Source: Alphaproteobacteria bacterium
GTDB taxonomy: Bacteria; Pseudomonadota; Alphaproteobacteria; Rhizobiales; Beijerinckiaceae
Reading direction: 5' to 3'
NCBI GenBank assembly: GCA_016869595.1
Contig: VGDT01000010.1
Coordinates: 1 to 64,000, forward strand
Length of the DNA stretch: 64,000 bases
Shown: positions 1-64,000 of the stretch, one piece after another
Numbering within the stretch: the stretch's first letter is position 1
Layout: every line of letters starts with the position of its first letter
The notes under the pieces: generated by a model
The model's input: the letters and a program-made list of their open reading frames with translations, nothing else
What the model was told of the DNA's origin: nothing
Databases searched by the model: none
Program-made: the position numbers and the translations under genes

Positions 1-891
1 GGCGTAACGCAAGTCATGGCCGGGACGATCGGCCACAAAGGTGATGAGATCGCGGTGCGGTCCGGCCTTGCGCGGACGAAATTCATCCATCATATTGCAA
101 ATTGTCTCCACCAAATCGATATTGCGCCACTCATTGCGGGCCCCGACGCTGTAAGATTCACCGATCTTGCCCTCGCGCGCTACAAGCACCAGCGCCGCGA
201 CGTGATCCTCGACATAGAGCCAGTCGCGGATGTTTTCGCCCTGACCATAGACCGGAAGTTGTTTCTCCTCGATGGCATTAATGATGGTGATCGGAATAAG
301 CTTCTCAGGAAAATGATAGGGGCCATAATTGTTCGAACAATTAGTGATGATCGTCGGCAAGCCATACGTGTGGCGCCAAGCGCGCACTAGATGGTCGGAA
401 CCGGCCTTGGAGGCCGAATAGGGGGAGTTTGGCGCATAGGGCGACTCCTCGTTGAACAGCCCGGTCTCGCCGAGCGCGCCGTAAACTTCATCCGTCGAAA
501 CATGGATGAAACGGAAAGCGCTGGCGAGATCGCGTTCGAGTTGGCGCCAATAGTCGAGTGCGGCTTCTAGCATGACAAAGGTGCCGACAACATTCGTTTC
601 GATGAAGGCCGCCGGACCGTCGATTGAGCGATCGACATGGCTCTCGGCGGCAAGATGCATGACGATATCGGGTTGAAACGCTGCGAAGGCGCGTGCGACA
701 GCCTTGCGATCACAAATATCCGTACGCTCGAAGGAGAAACGTGGATTATCGGCGATTGGCTGCAAGGAAGCTAAGTGTCCGGCATAGGTCAATTTATCCA
801 AGACAAGGATCTGGTTAGCGCTATCACGGATAAGGCCGCGCGCGAGGGCGGATCCGATGAAGCCGGCGCCTCCAGTTATCATAACGCGCAT
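1..891 (-). CDS. rfbB: dTDP-glucose 4,6-dehydratase, 3' end truncated by window start
   Basis: Reverse-strand translation from ATG at 891: [23 protein letters not shown]...[13 protein letters not shown]...[15 protein letters not shown]...STDEVYG...[15 protein letters not shown]; Rossmann GxxGFIG and YxxxK SDR motifs typical of RmlB. Not in the ORF track because it is open at the edge. Confidence 0.93.
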
Positions 892-1491
892 TGATTTTCC
901 TGGTTGATCCGATGCAATTGGCAAAGAAGAAATTCCGCAGTTTGCCGCTAACTTTCTATCCCCTTTTTAGAGTGGTTTCGATGCTTGGCGATTTGAGGGG
1001 CGGCCGCCACAATTCTGGATGACTTCGGGAGTTGGCAAATAGGCGCTTCGGAAGAAGCATCCGCGGTTACCATTATTCGTGCCGATTCTTTAGTGAGCTT
1101 CTTTAAGGGGGCGATCAGTTTAAAATGCACCCATTGCAAGGTTCCGAAGATCGGCAGGTAGCTACCGACAGTGGACGAGCGCAATGCGGATAACATCCAC
1201 TCACCTCGCCTGGGCTGTTTTCCGGTAATTTCCGCTTCCGGTCGGGTACCAACTTCCCAGGCGATCGGACCGGCGAGCCGTGACGGCTGTTCCTCACGAG
1301 GACCGCTCTGGTGGGACCGTCGTCCAGGACCGTGCCGTCACCGAGCTCGGTCCACGCTCTCGCCGCGTCGTCGTATCGGCGCGGACGAGCGCCATCGTCC
1401 CCACAAAAAATTCTGCCTGACAGTTGGTCACCATATGGTCACCGGACCCCTCTGAGAGCTAACTGTGAAGGACGCACCGCTTTGATTTTAT

Positions 1492-1567
1492 TGGTGAGCG
1501 CGCCGGGGCTCGAACCCGGGACCCCCTGATTAAAAGTCAGGTGCTCTACCGACTGAGCTACGCGCTC
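1492..1567 (-). tRNA. tRNA-Lys (anticodon TTT), CCA encoded
   Basis: Reverse complement GAGCGCGTAGCTCAGTCGGTAGAGCACCTGACTTTTAATCAGGGGGTCCCGGGTTCGAGCCCCGGCGCGCTCACCA folds as a cloverleaf; anticodon loop CTTTTAA. Confidence 0.96.
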
Positions 1568-1705
1568 GCTCCAGAAGCGGCGGGCGAGGCCGCCGAAGTC
1601 GACTGAGCGGGTCGGTCCGTTCGGCCGCGCGGGGTCTATCCCCGCGTTTTGCGATCAACTACCGGCGGGCAGGGAGCCGGTCAACCCCTGGCGATCGCGC
1701 GGCGC

Positions 1706-1942
1706 CTACGCCGTTAGCTTGGCGAAAAGCGCCACCGCGCCGAAGATTATGGCGGAAACCACCGTTGTTATCGCCGCTTTTTTCAAGAGATCGGGCGAGG
1801 CTGGAGCGCCCCGATCGGCGCCTTCGGGAAGCTCTTCCTCGGCTTCTTCGGATGAGCGGACGCCGAGCGGCAGCACGGCGAACAGCACGATCCACCAGAT
1901 CGTCAGGTAGATCGCCGCCGCCAGCGGTAGTGAAAAGGGCAT
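1706..1942 (-). CDS. DUF1467 family small membrane protein
   Basis: MPFSLPLAAAIYLTIWWIVLFAVLPLGVRSSEE...; two TM segments, typical of the DUF1467 family, adjacent to mce. Confidence 0.8.
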   Translation of the reverse strand: MPFSLPLAAAIYLTIWWIVLFAVLPLGVRSSEEAEEELPEGADRGAPASPDLLKKAAITTVVSAIIFGAVALFAKLTA

Positions 1943-2346
1943 CAGGCCTGCTCGAGTTCGATCAGCGCGCCGGAGAAATCTTTCGGGTGCAGAAAGAGCA
2001 CCGGCTTGCCGTGGGCGCCAATTCTTGGCTCGCCATCGCCGAGCACGCGCGCGCCGGAGGCCTTGAGCCGCTCGCGCGCCTCGAGGATGTCATCGACCTC
2101 GTAACAGATATGGTGAATGCCGCCCGATGGGTTTTTGGCGACGAAGCCCGCGATCGGCGAGTTTTCCCCATAGGGCTCGAGGAGCTCAATCTTGGTGTTC
2201 GGCAACTCCACGAAAACGACCGTTACGCCATGCTGCGCCAGGCGCTCCGGCGCCGAGACCTTCGCCCCGAGGGCGTCGCGATAGACGGCGGAAGCCTTTT
2301 CGACGCTATCGACGGCGATGGCGACATGGTTCAGACGGCCGATCAT
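1942..2346 (-). CDS. mce: methylmalonyl-CoA/ethylmalonyl-CoA epimerase (VOC fold)
   Basis: Internal ATG gives MIGRLNHVAIAVDSVEKASAVYRDALGAKVSAPE...GGIHHICYEVDDI...KPVLFLHPKDFSGALIELEQA, matching methylmalonyl-CoA epimerases. Confidence 0.9.
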   Translation of the reverse strand: MIGRLNHVAIAVDSVEKASAVYRDALGAKVSAPERLAQHGVTVVFVELPNTKIELLEPYGENSPIAGFVAKNPSGGIHHICYEVDDILEARERLKASGARVLGDGEPRIGAHGKPVLFLHPKDFSGALIELEQA

Positions 2347-2401
2347 TTTCACCTTCCGGAAGAATGCTGTGCAGCGCCAATAAGCGCTGAAGCGAGCAAT
2401 T

Positions 2402-3766
2402 TCAACCGGCGGGCCGCGCCTCGGCCTGCTGCGTGCGGCCCATGCCGTCGATCGCGCTCCGCAAAGGAACGAAGCGCGGATCGAGACGGACGAATGAGCT
2501 CCAAGGGCAGCCGTCGGCAATGCCGCGGCGAATGGCTTCGAGCGCTTCCGCGCGCTTGCCCTGAGCGAAATAGGCGGCGGCGAGGAAGCACGGCGGCGCG
2601 TAAAGCTCGGCGTCTTCGGCGAGTCTCGCAATAAGCGCCTCGGCCTCCTCGGAGCGGCTGGCGCGCGCGAGCGCATAGGCGAGCACGGTCAGTTGGAAGG
2701 GATCGTCCGGGCTCCAGGAAACGGCGCGGCGCGCCGCGCTCACCGCCTCCTCGTGGAAGCCTTGAAGACTATAGGCGATGGACATCACGAGATGCAGTGT
2801 GGCCGCGTCAGGCCTCAGATCGAGTCCGTCGCGCGCATAGCGGCGCGCCCGCTCAAGATCGCCGGCGCAGAGAATGAACCAGGAGCGCAACGAAAGCAGC
2901 GCCTGATCATGCGGCGAGTTGATGAGGCCCTCTTCGCAATCGGCGAGCGCCTCTTCGAGGCGACCTGCGGCGGCGAGCAGCCAACTGCGGTAGACGCGCG
3001 CCTTGCCGTAGAGCGGATCCTCGGCGACCGCCTCGTCGAGAAAGCCGAGGCCCTCGGACATCTTGCCTCTCAGCGCGCCGCGCGCCCAGCCGAGAACGGC
3101 GCGCGCCGGCGTATGATCGGGCGCGACGCCAAGCGCGCGGCCGGCGAAGTCTTCGATCATCGCCGCCGCTTCGGCGGGTAGCAGAAATCCGCGAACGGCC
3201 CGGCCAGCGGCGATGTCGGCGGCGAGAGACCAGACCGACGGGTTGTTGGGGTCGAGCTGAGCGGCTGAAGCGATCGCCTCCTGCGCGCGGGCGAAGCCGT
3301 CCCGCGTCCGGTCGCCGGCAAGTTCATAGGCCGTCTGCCAGAGATCGAGAATATGCGGCTCTGTCGACGGCGCCAACCGCAGCGGTTGTGCTGCGCCTTC
3401 GTCGACGATTTCCACCGAGGCGCGCAGCGACAATCCCCTGCCATAGGCGGTGGCGATCAATTCCTCGCCGCCGGCCTCCCGCAGCGGCTTTCTCAAAAGA
3501 TAGGCGCAGCGGTCGATGGAATCGTCGGAAACGGCGCGACCTGGCCATAGTCGCGCGGCGATTTCGTTTTTGGTGACGAGAGTCCCCGACGATTCAAGCA
3601 GCATTTCAAGGAGTTGCCGTGCTTGCGGGCCGAGGTGGATGCGTTGGCCGTCGCGTTGTAGGCCGCCTTGGGCGCTGTAATTGAAGCCCGAAAATCGCCT
3701 AATCAACTCGCCCATGGCGGCCCCCTTGCCGATAATCGCAACACCATGCGATTTCGACAAGGCCAC
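2402..3766 (-). CDS. transcriptional regulator with N-terminal winged-helix (OmpR/PhoB-type) domain and TPR-like C-terminal region
   Basis: RDGQRIHLGPQARQLLEMLLESSGTLVTKNEIAARLWPGRAVSDDSIDRCAYLLRKPL is a Trans_reg_C-type wHTH; the C-terminus shows TPR-like helical repeats. The start may be the internal MGELIRRF. Confidence 0.8.
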   Translation of the reverse strand: MALSKSHGVAIIGKGAAMGELIRRFSGFNYSAQGGLQRDGQRIHLGPQARQLLEMLLESSGTLVTKNEIAARLWPGRAVSDDSIDRCAYLLRKPLREAGGEELIATAYGRGLSLRASVEIVDEGAAQPLRLAPSTEPHILDLWQTAYELAGDRTRDGFARAQEAIASAAQLDPNNPSVWSLAADIAAGRAVRGFLLPAEAAAMIEDFAGRALGVAPDHTPARAVLGWARGALRGKMSEGLGFLDEAVAEDPLYGKARVYRSWLLAAAGRLEEALADCEEGLINSPHDQALLSLRSWFILCAGDLERARRYARDGLDLRPDAATLHLVMSIAYSLQGFHEEAVSAARRAVSWSPDDPFQLTVLAYALARASRSEEAEALIARLAEDAELYAPPCFLAAAYFAQGKRAEALEAIRRGIADGCPWSSFVRLDPRFVPLRSAIDGMGRTQQAEARPAG

Positions 3767-3837
3767 AATATGGTTAAGTATGCAAGATTGCGTGGGTTTT
3801 CAACGCGGCGGTTCCGCGTGGCCGCTCCTCATGGGCT

Positions 3838-3882
3838 GTAAAAATAAAAAACGCCGGACGTACCTCCGGCCCGGCGTTTGAG
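3838..3882 (-). terminator. rho-independent terminator downstream of the 3971..4543 gene
   Basis: On - strand AAACGCCGGGCCGGAGGTACGTCCGGCGTTTTTTATTTTTA: GC stem followed by a T-rich tract. Confidence 0.8.
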
Positions 3883-3970
3883 CTTTCCAGATACGCAGAA
3901 CGTCGGAAGGCTCCGCGCAGTCTATGCGCGTCGAAATTGACGCCCGCGTGACGACGACGGCGTCTTGCGC

Positions 3971-4543
3971 TCAGGCGCGGCGCGCGTTCTGTTGTTCCTT
4001 GCCCCAAACGAAAAGCGTCAGCGCCAGCACGCCGGCTGCGGTAATCAGAAAGTAAGGCATTCGCGCAGAGAACGGCCGCCCGCCGACGGTGAAGGGGAAC
4101 CGCGACACCCAGTGCTCGCCGTTCGGCCCGTCGACGGTGACGATCCCGACAAACTCGCCGGGCTCCTTGAACACATGTTCGAAGTTCAGCGTGCCTGCCG
4201 GATAGACCTTCGGCGGCAGGTAGGCGACCGTGATGGCGTCGAGGCGCTGCTGCTCCTGCTGCTCGCCGACGTCGCGGATGATGCGAAAGTCTGTCGACAT
4301 TCCGCGCATCTCATCCTGAGCGTAATCGAAAACAAAGATTGTATCGCCGACCGTAGGAATGTCGTCGCAGAACCTGTTTCGCGACGCCCCCGGCTGATAG
4401 CCGGAGAAATACATGACATCCGGCCCGATTTTCAGCGGACAAGCGTTTCGCTGGCGCTGATTATGCGCGAAAGCTTTCGATCCGAACGCGCCGACAAGCG
4501 CGGCCAGCACCAGCAAGCAAATTGCATGAAGGGACTTCGACAT
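3971..4543 (-). CDS. predicted periplasmic protein, signal peptide and C-terminal TM anchor, unknown function
   Basis: MSKSLHAICLLVLAALVGAFGSKAFAHNQRQRNACP...; C-terminal MPYFLITAAGVLALTLFVWGKEQQ anchor. Confidence 0.75.
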   Translation of the reverse strand: MSKSLHAICLLVLAALVGAFGSKAFAHNQRQRNACPLKIGPDVMYFSGYQPGASRNRFCDDIPTVGDTIFVFDYAQDEMRGMSTDFRIIRDVGEQQEQQRLDAITVAYLPPKVYPAGTLNFEHVFKEPGEFVGIVTVDGPNGEHWVSRFPFTVGGRPFSARMPYFLITAAGVLALTLFVWGKEQQNARRA

Positions 4544-4686
4544 GCCGTCCTCCCTATTCAGAGGCTGGGCGACTCCACTTTTAGAAACTCAGCTTGCGCG
4601 TCTCGTCTTCGTTCAATACCGGTTCGTGGCGTCGTCCACGCGCGTGCGATAGGTTCTCATGAAAGAACGCGTCAGGAACGAAAAAG

Positions 4687-5034
4687 ATGCGCGCCGTATC
4701 TAAATTCCTCTTTATAGGGCTGCCGCCGCTCCTCTACGGTTCAGCCTGGGCTGCCGATCTCAACGATTATCCGACCGCCGCGCGCGCCGATTACGTCTTT
4801 GGCTGCATGAAGGCGAATGGCGATACGCGCCTCTCGCTGGACCAGTGCTCCTGCTCCATAGACGTCATCGCGACCATTCTGCCTTATGAGCGCTATGTCG
4901 CGGCCGAAACGGTTGCGAGCGTCAATCAGCAGGCGGGGCAGGTGGGCGCGCTGATGCGCAACACGGATGCGGCGCGCGATGTGCTTCAGGAGTTGCGCCG
5001 CGCTCAGGCTGAGGCGCAGGTGCGATGTTTTTAG
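4687..5034 (+). CDS. small secreted cysteine-containing protein, unknown function
   Basis: MRAVSKFLFIGLPPLLYGSAWA signal peptide; FGCMKANGDTRLSLDQCSCSID motif; C-terminal VRCF. Confidence 0.7.
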   Translation: MRAVSKFLFIGLPPLLYGSAWAADLNDYPTAARADYVFGCMKANGDTRLSLDQCSCSIDVIATILPYERYVAAETVASVNQQAGQVGALMRNTDAARDVLQELRRAQAEAQVRCF

Positions 5035-5064
5035 AAGCCAATCGATGCAAACGCTGGAGAGGCC

Positions 5065-5640
5065 ATGCTTATTCTCATTCTCGGTATCGTCGTTTTTCTT
5101 GGGGTCCATACGCTCACGGCGTTTCGCGAAACGCGCATGAGCCTGATCGAGCGCTATGGGCTGCAGACCTATAAGGGCGCCTATGCGCTGGTCGCCGCCA
5201 TTGGTCTGGCGCTCATCGTCTACGGCTTCATTCGCTATCGCGCTGAGGGGCTCATCCAAATTTGGACGCCGCCCCTGTGGATGCATTATCTCGCGCCGCC
5301 GCTCGTCTGGTTCGCCTTTGTCGCGATCGTGAGCCGTCGCGCGCCGCCAGGGCGCATTCGCGGTTGGCTGCGCCATCCCATGCTCGTCGCAATAAAGAGC
5401 TGGGCGCTCGCGCATCTTCTCGTCAATGGCGATCTCGGCGGCATGGTCCTGTTCGGATCGTTCCTCGCCTGGGCGGTCTTCGACCGCATCGCGGTTAAGA
5501 AGCGCGGCGACGAAGGCGCGCCCCGAATTTCCGAATTCACGCGCGGCGACGCCATCGCGGTCGGCGCCGGGACGGCGCTGTTCCTCATCGTGCTCTATCT
5601 GCACCCCTGGCTCTTCGGCGTGCCGGCTGTGCCCGCATGA
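5065..5640 (+). CDS. NnrU family membrane protein
   Basis: MLILILGIVVFLGVHTLTAFRETRMSLIERYGLQTYKGAYALVAAIGL... resembles NnrU. Confidence 0.85.
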   Translation: MLILILGIVVFLGVHTLTAFRETRMSLIERYGLQTYKGAYALVAAIGLALIVYGFIRYRAEGLIQIWTPPLWMHYLAPPLVWFAFVAIVSRRAPPGRIRGWLRHPMLVAIKSWALAHLLVNGDLGGMVLFGSFLAWAVFDRIAVKKRGDEGAPRISEFTRGDAIAVGAGTALFLIVLYLHPWLFGVPAVPA

Positions 5641-5659
5641 TGCGACCAAAGGACTCCGG

Positions 5660-6052
5660 CTATGGCTGCGCGGATTCGTCCTCGCTTGGAGCTTGCATTT
5701 CCAGGGTTCGACCCTGCCATGGCCAGCGGCCTTCGAGCTCCACCTCCATCGTGAAGCTCATCGCCGTCCGTATCATCACGATCAGGCCAAGGACGAAGAC
5801 GTTCTCAAGGCTTGGATGTTCGACCGAGACCGTTCGGATGATGTCGCCGCCGACGAGGAACTCCAGCCCGAGCAAAATCGATCGGCCGACGTCCCTCCGG
5901 TAGCCTCGATAGGTCAGCGCATCCTTTCGCCAGCGCGCGAGATAGGCGAGAGTCGACAGGGTCGCGCCGATAACGATGATCAACACGCCCGTTACGTCGA
6001 GGATCAGGCCCGCGATATTGATGATCTGGTGGATGTTCGCGAGGTAGGGCAC
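5660..6052 (-). CDS. DUF1622 family membrane protein
   Basis: LRDVTGVLIIVIGATLSTLAYLARW...GRSILLGLEFLVGGDIIRTVSVEHPSLENVFVLGLIVMIRTAMSFTMEVELEGRWPWQ; GLEFLVGxDIIRT is typical of DUF1622. Confidence 0.85.
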   Translation of the reverse strand: MPYLANIHQIINIAGLILDVTGVLIIVIGATLSTLAYLARWRKDALTYRGYRRDVGRSILLGLEFLVGGDIIRTVSVEHPSLENVFVLGLIVMIRTAMSFTMEVELEGRWPWQGRTLEMQAPSEDESAQP

Positions 6053-6065
6053 TAGCGACTCGCTT

Positions 6066-7418
6066 TCATCCTCCGGCGCCGACGAGTCGCGATAGCGCCT
6101 CGGCGTGGCCGATGAGCGGCAGCAGCGCGGCGAGCTCCGGCCCGCTCTCGGCGCCAGTGAGCGCCAGCCGCAGCGGATGGAAAAGCATTTTGCCTTTCCT
6201 GCCTGTCGCCGTCTTGATGTCGCTCGTCCAGGCCGCCCATGTCGTCTCGTCCCATGGCTCCGACGGCAAAAGTTGCGCCGCGTCTTCTAAGAATGACTCG
6301 TCTTCGCGGATCGGCTTGATCTCGCCGTCCACGACGCGCCACCATGTCAGAATATCATCGAAGCGCGCAAGATTGCCCCTGGCCGCGCGCCATAGCGGCT
6401 CCGCCTTGCGGCCGACAATTGTCAGAGCCTCGAGCCGTTCGCGCACGTCCTCAAATTCGTAGAGCGCGAGAGTCCGATGCGTCAGAGTCTCGAGATCTGC
6501 CGGATCGAACCGCGCCGGATTGCGCGAAACATGCGAGAGATTGAAGCTCTTTGCGAGTTCCTCCAGTGAGCGCACGGCGTGGATGTTGTCGGAAGAACCG
6601 GTCAGCGTCGCGAGCGCGGCGACGGCCAAAGGCTCGTAGCCTTCTTCGCGCAGCGAGGCGATCGAGAGCGAACCGGTTCGCTTCGACAGGGCCTCGCCGC
6701 CCGCGCCGACGAGGAGATTGTGATGCGCGAAGGCAGGCGTCGGCGCATGAGGGGCGAGGGCGCGAGCGAGCTGTAACTGAACGGCGGTGTTGGTGACGTG
6801 GTCCTCGCCGCGGATGACATGGGTGATCTTCATGTCGATGTCGTCGACGACCGATGGAAGCGTGTAGAGAAAGCTGCCGTCCTCGCGGATGAGCACGGGG
6901 TCTGAGAGCGCCGAGCAGTCGATATGCGCCGGCCCGCGAACGAGATCGTTCCATTCGACGACCTCTGGCTCGAGCATGAAGCGCCAGTATGGGCGCCTGC
7001 CTTCCGCTTCGAGCGCCGCGCGGTCAGATGCGTTAAGGCACAGAGCCGCGCGATCGTAGACTGGGGGCAGTCCGCGCGCCTGCTGCATCTTGCGGCGTTT
7101 CTCCAGCTCTTCCTGAGTTTCGTAGCACGGATAGAGACGGCCTGATCCGCGCAGGCGGTCGGCGGCGTCATCATAGAGCGCCACACGCTGCGACTGCCGG
7201 TAAACTGCGTCCGGAACGATGCCGAGCCAGGCGAGATCGATCTCGATTCCGTCCGCAAATTCCTCGCTGGATCTAGCGAAATCCGTGTCATCGAACCGTA
7301 GCGCGAATCGTCCATGGTGGGCGACGGCAAACAGGAAATTGAACAGCGCGACGCGCGCGTTGCCGATGTGAATGCGGCCGGTCGGCGAGGGCGCGAAACG
7401 AACGATCGGAGAGGTCAT
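6066..7418 (-). CDS. gltX: glutamate--tRNA ligase
   Basis: MTSPIVRFAPSPTGRIHIGNARVALFNFLFA (HIGH-type motif) and LSKRTGSLSI (KMSKS-type motif). Confidence 0.93.
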   Translation of the reverse strand: MTSPIVRFAPSPTGRIHIGNARVALFNFLFAVAHHGRFALRFDDTDFARSSEEFADGIEIDLAWLGIVPDAVYRQSQRVALYDDAADRLRGSGRLYPCYETQEELEKRRKMQQARGLPPVYDRAALCLNASDRAALEAEGRRPYWRFMLEPEVVEWNDLVRGPAHIDCSALSDPVLIREDGSFLYTLPSVVDDIDMKITHVIRGEDHVTNTAVQLQLARALAPHAPTPAFAHHNLLVGAGGEALSKRTGSLSIASLREEGYEPLAVAALATLTGSSDNIHAVRSLEELAKSFNLSHVSRNPARFDPADLETLTHRTLALYEFEDVRERLEALTIVGRKAEPLWRAARGNLARFDDILTWWRVVDGEIKPIREDESFLEDAAQLLPSEPWDETTWAAWTSDIKTATGRKGKMLFHPLRLALTGAESGPELAALLPLIGHAEALSRLVGAGG

Positions 7419-7662
7419 GAGGAAGCTTCGTAAGGAGTTTCGAGAAGGGGGGCAGCAGCAAGGCTTTCAGCAGCAGTTCTCCTCTGCCTCGCGCCGGGAG
7501 AAGATTCTCGCGCCCCCGTCCTTTTGCCAAGAGGCTGCGTCTTTGTCAGGCGGAATTTCGAAATGGCCGCGTCCCGGCGTTGCGCGTCGCAAGCCGGGCG
7601 AATCCGCCAGCGTCCGGCGTCGCGACTCTATGCGTTACGACTCTTAGGAAAAAGCGCCGTTC

Positions 7663-8805
7663 ATGATCTTGGCCTATATCTGCGCCGGCTGGTGCGCCGT
7701 CATTCTCATCCTCAATTTCACAAGCGTGGCCCTGATGTCCCGGAAGTGCCGGGCAAGGGCGCGTAATCTGCCGCCCCCCGAAGACGCGCCGCCGGTGAGC
7801 ATCGTGCGCCCGTTGCGGGGGCTCGAGGCTTTCAGCGAGGAGACGCTCGGCGCGACCTTCGATCTCGATTATCCAAACTACGAGATCGTGTTTTGCGTGC
7901 AGTCGCCAAACGATCCGGTAATTCCTCTCGTCGAGCGGCTGATGGCGGCGCATCCGGAGCGAGAGGCGCGGCTGCTTGTCGGCGACGATTACGTCAGCGC
8001 CAATCCTAAGCTCAATAATTGCGTCAAAGGGTGGGAAGCGGCGCGGCATCATCATGTGATCCTGGCCGACTCCAACGCGCTGCCGCCACGCGACTATATC
8101 CAGACGATGCTCGCGGCTTTCCGCGACAATACGGCGATGAGCGTTTCAATGCCGATCGGCTCGCGGCCAGCCGGCTTCTGGGCGACGGTCGAATGCGCGA
8201 TCCTCAACACCTTTCAGGCGCGCTGGCAATATGGCGCAGAGGCGATCGGGGCCGCCTTCGCTCAGGGCAAGAATATGATGTGGCGGCGCGACGTGCTCGA
8301 TAGGGCGGGCGGCATTCGCGCGCTGGCGAGCGAAATCGCCGAGGACGCCGCGTCTACCAAGGTCATCCGCGCACAGGGCATGGACGTTCGCCTTGTCGAC
8401 ATGCCTTTCGAGCAGCCGCTGGGAAAACGCACCGCGCGCGAGGTGTATTCGCGGCATGTGCGCTGGGCGCGGCTGCGGCGCGCGACCTTTCCCGCGCATT
8501 ACGTTCCAGAATTCATGAACGGCAGTTTCGCGGCGATCGTGCTCGGGGCCTATGCCGCCGTTCAGCTCGACGGATCGATTTCGACCGTCGCGCTGGTTAC
8601 GACGCTCATTGTCTTCTCCCTCCACGGGGGCGAGATTTGGCTTGCCCGCGTCTGCGGCTTCCCGCTCGACTGGCGGACGCCTTTCGCGCTGATGGTGCGC
8701 GACCTCATGCTGCCGGTGATGTTTATCGACGCGCTGATCTACGATGATTTCGTCTGGCACGGCGCCGAGATGACGGTGCGCGAGGCGGAGGAGACGACGG
8801 GCTAG
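7663..8805 (+). CDS. ceramide glucosyltransferase-like / HpnI-like glycosyltransferase (GT21/GT2)
   Basis: PPVSIVRPLRGLEAFSEETLGATFDLDYPNYEIVFCVQSPNDP, VLADSNALPP, SEIAEDAAST, RHVRWARLRR (Q/RxxRW-type motif); N- and C-terminal TM segments. Confidence 0.85.
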   Translation: MILAYICAGWCAVILILNFTSVALMSRKCRARARNLPPPEDAPPVSIVRPLRGLEAFSEETLGATFDLDYPNYEIVFCVQSPNDPVIPLVERLMAAHPEREARLLVGDDYVSANPKLNNCVKGWEAARHHHVILADSNALPPRDYIQTMLAAFRDNTAMSVSMPIGSRPAGFWATVECAILNTFQARWQYGAEAIGAAFAQGKNMMWRRDVLDRAGGIRALASEIAEDAASTKVIRAQGMDVRLVDMPFEQPLGKRTAREVYSRHVRWARLRRATFPAHYVPEFMNGSFAAIVLGAYAAVQLDGSISTVALVTTLIVFSLHGGEIWLARVCGFPLDWRTPFALMVRDLMLPVMFIDALIYDDFVWHGAEMTVREAEETTG

Positions 8806-8812
8806 GCCAGCC

Positions 8813-10192
8813 TCACTCCGCCGCGTGCTGCTCCGGCACCCCGCGGGCGAGGCGTTCCGCCTTCAGGAGTTCAGCCACGAGGAAGGCCACTTCGATCGCC
8901 TGTTCAGCGTTGAGGCGCGGATCGCAATAGGTGTGATAGCGGTCGCGTAGATCGCTCTCCGAGATCGCTCGCGCGCCGCCCGTGCATTCGGTGACGTCCT
9001 TGCCGGTCATTTCGAGATGAATGCCGCCGGCATAGGTCCCTTCCGACTGATGCACGGCAAAGAAGCTGCGAATCTCCGACATGATCCGATCAAACGGCCG
9101 CGTCTTATAGCCCGCGGCGCTGATCGTATTGCCGTGCATCGGGTCGCAGGACCAGACGATGTTGCGGCCCTCGCGCGTCACCGCCCGCACTAGGCCCGGC
9201 AGCGCATCGGCGATCTTGTCCGCGCCGAAGCGGCAGATCAGCGTGAGCCTGCCCGGTTCGTTCTCTGGATCGAGCGCGTCGATGAGGCGAAGAAGCGCGT
9301 CGGACTTCAGGCTCGGACCGCATTTCAGCCCGAGCGGATTTTTGACGCCGCGCACGAATTCGATATGCGCGCCGTCCTCCTGCCTGGTGCGGTCGCCGAC
9401 CCAGAGCATATGGCCGGAGGTCGCGTAATAATCGCCCGTCGTTGAGTCGACGCGGGTCAGCGCCTGTTCGTAGCAGAGCAGCAACGCCTCATGCGAGGTA
9501 TAGAAGTCTGTGCCGCGCAGCTCCGGATGATGTTCCGGATTGAGGCCGATCGCCCGCATGAAGCCTAGGGTCTCTGTGATCTGATCGGCGAGCTTCTGGT
9601 AACGCTCGGACTGTGGGCTGCTTTTGACGAAGCCGAGCATCCAGCGATGGACGTTTTCGAGATTGGCGAAGCCGCCTGCCGCAAAAGCGCGGATGAGGTT
9701 CAGCGTCGCCGCCGACTGCCGATAGGCGAGGAGCTGACGTTGCGGGTCCGGCTCGCGCGCCTTGGCGGCGAAGGCGAGGTCGTTGATGATGTCGCCGCGA
9801 TAGCTCGGCAGTTCGACGTCGCCCTGCTTTTCGACCGGAGAGGAACGCGGCTTGGCGAATTGGCCGGCGATGCGCCCGACCTTCACCACCGGCGACGCGG
9901 CGGCGTAAGTCAGCACGACAGCCATCTGCAGAAAGACGCGGAAGAAGTCGCGAATGTTGTCCGCTGAATGCTCCGAGAAGCTCTCGGCGCAGTCTCCGCC
10001 TTGCAGCAGGAAAGCCTTTCCTGCGGCGACGTCGGCGAGCTGGCGCTTCAGATTGCGCGCTTCGCCGGCGAAGACGAGCGGCGGGAAGCCGGCAAGCTGA
10101 CGCTCGACATCGGCGAGCGCCGCCTGGTCGCGATAGACCGGCGTCTGCTCAATCGGCAAATTCCTCCAGCTGCTCGGCGACCAACGTTCCAC
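8813..10192 (-). CDS. class II 3-deoxy-7-phosphoheptulonate (DAHP) synthase
   Basis: [72 protein letters not shown]...CDPMHGNT...[18 protein letters not shown]. Confidence 0.95.
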
Positions 10193-10386
10193 TTCGCAAA
10201 ACTCCGCAAAATCAACGCCTCGAAGGGCGTATGGGGTCGTCTCGCAGCGACGCCAGCGGCGCTTATAGAGGATAATACCCCCAAATGCGACCCTTCGGCC
10301 TATCCCCGTGATTTGGCGAAGGCAGCGGCAAGCGGGTATAAACCAGCGAGACGCGAGCGCGGCCGAGCGGGGGACAAATCGGGGCG

Positions 10387-11601
10387 ATGCCGTTTATTCT
10401 ATCGCAATTCCTCGAAGCGTCCCGCTGGCTCGGCGCCCTTGTGGTGCTCGCCGTCCATACGTCCAACCTCTTTATTAACATCGCAGACATCATGAGCGCG
10501 CCCCATGCGCCGCTTGTCTACGCCTGGTGGTTCTATGCGGCGTTCGAGCTGGGGCATCAGGCGGTGGTCGCCTTCTTTGTGATGTCAGGCTACCTCGTTG
10601 GCGGCGCGGTGTTGGCGCATCTGCGCAAGAACCAGGCCTTCCTGCGCGAATATTTCATTCATCGCATCTCGCGGATCTATCTGGTCGTGCCTGCCGCGGT
10701 CACGCTTACGCTCGTTCTGGATACGCTTGGTAAATCAATGTTCGCTGACAGCGGCGTTTACGATTGGCCGTTTTTCAAAGGCCATTTTTCCATGCTGCTG
10801 TTTTTTACAAGTCTTCTCAATCTGCAAGGCATCGCCTTCGACTATTTCGGAACCAACGGGCCCTTGTGGTCCCTCGCCTGCGAGTTCTGGTACTACGTCA
10901 CCTTCCCGTTGCTGCTGCTCCCCTTCGCGCGCAATTACCCGCTCGCGATGCGCTGGGGAGGTTTCGCGCTTGGCGTGGCGCTGGTTCAGGCGCTCTCCAC
11001 GCCGCCGAGCTGGTTTACATTTGGATTCATTCTTTGGGCCGCCGGCGCGTTCGCCACGCTGATTCCGCGACCCCCTATTCAGTCGCGCTGGAGGGCGCTT
11101 CTCCTCTACGCCATCGTCGTTGCGATAATTCGCCTTGTCGTACGCGGGTCGATCGTGCAGGCGCATCCCTGGCTTATGAACGCGGCCGATCTCGTCGGCG
11201 CAGGGCTTTTCCTCGTTGTGATGCTTGCCTTCCGCTACGGCCCGTCCGAAGGCTTTTCGCTGCTGCGTCCGAAATTCCACAAGACGCTCGCCGATTTTTC
11301 CTTCTCGCTTTACAGCATCCACATGCCGATCCTGATCTTCGCGCGCGCGGCGGTCAGCAGCCTAATGGGAGAAGACTGGGCGACGCAGCTGGCGACGCCA
11401 GGGAATTATGCGGTGGGCTTTTCGGTGATGGGGATCGCCATTGTCTCCGGCTATTTGTTCTCTCGCGTCACCGAAGCGAAAACAGGCGCTGCGCGTCGTA
11501 AACTGCGCGCCCTTCTGGACAAATGGTGGGCGCCGACCCCACCCATTCCGGCACAGCAGCCGGTTCCGGCGCAACAGGCCCGTCAGCGCATCGAAGCTTA
11601 G
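10387..11601 (+). CDS. acyltransferase 3 family membrane protein
   Basis: Multi-TM protein with [28 protein letters not shown] and [13 protein letters not shown] motifs. Confidence 0.85.
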
Positions 11602-12971
11602 GTCTGCGGCCTGAGCAGCCGCGACGGCGCGCGCATCGTCACAAGCTCTTCCGCCATTGTCGGATGCACAGCCATCGTCGCATCGAAATCGCTCTTCGTC
11701 GCTCCCATGCGCAAGGCGACGGCGACAAGCTGCGCCATCTCGCCGGCCTCGGGACCGAGAATATGCGCGCCAAGCACGCGCCCATTGGAGTTGTCCACGA
11801 TAAGCTTCATGTAAACGCGTTCGGCGCGACCGGAGAGCGTCGCGCGCAGCGGGCGAAATTGCGTTTCGTAGATATCCAGCGCGCCATGGCGCGCGAGCGC
11901 CTCGCATTCGGTCAGTCCGACCGTTCCAATTTCTGGCGTCGTGAAAACGGCGCTCGGCGTATGTTCATAATTGATCGTCGTCGGCGTCTCGCCGAAGACG
12001 CTGTCGGCGAATGCCTGACCTTCGCGAATGGCGACGGGCGTAAGATTGACGCGATCGGTGACGTCGCCGACTGCATAGATGGACTCGACGCTGGCGCGCG
12101 AATGCTCATCGACGGCGACAGCGCCATTTTCCCGAAGGTTCACGCCGACGGCCTCTAGTCCGAGGTTCTGCGTCAATGGCCTACGCCCCGTCGCCACAAG
12201 GACGCAGTCGACCGTAAGCGACGCGCCGTCGCTCATCTCGACATCAAGACCCGCGGCGCTTTTCGTGATGCGCGTCGGCAGGACGCCAGCCCGGTGTTCG
12301 ACGCCCGCCGTCTTGAGGGCATCGGCAAGGCGTGAGCGCAGATCATCGTCGAAGCCGCGCAGCGGCAGATCGGCGCGATAGGCGAGGCGCACCTTAGCGC
12401 CGAGCCGCGCGAACACGCTTGCGAATTCGACCGCGATATATCCGCCTCCGACGATCAGCAGCCTTTGCGGAAATTCCGGCAGATCGAAAATCTCGTTTGA
12501 GGATACGCCGAGTTCGATACCCGGAATGTGCGGCGCGAGCACCGGCGCGCCGCCCGTGGCGATGAGAATGTAGCGCGCGCGAGCGGTACGGCCGTTGGCG
12601 AAACGCACGCTATTGGGGTCGGTGAGCGTTGCACGCGCGCGGATAAGTTCGACGCCCGAACTCGCGAGCGCCGCCTCGTAAAACCCTGAAAGTCGCGTGA
12701 TCTCTTTTTCCTTGGCGGCGACAAGCGTCGGCCAGTCGAATGCGACGTCGCCGACGCGCCAGCCGAAACCTGCGGCGTCCTCGAATTCGTCGCGAAAGCG
12801 GCTCGCGAGCACGTAAAGCTTTTTGGGGACGCAGCCGCGGATGACGCAAGTGCCGCCGACGCGAAACTCCTCGGCGATGGCGACTTTCGCGCCATGACTG
12901 GCGGCGACGCGCGCCGCCCGCGCGCCGCCCGACCCTGCGCCGACGACGATAAGATCATAGTCGAAAGTCAT
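11598..12971 (-). CDS. gor: glutathione-disulfide reductase
   Basis: [21 protein letters not shown] redox disulfide; FAD/NAD motifs; [14 protein letters not shown]-terminal dimer motif. Confidence 0.94.
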
Positions 12972-13696
12972 AGGGGGTCGCCTGATATGTTTCCTAAAAT
13001 ACGCACGCCCTCGGCGCCCGCGATGAAAATCGCGGTGGCTAGGCCGATGAACAGTCCATGATCCACGACTCCGGGAATCGCCGAAAGCCGCGCAGCGAGC
13101 GCTTCAGGATCGTCGATCGCGCCAAAGGCGCAATCGACGATGTAATGTCCGCCGTCGGTGATGAAGCGCTCGCCAGGCGCGGCTTCGCGCAGCATCAGCG
13201 GTCCAATGAGTCCAAGCCCGCGCGCCACGCGTTCGATCTGCAGCACGGTGGAGCGCGCGCCAAAACGATCGATTTCGACGGGCAGGGGGAAGGCGCCAAG
13301 CGTCTCCACCTCCTTCGTTGCGTCCGCAATGACGAACATCCGCGTCGATGCGGCAGCGACAATTTTCTCGCGCAGCAGCGCGCCGCCGCCGCCTTTGATC
13401 AGGCGAAGCGCGTGGTCGAATTCGTCAGCGCCGTCGACGGCCAGATCGAGCTGCGGCGTCTCGTCGAGAGTCGAAAGCGCTATTCCAAGGCCTTCGGCCT
13501 GAGCGCGCGTGCGCTCGGAGGTCGGCACGCAGACGACGTCGAGGCCGTCCTTGACGCGGGCCCCGAGAAGATCGACGAAATGCGCCGCGGTTGATCCTGT
13601 GCCGAGTCCCAACCGCATGCCATGCGTCACAGACTCGAGCGCAGCGCGTGCGGCGGCGCGTTTCATTCCTTCGGCTGAAAGTGCGCTCATGGACAT
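12968..13696 (-). CDS. rpiA: ribose-5-phosphate isomerase A
   Basis: [46 protein letters not shown], the RpiA signature; overlaps gor by 4 nt. Confidence 0.96.
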
Positions 13697-13717
13697 TCGC
13701 TTTGTAGCGTCGCTCGC

Positions 13718-14116
13718 CTATTTGGCCGGCGGCGTGCAGACCACCGCGGTTTCGTTCAGCACAAAGCAGATCGACATCAAGCCAGAACGCAAATCGACGC
13801 GGAACACGCCGCCTTCGCCCGTGTGCCGCGAGGCGACCAGCGCATATTCGCTGAAAGCGCCGGCGCGCGCGCCTTCGCCTGGCGGATAGCAGAGCGTCAC
13901 GCCGACCGCTGCGCCTTCCTTCAGCCCATATTGGCAGGCGCCGACCTCGCCATTGGATCGATCCAGACGAAACACGCGATTGAGGTCCGTCTGCGGCGCT
14001 GCAAGAAACTCGTAGTTACCGGCGGCCGCCGCCGACGCCCCAAGCTCGGCGAATAAAAGCGCGCCAACCGTCAAAACAAAAATTCGCCGCATTTGGAAAT
14101 GGCGCGTTCCACGCAT
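13718..14116 (-). CDS. secreted hypothetical protein
   Basis: MRRIFVLTVGALLFAELGASAAAA signal peptide; short ORF downstream of nothing recognizable. Confidence 0.6.
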   Translation of the reverse strand: MRGTRHFQMRRIFVLTVGALLFAELGASAAAAGNYEFLAAPQTDLNRVFRLDRSNGEVGACQYGLKEGAAVGVTLCYPPGEGARAGAFSEYALVASRHTGEGGVFRVDLRSGLMSICFVLNETAVVCTPPAK

Positions 14117-14236
14117 AGTTGCGCTCCCTCTCGCGAATCGGTCGACGCAGTCTACACGCAGAGCTTCGAGCGCGGAGCCGGTAAAATTGGCGGGGCGCCT
14201 TGATCCCGGACCTTTGCGAGGCTACGCCGTCAAGCT

Positions 14237-14941
14237 ATGGCGACCCGCGCTCCTGTTCTCATTTTTGACCTCGACGGCACATTGGCCGACACCGCCGATG
14301 ATCTCATTGGCGCGCTCAATGTGCTGCTGACGCGCGAGGGCTTGGCGCCCGTGGCGTTGGCGGACGGTCGGCCGCTTGTCGGCGCCGGCGCGCGGGCGCT
14401 GATCGAGCGCGGCTTCGCCTGTCGAGGGGCGCCGCTCGAACCTTTGCGCGCCGACGCGCTCGTCCGTGATTTTCTTACGTATTATGAAGCGCATATCGCC
14501 GACGAGAGCCGGCTTTTCCCTGGCGCGCTTGCGGCGCTCGATCGGTTCAGGGCGGCGGGGTTTCGACTCGCCGTCTGCACCAACAAATCCGAAGGGCTTG
14601 CGCGATTGCTGCTGCAAAAGCTCTCGGCGGCGGACCGCTTCGCAGCGATATGCGGCCGCGGCAGCTTTCCCATGCACAAACCCGATCCGCGCACGCTGTG
14701 GTTGACGATCGAGGCGGCCGACGGCGATCCGCGGCGCGCGGTTATGGTGGGGGACTCGAAAACAGATATCGACACCGCCCGCGCCGCCGGGACGCCGACG
14801 GTGGCGGTGGATTTCGGTTATACCGACACCCCGGTCGCGGCGTTTTCGCCCGATCGCATTATCTCTCATTTCGACGAGCTATGGGATGCGGTGACGTCTC
14901 TTGAGGATGCCCTGTTTTCGGAGGCGCCGCTGACGACGTGA
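14237..14941 (+). CDS. gph: phosphoglycolate phosphatase (HAD superfamily)
   Basis: LIFDLDGTLADTADDLIGALN...FRLAVCTNKSEGLARLLL...AVMVGDSKTDIDTARAAG. Confidence 0.92.
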   Translation: MATRAPVLIFDLDGTLADTADDLIGALNVLLTREGLAPVALADGRPLVGAGARALIERGFACRGAPLEPLRADALVRDFLTYYEAHIADESRLFPGALAALDRFRAAGFRLAVCTNKSEGLARLLLQKLSAADRFAAICGRGSFPMHKPDPRTLWLTIEAADGDPRRAVMVGDSKTDIDTARAAGTPTVAVDFGYTDTPVAAFSPDRIISHFDELWDAVTSLEDALFSEAPLTT

Positions 14942-15000
14942 TCTATGGCGTGTCTTCGCCCGCGGCGCCCTTCATTGTAGCTCACGAGGTCTTCGCTATG

Positions 15001-15549
15001 GATAAAATGCATTTCACGCGAATGGACCGGGGAACCGACGAGGATTTCCAGATCCTCAAAAAAGTTCACGAGCACACGCTGAAAGAACTGCCGGACCGGC
15101 TCTTCGGACTGCTGCGCGATTTGAGCAAGGACACCGCCTATAACATCACGCGCTTCGATCACTGTCTTCAATCCGCGACCCGCGCGTTGCGCGATGGCAA
15201 GGACGAGGAATATGTGGTCGTCGCTCTATTGCATGACGCTTGCGAAACGCTGGCGCCCTTCAATCATGGCGAAGTCATCGCCGCGATTTTGAAACCCTTC
15301 ATCAGCCGCAACAATTATTGGATGCTGGCGCAGCACGGCCTGTTCCAAACTTATTTCTATGCCGCTCATTTTGGCCTCGACCCCAACGCCCGCGATAAAT
15401 TCAAGTCCGATCCGGCCTATGAGCAGACGGTCGAGTTCTGCGCCAAATACGACGAAGTGTCCTTCGATCCCGCCTACAAGAACGAGCCGCTCTCGACCTT
15501 CGAGCCGATGGTGCGCCGCGTTTTGTCGAAGGAGTGGACTCCGCCGTGA
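15001..15549 (+). CDS. HD-domain protein, candidate PhnZ/MIOX-like diiron oxygenase or phosphohydrolase
   Basis: YNITRFDHCLQSATRALRDGKDEEYVVVALLHDACETL...NHGEVIAAIL...AQHGLFQTYF...KYDEVSFD; H..HD..H..H..D ligand spacing. ATG at 15001 preferred over the ORF-track start at 14938. Confidence 0.75.
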   Translation, partial: DKMHFTRMDRGTDEDFQILKKVHEHTLKELPDRLFGLLRDLSKDTAYNITRFDHCLQSATRALRDGKDEEYVVVALLHDACETLAPFNHGEVIAAILKPFISRNNYWMLAQHGLFQTYFYAAHFGLDPNARDKFKSDPAYEQTVEFCAKYDEVSFDPAYKNEPLSTFEPMVRRVLSKEWTPP

Positions 15550-15652
15550 GCCAGGCCCGGCGGCGAGGCTTGAGCCTCTCCAAGACGCTCGGCCCGTCTT
15601 GACGGACGGCGCTGGGTTCTCCTACACGAGGAGGATCGTTCGCCAAGGCGAC

Positions 15653-15727
15653 GGGCGGCTAGCTCAGCGGGAGAGCACTCCCTTCACACGGGAGGGGTCA
15701 CAGGTTCAATCCCTGTGCCGCCCACCA
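15653..15727 (+). tRNA. tRNA-Val (anticodon CAC), CCA encoded
   Basis: GGGCGGCTAGCTCAGCGGGAGAGCACTCCCTTCACACGGGAGGGGTCACAGGTTCAATCCCTGTGCCGCCCACCA cloverleaf; loop TTCACAC. Confidence 0.95.
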
Positions 15728-15776
15728 TTAAAATCAGTAAATTACATAGAAGCGCGGTTCGGGGCCGATAGCGAGA

Positions 15777-16442
15777 TCAGCCGGCGATGAAAGCCATTTC
15801 GGGCACATGAGCAGGAATGGACAATTTCGCGCCCGTATTCGCGATGATTTCCTCGATTTCGACGCTTGGCGCCCGTTCGCGCAGCGCCAATCCGTCTTCG
15901 GTGGGCTCGATCACCGCTAATTCTGTGACGATCAAACTGACGCGGCGCGCTGCGGTTGGCGGCAACGTCAGCTCCTCGACGATCTTCGGAGCGCCCTTGG
16001 CGCTATGTTGCATGGCCACGATGACGCGTTTGGCGCCAGTGACGAGATCCATCGCGCCGCCCATGCCAGGCACGATTTTTCCGGGAACCATCCAGTTGGC
16101 GAGCCGCCCCTTTGAATCGACCTGGAGTCCGCCAAGGACCGTCATGTCGACGTGGCCGCCGCGAATGAGCGCGAAACTCGTCACGCTGTCGAACGCGATC
16201 GCGCCCGGCAATGCCGAGATGAAGCCGCCTCCGGCGTCCGTCAGGTTGGGGTCTTCCATGCCTTGCGGCGGCGGCGCGCCAAAACCGATGATGCCGTTTT
16301 CGCTCTGAAACGCCACATGCATGCCGTCCGGCACGTAAGCGGCGACGAGCGTCGGCAAGCCGATACCCAGATTTACGAGCATTCCGTCGCGCAATTCCAA
16401 AGCGACGCGGCGAGCGATGACTTCCTTTGCGTCCATCAGCAC
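15777..16442 (-). CDS. 3-oxoacid CoA-transferase subunit B
   Basis: [47 protein letters not shown]; CoA-transferase beta signature. Confidence 0.93.
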
Positions 16443-17089
16443 GCTCTCCCCACAAGATGATTGACGAGCACGCCAGGGGTGCGGACGGCGTCCGGCGGAA
16501 TCACGCCGACCGGCACGATGTGATCCGATTCGGCGATGACGCAGTCAGCGGCGAAAGCCATGACCGGATTGAAATTCGCCGCCGTCAGACGATAGGTGAG
16601 ATTGCCGAAATAGTCCGCTTCATGCGCGTGCAGCAGCGCGAAATCGGCGCGAATCGGCGCTTCGAGAAGATAGTCCGCGCCGTCGATTTCAAGAACGCGC
16701 TTGTCTTCCGCCACGGTCGTTCCGACGCCAGTCGGCGTCAGCACGCCGCCGAGCCCGCTGCCGCCGGCTCGGATGCGCTCGGCGAGCGTGCCCTGCGGAA
16801 CGAGCTCGACGTCGATTTCCCCGGCGATCATTTTTTTCTGCGTCGTAGGATTGGTGCCGATATGCGACGCTATGATTCGCGTAACGCATCCCGCGTCGAT
16901 CAGCTTGCCGACGCCCACGCCCGGCCGCGCGGTATCGTTGCCAATAATGGTGAGCCGTTTCGCGCCGCGGGCCGCCAACGCGTCGAACAAGCGTTCGGGC
17001 GAGCCGACCCCCAAGAAACCGCCGAACATCACGCTGGCGCCGTCCGGAATGAGATCGGCGGCTTCTCCTGCTGTAATTGCTTTTCTCAT
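16436..17089 (-). CDS. 3-oxoacid CoA-transferase subunit A
   Basis: [52 protein letters not shown]; overlaps subunit B. Confidence 0.92.
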
Positions 17090-17099
17090 GCGGCTACGC

Positions 17100-17939
17100 C
17101 TAGCCCATGTTGTGAAGGCCGGCGTCGACATAGATCGTGTCGCCGGTCATTCCGGAAGCGCCGCCCCCGACGAGGAAGGCGACGACACGGCCGACTTCGG
17201 CGATGTCGACCAATCGGTGTTCCGGACTCCGCGCAACCGCTGCGTCAACAAGCTCATCGAATTGAGCGATCCCGCTGGCGGCGCGAGTCTTCAGCGGACC
17301 GGGAGACACGGCATAGACGCGGATACCCTTGTCGCCGAGCTCGGCCGAAAGGTAGCGAACCGTCGCTTGGAGCGCCGCTTTCACCGGACCCATGACGTTG
17401 TAATGATTCACGACCTTGTCGGCGCCGTGATAACTCATGGTCAGTATCGCGCCGCCCTGCGTCATCAGCGGCTCGGCAAGACGCGCCATCTCGATGAAAG
17501 AGTAGCAGGAGATGTGCATCGCCTGCTGAAAGCCGGCGAACGAGCAGTCGACGACGCGGCCGTGGAGATCATCGCGCGGCGCAAAAGCGATGGAATGAAT
17601 AAGGAAATCCAGCCTGCCCCACTCAGCTCGAATTTGGTCGAACGCCGCTTCGAGCTCGCCAGGATGCTCGACGTTGAGCGGCATGATCAAATTTGCCTGA
17701 ATTTGCTCAGCGAGCGGCCGAACGTATTTTTCAGATTTTTCGTTCGCGTAGGTTATCGCGAGTTCCGCGCCGAAGGCTCGCAGCTTTGAAGCGCAACCAA
17801 AGGCGATGCTGTGCTCATTGGCGACGCCTACGACGAGGCCGCGTTTGCCGCGCAACATATCCCCGATACGGCTTTCCGGGTCCCATACTTTCGGGAGGGG
17901 GTCGACCGCTCGACGGGTCTCGTCGACAAGCGTCATCAC
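17100..17939 (-). CDS. fabI: enoyl-[acyl-carrier-protein] reductase (NADH), FabI type
   Basis: [40 protein letters not shown]...[34 protein letters not shown]; YxxMGxxKAAL motif. Confidence 0.9.
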
Positions 17940-18036
17940 GTCGCTCCTTGCACGCGGCTATTAAGCGTCGGCTTCTAGAGCTGCGTGGTGACGGCTTAAT
18001 GAATGAGCCCCAAAATGGCGGATGCGCCAAGCGCTA

Positions 18037-18831
18037 TCAGTGAGCGGTCCAGCCGCCGTCCATCGCGAGAATCGCGCCGGTTATCGAGCTGGCGTCCTCC
18101 GACGCCAGGAAAACCGCGAGCGCCGCGACTTGCTCCGAAGTGACGAATTGTTTCGTCGGCTGCGCTTCAAGAAGCACGTCGTGAACGACTTCCTCGCGGC
18201 TCATGTGGCGCGCCTCCATTGTCGCCGGGATTTGTCGCTCAACGAGAGGAGTCCAGACATAGCCGGGCGCGATCGCGTTCACCGTGATGCCATTGCGCGC
18301 GAATTCGAGCGCGGCGGTTTTGGTCAGTCCCGCAATGCCATGCTTCGCGGCGACATAGGCGGATTTAAAGGGTGAAGCGACGAGCGCATGGGCAGAGGCG
18401 GTGTTGACGATGCGTCCCCAGTTGCGTCGTTTCATGCCGGGCGCTACGGCGCGAATCGTGTGAAAGGCCGCGGACAAATTGATCGCAATGATCGAATCCC
18501 ATTTTTCAGGCGGAAACTCTTCCAAGGGCGCCACGTGCTGCACGCCGGCGTTGTTGACCAGAATATCAACGGACCCGAAAGTTTCTTCGGCCTCGCCGAC
18601 CATATTGGCGATCGCCGCCGGCGACCCCATATCCGCGGCGCAATAGATCGATTTGACGCCAAACTCGTGCTCAATTCCGAGGCGTTCGTCTTCGATTTCC
18701 TCGGCGGGGCCAAGGCCGTTGATGACGACATTGGCGCCCTGCGCAGCAAATGCGCGAGCGATGGCGAGACCGATGCCGCTTGTCGAGCCCGTCACGAGCG
18801 CCGTCTTGCCCAGGATCATCTGAATTCCCAC
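18037..18831 (-). CDS. 3-hydroxybutyrate dehydrogenase (SDR)
   Basis: LGKTALVTGSTSGIGLAIARAFAAQGANVVINGLG...NNAGVQHVAPLEEFPPEKWDSIIAINLSAAFHTIRA...SAYVAAKHGIAGLTKT...MSREEVVHDVLLEAQPTKQFVT, matching bacterial BDH. Confidence 0.92.
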   Translation of the reverse strand: MGIQMILGKTALVTGSTSGIGLAIARAFAAQGANVVINGLGPAEEIEDERLGIEHEFGVKSIYCAADMGSPAAIANMVGEAEETFGSVDILVNNAGVQHVAPLEEFPPEKWDSIIAINLSAAFHTIRAVAPGMKRRNWGRIVNTASAHALVASPFKSAYVAAKHGIAGLTKTAALEFARNGITVNAIAPGYVWTPLVERQIPATMEARHMSREEVVHDVLLEAQPTKQFVTSEQVAALAVFLASEDASSITGAILAMDGGWTAH

Positions 18832-19059
18832 TGATAAAGTTTAGTACACGCTGGCGTAGACCGGCAGCTCAACTTCTATGTGAAGCTTTGATGATATTTC
18901 GGTGAAGAACTCGAAATCGCTGCGACGGCAATATTAACTCGCTGCGTTTTCATCTGGCTGTCAAAGGCAAGCGCCAAAATCACGGACGATGATCCAGCAT
19001 ATTGGATGCGGCTGCAGGCGCGATACGACCGAGTCGCAATCGCTTCATGCGGAGGCGGC

Positions 19060-20484
19060 ATGGCGACGAACCACAATCCGATCCGCAACACCACCTGGGA
19101 TGAGCTGCAGATTGGGGCAAGCGCGCGTATCGAGCGGTCGTGTACGACTGAGGATCTGATACTGTTCGCGCATGCCTCGGGCAATCTCAACCCGCTGATG
19201 CTGCCGGGCGGCGACGGCGAAACCGACGCGATCGCGCCGTCGCTGTGGGTGGGTTCGCTCGTTTCGGCGGTGCTCGGCAACCTATTGCCGGGGCCTGGCA
19301 CACTCTATCTCGCGCAGAATTTTCGTTTCAAAGAACGCGTGCGGCCTGGCGAGAGACTCGTCGTCGAAGTGCGCTGCACGGAGAAGCGAGAAAAGCCCGT
19401 TGCCCTGTTCGACGTGCGCGTAACCAAGTCCGATGGTTCGACAGCTTGCGAAGGCGTCGCTGAAGTGGCGGCGCCGCTCGAGACAATCATTTCGCGACGC
19501 GAAGATTTGCCAGCGATTATCTTCGATCAGCACGACCACTTTTCTCGATTGATCGATCGCGCCTCAGGGCTTGATCCGCTGCGCACCGCAGTCGTATGTC
19601 CCGATGACCAGAACTCGCTTGCCGGCGCCATTCTCGCCGCCGAGCGTCGGCTCATCGAGCCTCTATTGATCGGTTCGCGAGAAAAAATTCTCGACGTGGC
19701 GGCGACATCCGACATCTCGATCGACGAGAGTTGGATCATAGACGCAGCAAATGCGTATGAAGCTTGCCGTCGCGCCGTCGAACTGACGCAGCGCGGCGAG
19801 GCGCGCGCCATCATGAAGGGCAATGTGCATTCCGATGAAATCCTAGGCGCGATCGTCAAGAAAGACGCCGGCCTGCGAACCGCGCGGCGCATCAGTCATG
19901 TTTTTGCGATGGACGCGCCGACGCTCGATCGCCTGCTCTTCATTTCGGACGCCGCCGTGAATATCGCGCCTGACCTGTCAGTGAAGGTCGACATTGTTCA
20001 AAACGCCATCGATCTCGCTCACGCCTGCGGCGTCGAAACGCCGAAAGTCGGCGTGCTCTCCGCCGTCGAGACCGTCAACGTCGCCATTCCTTCGACGCTC
20101 GACGCCGCGATCCTGTCGAAAATGGCGGAACGTGGACAGATCAGGGGCGGGGTCGTCGATGGTCCACTGGCGATGGACAACGCTGTCGATATTGGGGCCG
20201 CGCGCACAAAGGGCATTACCTCCTTCGTCGCCGGCCGCGCCGATATTCTGATCGCGCCTAACATCGAAGCCGGCAACATGCTCGCCAAGGAGTTGACCTT
20301 CGTCGCCCGCGCCGAAGCCGCCGGCCTCGTCCTTGGCGCGAAGGTTCCCGTTATGCTCACAAGCCGCGCCGACAATGACCGCGCCAGGCTTGCTTCGAGC
20401 GCGCTCGCCGCGCTCTACGACCATTGGCGCGAGACCGGCGCCGCGATCTCTGCGTCGGAGTCGTTGCCCAAGGCCGCGGAGTAA
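19060..20484 (+). CDS. bifunctional protein: MaoC-like (R)-enoyl-CoA hydratase domain fused to phosphate acetyl/butyryltransferase domain
   Basis: N-terminal WDELQIGASARIERSCTTEDLILFAHASGNLNPLML (MaoC); C-terminal VGVLSAVETVNVAIPSTLDAAILSKMAERGQIRGGVVDGPLAMDNAV...PNIEAGNMLAKEL...LTSRADNDRARL (Pta/Ptb). ATG 19060 (MATNHNP) preferred. Confidence 0.9.
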   Translation: MATNHNPIRNTTWDELQIGASARIERSCTTEDLILFAHASGNLNPLMLPGGDGETDAIAPSLWVGSLVSAVLGNLLPGPGTLYLAQNFRFKERVRPGERLVVEVRCTEKREKPVALFDVRVTKSDGSTACEGVAEVAAPLETIISRREDLPAIIFDQHDHFSRLIDRASGLDPLRTAVVCPDDQNSLAGAILAAERRLIEPLLIGSREKILDVAATSDISIDESWIIDAANAYEACRRAVELTQRGEARAIMKGNVHSDEILGAIVKKDAGLRTARRISHVFAMDAPTLDRLLFISDAAVNIAPDLSVKVDIVQNAIDLAHACGVETPKVGVLSAVETVNVAIPSTLDAAILSKMAERGQIRGGVVDGPLAMDNAVDIGAARTKGITSFVAGRADILIAPNIEAGNMLAKELTFVARAEAAGLVLGAKVPVMLTSRADNDRARLASSALAALYDHWRETGAAISASESLPKAAE

Positions 20485-20488
20485 GCCT

Positions 20489-21676
20489 TTGCGTCAACAC
20501 GCTGTCACGTTAAACGCGGGATCCTCGTCGATAAAGTTCGCTCTGTTTCGCGTCGAGGCGGATCGGCCGATCTTGATCGCCAATGGCCAGGCGGAGGGGC
20601 TCGGCGCGACGCCGAGTTTTCGCGCGCGCATTCTGGGCGGCGACGAGCGTTGCGCCGCGCTTCCCGCGAGCGATCACGCGACCGCGACGCACGCCATCGT
20701 CGACTGGATCGACGACGCCTTTCCCGACATCAGCGTCAGCGCGGTCGGGCACCGCATCGTTCACGGCGGCGTCGATTATGCCGCGCCAGTCATTCTCGAC
20801 GATCATAAAGTCGCGGCGCTTCAGGCGCTCATCCCGCTCGCGCCGCTGCATCAGCCGCATAATCTCGCTGGAGTCGCCGCGGCGCGGACAGCCTTTCCAG
20901 GCGTGCCGCAGGTCGCCTGTTTCGACACCGCCTTCCATCGCGGCCATGAATTCGTCAATGAAGCCTATGCCCTGCCGCGCGCGCTTTATGACCGCGGGCT
21001 ACGGCGCTTCGGCTTTCATGGGCTTTCTTATGAGTTCATTGCGCGCCGCCTGCGCGAGATCGACCCCCATCGCGCCAAGGGTCGGGTGATTGTCGCGCAT
21101 CTTGGCAATGGCGCGTCGCTTTGCGCAATGAAGAATAGGCGTTCCGTCGCTTCGACGATGGGATTTTCGGCGCTTGAAGGGCTGCCCATGGGCACGCGCT
21201 GCGGCCAGATTGATCCCGGCCTTCTGCTCTACCTGCTCGAACACGACAAAATGTCGACGGCGGAGCTCTCTCGCCTGCTGTATCGTGAGTCGGGACTCTT
21301 TGGTCTTTCCGGCGTCTCTCAGGACATGCGCGCGCTGGAAGCGTCTGACGCCCGGTTCGCGCAGGATGCGATCGACTATTTCGTTCATCGCATCCAAATG
21401 GAAATCGGCGCGCTTGCGGCGACGATCGAAGGCATTGACGCGCTCATCTTCACCGGCGGCATTGGCGAGCATTCGGCGCGCGTGCGCGCCGGCGTTATCG
21501 GAAAACTCGGCTGGCTTGGACTCGCTTTCGACCGCGACGCCAATGAGGCCCACGCTCAGCTGATCTCCGCGCCCTCTTCGTCAGCCTCAATCTATGTCCT
21601 CACGACGGACGAGGAGGCGATGATCGCGCATCACGCGATAGAGGCCGTCGGCCTGATCCCCGCGGCCGCGGCTTGA
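20489..21676 (+). CDS. ackA: acetate/propionate/butyrate kinase family protein (TTG start)
   Basis: LNAGSSSIKFALFRV...VGHRIVHGG...LAPLHQPHNL...ACFDTAFHR...RRFGFHGLSYEFIARRL...HLGNGASLCA...MGFSALEGLPMGTRCGQIDPG...FTGGIGEHSARVR; TTG at 20489, 5 nt after the upstream stop. Confidence 0.92.
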   Translation: MRQHAVTLNAGSSSIKFALFRVEADRPILIANGQAEGLGATPSFRARILGGDERCAALPASDHATATHAIVDWIDDAFPDISVSAVGHRIVHGGVDYAAPVILDDHKVAALQALIPLAPLHQPHNLAGVAAARTAFPGVPQVACFDTAFHRGHEFVNEAYALPRALYDRGLRRFGFHGLSYEFIARRLREIDPHRAKGRVIVAHLGNGASLCAMKNRRSVASTMGFSALEGLPMGTRCGQIDPGLLLYLLEHDKMSTAELSRLLYRESGLFGLSGVSQDMRALEASDARFAQDAIDYFVHRIQMEIGALAATIEGIDALIFTGGIGEHSARVRAGVIGKLGWLGLAFDRDANEAHAQLISAPSSSASIYVLTTDEEAMIAHHAIEAVGLIPAAAA

Positions 21677-21691
21677 ATGGGAGCTAAGAGA

Positions 21692-24061
21692 ATGGAGCCT
21701 ACTTTCAGCCTCGTCGACTTCCCGACGCGCTTGGCCAAAGATCAGTCGATCGCCGGCCTGGAGGCGCAGCAGGTGATGACGGCGACAGCGCGCCACCTCG
21801 AGAAGATGGCCCGCACGCATGGCGCCCGCACACAGGCTTTCTGGCGGAATTTCTCCGCGTTGAGCGCCGCATTCACCGCCGCCAACGGCTCGAATCAACT
21901 GCTGGACGACGCCACGTCCTATGCGAAGGATTTCGGCCGCCGTTCGCTCCTCACGCTCGATGTTTTGCGCGAACGCGCGGACAATGACGCGGCGCACGAA
22001 GCGGCGGGCTCGCCGCCGGTCCTCTCCTATGACTCAGAAGTGGTTCTCGACGGCCGCGACCTGCCGCGCCCGGTCAACTATATTCTGCTGCGCATCACGC
22101 CGCCGCAGAACGTGCAGACGTTCGATTGGAAACGGCCCTATCTTATCATCGATCCGCGCGCGGGACACGGCGCCGGAATTGGCGGATTCAAAGCCGACAG
22201 CCAAGTAGGCGTGGCGCTGCACGACGGCCATCCGGTTTATTTCCTCGTCTTCCGCCCGCATCCGGAGCGCGGACAGACGCTCGCCGATGTCATGCGGGCC
22301 GAAGCCGCCTTCGTGAAGGAAATCGCGCATCGTCACCCCAAATCGCCAAAGCCGATCATCGTCGGCAACTGCCAGGGCGGCTGGGCGGCCATGGTGCTTG
22401 CGGCCGCCAATCCGGACATTACCGGGCCGCTTGTGATCAATGGCTCGCCGCTCGCCTATTGGTCCGGGCGCATCGGCGAAAACCCGATGCGCTACAATGG
22501 CGGTCTTTTGGGCGGCCTCGCGGCCGTTCTATTCCTCGCGGATCTCGGCCATGGCGAATTCGACGGCGCGCATCTCGTATCGAATTTCGAGCTGCTCAAT
22601 CCCAGCCGAAATTTCTTCGGAAAATATTACGATCTCTTCGCGGACGTCGAAAACGGTCGCGAGAAGTTTCTCGAATTCGAACGTTGGTGGGGCGGCTTCC
22701 ATTATATGACGGAAGCGGAAATCCGCTGGATCGTCGAGCAGCTCTTCATCGGCAATAAGCTTTCGCGCGGAGAAGCGCGCATCGAACGCGGCCGTCGGCT
22801 CGACATCAAGGCGATCCGCTCGCCCATAATCGTCTTCGCGAGCTGGGGCGACAATATCACGCCGCCGCAGCAAGCGCTGAATTGGATCGTCGACACTTAC
22901 GCCGATGAGCATGAAATCAGGATCTGCGGGCAGCGCATCGTCTATATGATCCACGAGAAAGTAGGTCATCTCGGCATTTTCGTTTCGTCCTCAGTGGCGA
23001 AGAAGGAACATGCCGAAGTCACCTCAACCATGAAGACGATCGAAGCGCTTGCGCCAGGTCTCTATGAGATGAAGATCGAGGAGGAAACGGGCGAAGGGGT
23101 GCACAAGCGCTTCCGTGTGAGCTTTGCCGAGCGGCGCGTCACGGATATCCTCAAGATCGACGAAGACGATCGCAGCGAAGAGCCGGATTTCGCCGCCGTC
23201 ATGCGCCTTTCTGAGCATAGCGCCGACGCCTATGATCTTTATCTGCGTCCTTTTGTGCAGTCCATGGTGACGCCCCAGACGGCGGACCTCGCTCGGAAGA
23301 TTCATCCGGCGCGGCTGCAACGCCAAGTCTTTTCCAGCGAAAATCCGGCGATGGCGTGGGTTTCCACCGCGGCTGAACAGGCGCGAAAGGAACTAACGAA
23401 AGCCACGCCGGATAACCCGTTCGTGCTCGCGGAACGCCTTTGGTCGAGTAGCGTTGAGCAGACCATGGATCTCTGGCGTGACATGCGCGACGCTTGGTAT
23501 GAAGCGGCCTTTTTGTCGATCTACGGTCATCCGTTCATGCGCTGGGTCGGACGTCGACACGACTTCCAACGCACCCGCAAGGACCCGAGCGAATTGCGGC
23601 TCATGCCGGAAGCGCAGGTGGCTTTGCTCAATATCGGCCGTGGAGGCTTCGCGGAAGCCGTCATCCGCATGCTGCTGCTGCTCAGCGAAGCGCGCGGCTC
23701 CGTGCGCCGCGACCGCCTTGAGCGCTCGGCGCATATGCTGAGTTGCGACGAACCCTTCGCATCGCTTGGCGCGCAACACCGCGCGCAACTCATCCATGAG
23801 CAGTCGATCATCGTGGAGTTCGAACGCGAACAGGCCATCGAGACGCTGCCGCTTCTTCTGCCGGCCTTTGACGACCGCGTGAAAGCCGTAGGCGCAATTG
23901 AATTCGTCGCAGGCGCTATCGAGGAGATGGAGCCGCGCACCGTTCTAATGTTGCAGAAGATCCGCAAAGCGCTCGATCTCGCGCCCATCCAGACCAATCT
24001 TGCGAGCGTCGATCCGCTGAAAGCCGAAAGTGAAAATGAGGAGTCCGAAGAAGCGGCCTGA
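21692..24061 (+). CDS. DUF3141 family PhaC-like alpha/beta-hydrolase protein
   Basis: GNCQGGW (G-x-C-x-G-G nucleophile elbow as in PHA synthases), SWGDNITPP, VGHLGIF; long C-terminal extension. Confidence 0.85.
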   Translation: MEPTFSLVDFPTRLAKDQSIAGLEAQQVMTATARHLEKMARTHGARTQAFWRNFSALSAAFTAANGSNQLLDDATSYAKDFGRRSLLTLDVLRERADNDAAHEAAGSPPVLSYDSEVVLDGRDLPRPVNYILLRITPPQNVQTFDWKRPYLIIDPRAGHGAGIGGFKADSQVGVALHDGHPVYFLVFRPHPERGQTLADVMRAEAAFVKEIAHRHPKSPKPIIVGNCQGGWAAMVLAAANPDITGPLVINGSPLAYWSGRIGENPMRYNGGLLGGLAAVLFLADLGHGEFDGAHLVSNFELLNPSRNFFGKYYDLFADVENGREKFLEFERWWGGFHYMTEAEIRWIVEQLFIGNKLSRGEARIERGRRLDIKAIRSPIIVFASWGDNITPPQQALNWIVDTYADEHEIRICGQRIVYMIHEKVGHLGIFVSSSVAKKEHAEVTSTMKTIEALAPGLYEMKIEEETGEGVHKRFRVSFAERRVTDILKIDEDDRSEEPDFAAVMRLSEHSADAYDLYLRPFVQSMVTPQTADLARKIHPARLQRQVFSSENPAMAWVSTAAEQARKELTKATPDNPFVLAERLWSSSVEQTMDLWRDMRDAWYEAAFLSIYGHPFMRWVGRRHDFQRTRKDPSELRLMPEAQVALLNIGRGGFAEAVIRMLLLLSEARGSVRRDRLERSAHMLSCDEPFASLGAQHRAQLIHEQSIIVEFEREQAIETLPLLLPAFDDRVKAVGAIEFVAGAIEEMEPRTVLMLQKIRKALDLAPIQTNLASVDPLKAESENEESEEAA

Positions 24062-24084
24062 TAGGGCTGCGTCGGCTGTGGGCG

Positions 24085-26430
24085 TCACCACGCCGAAATC
24101 GAGATCTCTCGCGACTCGTTTTCGGGAAAGATAATGTTCGCATCAGAATTTCCGGCGAAGGCGCCATAGCGCCCGACGCGCGCCGAGATGGATTTATAGT
24201 CAGATTCTACCGCGATACGCCAGCCTCCGTAACCGCCGGTTCGATAGGCCTCGCTCTCGCCGTCGTCTTCAAAGTTTTCGGCGGCGAAGGCGCCCCGGCC
24301 GACAGGCGGAAAGATCAGGAACCCGCGACGGTCCGCACGCGACAAAAAAGTCTGAGAAGCGACGTTGACGGGGATAGCGCAACTTTCCCGCGCCAAGAGA
24401 ACAGGCCGCGCCCAGGGTGCCGCGCGCGTAATGAACTGGCCGCCTTCGAACGCCTCCCCAGACCAGAAGTCATACCACCGCGCGCCCGAAGGCAAGTAAA
24501 CCTGTCGATCAACGACGCCCGGTTCGACAACCGGGGCGACCAGCAGCGAACGCCCGACCATCATCTCGTCGTTCTCGCCCCAACAGGCCGGATCGTCCGG
24601 AAATTCGTAGAACGTCGGCCGCGTCACGGGCTCGTAATCGCGGTGATAGCGCCATAGGAGATCGTAAAGGTAGGGGATCAGCCTGTAGCGGAACTTGATC
24701 AGGTCGCGAATGAAAGGCGTCACCTGTGAATGCATCCATGGCTCATTGACGGTTCCGTCGGCATGCCATGAATGAATACTGAAGCGCGGCAGAAAAACGC
24801 CGAATTGCACCCAGCGCACAAACAGCTCCGGGTCGGGCGCCGGGCCCGAGAAACCACCGATGTCGTGGCCGGCGTTGGAGACGCCGGAGAGCGCAAGGCC
24901 GAGCCCCATTTTCAAATTATACTTCAAAGTCTCCCAACCTCCGGAGTTATCGCCCGACCAGGTCTGGACGTAACGGTGCAGTCCGACGCCGCCCGAGCGC
25001 GAGATGAGAAACGGCCGTTTGTCGGGAGCGTGCTCTTTTTGCGCGTCGCGCGACGCGCGCATCATCGAGAGACCTTGCAGAGGCATACACTCGCGGGCGG
25101 GAAGAGGCTGGCCAAAACCGCACGCCAGCGCTTTGTCGTTCCAAATCTCGAATTCGTTATTGTCGTTCCAGATCGCCGCTATGCCGTAATCGAGCAGCGT
25201 TTCTTTGAGCCTAGCCTTCCACCATTCGACAGTCCTATGATTGGTGAAATCGAGGTAAGCGCCGACGCCGTCCCAAAATTGAACCCAGCTCGGTTCGCCG
25301 TTCTCGTCGGCGATCAAAAGCCCTGAAGCAGCCGCCTCCGCGAAGAACGGATGGTCGCGCAAGAGACACGGCTTGACGTTGGCGCAGAGCCGGACCCCAT
25401 TTTCTATGAAGCCTTTCGCCAGCGCTGCTGGATTGGGAAACTTTGATCTGTTCCAGTGGAAGACATAGCGTTTTTGACCGACAGAGGTGTAGCCGGAAGA
25501 TAAGTGGAAGCTGTCGCAAAGGATCTCGTGCTCGGCGCATTTTTCAAGGAATTCGGTTACTCGCGCCTGGGCGTCCGGCGCCTCGGTATAGGCCATGGAC
25601 GACCCCGAATAGCCGAGTCCCCACTTCGGCGGGAACGCCGGTCGTCCCGTCAGCCAGGTAAACTGGCGAGTCACATGATCCAGGCTTGGGCCCGCAATGA
25701 AATAATAGTCGAGATCGCCGTGTTCGGCCGTGAAGCTACGGTATGGGCCGTGGTAATTGTCGAGTTCCTTTCCGAAATCGAAAACACAATTCGACAGCGT
25801 GTCGTAAAAGAGACCGAACGCTACACCAGCTTGCGGCTTGCAAGTTATATAAAAAGGAATGTGTTTATAGAGCGGGTCGGATGTCCGTGCGCTGTAGCCC
25901 ATCGCATCGACATTCGTCAGGCGATAGCGCTGGCCCGCGCGATCCATTTCGCCGGCCCGTTCGCCAAGCCCGAAATATTTCTCGCCAGGCTCCCGTTGCA
26001 GGTAATGGTAAACACGCTCGTCCCACCATCCGAAATTGTAGGCCTGGGTGGGCCGGTCGCTCGCCGCTGGTTTCCATTTGTTTCCCAGTCGTAGCGCCCA
26101 CGAGCAGAAGAATCCTGCAAGACGAATGGTGAGTCGGATTGCCGACGTCTCGATGCGCAGATTTTCGGAATCATCTTCGAGCGCGAATTCAGGCAGAGAA
26201 AATCCGTGCAACTCCATGCGATCCCGGCCGTCGGGCGGGATATCCTCCAAACCAGGCGCAATGGCGAAAGTCCGCGGGTGAGCGAGCCTTCGACCCGGCA
26301 GTAAGAGGACGCGGATCACGTCATGTTCGAGCACGAAAATATAAGCCGAGTCGCCTTGGTCGCTAGAAAGCGTCAGGCAGCCCGAATTGCGAGCAGTTAG
26401 AGCAAATCTCGGAGGAGTCGCCAACGACAT
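24085..26430 (-). CDS. glycoside hydrolase family 31 (alpha-glucosidase/alpha-xylosidase type)
   Basis: FGLGERAGEMDRAGQRYRLTNVDAMGYSARTSDPLYKHIPFYI...AAIWNDNNEFEIWND...WSGDNSGGWETLKYNLKMGLGLALSGVSNAGHDIGGFSG. Confidence 0.9.
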   Translation of the reverse strand: MSLATPPRFALTARNSGCLTLSSDQGDSAYIFVLEHDVIRVLLLPGRRLAHPRTFAIAPGLEDIPPDGRDRMELHGFSLPEFALEDDSENLRIETSAIRLTIRLAGFFCSWALRLGNKWKPAASDRPTQAYNFGWWDERVYHYLQREPGEKYFGLGERAGEMDRAGQRYRLTNVDAMGYSARTSDPLYKHIPFYITCKPQAGVAFGLFYDTLSNCVFDFGKELDNYHGPYRSFTAEHGDLDYYFIAGPSLDHVTRQFTWLTGRPAFPPKWGLGYSGSSMAYTEAPDAQARVTEFLEKCAEHEILCDSFHLSSGYTSVGQKRYVFHWNRSKFPNPAALAKGFIENGVRLCANVKPCLLRDHPFFAEAAASGLLIADENGEPSWVQFWDGVGAYLDFTNHRTVEWWKARLKETLLDYGIAAIWNDNNEFEIWNDKALACGFGQPLPARECMPLQGLSMMRASRDAQKEHAPDKRPFLISRSGGVGLHRYVQTWSGDNSGGWETLKYNLKMGLGLALSGVSNAGHDIGGFSGPAPDPELFVRWVQFGVFLPRFSIHSWHADGTVNEPWMHSQVTPFIRDLIKFRYRLIPYLYDLLWRYHRDYEPVTRPTFYEFPDDPACWGENDEMMVGRSLLVAPVVEPGVVDRQVYLPSGARWYDFWSGEAFEGGQFITRAAPWARPVLLARESCAIPVNVASQTFLSRADRRGFLIFPPVGRGAFAAENFEDDGESEAYRTGGYGGWRIAVESDYKSISARVGRYGAFAGNSDANIIFPENESREISISAW

Positions 26431-26486
26431 CAGGCGGCGCGCTGAGCATCGTGGAAAGGGCGGGCGGCGCTCATAAGCTCATGGTC

Positions 26487-28094
26487 TTACGGTTGCTCCA
26501 TCAGTTCCTCGGCCGAAAGCCGTGCGAGCGTCTGTTCGCGCTTCTTAGACGCGTAGCTCGGATAGGCGAACCAGATGATCCCGGCGAGGCAGATGAAAGC
26601 CATCGCGCCGAGTAGAAAGGCGTCGTTCAGCGCAAGGATCGCCGCTTGCTGGCGGATGAGCTGCGCCGCCTGGCTGCGCGCCGCCTGCGGCGACATGCCC
26701 ATCGCCTGCATACGATCCAGGAAAGACGTCAGCAGGTCGAGCGAGGCGAAACGCCGTCCGCCGAAATGATCGGCGAGGTCGAGCTGATGGAACGGGGTTC
26801 GACGGAAAACAACAACGCCGAGCAGCGTAATGCCCATGGCGCCGAACACCGTGCGCAACATCGCGAGCTCCTCCGCCGCGCGGATCAGGCGCTCGCCAGC
26901 AAGACCTGCCATAGCGAGCGTCGCGAGCGGCGCGAAGAACATCGCGAGCGAAAAACCGAAGAAGAACATCGGCGTCGTGACATTATCGAAAGAGGCGCTC
27001 TTATCATACTGGCCAAGCCAAACGAAAGTCACTGCGAGCCCGATGAAATTGAGGAACACGATGAGGCGCGCGTCGACGTTCCTGGTGAGTTCGTGCACGA
27101 CGGCGGCTGCGGCCATGGCGAGAAAGATCATCGTCAGATAGACCATGCCGGCGAGCGAAGACGTGTAGCCAAGCAGCACCTGCAGTTGTACGACAAACAC
27201 CGACAGCAGACCCTGAATGACCAGAAAGCCGATCAGCGAACAGAATGTCGCGATCGCGAAATTGCGGTGCAGGAACAGACGGAGGTCGAGGGCAGGCCGC
27301 CGCTCGCCGAACTCCCAGATGATGAACATCGGCAAAGCGACCAGAACGACCAAGAGCAGCCATGCGAGCAAGGGCGAGGCAAACCAGTCGAAATCATTGC
27401 CCATGTTGAGGATCGTTTGCACGCCGATGAGCACCGTCGCGAGCAGAAAGAAGCCAATCACGTCGAAGCGCGTCAGGCGGCGCTCGACGTCGCGCCCATA
27501 GAACAGCGCCGCAATGACGGTCGCCGCAAGCAGCACGACGGCGACATTGGAATAAAACAGCCAACGCCAATTGAAATATTCGGCCCAGAAGCCGCCCATG
27601 AACACGCCGATGGTGAATGGCGCCATGCTCATGACGCCCCAGAAGCCGACTCCGAGCGTGCGCTGGTCATCCGGATATTGTGCGAGCGTCACCGATTGGG
27701 CGAGCGGAAGCGCGACGCCGCCGGCGAGACCGAGGAGGAAGCGCATGGGCGCGAAAAACCAGATCGTCTCGCTCGCCGCGCACATCAGTGAGAAGAGGGC
27801 GTAGGCGACGAGCGCGCTAATGAGCACGCGATAGTCGCCAAACCGTCCAGAAAACCATCGCGACAAGGGAAGGCCGAGCGCGATGCCGATCATATGGTCG
27901 GTCGTCGCCCAAGTGCCGTAACTCGGCGTCACGCCTTGAAGGCTCCCGGCGACATAGGGCGCGAGCACCGTATAGCCCGGCACGTTCGCCAGCATGACGA
28001 CGTTCGCCGCTCCCGTCGCGCCGTTAAGCAGCAGGAAGCGCCAGCCACCGATGCGCGCCGGCCTTTTCATGGCGTCCGTCCCGCTCCTCGCCAT
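26487..28094 (-). CDS. MFS transporter, DHA2/EmrB-like, 14 TM
   Basis: MLANVPGYTVLAPYVAGSLQGVTPSYGTWATTDHMIGIALGLPLSRWFSGRFG; multi-TM EmrB-like architecture. Confidence 0.85.
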   Translation of the reverse strand: MARSGTDAMKRPARIGGWRFLLLNGATGAANVVMLANVPGYTVLAPYVAGSLQGVTPSYGTWATTDHMIGIALGLPLSRWFSGRFGDYRVLISALVAYALFSLMCAASETIWFFAPMRFLLGLAGGVALPLAQSVTLAQYPDDQRTLGVGFWGVMSMAPFTIGVFMGGFWAEYFNWRWLFYSNVAVVLLAATVIAALFYGRDVERRLTRFDVIGFFLLATVLIGVQTILNMGNDFDWFASPLLAWLLLVVLVALPMFIIWEFGERRPALDLRLFLHRNFAIATFCSLIGFLVIQGLLSVFVVQLQVLLGYTSSLAGMVYLTMIFLAMAAAAVVHELTRNVDARLIVFLNFIGLAVTFVWLGQYDKSASFDNVTTPMFFFGFSLAMFFAPLATLAMAGLAGERLIRAAEELAMLRTVFGAMGITLLGVVVFRRTPFHQLDLADHFGGRRFASLDLLTSFLDRMQAMGMSPQAARSQAAQLIRQQAAILALNDAFLLGAMAFICLAGIIWFAYPSYASKKREQTLARLSAEELMEQP

Positions 28095-28325
28095 CGCTCC
28101 TGCGAATCTTGACGCGCCGCCGTTAGCGGTTTCCCGGAAGGAGATGTCGGTTGGGGCAATTGGACGGACTCCCGGCGACGTAACGCAGAACAGAAGTCAT
28201 CAGCCAAAAGGCGGTTAAAGGCGAACTCCATCGCCAGCAACAAGCATAACCGAACCTGTCACAAACTTGTCAAGAGGCGCGCCGCCGCGTCATAGGAGTT
28301 CGGCGTCAGAAACGGAGGAGCCGAT

Positions 28326-29501
28326 ATGACGGGGATTTGGTCGCAGATCGCGCTGGTTTTCGCTCTCGCGCTCATCGCAGCGATGATCGCCAATCGCTTC
28401 CGAATCTCGACCGCGCTCACCGAAATCATCATCGGCATGTTCGCCCGCATGATTTTGGCCTGGACGATCGGCGCCGATGCATTCGGCGTGCAAGAGCCCT
28501 GGGTGAAAACGCTCGCGGGCGTCGGCGCAATAATGCTGACCTTTCTCGCCGGCGCTGAACTTGATCCAGACGTTTTCAAGCTGAAATGGAAGGAGGCCGC
28601 CGCGATCGGCGTCGCGAGCTTCCTTGTTCCCGCCATCGGCTGCTGGGCGGTCGCCTATTATCTTCTGGGATGGGAGAACGCGCCGGCATTGCTGGCCGGC
28701 ATTGCGCTCGCCGCGACTTCAGTCGCCGTCGTCTATACGGTGATGATGGAATATGGTTTCAACAGAACCGATTACGGCAAGACGATTCTCGCCGCCTGTT
28801 TCGTCACCGATCTCGGCACGGTCATCACGCTCGGCCTCGTGTTCGCGCCCGTTACCTGGAAAACGGTTGTATTCATCGTCGTCCTCGCCGCCGCTTTCGT
28901 CGGGGTGCCGCGCGTGACGCCGATCGCTCTCGGCAAGTTCGGCGGGCGTCCATCGGAATTCGAGACGAAATTTCTCATATTCGCCCTAATGGCGCTCGGC
29001 GCGCTCGCCACCTGGGCCGGCAGCGAAGGAGTGTTGCCGGCCTATCTCCTTGGCATGACGCTCGCCGGTTCGGTTGGGCGCGATCATGCGCTGGTCCGCC
29101 GGCTGCGCGCGATCACCATCGGCCTGCTGACGCCCTTCTATTTCATTCGCGCCGGCTATTTCGTTTCGATTCCCGCGGTTCTCGCGGCGCCGCTCGGCGT
29201 CATCGCCTTTCTCGCTATCGAAATGGCGACGAAGGTCGCCAGCGTTTATCCAGTCGCGCGATTTTTCGGCTCGCCGCACAAGGACGCCATGTATACGACC
29301 CTCTTAATGGCCTCGGGTCTTACCTTCGGCACCATCTCCGCGCTTTTCGGCCTGTCGCACAATATCATCGACGAAAGTCAATATTCGACGCTGGTCGCGG
29401 CGATCGTCGCGACCGCCGTTACGCCCACCCTGATTGCGAACAGCCTCTACTTGCCGCGCCATCATCTGCCCGAGGAGGAGGTCGCGGCGAAGGCACCGTA
29501 A
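28326..29501 (+). CDS. cation:proton antiporter (CPA2/Kef-NapA type)
   Basis: FRISTALTEIIIGMFARMI...LAGAELDPDVFKLKWKEAAAIGVASFLVP...TSVAVVYTVMMEYG...FVTDLGTV; polytopic. Confidence 0.85.
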   Translation: MTGIWSQIALVFALALIAAMIANRFRISTALTEIIIGMFARMILAWTIGADAFGVQEPWVKTLAGVGAIMLTFLAGAELDPDVFKLKWKEAAAIGVASFLVPAIGCWAVAYYLLGWENAPALLAGIALAATSVAVVYTVMMEYGFNRTDYGKTILAACFVTDLGTVITLGLVFAPVTWKTVVFIVVLAAAFVGVPRVTPIALGKFGGRPSEFETKFLIFALMALGALATWAGSEGVLPAYLLGMTLAGSVGRDHALVRRLRAITIGLLTPFYFIRAGYFVSIPAVLAAPLGVIAFLAIEMATKVASVYPVARFFGSPHKDAMYTTLLMASGLTFGTISALFGLSHNIIDESQYSTLVAAIVATAVTPTLIANSLYLPRHHLPEEEVAAKAP

Positions 29502-29521
29502 ACCGTCAAATCAAGAGGACT

Positions 29522-29944
29522 ATGATGTTCAAGACAATTCTCAACGCCAATGACGGCTCCGAGCCGGCTTTCCGCGCTTTCGCGCTTGCGTTGGAGTTGG
29601 CCAAGCAGAATCAATCCGCGCTTCACATGATCTGCGTCGAAGAGCTCCCCAATCTGGCGGATTTCATCGAGGAGGTGAAGGATGCGGCGGCGCTCGCCGA
29701 ACGTCGCTTCGAGGTCGTGCGCCGTCGTGCGCTCGATCAGGCGGCCGCCGCAGACGTATCTGTGCAAATACATGTCGTCGTTGGCCATCCGGTGCGCGAC
29801 ATCGTGCAATTCGCCAATGACCTCAAGGCGGAATTGCTCGTCATCGGCGCGACCGGCCACTCGGCGTTCTATGAGCGCATGATCGGCAGCCGCGCCGACC
29901 GGATCATGCAGTTGGCGTCCTGCCCCGTAATGGTCGTAAAATAG
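29522..29944 (+). CDS. universal stress protein (UspA family)
   Basis: MMFKTILNANDGSEPAFRAFALALELAKQNQSALHMICVEE...VVVGHPVRDIVQFANDLKAELLVIGATGHSAFYERMIGSRADRIMQLASCPVMVVK. Confidence 0.92.
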   Translation: MMFKTILNANDGSEPAFRAFALALELAKQNQSALHMICVEELPNLADFIEEVKDAAALAERRFEVVRRRALDQAAAADVSVQIHVVVGHPVRDIVQFANDLKAELLVIGATGHSAFYERMIGSRADRIMQLASCPVMVVK

Positions 29945-30119
29945 CTTGGAAAATACGCCCAATTGCCCGCCATTTGAGGGACTCGTCAATAATCCGACTT
30001 GATTCGCAGCGGGCGCGATGTAATCAACGCCCCTTGTCGCTCGAGGGAGCGCGCCTGCTTAGCCGCGCGCCTGCGGTACGCATAGCCTCGACGCGCAAAA
30101 TAAAGGAAGGACGATCTGA

Positions 30120-30368
30120 ATGCGCATCTTTGTAAGGCTATCGGCTGTGCTGGCGTTTTTCGCCGTTGCGCCGGCTTTCGCTCAAGGAACGTCCGCGCAG
30201 CGCGCGGCCTGCGAAGCCGACGCGAATCGCGTTTGCGATGCGTATATTCCAGACGCCGTGGCCATTGAACGGTGCCTGAGAGCCAATGCTGGTTCGATCA
30301 GCGCCGCCTGCCGAGGAGAACTCGGCCTTGCCTCGGCCGCGAGCGGCGGCAAGCGGCGCAAGCACTGA
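30120..30368 (+). CDS. small secreted protein with cysteine-rich repeat
   Basis: MRIFVRLSAVLAFFAVAPAFAQ signal; CEADANRVCDAYIPDAVAIERCLRANAGSISAACRGEL. Confidence 0.65.
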   Translation: MRIFVRLSAVLAFFAVAPAFAQGTSAQRAACEADANRVCDAYIPDAVAIERCLRANAGSISAACRGELGLASAASGGKRRKH

Positions 30369-30420
30369 GGATACGAGGCGCAGCGAATCGTTTGCGCCGC
30401 CAATCCGCGCCTCTCATTAA

Positions 30421-31989
30421 TCAGGTTGCGACGGCGAGCCGTCTTTCGGCGAGCCGCGCGGCCTCTGCGCCTGATAACATCGCGCCGTTGAAGCCATGTT
30501 CGCCGCCGAATGCCGATGCGAGATAGAGTCCGGCGATCGGCGTTTGCGGCGTGCGCGGAAATCCCATCAAAATCGGCGCTTCAGCGGGCAGAGCCGCAAA
30601 ACCGTATACCGCGCCTTCCGGCGTGTTCAGGTAGCCCGCCATCGAATAGGCGTTGAGCAGCATTCGCGTCGTCACCAGGCCGGAGAAACCGGGATAGTCG
30701 CGGTCGAGAGAGGCCTGTATGGCGTCGAGCCAGCGTTCGCGGCGCGCAAGCGCTTCTTCGCGCGGCAGATCGCGCCAGTTATCGAGGCGATCGAGACCAA
30801 GCACGCTGACGAGAATCGGCGGCTCGTCCCAAAGCCCTGAGTCGACCGCGGTGAAATTGGCGATCGTATGGAGCGGCAACGCGCCCTTGGGATCTTGCGC
30901 CATCGCGCCGGCGCCGTCTCCATATTGATCGAAGCGCCGCATGTCAGGCGGCATGACGACGGTCGTGAAGTCCGTCAGTCCGACGGTGGAAGGTTTCGCG
31001 CTTAAGCCGAAATTGGCCGAAAACAGCGATGTCGAGAGCCGACGGGAGCCGAAAGCCTCTTCCATTGTCGCTCGCGCCGGAGCGTCCATCATCGCTGCGG
31101 CTTCTGAGGGCGCGCAATTCGCCATCACGACGCGCGCTTCGATGCGTTCTTCGCCCTCGCCGTCGCGCCGCGCGACATGGCGAATCGCGACGACCGCGCC
31201 GTCTGCATCGGTCTCGATGGCGTTGACGAGCCGGCCCAGGCGCACGACGCCGCCGGTCTTGGTGATCGCCTTCGCGAGCTTGAGGCTCAATTGCCGTGAG
31301 CCGCCTTTGATATAGGCGCCGCCGGAAGCGATATAGCCGCCTTGCGCGAGCGCGTAGAAAATCCACCACAGCCGGCGTGGGTCATCGCCGTAATAGGCGA
31401 GATTGGCCCCCAGCGCGCATTTCAAGGCCTCGCAGCCGGCGAAATCGCGCTCCATGATCTCATGCAGTGAGTTCTGCCATCCGGCGGCGGCTGGCGCGAC
31501 TTCCCAAAGTCCGCGCGCGAATTTGGCGAAAGAACTTTCCTCGCGCGCCTGTTTCAACGTCCACAGCGCGTCGTGGATTTGCTCGACCTCGCCGAGAAAT
31601 CTCTGGATGGCTGCGCGTTTGTCTGGAAAGCGCGCCGCGAGAGCTTCATAGGCCGGCGCGAAGCCGAAAGGCAGTTCGAAAGGCTCGCCCAACGGTCCGC
31701 CGCGCACCGTGTAGAGCGCGCCGGTGGGCAGCCATTCGATCTCGTCGAGAATCCCCAACCGGCGCAGGATATCGTGCTTCACATCGCGAGGGTTGCGCGC
31801 GTCTGAAGTTTGATGGAGCGACGCTTCGACGGTCAGAGGCCCGACCTTGTAAACAGACGCAGCGCCACCCAGGCTGAAATTGCGTTCAAGCAGGCAGACG
31901 CTGTAGCCGGCATGCGCAAGCAACGCCCCCGCCGTCAATCCGCCCAGTCCCGAGCCGATCACCACGGCGTCGAATTTTTTGTCGCTCAT
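30421..31989 (-). CDS. FAD-dependent oxidoreductase, CrtI/phytoene desaturase-retinol saturase family
   Basis: [65 protein letters not shown]-terminal [28 protein letters not shown] at 31989. Confidence 0.88.
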
Positions 31990-32110
31990 TCTCGAATCGT
32001 CGTTTTCGCTGAAGGATAGCCACTCTATCCCGCCCCAGCCCTCTGGCGAAAGGCGGCGGCTGACACAAGATAGGGACGCAGGTCGAAGACTAGAGGAAAG
32101 GCGCTGGCAA

Positions 32111-32512
32111 ATGGCCGATGAGAGCTTTCCCGTCACCCATACCGACGCCGAATGGCGGGCGCTTCTCACTCCCGAGCAATATGAGGTGATGCGCGGGCAT
32201 GGCACTGAGCGCCCCGGGAGCTGCGCGCTCAATTATGAAAAGCGCCGCGGCGCATTCAATTGCGCCGGCTGCGGCCAGCCGCTGTTTCGCTCGGGCGAGA
32301 AGTTCGAAAGCGGCACCGGCTGGCCGAGCTTCTTCGATCCGCTTCCCGGCGCGCTTGGTTCGACCGTCGATCGCAGCTACGGCATGGTGCGCACGGAAGT
32401 GCACTGCAGCCGCTGCGGTTCCCATCTCGGGCATGTCTTCAACGATGGCCCGCCGCCGACTGGCCTGCGCTATTGCATTAACGGCGTCGCGCTCGATTTT
32501 CAGCCGGAGTAG
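32111..32512 (+). CDS. msrB: peptide-methionine (R)-S-oxide reductase
   Basis: [37 protein letters not shown]...[25 protein letters not shown]...[32 protein letters not shown]. Confidence 0.95.
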
Positions 32513-32588
32513 GCGTCAACTATCGGCCTTCGTGATCGGCCGATAGAGTCAAGACTGCGACGCTGGCTGCGACAAAATTTTTTCTGAG

Positions 32589-32862
32589 GGCGTCTCGGAG
32601 ACGCCGAGCCCGCTCTCTTGCGGTTTCTTCGGATAGGCAAGGATAGGCCTCAGTCTCGTTTCGATGCACGCAAACCGGCTCCTCGCACCCGCCAGATCAG
32701 TTTTTCAAGGGTGTAGGGAACGAGACGATTTCTCATGAGATCGCGTAGATTCATCGACGCCAAATGGAACCAGCATTGCCTATTCTATAGGGTAGGCGAA
32801 GGATAGGTGATCGACCCGGCTTGTCGAATAAGCGACACGCCTCGCGCGAATTGTCGCGCGAG
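32589..32862. promoter_or_regulatory. cluster of palindromes and repeats upstream of the serine-cycle block
   Basis: GGCGTCTC-G-GAGACGCC (32589-32605); GGATAGGCAAGGATAGGC (32631-32648); GCCTATTCTATAGGGTAGGCGAAGGATAGG (about 32778-32807); CTCGCGCGA-ATTG-TCGCGCGAG (32841-32862). Regulatory role not proven. Confidence 0.4.
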
Positions 32863-33195
32863 CGGGCGCCGCTCCAAAACGCTAGTAACAACGGGACATC
32901 GTCATAAGCTCGGCTAGCTTGACGAGCAATTTTGATTCCCGTCATACGGGATGTCCGCCAATGAATTTTTCAGTGAGCGGATTCACGCGCGTCGGCTCGT
33001 AGCGGCGAACCGCGGACCTTAACGCGCGGGATTGAACAACACTAGGTCGCAAATAAAGGCTGCAGCCTGACATCGGCAGGAGTTCAGCCCGGTCGACTGG
33101 GGACGGGATCGGCGGCGCCGGCTCGTTTCTGGAGGACCGAAAAAAAAAACGAATTCTGGGCTTGCGCGACGCAGGCCGGAGAGGGAGTGGACTGC

Positions 33196-34929
33196 ATGTC
33201 AGAAAGGCCAGCCGCCGCGCCGGGCGCGAGCGGAAAAGACAATCAGCATCTTGCGCCGAAGTCCGACATCGAGATTTCGCAGGCCGCGAAGATGCGGCCG
33301 ATCATCGATGTCGCGCGCGACAAGCTCGGCATCCCGGCCGAACATGTGCAGCCCTATGGTCACTACAAGGGCAAGATCTCCCTCGACTATATCTCTTCTC
33401 TCGACGGCCAGACCGACGGCAAGCTGATCCTCGTCACGGCGATTACGCCCACGCCCGCCGGCGAAGGCAAGACGACGACCACTGTCGGACTTACCGATGG
33501 ACTTAATTACATCGGCAAGAAGGCGCTGTGCTGTCTGCGCGAGCCTTCGCTTGGCCCCTGTTTCGGGGTGAAGGGCGGCGCGGCCGGCGGCGGATACGCG
33601 CAGGTCGTGCCGATGGAGGACATCAATCTCCATTTCACCGGCGACTTCCACGCGATCGGCGCGGCCAACAATCTGCTCGCGGCGCTGATCGACAATCAGA
33701 TCTATTGGGGCGGCGAACCGAAGATCGACTCGCGCCGCGTTTCATGGCGGCGCGTCGTCGACATGAATGACCGCGCATTGCGCTCGATCGTGTCGTCTCT
33801 CGGCGGCGTGTCGAACGGCTTTGCCCGCGAGGATGGATTCGACATCACTGTCGCTTCGGAAGTGATGGCGATCTTCTGTCTGGCTTCGGACTTCGCCGAT
33901 CTGCAGCGGCGGCTGGGCGACATTATCGTCGGCCAGACCCGCGAGAAGAAAAGCGTGCGCGCCTCAGAGGTGAAAGCGGCGGGTTCGATGGCCGCGCTGC
34001 TCAAGGACGCGATCGCGCCCAATCTCGTGCAGACTCTGGAGAATAATCCAGCCATCATTCACGGCGGTCCCTTCGCCAATATCGCACATGGCTGCAATTC
34101 GGTGATAGCGACGAAGGCCGGCCTGAAGCTCGCCGATTACGTGGTGACGGAGGCGGGATTCGGCGCCGATCTCGGCGCGGAGAAGTTCTTCGACATCAAG
34201 TGCCGCAAGGCGGGCTTGAAGCCCGACATCACCGTGATCGTCGCGACGATTCGCGCGCTCAAGATGCATGGCGGCGTCGCCAAGGACGATCTGAAGGCCG
34301 AGAATGTCGCGGCGGTCGAAAAGGGCTTCGAGAATCTGAAGCGCCATATTGGGAACGTCCGCAAATTCGGCGTGCCGGTGCTTGTCTCGATCAACAAATT
34401 CTCGTCCGACACGGCGGCCGAGATGGCCGCGCTCGACAAGCTCTGCAAGGCGGAAGGCGTCGAATGCGTCGTCGCCGACAATTGGGGCTCCGGCGGCGCC
34501 GGCGCGGCGGATCTCGCCAAGGCCGTCGTCAAGACAATCGAGACGCAGCCGTCGAACTTCAAGCCGCTTTATCCGGACGACATGCCGCTTGCCGAGAAGG
34601 TGCGCACGATCGCGAAGGAGCTCTACGGCGCCGCCGACATCTCCTATGATTCGAGCATCAAGGCGCGCTTCGCCGAACTGGAAAAGGAAGGCTTCGGCAA
34701 CTTCCCGGTTTGCATCGCCAAGACGCAATATAGCTTCTCGACGGATCAGAACGCCAAGGGCGCGCCATCAGGCTTCACGATTCCGATTCGCGAACTGCGT
34801 CTGTCGGCGGGCGCCGAGTTCATCGTAGTGGTGTGCGGGGACATCATGACGATGCCGGGACTGCCGAAAGTCCCAGCCGCCAACAACATCTACGTTGACG
34901 ACTCCGGCCGCATCGCCGGCCTGTTCTAA
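33196..34929 (+). CDS. ftfL: formate--tetrahydrofolate ligase
   Basis: [33 protein letters not shown]...[26 protein letters not shown]...[41 protein letters not shown]. Confidence 0.97.
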
Positions 34930-34990
34930 CGCATTCCGGCGTCATCCGCGCCGCGCCATCTGAAACCTGCCGCTCGAAAGGAGCTTGAGA

Positions 34991-36184
34991 ATGTTGAATT
35001 CCAGAATTCCCGGCAAAAATTTCCTGTTTGTGCCGGGCCCGACCAATCTTCCCGACCGCATCGTCCGTGCGATGTCGGTCGCGTCCGAAGACCACCGCTC
35101 GCCGACGTTCCCCGATCTCGTGAAGCCGCTTTTTCCGGGCCTCAAGAAGGTCTTCGGCACCGAGAAGGGCCATGCCTTCATCTTCCCGGCGTCGGGCACT
35201 GGCGGCTGGGAAGCCGCGATCACCAACACGCTGTCGCCCGGCGACAAGGTTCTGGCGCAGCGCTTCGGCCAGTTCTCCCATCTGTGGATTGACCTCTGCA
35301 AGCGCCAGGGGCTGGACGTCGTCGTGCAGGAGCGCGAGTGGGGCACCGGCAACGACCCGGAGCTGATCGAAGAGACTCTGAAGGCCGACAAGAATCACGA
35401 GATCAAGGCCGTTCTCGCTACGCATAACGAGACGGCGACGGGCGTGACCTCGGACATCGCCGCCGTGCGCAAGGCGATGAATAACGCCAAGCATCCGGCG
35501 ATGCTCTTTGTCGACGGCGTCTCCTCCGTCGCCTCGCTCGAATTCAAGATGGACGAATGGGGCGTCGACGTGATCGTCTCCGGCTCGCAGAAGGGCTTCA
35601 TGCTTCCTGCCGGCCTGTTGCTGATGGCGGCGAGCCCGAAAGCGATCGAAAAGGGCAAGACCAACAAAGGTCGCCGCGCTTATTTCGAATTCCAGGACAT
35701 GATCGCCCAGAACGCGAACGGCTATTTCCCTTATACGCCGTCCGTGCCGTTGCTCTATGGCCTCAAGGAATCGCTCTCGATCCTGTTCGAGGAGGGCCTC
35801 GATCAGGTCTACAAGCGCCACCACCACCTCGCCGAGGGCTGTCGCGCCGCGGTCGCGGCCTGGGGCCTCAAGTGCTGCGCGAAGGAGCCGAAGTGGAATT
35901 CCGACACCGTCACCGCCATTGTGGTGCCGGAAGGCTATGACGCCGCCAAGGTCATCGAGACCGCTTACAAGCGCTACAATCTCGCGCTCGGCGCCGGCCT
36001 TTCGGAAGTCGCGGGCAAGGTGTTCCGCATCGGCCATCTCGGCGATTTGAATGAGCTGATGCTGCTGGGCGCCATCGCCGGCGCGGAAATGGCGATGCTC
36101 GACCATGGCATCAAGGTGACGCCCGGCTCCGGCGTCGCGGCGGCGCAGGCGGTCTATCGCGCCAATCCGCTGCTCAAGATGTAA
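34991..36184 (+). CDS. sgaA: serine--glyoxylate aminotransferase
   Basis: FLFVPGPTNLPDRIVRAMSVASEDHRSPTFPDL...FPASGTGGWEAAITN...VDVIVSGSQKGFMLPAGL; serine-cycle context. Confidence 0.95.
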   Translation: MLNSRIPGKNFLFVPGPTNLPDRIVRAMSVASEDHRSPTFPDLVKPLFPGLKKVFGTEKGHAFIFPASGTGGWEAAITNTLSPGDKVLAQRFGQFSHLWIDLCKRQGLDVVVQEREWGTGNDPELIEETLKADKNHEIKAVLATHNETATGVTSDIAAVRKAMNNAKHPAMLFVDGVSSVASLEFKMDEWGVDVIVSGSQKGFMLPAGLLLMAASPKAIEKGKTNKGRRAYFEFQDMIAQNANGYFPYTPSVPLLYGLKESLSILFEEGLDQVYKRHHHLAEGCRAAVAAWGLKCCAKEPKWNSDTVTAIVVPEGYDAAKVIETAYKRYNLALGAGLSEVAGKVFRIGHLGDLNELMLLGAIAGAEMAMLDHGIKVTPGSGVAAAQAVYRANPLLKM

Positions 36185-36283
36185 GGCTGCAATTGCGGTC
36201 GGCGGTCGGCGCGTTCCGATAGTCGGAGCCCAATCGCCGACCGCCGAAAACAAAGAATTGAGAAAGAGGGGAAACTAAAGGCC

Positions 36284-37225
36284 ATGTCGCACAAAATCGT
36301 CTTTCTCGATCGCGAAACGCTCGACGCCAATGTGCGCAAGCCCAATTTCCCTCACGAATACACGGAATATGCTCAGACGGCGCCCGATCAGATCATTGAA
36401 CGCCTGAACGGCGCGACGATCTGCATCACCAACAAGGTGCCGCTGCGCGAAGCGACGCTGATGCAGCTTCCGGGTCTCAAGCTCATCGCTGTCGCCGCGA
36501 CCGGCACGGATGTGATCGACAAGGCCTATACGAGCGGCAACGGGATCGTCGTTTCCAACATTCGCAACTACGCCTTCAACACGCTGCCCGAACATGTGTT
36601 CGCGCTGCTGTTCGCGCTGCGCCGGAATCTGGTGAACTACTATAATTCCGTTCGGCAGGGACGTTGGGGCTACGCCAATCAGTTCTGCTACTTCGACTAT
36701 CCGATCTATGACATCGCCGGTTCGACGCTCGGCATCGTCGGCTATGGCGCGCTCGGCAAGGAAATCGAAAAGCGCGCCGTCGCGCTTGGCATGAAAGTGC
36801 TGATCAACGACGTCACGGACGTGCCGAATAAGGTCGACGTCCCGACCATTCTCCGCGAGTCGGACGTCGTCACGCTCAACCTGCCGCTTACGCCAGAGAC
36901 GAAGAACATGATCGGCGCGAAGGAATTCGCGTCGATGAAGAAGACCGCCTGCATCATCAACACGGCGCGCGGCGGCATCGTCGACGAGGCGGCGCTCGCG
37001 GACGCGCTCCGCAAGGGAGTCATCGCTGGCGCCGGCTTCGACGTGCTGACCGTCGAGCCGCCCAAGAACGGCAATATCCTGCTCGATCCGACGATTCCCA
37101 ATCTCATCATCACGCCGCATGTCGCCTGGGCGTCGAAAGAAGCGATGCAGGTGCTCGCCGACCAGCTCGTCGACAACATCGACGCTTTCGTCGCCGGCAG
37201 CCCGCGCAACGTCGTGACCGCGTGA
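36284..37225 (+). CDS. hprA: NAD-dependent hydroxypyruvate reductase
   Basis: MSHKIVFLDRETLDANVRKPNFPHEYTEYAQT...GSTLGIVGYGALGKEIEKRA...KKTACIINTARGGIVDEAAL; D-2-hydroxyacid dehydrogenase in serine-cycle context. Confidence 0.95.
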   Translation: MSHKIVFLDRETLDANVRKPNFPHEYTEYAQTAPDQIIERLNGATICITNKVPLREATLMQLPGLKLIAVAATGTDVIDKAYTSGNGIVVSNIRNYAFNTLPEHVFALLFALRRNLVNYYNSVRQGRWGYANQFCYFDYPIYDIAGSTLGIVGYGALGKEIEKRAVALGMKVLINDVTDVPNKVDVPTILRESDVVTLNLPLTPETKNMIGAKEFASMKKTACIINTARGGIVDEAALADALRKGVIAGAGFDVLTVEPPKNGNILLDPTIPNLIITPHVAWASKEAMQVLADQLVDNIDAFVAGSPRNVVTA

Positions 37226-37254
37226 GGAGTTTGATGCTTCGTTCCCTTTTCCGC

Positions 37255-37362
37255 CGTCATGCCCGCGCTTGTCGCGGGCATCCACGCGGCGCCGCTACTG
37301 AGCGATTGGAAATGCTTCGCAACGTCCCGGCGTGGATGGCCGGGACAAGCCCGGCCATGACG
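37255..37362. repeat. palindromic intergenic repeat, family A copy 1
   Basis: CGTCATGCCCGCGCTTGTCGCGGGCATCCACG...CGTGGATGGCCGGGACAAGCCCGGCCATGACG; second copy at 54240-54374. Confidence 0.85.
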
Positions 37363-37379
37363 TGGCCTGAGGAAATCCA

Positions 37380-38240
37380 ATGACCAAGAAACTGCTTTTC
37401 CTGTTCGACACCGATCCCGTCCCAAGCGTTTTCGACACGGTCGTCGGCTATGACGGCGGCGCCGACCGCATCATCGGCTATGGCGCTGTGACGCCCGAGA
37501 ACGTCGGCGCGCTGGTCGACGGCTGCATATACACGCGCGGCCCGAAGGAGAAGCAATATACGGCGATCTTCGTTGGCGGCGGCAGCATGACGGCGGGCGA
37601 AGCCGTGTTCAAAGCGGTGAAGAAGCGTTTCTTCTCGAACTTCCGCGTCTCGGCGATGCTCGATTCCAACGGCTCCAATACGACCGCAGCGGCAGGTGTC
37701 GCGCTGCTCGCCAAGGCCGCGCCGCTCAAGGGCAAGAAGGCGGTCGTGCTCGCCGGCACCGGACCCGTCGGCATGCGCGCCGCGGCGATGCTCAACATCG
37801 AAGGCGCTGAAGTCGCCATCACCTCGCGTCAGAAGTCGCGCGCCGAAGCGGCGGCTAAAGCCATTCAGGAGCGATTTGGTTTCACACCCGCAGTGATCGA
37901 AGCCGCCGACAACGCCGCGCGCGCGCAAGCGATCAAAGGGGCTCAGATCGTCTTTGCGGCTGGCGCCATCGGCGTTCCGCTGCTCGACGAGAAAGATTGG
38001 CAGAACGATCCGACGATTGAGCTTATCGCCGACTGCAACGCGCAGCCGCCGCTCGGCGTCGGCGGCGTCGAAGCGACCGACAAAGCCAAGGAGCGTCACG
38101 GTAAGATCGTCATCGGCGCGCTGGGCCTCGGCGGGCTCAAGCTCAAATTGCATCGCGAATGCGTCGGCAAGCTGTTTGACGCCGCAGACCAGGTGTTCGA
38201 CTGCGAAAACATTTATGCGCAAGCCAAAGAGCTCGCCTGA
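37380..38240 (+). CDS. mtdA: NADP-dependent methylene-H4MPT/methylene-H4F dehydrogenase
   Basis: MTKKLLFLFDTDPVPSVFDTVVGYDGGADRIIGYGAVTPENVGALVDGCIYTRGPKEKQYTAIFVGGGSM. Confidence 0.96.
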   Translation: MTKKLLFLFDTDPVPSVFDTVVGYDGGADRIIGYGAVTPENVGALVDGCIYTRGPKEKQYTAIFVGGGSMTAGEAVFKAVKKRFFSNFRVSAMLDSNGSNTTAAAGVALLAKAAPLKGKKAVVLAGTGPVGMRAAAMLNIEGAEVAITSRQKSRAEAAAKAIQERFGFTPAVIEAADNAARAQAIKGAQIVFAAGAIGVPLLDEKDWQNDPTIELIADCNAQPPLGVGGVEATDKAKERHGKIVIGALGLGGLKLKLHRECVGKLFDAADQVFDCENIYAQAKELA

Positions 38241-38252
38241 TCGAGGAATGAT

Positions 38253-38885
38253 ATGAGCGCCAAGAACGATACGATTGGGAAATTCCTCGACGAGCTCGCA
38301 AGCGATGCGCCGACTCCCGGCGGCGGCGGCGCTGCGGCGCTGTCTGGGGCCATGGGCGCCGCGCTTGTTTCGATGGTGTGCAATCTGACCATCGGCAAAA
38401 AGAATTACGAAGCGGTCTCAGCCGATCTGCAACAGACGCTCGCCAAGGCTGAGAAGCTGCGCGCCGAGCTGACCCAGGGCGTCGACGAGGATGTCGTCGC
38501 GTTCAACACGCTGATGGGCGCCTATGGCTTGCCGCGCGGCACGGATGAGGAGAAGGCGAAGCGCTCCGAGGCGATCCAGTCGGCGCTGAAGGAAGCGACG
38601 CTGGCGCCGCTGAAGACGTGCAAAATCTGTTACGACGTCATCGCGCTGTCGAAGGAAGCCGCCGACAAGGGCAATCTCAATGTCATCAGCGACGCGGGAG
38701 TCGCGGTGCTTGCCGCCAACGCCGGTCTGCGCAGCTGCGCGCTCAATGTCTTCATCAACGCCAAGGCGATCAAGGATCGTGACTTCGCCGAGAAGCAGCT
38801 TGCCGAAGTCAATGCGCTGCTCGCCAAGGCCGCCGCTGAGACGGAAGCGGTCTATGAGACGGTCAAAGCCAAAATAGGCGGCTGA
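38253..38885 (+). CDS. fchA: methenyltetrahydrofolate cyclohydrolase
   Basis: [48 protein letters not shown]; cyclodeaminase/cyclohydrolase family, next to mtdA. Confidence 0.95.
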
Positions 38886-38920
38886 GGAAGCCGCGCGGTA
38901 ATTGCGAGGAGAGGACTGAG

Positions 38921-40093
38921 ATGGACGTCCACGAGTATCAAGCCAAGGAAATTCTGGCGAGCCACGGCGTCGACATTCCGCCCGGCACGGTCGCTTTCAG
39001 CCCGGATCAGGCGGTCTATGCCGCGACGGAACTTGGCGGTTCGCATTGGGTCGTGAAGGCGCAGATTCACGCCGGCGCGCGCGGCAAGGCGGGCGGCGTC
39101 AAGCTCTGCCGCACCTATCACGAAGTGCAGCAGGCGGCGCGCGATCTTCTCGGCAAACGGCTCGTTACGGGCCAGACCGGACCAGAGGGCAAGCCGGTGC
39201 AGCGCGTCTATGTCGAAGTCGCCGATCCGTTCGAGCGCGAACTCTATTTGGGCTACGTGCTCGATCGCAAATTGGAGCGCGTGCGCGTCATCGCTTCAAA
39301 GCATGGCGGCATGGAGATCGAGGAGATCGCCAAGAACACGCCCGACGAGCTGCTCCAGGTGATCGTCGAGCCGGCCGTCGGCCTGCAGCAGTTTCAGGCG
39401 CGCGAACTCGCCTTTCAGCTTGGATTGAACATCAAGCAAGTCTCGCGCGCGGTGAAGACGATCATGGGCGCCTATCGAGCCTTCCGCGACAATGACGCGA
39501 CCATGCTCGAGATCAATCCGCTTGTCGTCACCAAAGACGACAAGGTGTTGGCGCTCGACGCGAAAATGTCCTTCGACGACAACGCGCTGTTCCGTCGCCG
39601 CAATATCGTCGACATGAACGATCCCTCGCAGAGCGATCCGCGCGAGGCGCAGGCGGCCGAACACAGCCTCAACTATATCGGCCTCGATGGCGAAATCGGC
39701 TGCATCGTCAACGGCGCCGGGCTCGCCATGGCGACGATGGACATGATCAAGCACGCTGGCGGCAATCCGGCGAACTTCCTCGATGTCGGCGGCGGCGCTT
39801 CGCCGGAGCGTGTCGCGACGGCCTTCCGCCTCGTGCTTTCGGATCGCCGCGTGAAAGTCGTGCTCGTCAACATTTTCGCCGGCATCAATCGCTGCGACTG
39901 GGTCGCCCAGGGCGTTGTTGACGCGGTGCGCGCTGAGAAGATCGAGGGCGTGCCGCTCGTCGTGCGTCTCGCCGGCACCAATGTCGAAGCCGGCAAGAAG
40001 ATCATCGCCGAGAGCGGCATTCCGATCATCCAGGCAGACACGCTCGCCGAAGCCGCCGAGAAGGCCGTCGCCGCCTATAAGGGCGCCAAGTAA
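38921..40093 (+). CDS. mtkA: malate--CoA ligase beta subunit (malate thiokinase)
   Basis: [43 protein letters not shown]-grasp/SucC-like; position before mtkB and ppc. Confidence 0.95.
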
Positions 40094-40111
40094 AGCGCCG
40101 GAGAACGACAC

Positions 40112-40999
40112 ATGAGCATTCTCATTGACGAAAAGACGCCGATCCTCGTCCAAGGCATTACCGGCGACAAGGGCAGCTTTCATACGAAAGAGATGATCGA
40201 CTACGGCAGCAATGTCGTCGCCGGCGTCACGCCTGGAAAGGGCGGCAAGACTCATCACGGCGTGCCGGTTTTCAACACGGTGCGCGAAGCGGTGCGCGAA
40301 ACCGGCGCGCAAGCGTCGATCACCTTCGTTGCGCCGGCCTTTTGCGCCGACGCGATCATGGAGGCCGCCGACTCCGGCGTCCGCCTGATCTGCTCGATCA
40401 CGGACGGCATTCCGGCGCAGGACATGATGCGCGTGAAGCGCTACTTCCTGCGCTTCCCGAAGGATCGCCGGCCGATGATGGTCGGCCCGAACTGCGCCGG
40501 CATTATTTCGCCGGGCAAGGCGATGCTCGGCATCATGCCGGGTCACATTTACAAGCAGGGTGCGGTGGGTCTCATCTCGCGCTCCGGCACGCTTGGCTAT
40601 GAAGCAGCGTCGCAGTTGAAGGCGCTTGGCCTCGGCATATCGACCTCCGTCGGCATTGGCGGCGATCCGATCAATGGCTCGTCCTTCCTCGACCATCTCG
40701 TGCTCTTCGATAAAGATCCCGAGACCAAGGCGGTGCTCATCATCGGCGAGATCGGCGGCCCGCAAGAGGCGGAGGCATCCGCCTGGATCAAGGAGAATTT
40801 CTCCAAGCCGGTGATCGGCTTCGTCGCCGGCCTCACGGCGCCCAAGGGCCGCCGCATGGGCCATGCCGGCGCGATCATTTCGGCGTCCGGCGACAGCGCC
40901 GCTGAAAAAACTGAGATCATGAAGTCTTATGGGCTCACCGTTGCGCCGAGCCCGGCCGAATTCGGATCGACCGTCGCCAAAGTATTGCAGAGCGCCTGA
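40112..40999 (+). CDS. mtkB: malate--CoA ligase alpha subunit
   Basis: MSILIDEKTPILVQGITGDKGSFHTKEMIDYGSNVVAGVTPGKGGKTHHGVPVFNTV...GVGLISRSGTLGYEAASQL-type SucD-like. Confidence 0.95.
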   Translation: MSILIDEKTPILVQGITGDKGSFHTKEMIDYGSNVVAGVTPGKGGKTHHGVPVFNTVREAVRETGAQASITFVAPAFCADAIMEAADSGVRLICSITDGIPAQDMMRVKRYFLRFPKDRRPMMVGPNCAGIISPGKAMLGIMPGHIYKQGAVGLISRSGTLGYEAASQLKALGLGISTSVGIGGDPINGSSFLDHLVLFDKDPETKAVLIIGEIGGPQEAEASAWIKENFSKPVIGFVAGLTAPKGRRMGHAGAIISASGDSAAEKTEIMKSYGLTVAPSPAEFGSTVAKVLQSA

Positions 41000-41078
41000 G
41001 GATACGGCGCCACCGCCGCCGTTCGCATGTGCGAAGCCGTCCTTCCTGGATGGTTTCGTAAGCGCCTAAGGAGTTTCG

Positions 41079-43832
41079 ATGACCGCCGAGACACAGACAT
41101 TGAGGAGCCTGTCTTCGACCGGCCTGCCGTCTGCTTACGCGACTCGGTCGGTCACCGAAGCGTCCGCATTTCTGCGCGAACAATTGCTCACGGTCATTCG
41201 CCGCCACACGCCAGAGATCGAGGCTGTCGTGCGCGACTCGAAAGCTGGCGCAGGCCTGGAGCCGCGCCAGATGGCGCGCGCGCTTCAGGCGCAAGGCATC
41301 CTGTTTCAGCTCGTCTCCATCGCTGAACAAGCGTACGCGATGCGCCGGCGCCGGCGGCTCGAACGCGAAAAAGGCCATGACAAGCTGCTTGGCACCTTCG
41401 ACTATGTATTGTCGAGCGCCGCGGCCACGGCGGTCCCTGCCGATGAAATCCGCGCCCAACTGCACACGCTGCGAATCCGCCCCGTCATCACCGCGCATCC
41501 GACCGAGGCGAAGCGCGTTTCGATCTTAGAGAAATATCGCCGCATCTATCTGCTGCTGCGCGAACTCGAATCGACTCGTTGGACGGACCGTGAGCGTGAA
41601 GCGCTGGTGAAGTCGATCTATGATCAGATCGAACTTTTGTGGCTTACCGGCGAATTGCATCTCGAAAAGCCCACTGTCGATCAGGAAGTCGCCTGGGGTC
41701 AGCACTTCTTTCACGAGAGCCTTTTCGATCTCGCGCCGGAGCTGCTGTCGTCCTGCGAACGCGCGCTACGACGCCACTATCCCAACGAAACTTTTGAGGT
41801 TGCGCCCTTCTTCCAGTTCGGCTCCTGGATCGGGGGCGACCGCGACGGCAATCCTTTCGTGACGAATGACGTCACGCGCCGCACGATGCGCGAAAATGCA
41901 TCGGCGAGCCTGAATTATTATCGAACGCGCTTCGTCGATCTCGCGCGTATGTTGTCGATCAGCCAGCGCGCCGCCGACATTCCTCAGTCTTTCCAGGAGG
42001 AATTGGCTGAACGCCTCGCGGCTTTGCCGGACGGCGCCGCGATCGAAGCGCGCAATCAGAACGAACCCTACCGCCAGTTCGTCACGACAATCCTTCGCAA
42101 GCTCGATCAGACATCGCGCGCGGTGAACGGCGAGCCGACGACGGGTCAACGTTATGGGAGCGCCGACGAACTCATCGCCGATTTGCTCGTGCTCGAAAAA
42201 GCGCTCGTTGAAGCCAAGAGCGGCGCGCTCGCGACGGATCTCGTGCGTCCGCTGCGCCGCGCCGTGGAAATCTTCCGCTTCAGCACGGTGCGCCTCGACA
42301 TTCGCCAGAACACGACGCGCACGACTCAGGCGCTCGAAGAATTGTGGCGCGTCAAGACCGGCGGCGAAACGCCGCCCGACCTCGATTCCTCGGAGTGGCG
42401 CGAATGGCTGCTCTCCCAGCTTGCAAAGCCGCGCACGGCGCCGGTTCCGCGCGATCAGCTTTCCGCCGATACGCGCGACGTCATCGAGATGTTCGAGGTC
42501 GTCGCCGAGATGCGCACGCAGCTCGATCGCGAAGCCTTCGGCGGATTCATTTTGTCGATGACGCGTTCGGCGGTCGACGTGCTTGGCGTGTATCTCCTCG
42601 CTAAGGAGGCCGGACTTTTTCTTGACGAACCCGGCGTCGAGATCCTCACGTTGCCGATCGTGCCGCTCTTCGAGACGATTGGGGATCTGCGCGCCGCGCC
42701 GGCGATCATGCGCGATCTTTTGCAGGTTCCGGTCGTGCGCCGTACGACGCGCTGGCAAGGCAATCTACAAGAGGTGATGATCGGCTATTCCGACTCGAAC
42801 AAGGACGGCGGCTTTCTGTCGTCGAACTGGGAGCTGTTCAAGGCGCAGGCGCGTCTTGCTCAGGTCGGACGCGAGCATGGCGTCGCGCTCGCCTTCTTTC
42901 ATGGACGCGGCGGCTCGGTCTCGCGCGGCGGCGCGCCGACCGGCCACGCCATCGCGGCGCAGCCGGCGGGCTCCATCCGCGGTCGTTTCCGCGTCACCGA
43001 ACAGGGCGAGGTCGTGTCGTTCAAATACGCCAATCGCGGAACGGCGGCCTATCAGATGGAACTACTGGCGTCGTCAGTTTTCCAGCATGCGTTGAAGTCC
43101 GAGCGCGAGGAAGCGCTGGCGCCGCACGCGGAATTCGACGAGGCTCTCGAGGAGATTTCCGGCGCCTCATTCGCGGCATACGCGAAATTCGTCGGCGATC
43201 CCGATCTTGTCGCTTACTTTCAAGCTGCGAGCCCTCTCGAAGAGATTTCGCTGCTCAACATCGGTTCGCGGCCTGCGCGACGCTTCGGCGCGAAGAGCCT
43301 CGCGGATTTGCGCGCGATCCCTTGGGTCTTCGCCTGGGCGCAGAACCGCCATTCGATTACCGGCTGGTACGGCGTCGGCTCCGGATTGAAGAATTTCATC
43401 GACGTGCGCGGCGAGCGCGGCATGGAGCTGTTGCGCCGCATGTTCGAAGATTCGCGGATGTTCCGGCTCATCGTCGACGAGGTCGAGAAGACGCTTGCGC
43501 TCGTCGATCTCTCGATCGCCAAGCAATATGCCGGACTTGTCGCTGACGAAGCTGTGCGTACGAAAATCTTTAAGACGATCGAAGAGGAGTTCGCGTTGAC
43601 GCGTGAGATGGCGCTGCGCGTCACCGGCGGCGAAGAACTGGCTGATCGGTTCAAAGAATATCAGGCGAGGCTTTCGCATCGCCTGCAGACCATCAACGAG
43701 GTCAATCGCGAGCAGGTGGCGCTGCTTCGCCGGTTCCGCGAGGCAAAGGACGAAGCGGAAAAGGAGGCCGTCAAAGTGCCTCTGCTGCTTTCGATCAGCT
43801 GCGTCGCCGCCGGCCTCGGGGCCACAGGCTAA
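41079..43832 (+). CDS. ppc: phosphoenolpyruvate carboxylase
   Basis: VITAHPTEAKRVSILEKYRRIY; GSWIGGDRDGNPFVT; GYSDSNKDGGFLSSNWELFKAQ; FHGRGGSVSRGGAPTGHAI. Confidence 0.96.
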   Translation: MTAETQTLRSLSSTGLPSAYATRSVTEASAFLREQLLTVIRRHTPEIEAVVRDSKAGAGLEPRQMARALQAQGILFQLVSIAEQAYAMRRRRRLEREKGHDKLLGTFDYVLSSAAATAVPADEIRAQLHTLRIRPVITAHPTEAKRVSILEKYRRIYLLLRELESTRWTDREREALVKSIYDQIELLWLTGELHLEKPTVDQEVAWGQHFFHESLFDLAPELLSSCERALRRHYPNETFEVAPFFQFGSWIGGDRDGNPFVTNDVTRRTMRENASASLNYYRTRFVDLARMLSISQRAADIPQSFQEELAERLAALPDGAAIEARNQNEPYRQFVTTILRKLDQTSRAVNGEPTTGQRYGSADELIADLLVLEKALVEAKSGALATDLVRPLRRAVEIFRFSTVRLDIRQNTTRTTQALEELWRVKTGGETPPDLDSSEWREWLLSQLAKPRTAPVPRDQLSADTRDVIEMFEVVAEMRTQLDREAFGGFILSMTRSAVDVLGVYLLAKEAGLFLDEPGVEILTLPIVPLFETIGDLRAAPAIMRDLLQVPVVRRTTRWQGNLQEVMIGYSDSNKDGGFLSSNWELFKAQARLAQVGREHGVALAFFHGRGGSVSRGGAPTGHAIAAQPAGSIRGRFRVTEQGEVVSFKYANRGTAAYQMELLASSVFQHALKSEREEALAPHAEFDEALEEISGASFAAYAKFVGDPDLVAYFQAASPLEEISLLNIGSRPARRFGAKSLADLRAIPWVFAWAQNRHSITGWYGVGSGLKNFIDVRGERGMELLRRMFEDSRMFRLIVDEVEKTLALVDLSIAKQYAGLVADEAVRTKIFKTIEEEFALTREMALRVTGGEELADRFKEYQARLSHRLQTINEVNREQVALLRRFREAKDEAEKEAVKVPLLLSISCVAAGLGATG

Positions 43833-43854
43833 TTCAACAGGAAGGGGTAAAGAT

Positions 43855-44829
43855 ATGAGCTTCACTTTGATCGAGCAGGCGACGCCGCGTCTCCACCGCT
43901 CCGAGCTTGCCGTGCCGGGCTCTGCGCCGGGAATGTTCGAAAAGGCCGCGCAGTCAAAGGCCGATCAGATCTTCTTGGATCTCGAAGACGCCGTCGCGCC
44001 CGACGACAAGGAACAGGCGCGCAAGAACATCATCCAGGGCCTCAACGATATCGATTGGGGCAAGAAGGTGATGACTCTGCGCATCAACGGTCTCGACACG
44101 CAGTATTGCTATCGCGACGTCGTCGACGTTCTCGAGAACTGCCCGCGCCTCGACATCGTGCTCATCCCGAAGGTTGGCGTTCCGGCCGACGTCTATGCGA
44201 TCGACATGATGATCACGCAGATCGAGCAGTACAAAAAGCGCACCAAGAGGATCGGCATCGAAATTCTGATCGAAACCGCGCTTGGCATGGCCAATGTCGA
44301 GGCCATCGCGCAATCGTCCAAGCGCCTCGAAGCCATGTCCTTCGGCGTCGCCGACTATGCGGCGTCCACCCGCGCCCGCACGACGGTCATCGGCGGCGTC
44401 AACCCGGATTACGGCGTGCTCACCGACAAGGATGGTAGTGGCCATCGCGAATATTACTGGGCCGACCAGTGGCATGCGGCGCAGACGCGCATGATGGTCG
44501 CTTGCCGCGCCTATGGACTGCGTCCGATCGATGGACCTTTTGGCGATTTCGGCGATCCGGACGGTTATATCGCCGCCGCCAAGCGCGCCGCGGTTCTCGG
44601 CTATGAGGGCAAGTGGGCGATCCATCCCTCGCAGATCGAACTCGCCAATCAGGTCTTCACGCCGTCCGACGCCGAGGTGACGAAGGCGCGCCGTATTCTC
44701 GACGCCATGACCCAGGCCGCCAAGGAAGGCAAGGGGGCGGTCTCGCTCGACGGTCGCCTGATCGATATCGCCTCGATCCGCATGGCCGAGGCGCTGATCG
44801 AAAAGGCCGACGCCATGGCGGCGGCGTAA
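43855..44829 (+). CDS. mcl: L-malyl-CoA/beta-methylmalyl-CoA lyase
   Basis: MSFTLIEQATPRLHRSELAVPGSAPGMFEKAAQSKADQIFLDLEDAVAPDDKEQARKNIIQGLNDIDWGKKVMTLRINGLDTQYCYRD. Confidence 0.95.
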   Translation: MSFTLIEQATPRLHRSELAVPGSAPGMFEKAAQSKADQIFLDLEDAVAPDDKEQARKNIIQGLNDIDWGKKVMTLRINGLDTQYCYRDVVDVLENCPRLDIVLIPKVGVPADVYAIDMMITQIEQYKKRTKRIGIEILIETALGMANVEAIAQSSKRLEAMSFGVADYAASTRARTTVIGGVNPDYGVLTDKDGSGHREYYWADQWHAAQTRMMVACRAYGLRPIDGPFGDFGDPDGYIAAAKRAAVLGYEGKWAIHPSQIELANQVFTPSDAEVTKARRILDAMTQAAKEGKGAVSLDGRLIDIASIRMAEALIEKADAMAAA

Positions 44830-44833
44830 GGCG

Positions 44834-44990
44834 CTTCCCTCTCTCCGTTTACGGGGAGAGGGTTAGGGTGAGGGGCCGGGGCGCGTGTCTTGGCTTCGAC
44901 AACAGCATGCGCGCCTTGCCCGGTCCCTTCGTTCGCGCCTACACCCCTTGCCCCTCACCCAGCCTCTCCCCGCAAGCGGGGAGAGGAGTA
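44834..44990. repeat. palindromic intergenic repeat (inverted CCTCTCCCC/GGGGAGAGG modules with GTGAGGGGC)
   Basis: CCCTCTCTCCGTTTACGGGGAGAGGGTTAGGGTGAGGGGC ... GCCCCTCACCCAGCCTCTCCCCGCAAGCGGGGAGAGG; the two halves are also inverted relative to each other. Confidence 0.75.
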
Positions 44991-45026
44991 TTGGCGCCTT
45001 TCCCCGATCAGTGCCGGATTGTGTTC

Positions 45027-46301
45027 ATGTCCCAAGACCATCGCCAGCTTTTGCGCGCCATGTTTGACGCCGCCGTCGGCGCCGCGTCGCCTGCGGTGTG
45101 CCTGCCGCCGCATCTTGCGAAGATCGCGCCGCCGAAGGGCCGCACGATCGTCGTCGGCGCCGGCAAGGCAGCGGCCTCCATGGCCGCGGCGGTGGAAGCA
45201 CATTGGAGCGGTCCGCTCGAAGGGCTTGTCGTGACGCGCTACGAGCACGGCGCGCCAACGAAACATATCGAGGTCATCGAAGCCTCGCATCCTGTGCCGG
45301 ACGCCGCCGGACGCGAAGCGGCCAAGCGCATTTTGCAGAGAGTGCAGGGGCTTTCCGAAGACGACCTCGTTCTCGCGCTGATCTCCGGCGGCGGCTCGGC
45401 GCTGATGGCGCTGCCTGCCGAGGGCGTGACGCTCGAAGAAAAGCAGGCGGTGAACAAGGCGCTGTTGAAGAGCGGCGCAAACATCTCCGAGATGAATTGC
45501 GTGCGCAAGCATCTCTCGGCCATCAAGGGCGGGCGCCTCGCCCGCGCGGCGGCGCCGGCGCGCGTCGTGGCTCTGATGATTTCCGACGTGCCGAACGACG
45601 ATCTTTCAGTGATCGCCTCCGGCCCAACGGTTCCCGATCCGACGACCCGCCAAGACGCGCTGGCCGTCATCGCCAAATATAAGATCGATGCGCCGGCCGC
45701 GGTGCTCGCGCATCTGCAAAAGCCAGAATGCGAAACGCCGAAGCCCGGCGACGCCATTTTCAACAAGGTTCAGAACATTCTCATCGCCACGCCGCAAGGC
45801 TCGCTTGACGCGGCGGCGGCGGTAGCAAAATCGGCGGGATTTACGCCCTGTATTCTCGGCGATCTTGAAGGCGAGTCGCGCGATGTGGCGCTCGTGCATG
45901 CTGGCATAGCGAAGCAGATCGCGATCCATGGCCAACCTTTCCAGCCGCCGGTCGCGATCATCTCCGGCGGCGAGACGACCGTCACCGTGCGTGGCAAGGG
46001 ACGCGGCGGACGCGACGCCGAATTTCTGCTGGGGCTGACCCTCGCGCTCGAAGGCTTTGGCGGCATATCGGCGATCGCTTGCGACACCGACGGCATCGAC
46101 GGCAGCGAGGACAACGCCGGCGCAATCATGACGCCGGATTCCTTCGAGCGGGCGAAAAAGGCCGGCGTCGATCTAAAAGCTCTCTTCGCCAACAACGACG
46201 CCTATACGGCTTTCGAGAAGCTCGGCGATCTCGTCGTGACCAAGCCGACGCGCACAAACGTCAATGACTTCCGCGCGATACTTGTGCCGAAGCGGGTGTA
46301 A
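45027..46301 (+). CDS. gck: glycerate 2-kinase (MOFRL family)
   Basis: MSQDHRQLLRAMFDAAVGAASPAVCLPPHLAKIAPPKGRTIVVGAGKAAASMAAAVEAHW...LISGGGSALMALPAEGVTLEEK...SGGETTVTVRGKGRGGRDAEFLLGLTLAL...CDTDGIDGSEDNAGA. Confidence 0.94.
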   Translation: MSQDHRQLLRAMFDAAVGAASPAVCLPPHLAKIAPPKGRTIVVGAGKAAASMAAAVEAHWSGPLEGLVVTRYEHGAPTKHIEVIEASHPVPDAAGREAAKRILQRVQGLSEDDLVLALISGGGSALMALPAEGVTLEEKQAVNKALLKSGANISEMNCVRKHLSAIKGGRLARAAAPARVVALMISDVPNDDLSVIASGPTVPDPTTRQDALAVIAKYKIDAPAAVLAHLQKPECETPKPGDAIFNKVQNILIATPQGSLDAAAAVAKSAGFTPCILGDLEGESRDVALVHAGIAKQIAIHGQPFQPPVAIISGGETTVTVRGKGRGGRDAEFLLGLTLALEGFGGISAIACDTDGIDGSEDNAGAIMTPDSFERAKKAGVDLKALFANNDAYTAFEKLGDLVVTKPTRTNVNDFRAILVPKRV

Positions 46302-46559
46302 TCAGCGAACCTTCTCGGCGAGCCAAATTTTAATGAGCGACTGATAGGGAACGTCGCGCTTATTGGCTGCGATCTTGATTTGCTCGAGTAGACTGACCGG
46401 AAGCCGCAAAGAAATAGATGTCGTCGAAGGTTTGAGATTGGGCATCCGAACGCGCTTGGCCTTGCTCCAGTCGACGTGTTCTGCCGAGTCGTGACTTTCC
46501 CAATAGGCGCGTTCCTCTGCTTCAGTTGCGAAGGTCGGCGGAGGCTTAATCTTGCTCAT
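46302..46559 (-). CDS. brnA: BrnA-type antitoxin
   Basis: FATEAEERAYWESHDSAEHVDWSKAKRVRMPNLKPSTTSISLRLPVSLLEQIKIAANKRDVPYQSLIKIWLAEKV; downstream of brnT with 14-nt overlap. Confidence 0.88.
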   Translation of the reverse strand: MSKIKPPPTFATEAEERAYWESHDSAEHVDWSKAKRVRMPNLKPSTTSISLRLPVSLLEQIKIAANKRDVPYQSLIKIWLAEKVR

Positions 46560-46845
46560 AGCGTTGTCGTTCCTTACGACTCATGTCGCGCGCGGAGATG
46601 ATTCGAATGCGCGTCCCGTTTGAGCGCAGCGTGAATGTGACATGCAGCAATCGGGATGCGTCCGTCCGGCCGAGAGCGTGATAGCGCGGCTCCCTCTCGT
46701 TATGGGCCAAGTCGTCCGTCATGATCAGCGGATCATTGACGAAAATCTGCTCGGCCTCCGCTTGGCTCACGCCGTGCTTTTCAAGGCTCTTGCGCTCGTT
46801 GCCATGATCCCATTCGAACCCGACGACATGCTCGAAATTGACCAT
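46546..46845 (-). CDS. brnT: BrnT-type ribonuclease toxin
   Basis: FEWDHGNERKSLEKHGVSQAEAEQIFVNDPLIMTDDLAHNEREPRYHALGRTDASRLLHVTFTLRSNGTRIRIISARDMSRKERQRYEQD. Confidence 0.92.
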   Translation of the reverse strand: MVNFEHVVGFEWDHGNERKSLEKHGVSQAEAEQIFVNDPLIMTDDLAHNEREPRYHALGRTDASRLLHVTFTLRSNGTRIRIISARDMSRKERQRYEQD

Positions 46846-46848
46846 TTG

Positions 46849-46869
46849 TGTATATTTCCATAATATACA
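46849..46869. promoter_or_regulatory. palindromic candidate operator immediately upstream of brnT
   Basis: TGTATATT-TCCAT-AATATACA perfect 8-bp inverted repeat ending 4 nt from the brnT ATG. Confidence 0.65.
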
Positions 46870-46934
46870 GCAAAGTCAATAAAGCGAACATGCGGAGTGT
46901 TGCGCCAGTCGCGCGACCCGCCTAAAGGAACGCC

Positions 46935-47786
46935 ATGAACAAGCCTGTAGGCCCGCAAACTTATGATCCGCGCGGCGCGGCGGCGATGTTTGAACGCTAT
47001 CGTCGCGACGATTCGCCAAAGCCGAAGCAGTGGAACGATACGCTCGACCTTATTCTTGCGCATCGTTCGCATCGAAATTTCCTGCGTGAGCCGCTGCCCG
47101 AAGGCGCGTTGGAGATCATTGTCGCCGCCGCGCAGTCGGCGTCGACATCGTCGAATCTGCAGGTCTGGAGCGTTGTCGCCGTAGAGGATGAAGCGCGCAA
47201 GGCGCGTCTCGCCGATCTCGCTGGCGGTCAAAAGCACATCCATAACGCGCCGTTGTTTCTCGTCTGGCTATGCGATCTCGCTCGGCTCGAGAATCTTGGG
47301 CGCGATAAGGGTCGAGATGCGGCAGGATTATCTTACTTCGAGATGTTTCTAACCGGCGCGGTCGACGCCGCACTGGCTGCGCAGAACGCCGTCACGGCGC
47401 TCGAATCGATTGGGTTGGGCTGCTGCTATATCGGCGCCATGCGCAACAAGCCGGAAGAGGTCGCCAAGGAATTGAACCTGCCGCCGAACGTCTTCGCGGT
47501 TTTTGGCATGGCCATCGGCGTTCCAGATCCCGCCGCCAACGCGGCCGTCAAACCTCGCCTTGGACAAGGCGCCGTGCTTCATCGCGAGCAATATGAATGG
47601 GGCGATGCGCAGCGCGAGGCGATCGAAACGCTCGATGCGAAGTTCAAGGAATTCCAGAAAGAGCAAGGCCTGCCGGATCAGGGATGGATTCGCCAGGCGC
47701 TGTCGCGCGTGCGTGGACCGGAGGCGCTGAGCGGACGCGACCGCATTCGCGAAGCGCTGACCGTGTTGGGCTTCGGTCTCAAGTGA
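46935..47786 (+). CDS. NfsA-like NADPH nitroreductase/flavin reductase
   Basis: LDLILAHRSHRNFLREPLPEGALEIIVAAAQSASTSSNLQVWSVVAVED...GLGCCYIGAMRNKPEEVAKELNLPPNVFAVFGMAIGVPD. Confidence 0.88.
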   Translation: MNKPVGPQTYDPRGAAAMFERYRRDDSPKPKQWNDTLDLILAHRSHRNFLREPLPEGALEIIVAAAQSASTSSNLQVWSVVAVEDEARKARLADLAGGQKHIHNAPLFLVWLCDLARLENLGRDKGRDAAGLSYFEMFLTGAVDAALAAQNAVTALESIGLGCCYIGAMRNKPEEVAKELNLPPNVFAVFGMAIGVPDPAANAAVKPRLGQGAVLHREQYEWGDAQREAIETLDAKFKEFQKEQGLPDQGWIRQALSRVRGPEALSGRDRIREALTVLGFGLK

Positions 47787-47811
47787 AGTGACGACGAAAA
47801 GGGCTGGCTTT

Positions 47812-48519
47812 ATGGACGCGCAAGTAACGAACGCGTATTCAGGCGAAATTTTCGATCTTTGGGACACCTATAAGAAAGTCGTCGTCAAGGATTTCATGTT
47901 TCATGCCGCGCTCAGCGAAGAGGTCGAGCGCGCTTTGCGCGCGCGCTTCCAGGGCGGCGACTTTTCCCTGCTCGATCTCGGTTGTGGCGATGCGTATGTC
48001 TTTGCGCCAATTCTGCGCCGCATCCCTCCGGCAAGCTACAAAGGCGTCGACCTTTCTGACACGGCGCTCGGCCTCGCCGCAGAGAATTTGCAGTCTCTAC
48101 CGTGTCCGGTGCAGCTCGCGCATAGCGACATACTGTCGGCTCTTTCCGGCGGGGCCACTTACGACGTGATACATAGCAGTTTTGTTCTGCATCACCTGGC
48201 GACCGAGGACAAAGCGGAGTTCTTCCGCCGCGCATCTCGGGCGCTTGCGCCCGGCGGCTTCCTCTTGCTGGTCGACACGATGCGCCAGGAAGATGAAACC
48301 CGCGGAGACTATCTGAAGCATTATTTCGATTGGATCGAGAAGGACTGGGCCGGACTTTCGCGCGCCGAAAAGGACGCGATCTTCGAACATATTTCGACCA
48401 GCGACTACCCGGAGCCATTGTCGCTTCTGGAGCAACAGGCGCGGGCGGCGGGTCTTAAGCGCTTGCCAGGCGATGTCCCGCATCGCTGGCACCATCTCAT
48501 GCGCTTCGAGCGAGCCTAG
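47812..48519 (+). CDS. class I SAM-dependent methyltransferase
   Basis: FSLLDLGCGDAYVFAPILRRIPPASYKGVDLSDTALGLAAENL motif I; RASRALAPGGFLLLVDT. Confidence 0.85.
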   Translation: MDAQVTNAYSGEIFDLWDTYKKVVVKDFMFHAALSEEVERALRARFQGGDFSLLDLGCGDAYVFAPILRRIPPASYKGVDLSDTALGLAAENLQSLPCPVQLAHSDILSALSGGATYDVIHSSFVLHHLATEDKAEFFRRASRALAPGGFLLLVDTMRQEDETRGDYLKHYFDWIEKDWAGLSRAEKDAIFEHISTSDYPEPLSLLEQQARAAGLKRLPGDVPHRWHHLMRFERA

Positions 48520-48522
48520 AAC

Positions 48523-49851
48523 ATGTCGGAAGCGGCGGTCGCGGCCGCCCCCAAGCCGCGCGCGCCGCGCGAATTCGTTGACCCCGACCGCGTCGTCGCC
48601 AAGGCGGTGCGGCGACTGATCCCGTTTCTCGTTACGGGCTTTATCGTCGCCTATCTTGATCGCGTAAACATCGGTTTCGCGGCGCTGACGATGAATAGCG
48701 AACTCGGTTTCACGCCGGAATTCTTTGGCTGGGGCGCCGGCGTCTTCTTTATCGGCTATTGCCTGTTCGAAGCGCCGAGCAATTACATCATGCATCGCGT
48801 CGGCGCGCGCATGTGGATCGCGCGCATCATGGTGAGTTGGGGCATCGTTTCGGCGCTCACCGCCTTCATCTGGAACGAGGCCAGCTTCGTTGTATTGCGT
48901 CTGCTGCTCGGCGTGATGGAAGCGGGTTTTGCGCCGGGCGTCATCCTCTATCTCACCTACTGGATCCCCGCCGCGCAACGCGCGCGCGTTCTCGCCGGCT
49001 TCCTCATTGCAGTTCCGGTGTCGAGCGCGATCGGTTCGCCGATCTCCGGGCTCATTCTCGCGGTAATGGATGGCGTCGGCGGAATCAGCGGCTGGCGCTG
49101 GCTATTCCTGATGGAGGCGTTGCCGTCCATCATTCTCGGGATCGTCTGCTTCTTCTATCTGCCCGACGGTCCACAGTCGGCGAAATGGCTGACGTCCGGC
49201 GAAAAGGCCTCTCTGCGCGCGGCGCTTGAGAACGACGCAGGGCAAGACCACGGCGACCACTGGCGCGCGCTCAAGGATATGCGCGTGCTTATTCTCGGCG
49301 TCGCCTATTTCGGGATCGTCATCGCGCTCTACGGCCTGAGTTTCTGGCTCCCGCAAATCATCAAATCCTTCGGATTTGGAGTCGTCGCAACAAGCTTGCT
49401 GGCGTCAATTCCCTATGTCTGCAGCGCGCTCGCGATGTGGGCGTGGAGCCGCAGCTCCGATCGCCGGCGCGAGACCGTCGGTCACACGGCGCTCGCCGGA
49501 GTGCTCGGCTCTATGGGATTGGCATGCGCCGCCTATGCGCCGACGCCATTGCTGTCGATGATCGCGCTGTCCGTCGCAGCCGTCGGCGCGATCGCGGCGT
49601 TGCCGACCTTCTGGAGCTTCACGACGCTGGCTCTCGGATCAGGCGACGTAGTGATCGGCGTCGCGGTGATCAATTCCATCGGCAACATCTCGGGTTTTGC
49701 TGGGCCTTACCTCGTCGGCCTCATCAAAGGCGCCACCGGCGAGTTTTCCGACGCGCTGCTTGCGCTCGCCCTGGGGCCGCTGGTCACCGCGCTCCTGCTT
49801 TTGCGGGCGCGGCGTTCAGCGAATAATAAATGTCGAGCGCGCGGCGTTTGA
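48523..49851 (+). CDS. MFS transporter (anion:cation symporter/ACS-like)
   Basis: VAYLDRVNIGFAALTMNSELGFTPEFFGWGAGVFFIGYCLFEAPSNYIMHRVGARMWIARIMVSWGI typical of ACS-family MFS. Confidence 0.9.
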   Translation: MSEAAVAAAPKPRAPREFVDPDRVVAKAVRRLIPFLVTGFIVAYLDRVNIGFAALTMNSELGFTPEFFGWGAGVFFIGYCLFEAPSNYIMHRVGARMWIARIMVSWGIVSALTAFIWNEASFVVLRLLLGVMEAGFAPGVILYLTYWIPAAQRARVLAGFLIAVPVSSAIGSPISGLILAVMDGVGGISGWRWLFLMEALPSIILGIVCFFYLPDGPQSAKWLTSGEKASLRAALENDAGQDHGDHWRALKDMRVLILGVAYFGIVIALYGLSFWLPQIIKSFGFGVVATSLLASIPYVCSALAMWAWSRSSDRRRETVGHTALAGVLGSMGLACAAYAPTPLLSMIALSVAAVGAIAALPTFWSFTTLALGSGDVVIGVAVINSIGNISGFAGPYLVGLIKGATGEFSDALLALALGPLVTALLLLRARRSANNKCRARGV

Positions 49852-50278
49852 GCTCGTCGACAGAGATCTCTTCCTTGCGCGCCGAGAACACCCAGACATG
49901 CCCGAAGGGATCGCGCACCGTTCCGCTGCGATCGCCGTAGAACATATTTTGCGGCCCGCAGACCTTGGTCGCGCCGGCTTCGATCGCTTTGATAAAGATC
50001 GAATCTACGTCGGCCACATAGATATTCAGGCTAACTGACGAACCGCCGAGCGCTCTCGGCGGCGCCAACCCACCCTCTTCATAAACATCGGCGAGCATGA
50101 CGATCGAATCGCCGATCATGATCTCGGCATGAGCAATGAGGCCATTGGGAAGTTCAACGCGCACGCGCTCCTTGGCGCCGAATGCGCTTTTATAATAGTC
50201 GAGCGCCCTCGCCGCGCCGGCGATGCAGAGATAGGGCGTAACTTTGGCGTAAGGCGCCGGAACCGATTTGTCGGCCAT
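49784..50278 (-). CDS. VOC/glyoxalase-bleomycin resistance family protein
   Basis: VTPYLCIAGAARALDYYKSAFGAKERVRVELPNGLIAHAEIMIGDSIVMLADVYEE...YGDRSGTVRDPFGHVWVFSARKEE. Confidence 0.88.
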   Translation of the reverse strand: MADKSVPAPYAKVTPYLCIAGAARALDYYKSAFGAKERVRVELPNGLIAHAEIMIGDSIVMLADVYEEGGLAPPRALGGSSVSLNIYVADVDSIFIKAIEAGATKVCGPQNMFYGDRSGTVRDPFGHVWVFSARKEEISVDELKRRALDIYYSLNAAPAKAGAR

Positions 50279-50336
50279 GTTTCGTCCCTCCCTCTGCAGT
50301 TAGATATCGCGCTCAGGCTTAAGGCAAGAGGCGGAT

Positions 50337-52148
50337 CTACCCTTCGATCGCTTCGCGCTTGATCTCCAGCTCCAGCCATTGCTCTTCGGCCGCCGCAAGT
50401 TCCGACTCCACCGCCGCGAAGGTCTCGCTCGTCTTCGCAAATTTCGGCGGGTCTTTCGTGTAAAGCTCGGGGTCGTCGAGCAATCGCTGCAGCTTCGCGC
50501 ATTTTTCCCGTAGTTCATCGATCTTGCCGGGCAGTGTCGCGAGCGCATGCTGCTCCTTGAAGGAGAGTTTCTGTTTCGTCGCCGCCTTTTCGCGCGGCGC
50601 TGGCTTTTCTTTCGTCTCCCGCGCCGCCGCGGCGGTCGCGCTCCGCGCGTCAACGCCCTTGCCGCGCTGCGCCACCATGTCGCTATAGCCGCCTGCATAT
50701 TCGATCCAGCGGCCGTTGCCCTCGCTCATCAACACGCTCGACGCGACGCGATCGAGAAAGTCGCGATCATGGCTGACGACGATCAGCGTGCCGGGATAGT
50801 CGGCGAGCAATTCTTCCAGCAGATCGAGCGTTTCGAGATCGAGGTCGTTCGTCGGTTCGTCGAGCACGAGAAGATTGGACGGCTTCGCCAGCGCACGCGC
50901 AAGCATCAGGCGTCCACGCTCGCCGCCAGACAGTCTGCCGATGGGCGTGCGCGCCTGTTCCGGCTTGAACAGAAAGTCTTTCATATAGCCGACGACATGA
51001 CGCCGCTCGCCATTGATTTCGATCGTGTCCGAGCCGCCGCCGGTCAGCGCGTCCTGCAAGGTCGTTTCCGGATCGAGACTCGCGCGGCTTTGCTCGAGGG
51101 TCGCCATTTCGAGATTGGCGCCCAACCGCACTTTGCCGTGATCGGGCGCGCGCGCGCCTATCAAAAGATTCACGAGCGTGGTTTTGCCGGCGCCGTTCGC
51201 CCCGACGACGCCGAGGCGATCGCCGCGCAGAATGCGCGTCGTGAAATTCTCGACGATGACGCGCGCGCCGTATGATTTGCCAATCTTGATCGCCTCGATA
51301 ACAAGCTTGCCGGAGAGCTGCGCTTCGCTTGCTTCGAGCTTCACGTCGCCCGTCGGCATCACGCGGTTGCGCCGCTCCGCCCGCAGATGATGCAGGCTCG
51401 CGAGTCGCTTCATATTGCGCTTGCGCCGACCGGAAACGCCGTGGCGAAGCCAATGTTCTTCGGCGACGATCTTGCGCGCCAATTTATGCTGTTGCTTTTC
51501 CTCTTCCTCCAATTCACGGTCGCGCCAGGCTTCGAACTCCTTGAAGCCGCGCGCCAGGTGGCGCGTGCGGCCGCGGTCGATCCACAGCGTTTCCCGCGTC
51601 AGATCCTGAAGAAAGCGGCGATCATGGCTGATGAGCACGAGCGCCGAGCGCAACCCCGCGAGCTTTTCTTCAAGCCACAGGATCGTCGGCAGATCGAGAT
51701 GGTTCGTGGGTTCGTCTAAAAGCAGAATGTCGGGTTCGGGCGCGAGAACGCGCGCGAGCGCCGCCCGCCGCGCTTCGCCGCCCGAAAGACGCGCGGGGTC
51801 TTCATCGCCTTGGAGCCCCAAATCATTGAGCAGCGTCCTGGCGACGTGGGGATCGTCGAGCGGGCCGAGCCCCGCTTCGACATAGGCGAGCGCCGTCGTG
51901 AAGTCCGAGAAATCCGGCTCCTGCGGCAGATAGCGCAGCGACGCGCCCGGCTGCAAAAAGCGCACGCCGCCGTCGGGTTCGATTTCGCCTGCGGCGATCT
52001 TGAGAAGCGTTGATTTGCCGGAGCCGTTGCGACCGACGACGCAGAGCCGCGCGCCCGGCGTGACCGAGAGATCGGCGCCCTCTAACAGCGGCTTGCCGCC
52101 GAGGGTCAGTGTTACGCCTTGCAGAGTGAGAAGGGGCGGCGGGGGCAT
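50337..52148 (-). CDS. ABC-F family ATP-binding protein (Uup-like)
   Basis: Two ABC domains (GRNGSGKSTLLK, SGGEARRAALARVLAPEPDILLLDEPTNHLD; GANGAGKTTLVN, SGGERGRLMLARALAKPSNLLVLDEPTNDLD) and a C-terminal coiled coil. Confidence 0.93.
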   Translation of the reverse strand: MPPPPLLTLQGVTLTLGGKPLLEGADLSVTPGARLCVVGRNGSGKSTLLKIAAGEIEPDGGVRFLQPGASLRYLPQEPDFSDFTTALAYVEAGLGPLDDPHVARTLLNDLGLQGDEDPARLSGGEARRAALARVLAPEPDILLLDEPTNHLDLPTILWLEEKLAGLRSALVLISHDRRFLQDLTRETLWIDRGRTRHLARGFKEFEAWRDRELEEEEKQQHKLARKIVAEEHWLRHGVSGRRKRNMKRLASLHHLRAERRNRVMPTGDVKLEASEAQLSGKLVIEAIKIGKSYGARVIVENFTTRILRGDRLGVVGANGAGKTTLVNLLIGARAPDHGKVRLGANLEMATLEQSRASLDPETTLQDALTGGGSDTIEINGERRHVVGYMKDFLFKPEQARTPIGRLSGGERGRLMLARALAKPSNLLVLDEPTNDLDLETLDLLEELLADYPGTLIVVSHDRDFLDRVASSVLMSEGNGRWIEYAGGYSDMVAQRGKGVDARSATAAAARETKEKPAPREKAATKQKLSFKEQHALATLPGKIDELREKCAKLQRLLDDPELYTKDPPKFAKTSETFAAVESELAAAEEQWLELEIKREAIEG

Positions 52149-52359
52149 GGGAAGCTTAGCAGCGGCTTATGGACATGAGATAAGCTTTTCCACGCCGCCA
52201 GGCCGTTTGTCACCCCCGAGATTGATCGTTCGCCGCAGGCATGTTTTTCAGTACGAGGATGACTTGCCGACTGTGTCGCGCGAACTCGAAAAGCGCTTCA
52301 GCGCGGTGAGCGTCGAAACGATCGGCTGCGCCGCGTTGTTTTCGGCGAGCGTGAAGGAC

Positions 52360-53997
52360 TCAGGCGCCTAATCCCAACGCCTTTCGCACGCGGGCGGAAT
52401 AGCCATAGAGATCGGGGCGCAGCGCGATCCGCCCGCCTTCATCGACATAGGCGGTGAAATATTCGATGTGGATCGGCAGCGGCTTCGCCAGATTGATGTA
52501 GCGCTCCGAGCCGCCGATCAGCCGGCGCACGCGGCTCTCCGACCAGCCGCTGCCGGGGCCGAGCACGGCTTCGGCGAGCGCGAAAGGCGCATCGACGCGC
52601 ATGCAGCCATGGCTGAAGGCGCGATGCGACGCGGAGAACAGGTTGCGCGACGGCGTGTCGTGCAGATAGACCGAGAAGTCGTTGGGGAACATGAATTTGA
52701 TGCGCCCGAGCGCATTGCGCTCGCCCGGCGGCTGGCGCACGACGAGCTTGCCGCCGCGATAGGACACGTTGAAGCCGCTCGCCGCGATGGCGGCGACGTC
52801 GCCATTTGCCTTCGGCAGCATCTCCTTATTCAGGATCGACGGCGGCACGTTCCAATAGGGATTGACGATGATGTATTGCAGCGCGTTGGAGAAGATCGGC
52901 GTCGGCGTCGTCTCTTTGCCGACGATAACGCGCGTGCGATGCGTCACCTCGCCGTTGCGCACCACGGCGAGCTCAAAATCAGGAATGTTCACCTCGACCC
53001 GCTCTTCGCCGAGGTCGCGCGGCAGCCATCGCCACCGCTCCATATTGGCGATGATTTCGGCTTCGACGCGCGATATTGAAGTTGCAGCGAGCGCGGCGGC
53101 GCGACTCCGCTTAGACTTGCTCGTGGGGGGAAGGGCGTCGCTTTGCGAGACAGCGTCAGCGGCTGCGTAACGGCCGTCGGCAGCCGGCGCGACGGCGCGC
53201 TGCGCTTTCAGCTCGATCAGCTTTTCGCGCAGCTGCTGATAGCCGTAATGCGTGGGATTATAGGCCTGCAGCGCGTCGCCGGCGTTTTCGCCTGCGCCGG
53301 CGATTTCCGTCACGGTAATCGCTGGATCGGGAAGAGTCGTCTTCGATCCGATGAGTCGCGAGATGCTCGCGGGGTCGATCCGGGCGCCGCGCGCCTGTAG
53401 CGCATAGACGGCTACGGCTTCCGACAGGACGAGGTCGTCCGCCGCCGTCGGAGCTGCTTTCTCCGCGTTCGGCGCGGCAAAGGCGCGAAGATCGAGTCCA
53501 TCGTCAGCGGCGCGCGCAATGCGCACAAGCGCCGCCAGCGCCGAGTCGCGCCATTCGCCATTCTCGATCCAGAAGGGCGCGAAATCCCGTGCCGCATAAG
53601 CGGCGGCGAGCGCTGCGCGCAGACGACGGCGCTCCGGCGCCACAGTGGCGTCGGCAGCCCAGGCGTCGAGCGCCAAAGCGAGATTGCGGTTCTCCGCGGG
53701 CTGAAGGCTCCAGGCGAGGTCGAGCGGGTCCGGCGATGCCGGCTTGGCGCGTGGCTCGACATCGAGGAGGGCTGCGGTGGGCGCGATGTCAGTGACGGCA
53801 AAATCGGTATTGTCCAACGGCGCGCGCGTCAGGACTCGCTCGACGCCAAAAAGCGCAACGAGCGCCGGCGGGTCAAATAGCTCGGCGCGACGCGGCGGAT
53901 ATTGCTTCGCGACTGCTGGAGCCGCGAGCGCGGAAACGATCGCGAACGCAGCAGCGATGTAGAAAATTCGTCCGGCTTTTTTGTCGCCAGCAGTCAT
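52360..53997 (-). CDS. L,D-transpeptidase (YcbB/LdtD-like)
   Basis: Signal peptide; NPYWNVPPSILNKEMLP; HRAFSHGCMRVDAPFALAEAVLG catalytic motif. Confidence 0.9.
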   Translation of the reverse strand: MTAGDKKAGRIFYIAAAFAIVSALAAPAVAKQYPPRRAELFDPPALVALFGVERVLTRAPLDNTDFAVTDIAPTAALLDVEPRAKPASPDPLDLAWSLQPAENRNLALALDAWAADATVAPERRRLRAALAAAYAARDFAPFWIENGEWRDSALAALVRIARAADDGLDLRAFAAPNAEKAAPTAADDLVLSEAVAVYALQARGARIDPASISRLIGSKTTLPDPAITVTEIAGAGENAGDALQAYNPTHYGYQQLREKLIELKAQRAVAPAADGRYAAADAVSQSDALPPTSKSKRSRAAALAATSISRVEAEIIANMERWRWLPRDLGEERVEVNIPDFELAVVRNGEVTHRTRVIVGKETTPTPIFSNALQYIIVNPYWNVPPSILNKEMLPKANGDVAAIAASGFNVSYRGGKLVVRQPPGERNALGRIKFMFPNDFSVYLHDTPSRNLFSASHRAFSHGCMRVDAPFALAEAVLGPGSGWSESRVRRLIGGSERYINLAKPLPIHIEYFTAYVDEGGRIALRPDLYGYSARVRKALGLGA

Positions 53998-54239
53998 GGC
54001 TCTTCCCCCGCGAACCTCATTTCAGCGAGGTCTGAGCGCTTTTCCGGTTAAGTTCTGTGCGATAGCGCAAGCGCAGGGCGCTGAGCCATTACTTCGATGA
54101 AAGAGTAATGCGCGGCGCGAGCCTTGTGAATCCTTACGGGTTTACACATGCCTGTGAGCCGCCAAAAAAGCCGAACTGTGGCGGCTACGCTACAGTCGCG
54201 CCGGCGCCGAATCCAGGTTAGCGAGGCGTCATCTCACCG

Positions 54240-54374
54240 CGTCATGGCTGCGCTTGTCGCGGCCATCCACACGACGACATGATGCAAATGTGAGAACATG
54301 AGCCGATGCCGTCTCCGCGTAATGCGTTTCGCGATGTCCCGGCGTGGATGCCCGGCGCAAGGCCGGGCATGACG
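54240..54374. repeat. palindromic intergenic repeat, family A copy 2
   Basis: CGTCATGGCTGCGCTTGTCGCGGCCATCCAC...AATGCGTTTCGCGATGTCCCGGCGTGGATGCCCGGCGCAAGGCCGGGCATGACG; same architecture as 37255-37362. Confidence 0.85.
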
Positions 54375-54486
54375 GCTGAAAGCGAGCTGAAATTAACCCG
54401 AGTTCGGAGGCCCGTATAGTCGTTCCGGGCGATGGCGGGCCAGACTCGAACACGCTATGATCCGACGTCGATCCTCGAGGCCGCGG

Positions 54487-54780
54487 ATGAAACCCTATAT
54501 CGTCATCGTCCATAAGGACGAAAACAGCGCCTACGGCATGAGCTTTCCCGACGCGCCGGGATGTTTTTCGGCCGCTGACGAAATCGACGATATCTTCGCC
54601 ATGGCTGCTGAGGCGCTGGAGCTTTGGGCGGAGGGGATGCGCGAGGACGAGCAGCCGATCCCTGAGCCGCGCGATTTTGAAGTCTTGCGGGCCGATCCGA
54701 AATGGGCGGAGAGTTTTGCCGACGCGGAAATCGTGATCGCCGTCGAAGCGCCATGGGCGCAAAAGCAAGCGGCTGAGTAA
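54487..54780 (+). CDS. hicB: HicB-type antitoxin
   Basis: MKPYIVIVHKDENSAYGMSFPDAPGCFSAADEIDDIFAMAAEALELWAEGMREDEQPIPEPR HicB partial RNase H-like fold. Confidence 0.88.
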   Translation: MKPYIVIVHKDENSAYGMSFPDAPGCFSAADEIDDIFAMAAEALELWAEGMREDEQPIPEPRDFEVLRADPKWAESFADAEIVIAVEAPWAQKQAAE

Positions 54781-54975
54781 TTAGTCTCTTGGCCAACCTG
54801 CGCTTTCATAAATGCTGAGCACGGTTTTTGGCGGCATGTCTTTCTTCGGGTGCGCCACGGTCACACGACCGGATTTCGTCGGATGCTTGAACTGGCGATG
54901 CGAGCCTTTGGAGCGCACGAGTCGCCAGCCCTCTTTTTCGAGGCGGCGAATGATATCGCGGCTGTTGGTAAGCAT
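54781..54975 (-). CDS. hicA: HicA-type mRNA interferase toxin
   Basis: MLTNSRDIIRRLEKEGWRLVRSKGSHRQFKHPTKSGRVTVAHPKKDMPPKTVLSIYESAGWPRD; GSHxQFxHP catalytic motif. Confidence 0.92.
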   Translation of the reverse strand: MLTNSRDIIRRLEKEGWRLVRSKGSHRQFKHPTKSGRVTVAHPKKDMPPKTVLSIYESAGWPRD

Positions 54976-55102
54976 GTGAGCGCCTTATGATTCGGCGCTC
55001 ATTATTTCAGCAAAAACCCACCTCTGCGGGATTATGCAAATTACGGTGATGAAATGCGGGGAGATTGGGGAAAGACACTTGTCAATCCTTGACTGTCTCG
55101 AA

Positions 55103-57463
55103 TCACCCCGCTTCCACAAAACTCTCCAACACCATCTTTCTGCCGGCCTTGTCGAAATCGACCGTGAGCTTGTTCCCGTCGACCGCCGCCACTGAGCCTG
55201 GCCCGAACTTCAGGTGAAACACCCGCGCGCCGACCGAAAAGCGCGAGCCGCCGGAGGAGCGGGCGATCACTTCGCCGTCGATCGTCATCGGTTGCTTCCC
55301 TCGTGAGCCGCGGGACTCGCGCATCGGCTCGCCGCGCGCTGAATCATTCCGCGCCGCCTGGGCGCGCTTCCAGCCCGGCGTCGAATAGTCTGAGCCATAG
55401 ACGTCGAGATTGGCGAAGCGCGAGACGCCATAGGAGCCGTATTGCGAGGCGTTCGGCGCCTCGACCACTTCAACATTGTCCGACGGCAGATTGTCGATGA
55501 AGCGCGAAGGAATGGTCGGTTGCCAAAGACCATGAATGCGCCGGTTGCTGGCGAAATAGATTTTCGCCCAGCGCTTGGCGCGCGTCAGGCCGACATAAGC
55601 GAGACGGCGCTCTTCCTCGAGTCCGGCGCGTCCCTGTTCGTCAAGCGTGCGCTGGCTCGGAAACAGTCCTTCCTCCCAGCCGGGGAGATAAACGGTCTCG
55701 AACTCGAGGCCCTTGGCGCCATGCAGCGTCATGATCGACACGCGCTCTTGATCAACGGCGCTGTCGGCCTCCATGACGAGCGACACATGTTCGAGAAATG
55801 AGTCGAGGTCGGGAAAGGCCTCCATCGCCCGAACAAGTTCTTTCAAATTGTCCAGCCGGCCGGTCGCCTCGGGCGTCTTGTCCGCGCGCCACAGCTCAGT
55901 ATAGCCAGATTCGTCAAGCGCCTGCTCGGCGAGCTCATGCTGCGGCTTTGTATCGATCAGCGCGCGCCAGCGATCGAAATCACTGACAAGGCCGCGCAGC
56001 GCGCCGCGGGGCTTAGGCTTAAGCTCCTCGCTTTCGACAAGGATGCGCGCCGCCTGCATCAGCGGAACCCGCTCGCGCCTTGCGTATTCATGCAGCATTT
56101 GCAGCGTCGCGTCACCGAGCCCGCGTTTCGGCGTATTGATGATGCGCTCGAAGGCGAGATCGTCGGCAGGCTGCGCGACGCAGCGCAGATAGGCGAGCGC
56201 GTCGCGAATTTCGAGTCGCTCATAGAAGCGCGGGCCGCCGATGACGCGATAGGGCAGGCCGATCTCGACGAAGCGCTCTTCGAATTCGCGCATCTGAAAC
56301 GAGGCGCGCACGAGAATGGCGATCTCTTCGAGCGAATCGCCCTTGCGGCTCGACTGCTCGATGTCTTCGCCGATGACGCGCGCCTCTTCCTGGCTGTCCC
56401 AAACGCCGGTGAGCGTCGGCTTTTCGCCGTCGCCGCCGTCGGTGAACAGCGTTTTGCCGAGCCGCCCGTCGTTATGGGAAATCAGATGCGAGGCGGCGGC
56501 GAGAATATGCCCCGTCGAGCGGTAATTGCGCTCCAGGCGAATGACTTTGGCGCCGGGAAAATCCTGCTCGAAACGCAGGATGTTTTCGACCTCGGCGCCG
56601 CGCCAGCCATAGACGCTCTGATCATCGTCGCCGACGCAGCAGAGATTTTGTCGCCCCGGCGCACGCCCTTGCGAGATCAATCGCAGCCATAAATATTGCG
56701 CGACATTCGTGTCCTGATATTCGTCGACGAGGATGTATTTGAAGCGGCGCTGATAGTCGGCGAGCACGTCCGGATTGTCGCGAAAGAGCCGCAGGCTCTC
56801 CATCAAGAGATCGCCGAAATCGACGGCATTTAGGACCTTGAGCCGCTCCTGATAGAGCGCGTAAAGCGCGGCGCCTTTGCCATTGGCGAAGCTCTCGGCC
56901 TCGCCCGCTGGAACCTGCGCTGGCGTCAGCCCGCGGTTCTTCCAGCCGTCGATGCGCATGGCGAGCGCGCGCGCCGGCCAGCGCTTATCGTCGATATTTT
57001 CCGCATGTAGCACTTGCTTCAAAAGGCGGATTTGATCGTCTGTGTCGAGAATGGTGAAGTTCGGTTTCAGCCCGACGAGCTCGGCGTGGCGGCGCAGAAT
57101 CTTGGCGCTGATGGCGTGAAAGGTGCCGAGCCATTGCATGGCCTGCGCGCCTTCGCCGACCAGCGCCTCGACGCGTTGGCGCATCTCGCGCGCCGCCTTA
57201 TTGGTGAAGGTGACGGCGAGGATTTCATAGGCGCGCGCCTTGCCGAGCGCGAGGATGTGGGCGATGCGCGTCGTCAGCGCCCGCGTCTTGCCCGTGCCGG
57301 CGCCGGCGAGCACCAGCACCGGTCCGTCGAGCGTTTCGACGGCGGCGCGCTGTTCGGGATTGAGCGCGTCGAGATAACGCGACCGCCCAGTCGCCGCCAC
57401 GCGCGCAGCAAGCCCGCCCGTCTGCGGCGCGTAGTCGGACTGAGGCGACAGGCTGCTTTTCAT
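55103..57463 (-). CDS. uvrD: UvrD/PcrA-type DNA helicase II
   Basis: LNPEQRAAVETLDGPVLVLAGAGTGKTRALTTRIAHIL; CVGDDDQSVYGWRGAEVENIL; LTRAKRWAKIY. ATG at 57463. Confidence 0.95.
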   Translation of the reverse strand: MKSSLSPQSDYAPQTGGLAARVAATGRSRYLDALNPEQRAAVETLDGPVLVLAGAGTGKTRALTTRIAHILALGKARAYEILAVTFTNKAAREMRQRVEALVGEGAQAMQWLGTFHAISAKILRRHAELVGLKPNFTILDTDDQIRLLKQVLHAENIDDKRWPARALAMRIDGWKNRGLTPAQVPAGEAESFANGKGAALYALYQERLKVLNAVDFGDLLMESLRLFRDNPDVLADYQRRFKYILVDEYQDTNVAQYLWLRLISQGRAPGRQNLCCVGDDDQSVYGWRGAEVENILRFEQDFPGAKVIRLERNYRSTGHILAAASHLISHNDGRLGKTLFTDGGDGEKPTLTGVWDSQEEARVIGEDIEQSSRKGDSLEEIAILVRASFQMREFEERFVEIGLPYRVIGGPRFYERLEIRDALAYLRCVAQPADDLAFERIINTPKRGLGDATLQMLHEYARRERVPLMQAARILVESEELKPKPRGALRGLVSDFDRWRALIDTKPQHELAEQALDESGYTELWRADKTPEATGRLDNLKELVRAMEAFPDLDSFLEHVSLVMEADSAVDQERVSIMTLHGAKGLEFETVYLPGWEEGLFPSQRTLDEQGRAGLEEERRLAYVGLTRAKRWAKIYFASNRRIHGLWQPTIPSRFIDNLPSDNVEVVEAPNASQYGSYGVSRFANLDVYGSDYSTPGWKRAQAARNDSARGEPMRESRGSRGKQPMTIDGEVIARSSGGSRFSVGARVFHLKFGPGSVAAVDGNKLTVDFDKAGRKMVLESFVEAG

Positions 57464-57843
57464 GATTCTGCGATCATATAGGAGAACGGAAGGCGAATCA
57501 CGAGCTTGAGCGGCTTGAACCTCAGCTATTGACCCATTTTTGCCTTGCCGAGCGTCCGCTGACGGGACGAGCGCTTCATGGCGCGGGGGGCGCCGGCGAC
57601 AGCACAATGCCTCCGGTCTTCGATCACAGGTCAGTTTTGCTCAGACGGGGCGGGCGGCTGGACGGGGTGTTTTGTCGCCATTGGCGATCACCGCCACAGA
57701 ATGATCGGAATTTCCTCTCAAACTCGACGTTCTTTACATTCCGAAAAGCAAGTGACGGCACTCTCAGCTCAGCGAAGACGTTCAGCGAATTTCTGCCGGA
57801 ATATTCTTTAGGTCCGGCGACGGGTCATGGGGGCTCCAAAATC

Positions 57844-58551
57844 ATGATCATGGACGATGGAATCGCCGATTCCGGCGAAAGCAACGAGGGTGTTCTGCTC
57901 GGGCTTCGGTCGGGGCGTCTCAGCCGCCGGTCGTTTCTGGTCGGCTCCGCCGCCGGTCTCGGCGCGGCCGGTCTCGCCGGCTGCGTATCCGACGACATGG
58001 GCCGCGCCGAGGCGGCGAAGTTTTACGCCGCCGTGCCCAATGAGAAATACCCCATCCCGGCGGTCGACATCGGCAAGCTCCATCCGAAATATTTTCGCAA
58101 GACAGTGCGCTACGAAACCAAAGAGGCGCCCGGCACGATTATCGTCGATCCCGCCAACTACTATGTTTACCGCATCGAAGGCGACGGAAACGCCACCCGC
58201 TATGGCGCCAATGTCAGCCGCCCCGGATTCCTGTGGAGCGGTGAAGTTTATGTCGGGCGCAAGGCCGAATGGCCCACCTGGACGCCCCCCAAGGAGATGA
58301 TGGCGCGACAGCCGGAGGCGCGCAAATATGCCGGCGGCATGCCGGGAGGTCTGGAAAATCCGCTCGGCGCCCGCGTGCTCTATCTCTATAAGAACGGCGC
58401 CTACACGGTCTACACGATCTACAGCACCAGCGACCCCGAGACGATCGGGGCCGGCATCACGAGCGGCTGCACCGGCCTCCTCAGCCAGGACATGCTCGAC
58501 CTCTATTCACGAACGCCGATCAAGACGAAGGTGATCATGCTGCCGGCATAG
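57844..58551 (+). CDS. L,D-transpeptidase-fold (ErfK/YbiS) protein with Tat-type lipoprotein signal; active site motif divergent
   Basis: RRSFLVGSAAGLGAAGLAGC Tat+lipobox; NYYVYRIEGDGNATRYGANVSRPGFLWSGEVYVGRKAEWPTWTPPKEMM; YTIYSTSDPETIGAGITSGCTGLLS. Confidence 0.85.
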   Translation: MIMDDGIADSGESNEGVLLGLRSGRLSRRSFLVGSAAGLGAAGLAGCVSDDMGRAEAAKFYAAVPNEKYPIPAVDIGKLHPKYFRKTVRYETKEAPGTIIVDPANYYVYRIEGDGNATRYGANVSRPGFLWSGEVYVGRKAEWPTWTPPKEMMARQPEARKYAGGMPGGLENPLGARVLYLYKNGAYTVYTIYSTSDPETIGAGITSGCTGLLSQDMLDLYSRTPIKTKVIMLPA

Positions 58552-58770
58552 CCGACGGCGTCGACCTCCTGTCCCGGCGCCGCCGGCGCCGGCGGCGCAA
58601 AGCAGGGTCGTTCGTTAGAGTCGTAGCGATTGTGGGGGGGTGGCGGTCACTTGCCGTGTGTCGGCGCCACGCCGCTTCGAACGTCCGCTGCCTCATTGTT
58701 TCCCCCCAATAGCGGAGACCGACTGGAGTCGGTCGATAGTTCACGTTGGCCCGCGGTCCGATAGCGGCCA

Positions 58771-59073
58771 TTACCGGACCGCCCGCGAATGTCCGGAATT
58801 GTCGGATACGAGACGCTCCAACGCCCGCTCCAGAACGAATACCCTCAGCGCCGAGGATAAATTTGCTTCGCCTCGCCCGGCGTCGACGCGGGCGACGAGG
58901 GCGGCGAGCGAGACGCCCTCCTGCGCCGCGATCTCTTTCAGCGCCCGCCAGAAGGCGTCTTCAAGCGACACGCTGGTGCGATGGCCGGCGATGACGACTG
59001 AATGTTTGACGATTCGGCGCGAACTGGCGTCTAGAGCGCGCTGCGAAAAAGTGGACGCCGGTTTTTCGTGCAA
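58771..59073 (-). CDS. ribbon-helix-helix domain protein; start uncertain (TTG inside a repeat)
   Basis: VKHSVVIAGHRTSVSLEDAFWRALKEIAAQEGVSLAALVARVD is a typical alphaproteobacterial RHH protein core. Confidence 0.75.
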   Translation of the reverse strand: MHEKPASTFSQRALDASSRRIVKHSVVIAGHRTSVSLEDAFWRALKEIAAQEGVSLAALVARVDAGRGEANLSSALRVFVLERALERLVSDNSGHSRAVR

Positions 59074-59143
59074 AGCGCGCTCTATGCTTTTGAATCGATC
59101 ACGTCATCTGCATTTGGGCGATCCGCCCAAATGCAGCGTGATC
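59032..59143. repeat. compound palindromic repeat element (two adjacent hairpins)
   Basis: TAGAGCGCGCT (59032-59042)/AGCGCGCTCTA (59074-59084) with inner GAAAAA/TTTTTC; CTGCATTTGGGCG-ATC-CGCCCAAATGCAG (59108-59136) flanked by GATCACG/CGTGATC. Confidence 0.85.
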
Positions 59144-59163
59144 TATTGGCGCGTACGCATCGC

Positions 59164-59358
59164 TCACGCTTGATCTTCCGCGTCGAGCTCGCGTCTATGG
59201 CCGTCGAGTCTGGCGTTTTCCAGCCGCTTCTGCGCGGCTGTCAATTCGCGTTCGGATTTGCTGCGCCCGAAGGCGGCGCGGTTCGTCTGCGCCGTCTTTT
59301 CCTGCTCGCGGCGGTCGCGCTGTTTGCGCGCGCGACGCAGATTGACGATCTCGCCCAT
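59164..59358 (-). CDS. DUF4169 family protein
   Basis: MGEIVNLRRARKQRDRREQEKTAQTNRAAFGRSKSERELTAAQKRLENARLDGHRRELD, characteristic of DUF4169. Confidence 0.85.
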   Translation of the reverse strand: MGEIVNLRRARKQRDRREQEKTAQTNRAAFGRSKSERELTAAQKRLENARLDGHRRELDAEDQA

Positions 59359-59972
59359 CAGGGCTTTTTACGGAAGGCGTCGATCGAGACGATCTTCTCG
59401 TCGCCTTCCTCCTTGGTTTCGACCGGCCTGAGTTTTCTCGGCTTGTCCGCGCCTGCCGTTTTGGAGGCATCCGACTTGGCCGGTTCAATTTTCGTAGGGC
59501 CGATCCTAGTGGGCTCGACTTTTGGCTTGAGCTCTTTCATAGACTCCGGCTTCTTAACGACGAGGCTTGGTCCTGCCGCAGGCGCCTCCTCCTCTGTCTC
59601 TTCAAGCGAGTCTTCGCCACTCTCGAAGCGCAGGCCGAATTCGACCGCAGGATCGAAAAAGCCGGTGACAGCGGAAAATGGCACGTAGAGACGCTCCGGA
59701 ACCGAGCGGAACGACAAAGTGACGCCGAAGCCTTCGTCGTCGACTTCCAAATTTGAATATTGATGCTGCAGGATGATCGTCAGCTCATGCGGCCACTGCT
59801 CGGCGAGGCGCCGCGAAATCATGACGCCTGGCGCATCAGTGTGGAAGCTGATGGTGAAGTGGTGATCGCCCGGCAGATAGCCGTTCTCGGCAACGTCGCC
59901 GAGCACCTTGCGCATGACGCCGCGCATGGCGTCCTGGACGAGAAGATCGTAGCGAATAATGTCTTTGGCCAT
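59358..59972 (-). CDS. sspB: SspB family ClpXP adaptor (alpha type)
   Basis: MAKDIIRYDLLVQDAMRGVMRKVLGDVAENGYLPGDHHFTISFHTDAPGVMISRRLAEQWPHELTIILQHQYSNLEVDDEGFGVTLSF. ATG at 59972. Confidence 0.92.
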   Translation of the reverse strand: MAKDIIRYDLLVQDAMRGVMRKVLGDVAENGYLPGDHHFTISFHTDAPGVMISRRLAEQWPHELTIILQHQYSNLEVDDEGFGVTLSFRSVPERLYVPFSAVTGFFDPAVEFGLRFESGEDSLEETEEEAPAAGPSLVVKKPESMKELKPKVEPTRIGPTKIEPAKSDASKTAGADKPRKLRPVETKEEGDEKIVSIDAFRKKP

Positions 59973-60062
59973 TGCGTCGCGCCAGACTGCCATTTGCATG
60001 GTCGACCGGCTGTCGCTTCCGACCATTTGCTTGCCGCGCTTTGCCTAACGGCGGCGCAGCGA

Positions 60063-60098
60063 GAAAAAAGTGGAGGCTTCTGTTGCCAGGCGCCTCCG
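60063..60098 (-). terminator. rho-independent terminator after ssrA
   Basis: On - strand GGAGGC...GCCTCCACTTTTTTCTC. Confidence 0.75.
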
Positions 60099-60099
60099 G

Positions 60100-60395
60100 A
60101 CCCCGCCTAGAAGTGCAAACCCCTAGGGCTTTGATCCCGGTATGGGCGCTGCATTACGCAGCGACGGCCACCGGAGCATAGTTGTCGTTGGCAACTATAA
60201 GGTTTGACCCGATAACGGCGGTATCATGCCGAGCGAAAAATCACCCTTTACGCCCTCGTCGATCCTATTTCGCCCCCGCCGAAGCCCGCCGCGCCGACGG
60301 GCTTTGGTGGAGGCGCCGGGTACCGCCCCCGGGTCCGAATGGTTTATTGCGGTGTCCGTTTATCGCCATAGCCGCCGCAAGCGACGGCAAATTGA
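60100..60395 (-). ncRNA. ssrA: transfer-messenger RNA, circularly permuted two-piece form; outer ends approximate
   Basis: - strand order: acceptor piece ending CCGGGGGCGGTACCCGGCGCCTCCACCA (CCA end at 60305), 27-nt intervening segment 60278-60304, coding piece beginning GGGGGCGAAATAGGATCGACG (60277). GGGGGCG pairs with CGCCTCC. Tag reading frame GCC AAC GAC AAC TAT GCT CCG GTG GCC GTC GCT GCG TAA = ANDNYAPVAVAA* (60154-60192). Confidence 0.95.
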
Positions 60396-60452
60396 ATATA
60401 GGGGTTTGCGTCCCAAGGGGGAAGAGGCGGGCGATAGAGCCCAGCCCGTAGG

Positions 60453-60480
60453 AAAACGCCCGCCAATCGCGGCGGGCGTT
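60453..60480 (-). terminator. rho-independent terminator after the ComEA-like gene
   Basis: On - strand AACGCCCGCC-GCGATT-GGCGGGCGTTTTCC: perfect 10-bp stem with T tract. Confidence 0.8.
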
Positions 60481-60508
60481 CTTGGGCGCGCTCTTACGCG
60501 ATGCGCTT

Positions 60509-60817
60509 TTACTTGGCGACGGTCAGATGATCCTTCACCAGCGCAAAGACGTCGGCCGGTAGAATATTGCTCGTCGAGAGCTCTTCGACGCTCTTGAACG
60601 GACGCGCCTTGACGATCGCATCGGCGAAACTCTTGTTCAGGCCTTTCACCGTCGCAAGCTGTTCAGCGGTTGCAGTGTTGATGTCGAGGCGCGCCGCCTC
60701 CATTTTCGCGCTCTGCAACGGCGACGCCGGCGTCGCGGGCTTCATCGCCGGAGCCGTCTGCGCGAGAGCGGACGTGACGCAAAGAAAAGCGGCGGCAAAG
60801 ATGGCTGTGCGGATCAT
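60509..60817 (-). CDS. secreted helix-hairpin-helix (ComEA-like) protein
   Basis: MIRTAIFAAAFLCVTSALAQ signal; LDINTATAEQLATVKGLNKSFADAIVKARPFKSVEEL HhH motif. Confidence 0.88.
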   Translation of the reverse strand: MIRTAIFAAAFLCVTSALAQTAPAMKPATPASPLQSAKMEAARLDINTATAEQLATVKGLNKSFADAIVKARPFKSVEELSTSNILPADVFALVKDHLTVAK

Positions 60818-60937
60818 GGATAACTCCTGGGCTCATGCCCCCATGTCGAGACGTTTCGTCCCGATCAGCGCGCCTAATCTGCCGAAGGGCCGCTGAACCC
60901 GCCGTGAAGCTTGCGTTCATCAATGGTTTAGCGAAGA

Positions 60938-61543
60938 CTACGCCTCGCCGACGCGTTTCACCGCGCCGAAACCTTTCGCCTCCATGGCGAGATGCAGCCT
61001 GTTCTGCAGTCCGGCGTCGTCGCCTTTGACGAGCAGCCTGGCGGCGTCAGCGATCGCTTCGCAGAGCGCGCTCACCCAGGGCTCCTCGCTCTTGGCGAAA
61101 TCGCTGAGCACATAGGAATGAACGAGCGCCTTATCGCCGGGATGGCCGATGCCCAGCCGCAGCCGCTTATAGTCGTTGCCGATATGAGCGCTGATCGAGC
61201 GCAGGCCATTATGTCCTGCGACTCCGCCGCCTGTTTTTATCCGGCATTTGGCCGGCGCGAGATCGAGTTCGTCGTGAATGACCACGATCTCGTCGAGCCC
61301 GATTTTGTGAAAACGCGCGGCTTCGCCGACCGAACGGCCGCTCTCGTTCATGTAGGTTTGCGGCTCCAGCAACATGACGCGTTCGCCGCCGATCGTTCCC
61401 TCGCTGATGAGGCCCTGAAAACGCGCGCGCGCCTGCGGAAAGCCGTGTCGTTTGGCGATCGCTTCGAGCGCCATGAAGCCGATGTTGTGCCGGTTCTTGG
61501 CGTAGGCGCGTCCGGGATTGCCTAATCCGACAAGGAGCAGCAT
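60938..61543 (-). CDS. pth: peptidyl-tRNA hydrolase
   Basis: [30 protein letters not shown]...[15 protein letters not shown]...[30 protein letters not shown]. Confidence 0.97.
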
Positions 61544-61552
61544 GTGAGCCTC

Positions 61553-61582
61553 AATAAAAATGGCCGGGCGAACCCGGCCATT
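61553..61582 (-). terminator. rho-independent terminator between rplY and pth
   Basis: On - strand TGGCCGGGTTCGCCCGGCCATTTTTATT. Confidence 0.8.
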
Positions 61583-61604
61583 ATCACGGTAAGCTTTGCG
61601 GCGC

Positions 61605-62255
61605 TTACTTCTTCTTTTCTTCCTTGGCGGGAGCCGGCGCAGGCGCAGGCGCCGCCGCTGCCGCCGGAGCCTCCTCCTCGGCGCCGCCGCCGGCGGGCGG
61701 CGACAGGCTCGCCACGGTGAAATTCTTGTCCGGATTCGTCGGCTTGCAGCCCTCGGGGAGCGGAATCGCTGAAATGTGCAGCGAGTCGTTGAAGTCCATG
61801 CCCGTCATGTCGGCGGTCAGGGCTTCCGGAATATTGTCGGCCGGCACCCACATCTCCACCGTGTGATAAACGATGTTGAGCGCGCCGCCACGCTTCAGGC
61901 CGGGCGCCGCTTCCTGATTGATGAAATGCACCGGCACTTGCACGCGCAACCGCGAGCCTGGCTTCAAGCGCAGAAAATCCACGTGGATCGGCGTGTCCTT
62001 GATGACGTCGAGTTGATAGTCGCGCGGGATTGCGCGCTCCTTCTTGCCGTCGATGTCGAGCTCGAAAATCGTGGTGAGGAAATGTCCCGCGAAAATGAGC
62101 TGCGAGAGGTTCTTCTTGTCGAGCGAAATCGGCTGCGGCGCTTCGCCGCCGCCATAGAGCACTGCTGGAATGCGGCCCTCACGGCGAACGCTGCGGGCGG
62201 CCCCCTTGCCTGTCCCGCTGCGCACCGTGGCCGCGAGCTTCTTGGTCTCGGCCAT
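61605..62255 (-). CDS. rplY: 50S ribosomal protein L25/general stress protein Ctc
   Basis: [50 protein letters not shown]...[37 protein letters not shown]. Confidence 0.96.
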
Positions 62256-62494
62256 GTCGGTGTCCTTCAAGTCAAAAGAAAGGGCGCTGCTTCGCCTCCA
62301 GGGGTGTCGGAAACGCAAGCGCCGCGGCGCTTATAGAGGAGCGCGCCGCGCGAGGCAAGTTGGAGGGTTGAAACATGCGCGCGACCCCCCTTTCCGTTCG
62401 CCAATTGCGCCTCATATGGGCGCAGGTCGCTAAACTTTTGAGCGGCATGGCGCAGCCGCGGCTTCGTTCCGGCTGCAAGAGGAAGGGTTACACC

Positions 62495-62827
62495 ATGCGT
62501 ACTCTGGTGGCTTGCTTCGCGCTTCTTGGACTCGTTGGCTTGGCGGCGACGCCGGCTCAGGCCGACCGTCGGCTCACGCGTGAGGAGAAATCAAGCATCG
62601 AATCGGCGATGAAGGACATGAACTGCTCCGGCGGAAAGATGGAATATGACGACGGTAGATTCGAAGTCGATGACGCGCGCTGTCAGGGCGGCAAGCGCTA
62701 CGATCTAACCTTCGATCGGAACTTCAAGCTGACGAACAAGGAGCTGGAGGGCAGGGTCGGCGACGTACATTATTATGGCCGCTACAACAAGCGCGAAAAC
62801 AGGCGCGGCCAGGGGAATCGCATTTGA
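62495..62827 (+). CDS. small secreted protein, PepSY-like
   Basis: MRTLVACFALLGLVGLAATPAQA signal; RLTREEKSSIESAMKDMNCSGGKMEYDDGRFEVDDARCQGGKRYDLTFDRNFKLTNKE. Confidence 0.7.
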   Translation: MRTLVACFALLGLVGLAATPAQADRRLTREEKSSIESAMKDMNCSGGKMEYDDGRFEVDDARCQGGKRYDLTFDRNFKLTNKELEGRVGDVHYYGRYNKRENRRGQGNRI

Positions 62828-62915
62828 AACTGATTGACATTGTAGCTGGGTCTTGTGGGCTTTTGGAGAATCGATTCTAGCCATTGCGTCGAGGACGCGG
62901 CGGTTGGAGGCTCGC

Positions 62916-64000
62916 ATGGAAGGCTTGGCGGCTTGTTTCGAGGATTTGGAGGACCCGCGCACCGGCAACGCCGGGCTTCATGATCTGGTCGAGATCATGG
63001 TGATCGCGCTGTGCACGGTGCTGTGCGGCGGGCAATATGCTTCGGACATGGAGTTGTTCGCCCGGGAGAAGGAAGCGTTCCTTCGGCAGTTCCTGAAGCT
63101 CGAAAAGGGATTGCCGAGCCACGACACGTTCTCGCGGGTGTTCCGCCTTCTCGATCCAGAGCAGTTTCGCGCCTGTTTTCAAAAGTTCATGGCCAAGTTT
63201 TCGCAAGCTTGCCAGGGCGTTGTCGCCATTGACGGCAAGGTGTTGAGGCGTTCATTCGACAAGGCCAGCGGCAAGTCGCCGCTGCACATGGTTTCCGCCT
63301 GGGGATGCGAACAGCGTCTTGTGCTGGCGCAGATCGCCACGGACGCCAAGTCGAATGAGATCACCGCGGTTCCGCAATTACTGAAACTGTTGTCGCTCGA
63401 GGGAGCCATCGTGACCGTCGACGCGCTCAATTGCCAGCGCGCGATCGCCCAGCAAATCATCGATCAGGGCGGCGATTACGCCTTTGCGCTCAAGGGCAAT
63501 CAGGGAACCATGCACGACGATGTCAGCGTGTTCCTCGATGATCCGCTGACAACGGCCACGACGCAACACACCACGGTCGAAGCCGATCACGGCCGCATCG
63601 AAACGCGCGCCGTTTCGATCTCGACGAACATCGACTGGTTGCAGGAACGGCATCAATGGCCGGGCCTGCAGGCGATCGGAAAAGTCACGCGCACACGCGA
63701 GATCGGCGACAAAATATCCACGGAAACAGCCTATTATCTGTTCAGCACGCCAATCTCGGCCGAACGCGGCGGCGACGTCGTGCGCAGCCATTGGGGCGTC
63801 GAAAATCGTTTGCACTGGCGCCTCGACGTGATCATGAATGAAGACGCCGCTCGCAACCGCATGGACAACGGCCCACACAATCTCGCCGTGCTCCGCCACA
63901 TGGCGCTCAACGTCATGAGCAAGGAGGAAAGCAAGACATCCCTACGCGCAAAATTCAAAAAAGCCGCATGGAATCAAGAATATCTCGTCAAACTCCTCTC
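62916..64000 (+). mobile_element. ISAs1-family transposase (DDE), truncated by window end
   Basis: MEGLAACFEDLEDPRTGNAGLHDLVEIMVIALCTVLCGGQYASDMELFAREKEAFLRQFLKLEKGLPSHDTFSRVFRLLDPEQF...VVAIDGKVLRRSFD...VTVDALNCQRAIAQQIIDQGGDYAFALKGNQ...HWGVENRLHWRLDVIMNEDAARNR. Confidence 0.92.

What the first reader, a model, noticed from the sequence alone, without database searches (positions are those of the whole stretch)
54487..54975. hicB and hicA arranged tail-to-tail (convergent) instead of as a co-directional operon
Seen: hicB stop (TAA, 54778-54780) directly abuts the reverse-strand hicA stop (54781-54783), with zero intervening bases. Known: HicAB modules are normally one operon, usually hicA then hicB. 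Here each gene needs its own promoter, and read-through would create antisense RNA over the partner. A 7-bp inverted repeat GAGCGCC-N9-GGCGCTC (54978-55000) sits just upstream of hicA and could be its operator. Inference: an unusual control mode mixing transcriptional interference with protein neutralisation. The HicB lacks an obvious C-terminal HTH.
Basis: partly seen in the sequence, partly recalled or inferred. Interest (0 to 1): 0.66.

Follow-up and report, generated by a model that had tools for sequence, protein, structure and literature searches.

The report
Conserved tail-to-tail HicB–HicA toxin–antitoxin pair
In Methylocystis and related bacteria a bacterial poison gene (hicA) and its antidote gene (hicB), normally read together as one unit, have been kept facing each other end to end across many species, and the poison gene carries a recurring mirror-image DNA motif right at its start that probably keeps it under control.

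Summary
hicB (54487-54780, +) and hicA (54781-54975, -) meet stop-to-stop with no base between. It is not an assembly error. Twenty convergent pairs occur in 298 genomes of the family, all in one HicB clade, while all 81 pairs outside that clade are co-directional. Across 23 distinct convergent loci the gap is 0 or 1 bp (one overlaps by 4). Both genes are under purifying selection, the two proteins covary, and decay removes hicA while hicB stays. HicB is a small antitoxin without a DNA-binding domain, so the pair derives from 'Class 1' HicAB. At this locus beside uvrD, hicB stays in place while hicA lies either upstream (operon) or downstream and reversed. hicB has its own promoter signature.

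An inverted repeat at the start of hicA recurs in 13 of 23 convergent loci with different arm sequences (about 1.4 expected; 0 of 23 at hicB starts). It may be a DNA operator, or an RNA hairpin that masks the ribosome site, above all in read-through transcripts from upstream genes. Transcriptional interference is possible but untested. New variant of a known kind.

The parts
54487..54780 (+). hicB, 97-aa antitoxin without DNA-binding domain
   Evidence: PF15919 E 8.7e-22; AlphaFold2 mean pLDDT 89.6; Foldseek best hits B. pseudomallei HicB 6g26/6g1c; dN/dS 0.04-0.13 among close relatives
54781..54975 (-). hicA, 64-aa toxin; GSH motif with His26 invariant in 24 aligned sequences
   Evidence: PF07927 E 1.3e-21; alignment A2; dN/dS 0.02-0.20 among close relatives; alpha-beta-beta-beta-alpha model, pLDDT 88.5
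54778..54783 (.). abutting stop codons TAA|TTA, zero bases between the genes
   Evidence: gap 0/1 bp in 22 of 23 distinct convergent loci, -4 in one
54977..55001 (-). inverted repeat TGAGCGCC-N9-GGCGCTCA one base before the hicA start codon, overlapping its Shine-Dalgarno (AAGG)
   Evidence: same position with different arms in 13/23 convergent loci, swapped-halves null 0.03-0.07 against 0.59 observed; folds as RNA hairpin
55001..55006 (-). AATAAT, -10-like box adjoining the 5' arm of the repeat (weak; hicA promoter in the window not established)
   Evidence: sequence; hicA promoter scores not above shuffles overall
54432..54461 (+). hicB promoter-like site: ATGGCG-18-TATGAT, 25 nt before the ATG
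   Evidence: -10-like box at similar distance in most convergent loci; mean best score 7.67 against 3.5 in shuffles (0 of 100 as high)
55103..57607 (-). uvrD/pcrA-type helicase, same strand as hicA and 127 bp upstream of it; synteny anchor
   Evidence: PF00580 E 9.8e-88, PF13361; beside the locus in convergent and co-directional relatives
55017..55030 (-). weak terminator-like hairpin between uvrD and hicA
   Evidence: 3 found in region, 1.2 expected
54169..54186 (-). terminator-like site about 600 nt beyond the hicA stop; a hicA transcript ending here would be antisense to all of hicB
   Evidence: consensus match only

Best explanation
This is a cognate type II HicA/HicB toxin-antitoxin pair, descended from the compact 'Class 1' HicAB type, whose genes stand tail-to-tail as a stable lineage-specific arrangement. 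HicB, made from its own promoter, neutralises the HicA ribonuclease by direct binding; having no DNA-binding domain, it does not repress transcription in the usual way. hicA is expressed separately and sits downstream of a same-strand gene (uvrD here). An inverted repeat spanning the presumed transcription start region and the Shine-Dalgarno keeps its expression low. I think most likely the repeat masks the ribosome site as an RNA hairpin in read-through transcripts, which would otherwise make toxin without antitoxin; a DNA operator is nearly as likely. Shown here: convergence, its conservation, constraint, protein covariation, hicB promoter signature, recurrence and covariation of the repeat. 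Inferred: toxicity, neutralisation, and how the repeat acts. The confidence is for the whole statement; for a cognate, conserved convergent pair alone it is about 0.95, and for the read-through-masking step about 0.4.
For: 20 convergent pairs, all in one clade; 81/81 pairs outside it co-directional. Gap 0/1 bp in 22 of 23 loci. Low dN/dS in both genes. HicA distance follows that of the C-terminal half of HicB: partial r 0.80, 0/2000 permutations as high. hicA broken or absent with hicB intact in several members, never the reverse among close relatives. HicB fold and missing DNA-binding domain. hicB promoter signature. Inverted repeat at hicA 13/23 against 1.4 expected, 0/23 at hicB, 8/52 at co-directional hicA; arms covary.
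Against: No expression or toxicity data. Where a hicA promoter is recognisable (L011, L013, L063, L066) the 5' arm overlaps the -10 or the expected start, so own-promoter transcripts would lack it: this fits an operator or read-through masking, not a hairpin in the normal mRNA. Three wobble pairs favour RNA, other mismatches do not. Six of 15 clusters have no exact repeat. Some Methylosinus-group loci are not beside uvrD, and their upstream gene was not established.
Confidence: 0.55

Rival explanations
1. The inverted repeat is a DNA operator over the hicA start site, bound by a repressor (HicB or HicAB through an unrecognised surface, or an unlinked regulator).
For: In the loci with a recognisable promoter the repeat begins at the -10 and ends at the Shine-Dalgarno, a classical repressor position. 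HicB of other classes binds palindromic operators (PMC10865869).
Against: HicB has no DNA-binding domain. Arm sequences differ between loci and arm spacing varies from about 11 to 25 bp, unusual for one dimeric regulator.
Confidence: 0.35
2. Control by convergent transcription: read-through of each gene makes antisense RNA over the other, so hicA and hicB also repress each other at RNA level (hybrid of type I and type II).
For: No room for a terminator between the genes; no terminator-like site placed so as to end either transcript before it crosses the partner gene; spacing of 0/1 bp kept across diverged loci.
Against: No RNA evidence. Constant spacing also follows from common descent. Rho-dependent termination cannot be seen in sequence.
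Confidence: 0.3
3. Neutral rearrangement: the arrangement arose once, works no differently from an operon and is kept only by descent.
For: All convergent cases lie in one HicB clade and share the same spacing; a co-directional group is nested among them in the trees, so orientation can change.
Against: The inverted repeat at hicA is enriched in convergent loci against co-directional ones (13/22 against 8/52, Fisher p 0.0004; loci are related, so p is optimistic), and the split promoters imply some rewiring.
Confidence: 0.3
4. Assembly inversion, or two unrelated orphans whose real partners lie elsewhere.
For: The genome holds one further HicA (contig C27) and one further HicB-like protein (contig C25).
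Against: Same arrangement in about 20 independent genomes. The C27 hicA has its own co-directional upstream partner ORF and the C25 HicB-like is a distant UPF0150-like protein at 29% identity.
Confidence: 0.02

Closest known systems
HicAB Class 1 (Gerdes 2024, PMC10865869): hicAB with small HicB lacking a DNA-binding domain
   Same: HicA of 64 aa, HicB of 97 aa, partial RNase H fold, no DNA-binding domain; co-directional relatives at the same uvrD locus are of this kind.
   Different: Class 1 is defined as a bicistronic hicA-hicB operon; here the genes are convergent on opposite strands. None of the 14 classes is convergent.
E. coli K-12 / B. pseudomallei / Y. pestis HicAB (Classes 3 and 4)
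   Same: Homologous toxin and N-terminal antitoxin domain (6g26, 6g1c, 4p78).
   Different: Those HicBs carry an HTH or RHH domain and repress a common operon; absent here.
Type I toxin-antitoxin loci (toxin gene and antisense RNA on opposite strands)
   Same: Toxin gene and antitoxin on opposite strands, likely overlapping 3' ends.
   Different: Here the antitoxin is a protein with a conserved reading frame; no antisense regulation shown.
IS10/IS50 transposase genes protected from read-through (own knowledge, not confirmed in the library)
   Same: An inverted repeat spanning start site and ribosome site would hide the latter only in read-through RNA.
   Different: Shown experimentally for those elements, only inferred here; unrelated genes.

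Membership tests
HicAB type II toxin-antitoxin family | HicA domain with catalytic His | tested here: met
   PF07927 over full length; His26 invariant in A2
HicAB type II toxin-antitoxin family | HicB partial RNase H fold next to hicA | tested here: met
   PF15919; AlphaFold2 model matches HicB structures
HicAB type II toxin-antitoxin family | HicA toxic, HicB neutralises it by binding | not testable with these tools
   Only indirect: covariation, toxin lost before antitoxin
HicAB Class 1 (Gerdes 2024) | HicB of about 67-97 aa without DNA-binding domain | tested here: met
   97 aa, ends after the RNase H-like domain
HicAB Class 1 (Gerdes 2024) | Co-directional bicistronic operon, hicA before hicB | tested here: not met
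   Convergent, opposite strands
Type II TA loci as usually defined | Two tandem genes on the same strand (TADB 3.0, PMC10767807) | tested here: not met
Type II TA loci as usually defined | Autorepression by the antitoxin | not testable with these tools
   No DNA-binding domain in HicB; inverted repeat present at hicA
Type I TA | Antitoxin is an antisense RNA | not testable with these tools
   hicB is a constrained protein gene; antisense overlap possible but unmeasured

The most novel reading that the evidence does not exclude
A type II pair split onto opposite strands in which the toxin is controlled not by its antitoxin's DNA-binding domain but by a self-complementary element at its own start, hiding the ribosome site in read-through RNA, with overlapping antisense 3' ends as a second layer. 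It would answer how HicAB modules without a DNA-binding domain can be regulated.
Probability: 0.3. Interest if true: 0.75.

Novelty: new variant of a known kind. Interest (0 to 1): 0.62.

Why it matters
Type II toxin-antitoxin loci are defined, and searched for, as two tandem genes on one strand (TADB 3.0, PMC10767807), so pairs like this would be missed by such pipelines. Gerdes 2024 (PMC10865869) names the control of HicAB modules without a DNA-binding domain as an open question. This clade offers a natural experiment: the same hicB at the same uvrD locus with hicA in operon or convergent form, and a covarying inverted repeat at hicA that can be mutated arm by arm.

Tried and rejected
Misassembly: rejected by recurrence. 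Partner elsewhere in the genome: rejected. Relic: rejected by dN/dS. A conserved-sequence operator: rejected, since arm sequences differ between loci; first taken as evidence against the repeat, then reversed when the position and self-complementarity proved to recur. Terminator between the genes: no room. A consensus hicA promoter in the window: not found. Single origin of convergence: trees of 98 and 64 columns are poorly resolved and the AU test rejects one exclusive clade (p 0.0009 for HicB, 0.019 for HicA), with a co-directional group nested inside; one gain plus a reversal, or several gains, cannot be told apart. Ad hoc detection of upstream genes gave shadow ORFs that conflict with the synteny in L012, L066 and L068; synteny was used instead. 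Plasmid records gave only distant HicB relatives; their gene orientation was not examined.

Full report
Observation. The two genes are as described: hicB 54487-54780 (+), hicA 54781-54975 (-), stop codon against stop codon with no base between. HicB matches PF15919 over the first 74 of 123 positions (E 8.7e-22) and HicA matches PF07927 over its full length (E 1.3e-21). HicB is 97 aa; its model (mean pLDDT 89.6) is the partial RNase H fold with a short, poorly predicted C-terminal helix and no DNA-binding domain, and its nearest solved structures are HicB antitoxins (6g26, 6g1c, 4p78). HicA keeps the GSH motif; His26 is invariant in 24 sequences.

It is not an artefact, and not unique. The genome is a Methylocystis-like alphaproteobacterium (nearest named relatives M. 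suflitae, M. silviterrae, M. rosea). In 298 genomes of the family I paired the listed HicA hits with the listed HicB hits: 20 pairs are convergent, all with the window's type of HicB (at least 60% identity); 8 pairs with that HicB type are co-directional; all 81 other pairs are co-directional with hicA first. In samples of the order and of the phylum (348-349 genomes each) I read the neighbour pairs by eye: roughly 70 and 75 pairs, all on one strand except the window's own. In 23 distinct convergent loci the gap between stop codons is 0 bp (15), 1 bp (7) or -4 bp (1).

The locus. Next to the pair lies uvrD (55103-57607, -). DNA comparison shows the same neighbour in many convergent and co-directional relatives. 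hicB keeps its place and direction; hicA is either just upstream of hicB (operon) or downstream and reversed, on the strand of uvrD. Trees of HicB and HicA put the co-directional group inside the convergent ones with weak support; the AU test rejects one exclusive convergent clade. Polarity is open. The identical spacing argues for one origin of the convergent state (inference).

The pair is cognate and maintained. Among six close relatives dN/dS is 0.04-0.13 for hicB and 0.02-0.20 for hicA. HicA distances follow those of the C-terminal half of HicB (r 0.86; partial r 0.80 given the N-terminal half; 0 of 2000 permutations), not those of the N-terminal half (partial r 0.00) (relatedness is not controlled). 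In L016, L070 and L074 the 3' part of hicB and hicA differ together from the window while the 5' half of hicB and the flanks stay alike, as if the specificity block were exchanged as a unit. Where the locus decays, the toxin goes: M. rosea (L064) has lost about 67 bp of hicA including the catalytic region, L054 has a frameshift, L071 keeps only the last hicA codons, and L069 and L073 have hicB without hicA. No close relative has hicA intact without hicB. The other HicA in the genome (contig C27) has its own overlapping upstream partner ORF, and the other HicB-like protein (C25) is a distant UPF0150-like protein.

Control elements. hicB carries a -10-like TATnnT box 21-29 nt before its ATG in most convergent loci; the mean best promoter score is 7.67 against 3.5 in shuffles, with 0 of 100 as high. 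For hicA the score is not above shuffles overall (18 of 100), but L011, L013, L063 and L066 share TTGACG-15-TAnnnT.

The inverted repeat. In the window its arms are 8 bp (54977-55001) and by itself it could be chance. But an exact repeat of at least 6 bp with its 3' arm within 12 nt of the start codon is found at 13 of 23 convergent hicA genes (shuffles: mean 1.4, maximum 6 in 200), at 0 of 23 hicB starts of the same loci, and at 8 of 52 co-directional hicA genes (shuffles 2.85). Joining the 5' part of one locus to the 3' part of another gives 0.03-0.07 instead of 0.59, so the arms match within a locus, not between loci; 9 of 15 sequence-independent clusters (grouped by eye) have it. Arm sequences differ (TGAGCGCC, AGGCGCC, GGGCAC, GATCGCC, CTCCAG, TCCTGAT, TTCCTCG). 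The order is -10-like box, 5' arm, loop, 3' arm over the Shine-Dalgarno, start codon. Two of the 13 (L005, L019) lie inside the end of an upstream gene and may be chance. This search was set up after seeing the repeats, so the position limits were not fully blind. In the window the leader folds better than shuffles (z -2.2).

Mechanism. With separate promoters, hicA can be transcribed without hicB, above all by read-through from uvrD or from genes inserted in the gap: L062 and L074 have a gene upstream that runs up to the hicA start (in L062 a CAP12/Pycsar-type TIR gene whose stop overlaps it), L063 has a HigB-like toxin with an HTH partner, and L070 has a second hicAB plus an HTH gene. A repeat with one arm at or before the start site and the other over the ribosome site would silence such read-through RNA while leaving own-promoter RNA translatable, a known device of IS10/IS50 transposase genes (own knowledge; not confirmed in the library). 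The same geometry suits a DNA operator. I cannot separate them: variable arm sequence and spacing and three wobble pairs (L016, L066, L010) lean to RNA, while promoter overlap leans to DNA. Antisense overlap of the two 3' ends is likely from the geometry, since no terminator-like site is placed to end either transcript before it crosses the partner, but no consequence is shown.

Relation to known systems. Gerdes 2024 lists 14 genetic contexts of HicA, none convergent, and asks how classes without a DNA-binding domain are controlled. TADB 3.0 describes types II to VII as typically tandem genes on one strand and searches accordingly. Searches of the held papers for convergent or tail-to-tail hicA/hicB found nothing; subscription papers are not covered. 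I file it as a HicA/HicB protein pair of Class 1 ancestry in a new convergent arrangement; it fails the co-directional operon criterion of Class 1.

Noticed in passing
L062:3493-4554 (-); a similar upstream ORF in L019/L074: A CAP12/Pycsar-type TIR-domain gene (PF10137) inserted between uvrD and hicA, its stop overlapping the GTG start of hicA; candidate defence gene possibly translationally coupled to a toxin gene.
   Followed up: partly
L063:2503-3076 (-), L070:3671-4444 (-): The uvrD-hicA gap is an insertion hot spot for toxin-antitoxin genes: HigB-like toxin with HTH partner in L063; a second hicAB plus HTH gene in L070.
   Followed up: partly
L064:3001-3463 (Methylocystis rosea SV97): hicA carries a deletion of about 67 bp including the catalytic histidine region, while hicB is intact apart from a tandem duplication of a few codons near its start.
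   Followed up: partly
L072:3001-3660, L073:3001-3563: hicB faces a second hicB of another type tail-to-tail (overlapping ends); hicA of the convergent pair is gone, and in L073 the toxin of the second module is gone too.
   Followed up: partly
L016, L070, L074 against window 54607-54900: Allelic block: 3' half of hicB plus hicA diverged together inside conserved flanks, suggesting exchange of a specificity cassette.
   Followed up: partly
54348-54370: Perfect inverted repeat ATGCCCGGC-N5-GCCGGGCAT in a stretch that matches L081 at 93%; looks like a dispersed palindromic repeat.
   Followed up: no
L094:1181-1677 (own genome, contig C27): A second HicA (PF07927, 35 bits) with an ORF upstream that overlaps its start by one base, probably a separate antitoxin-toxin operon.
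   Followed up: partly
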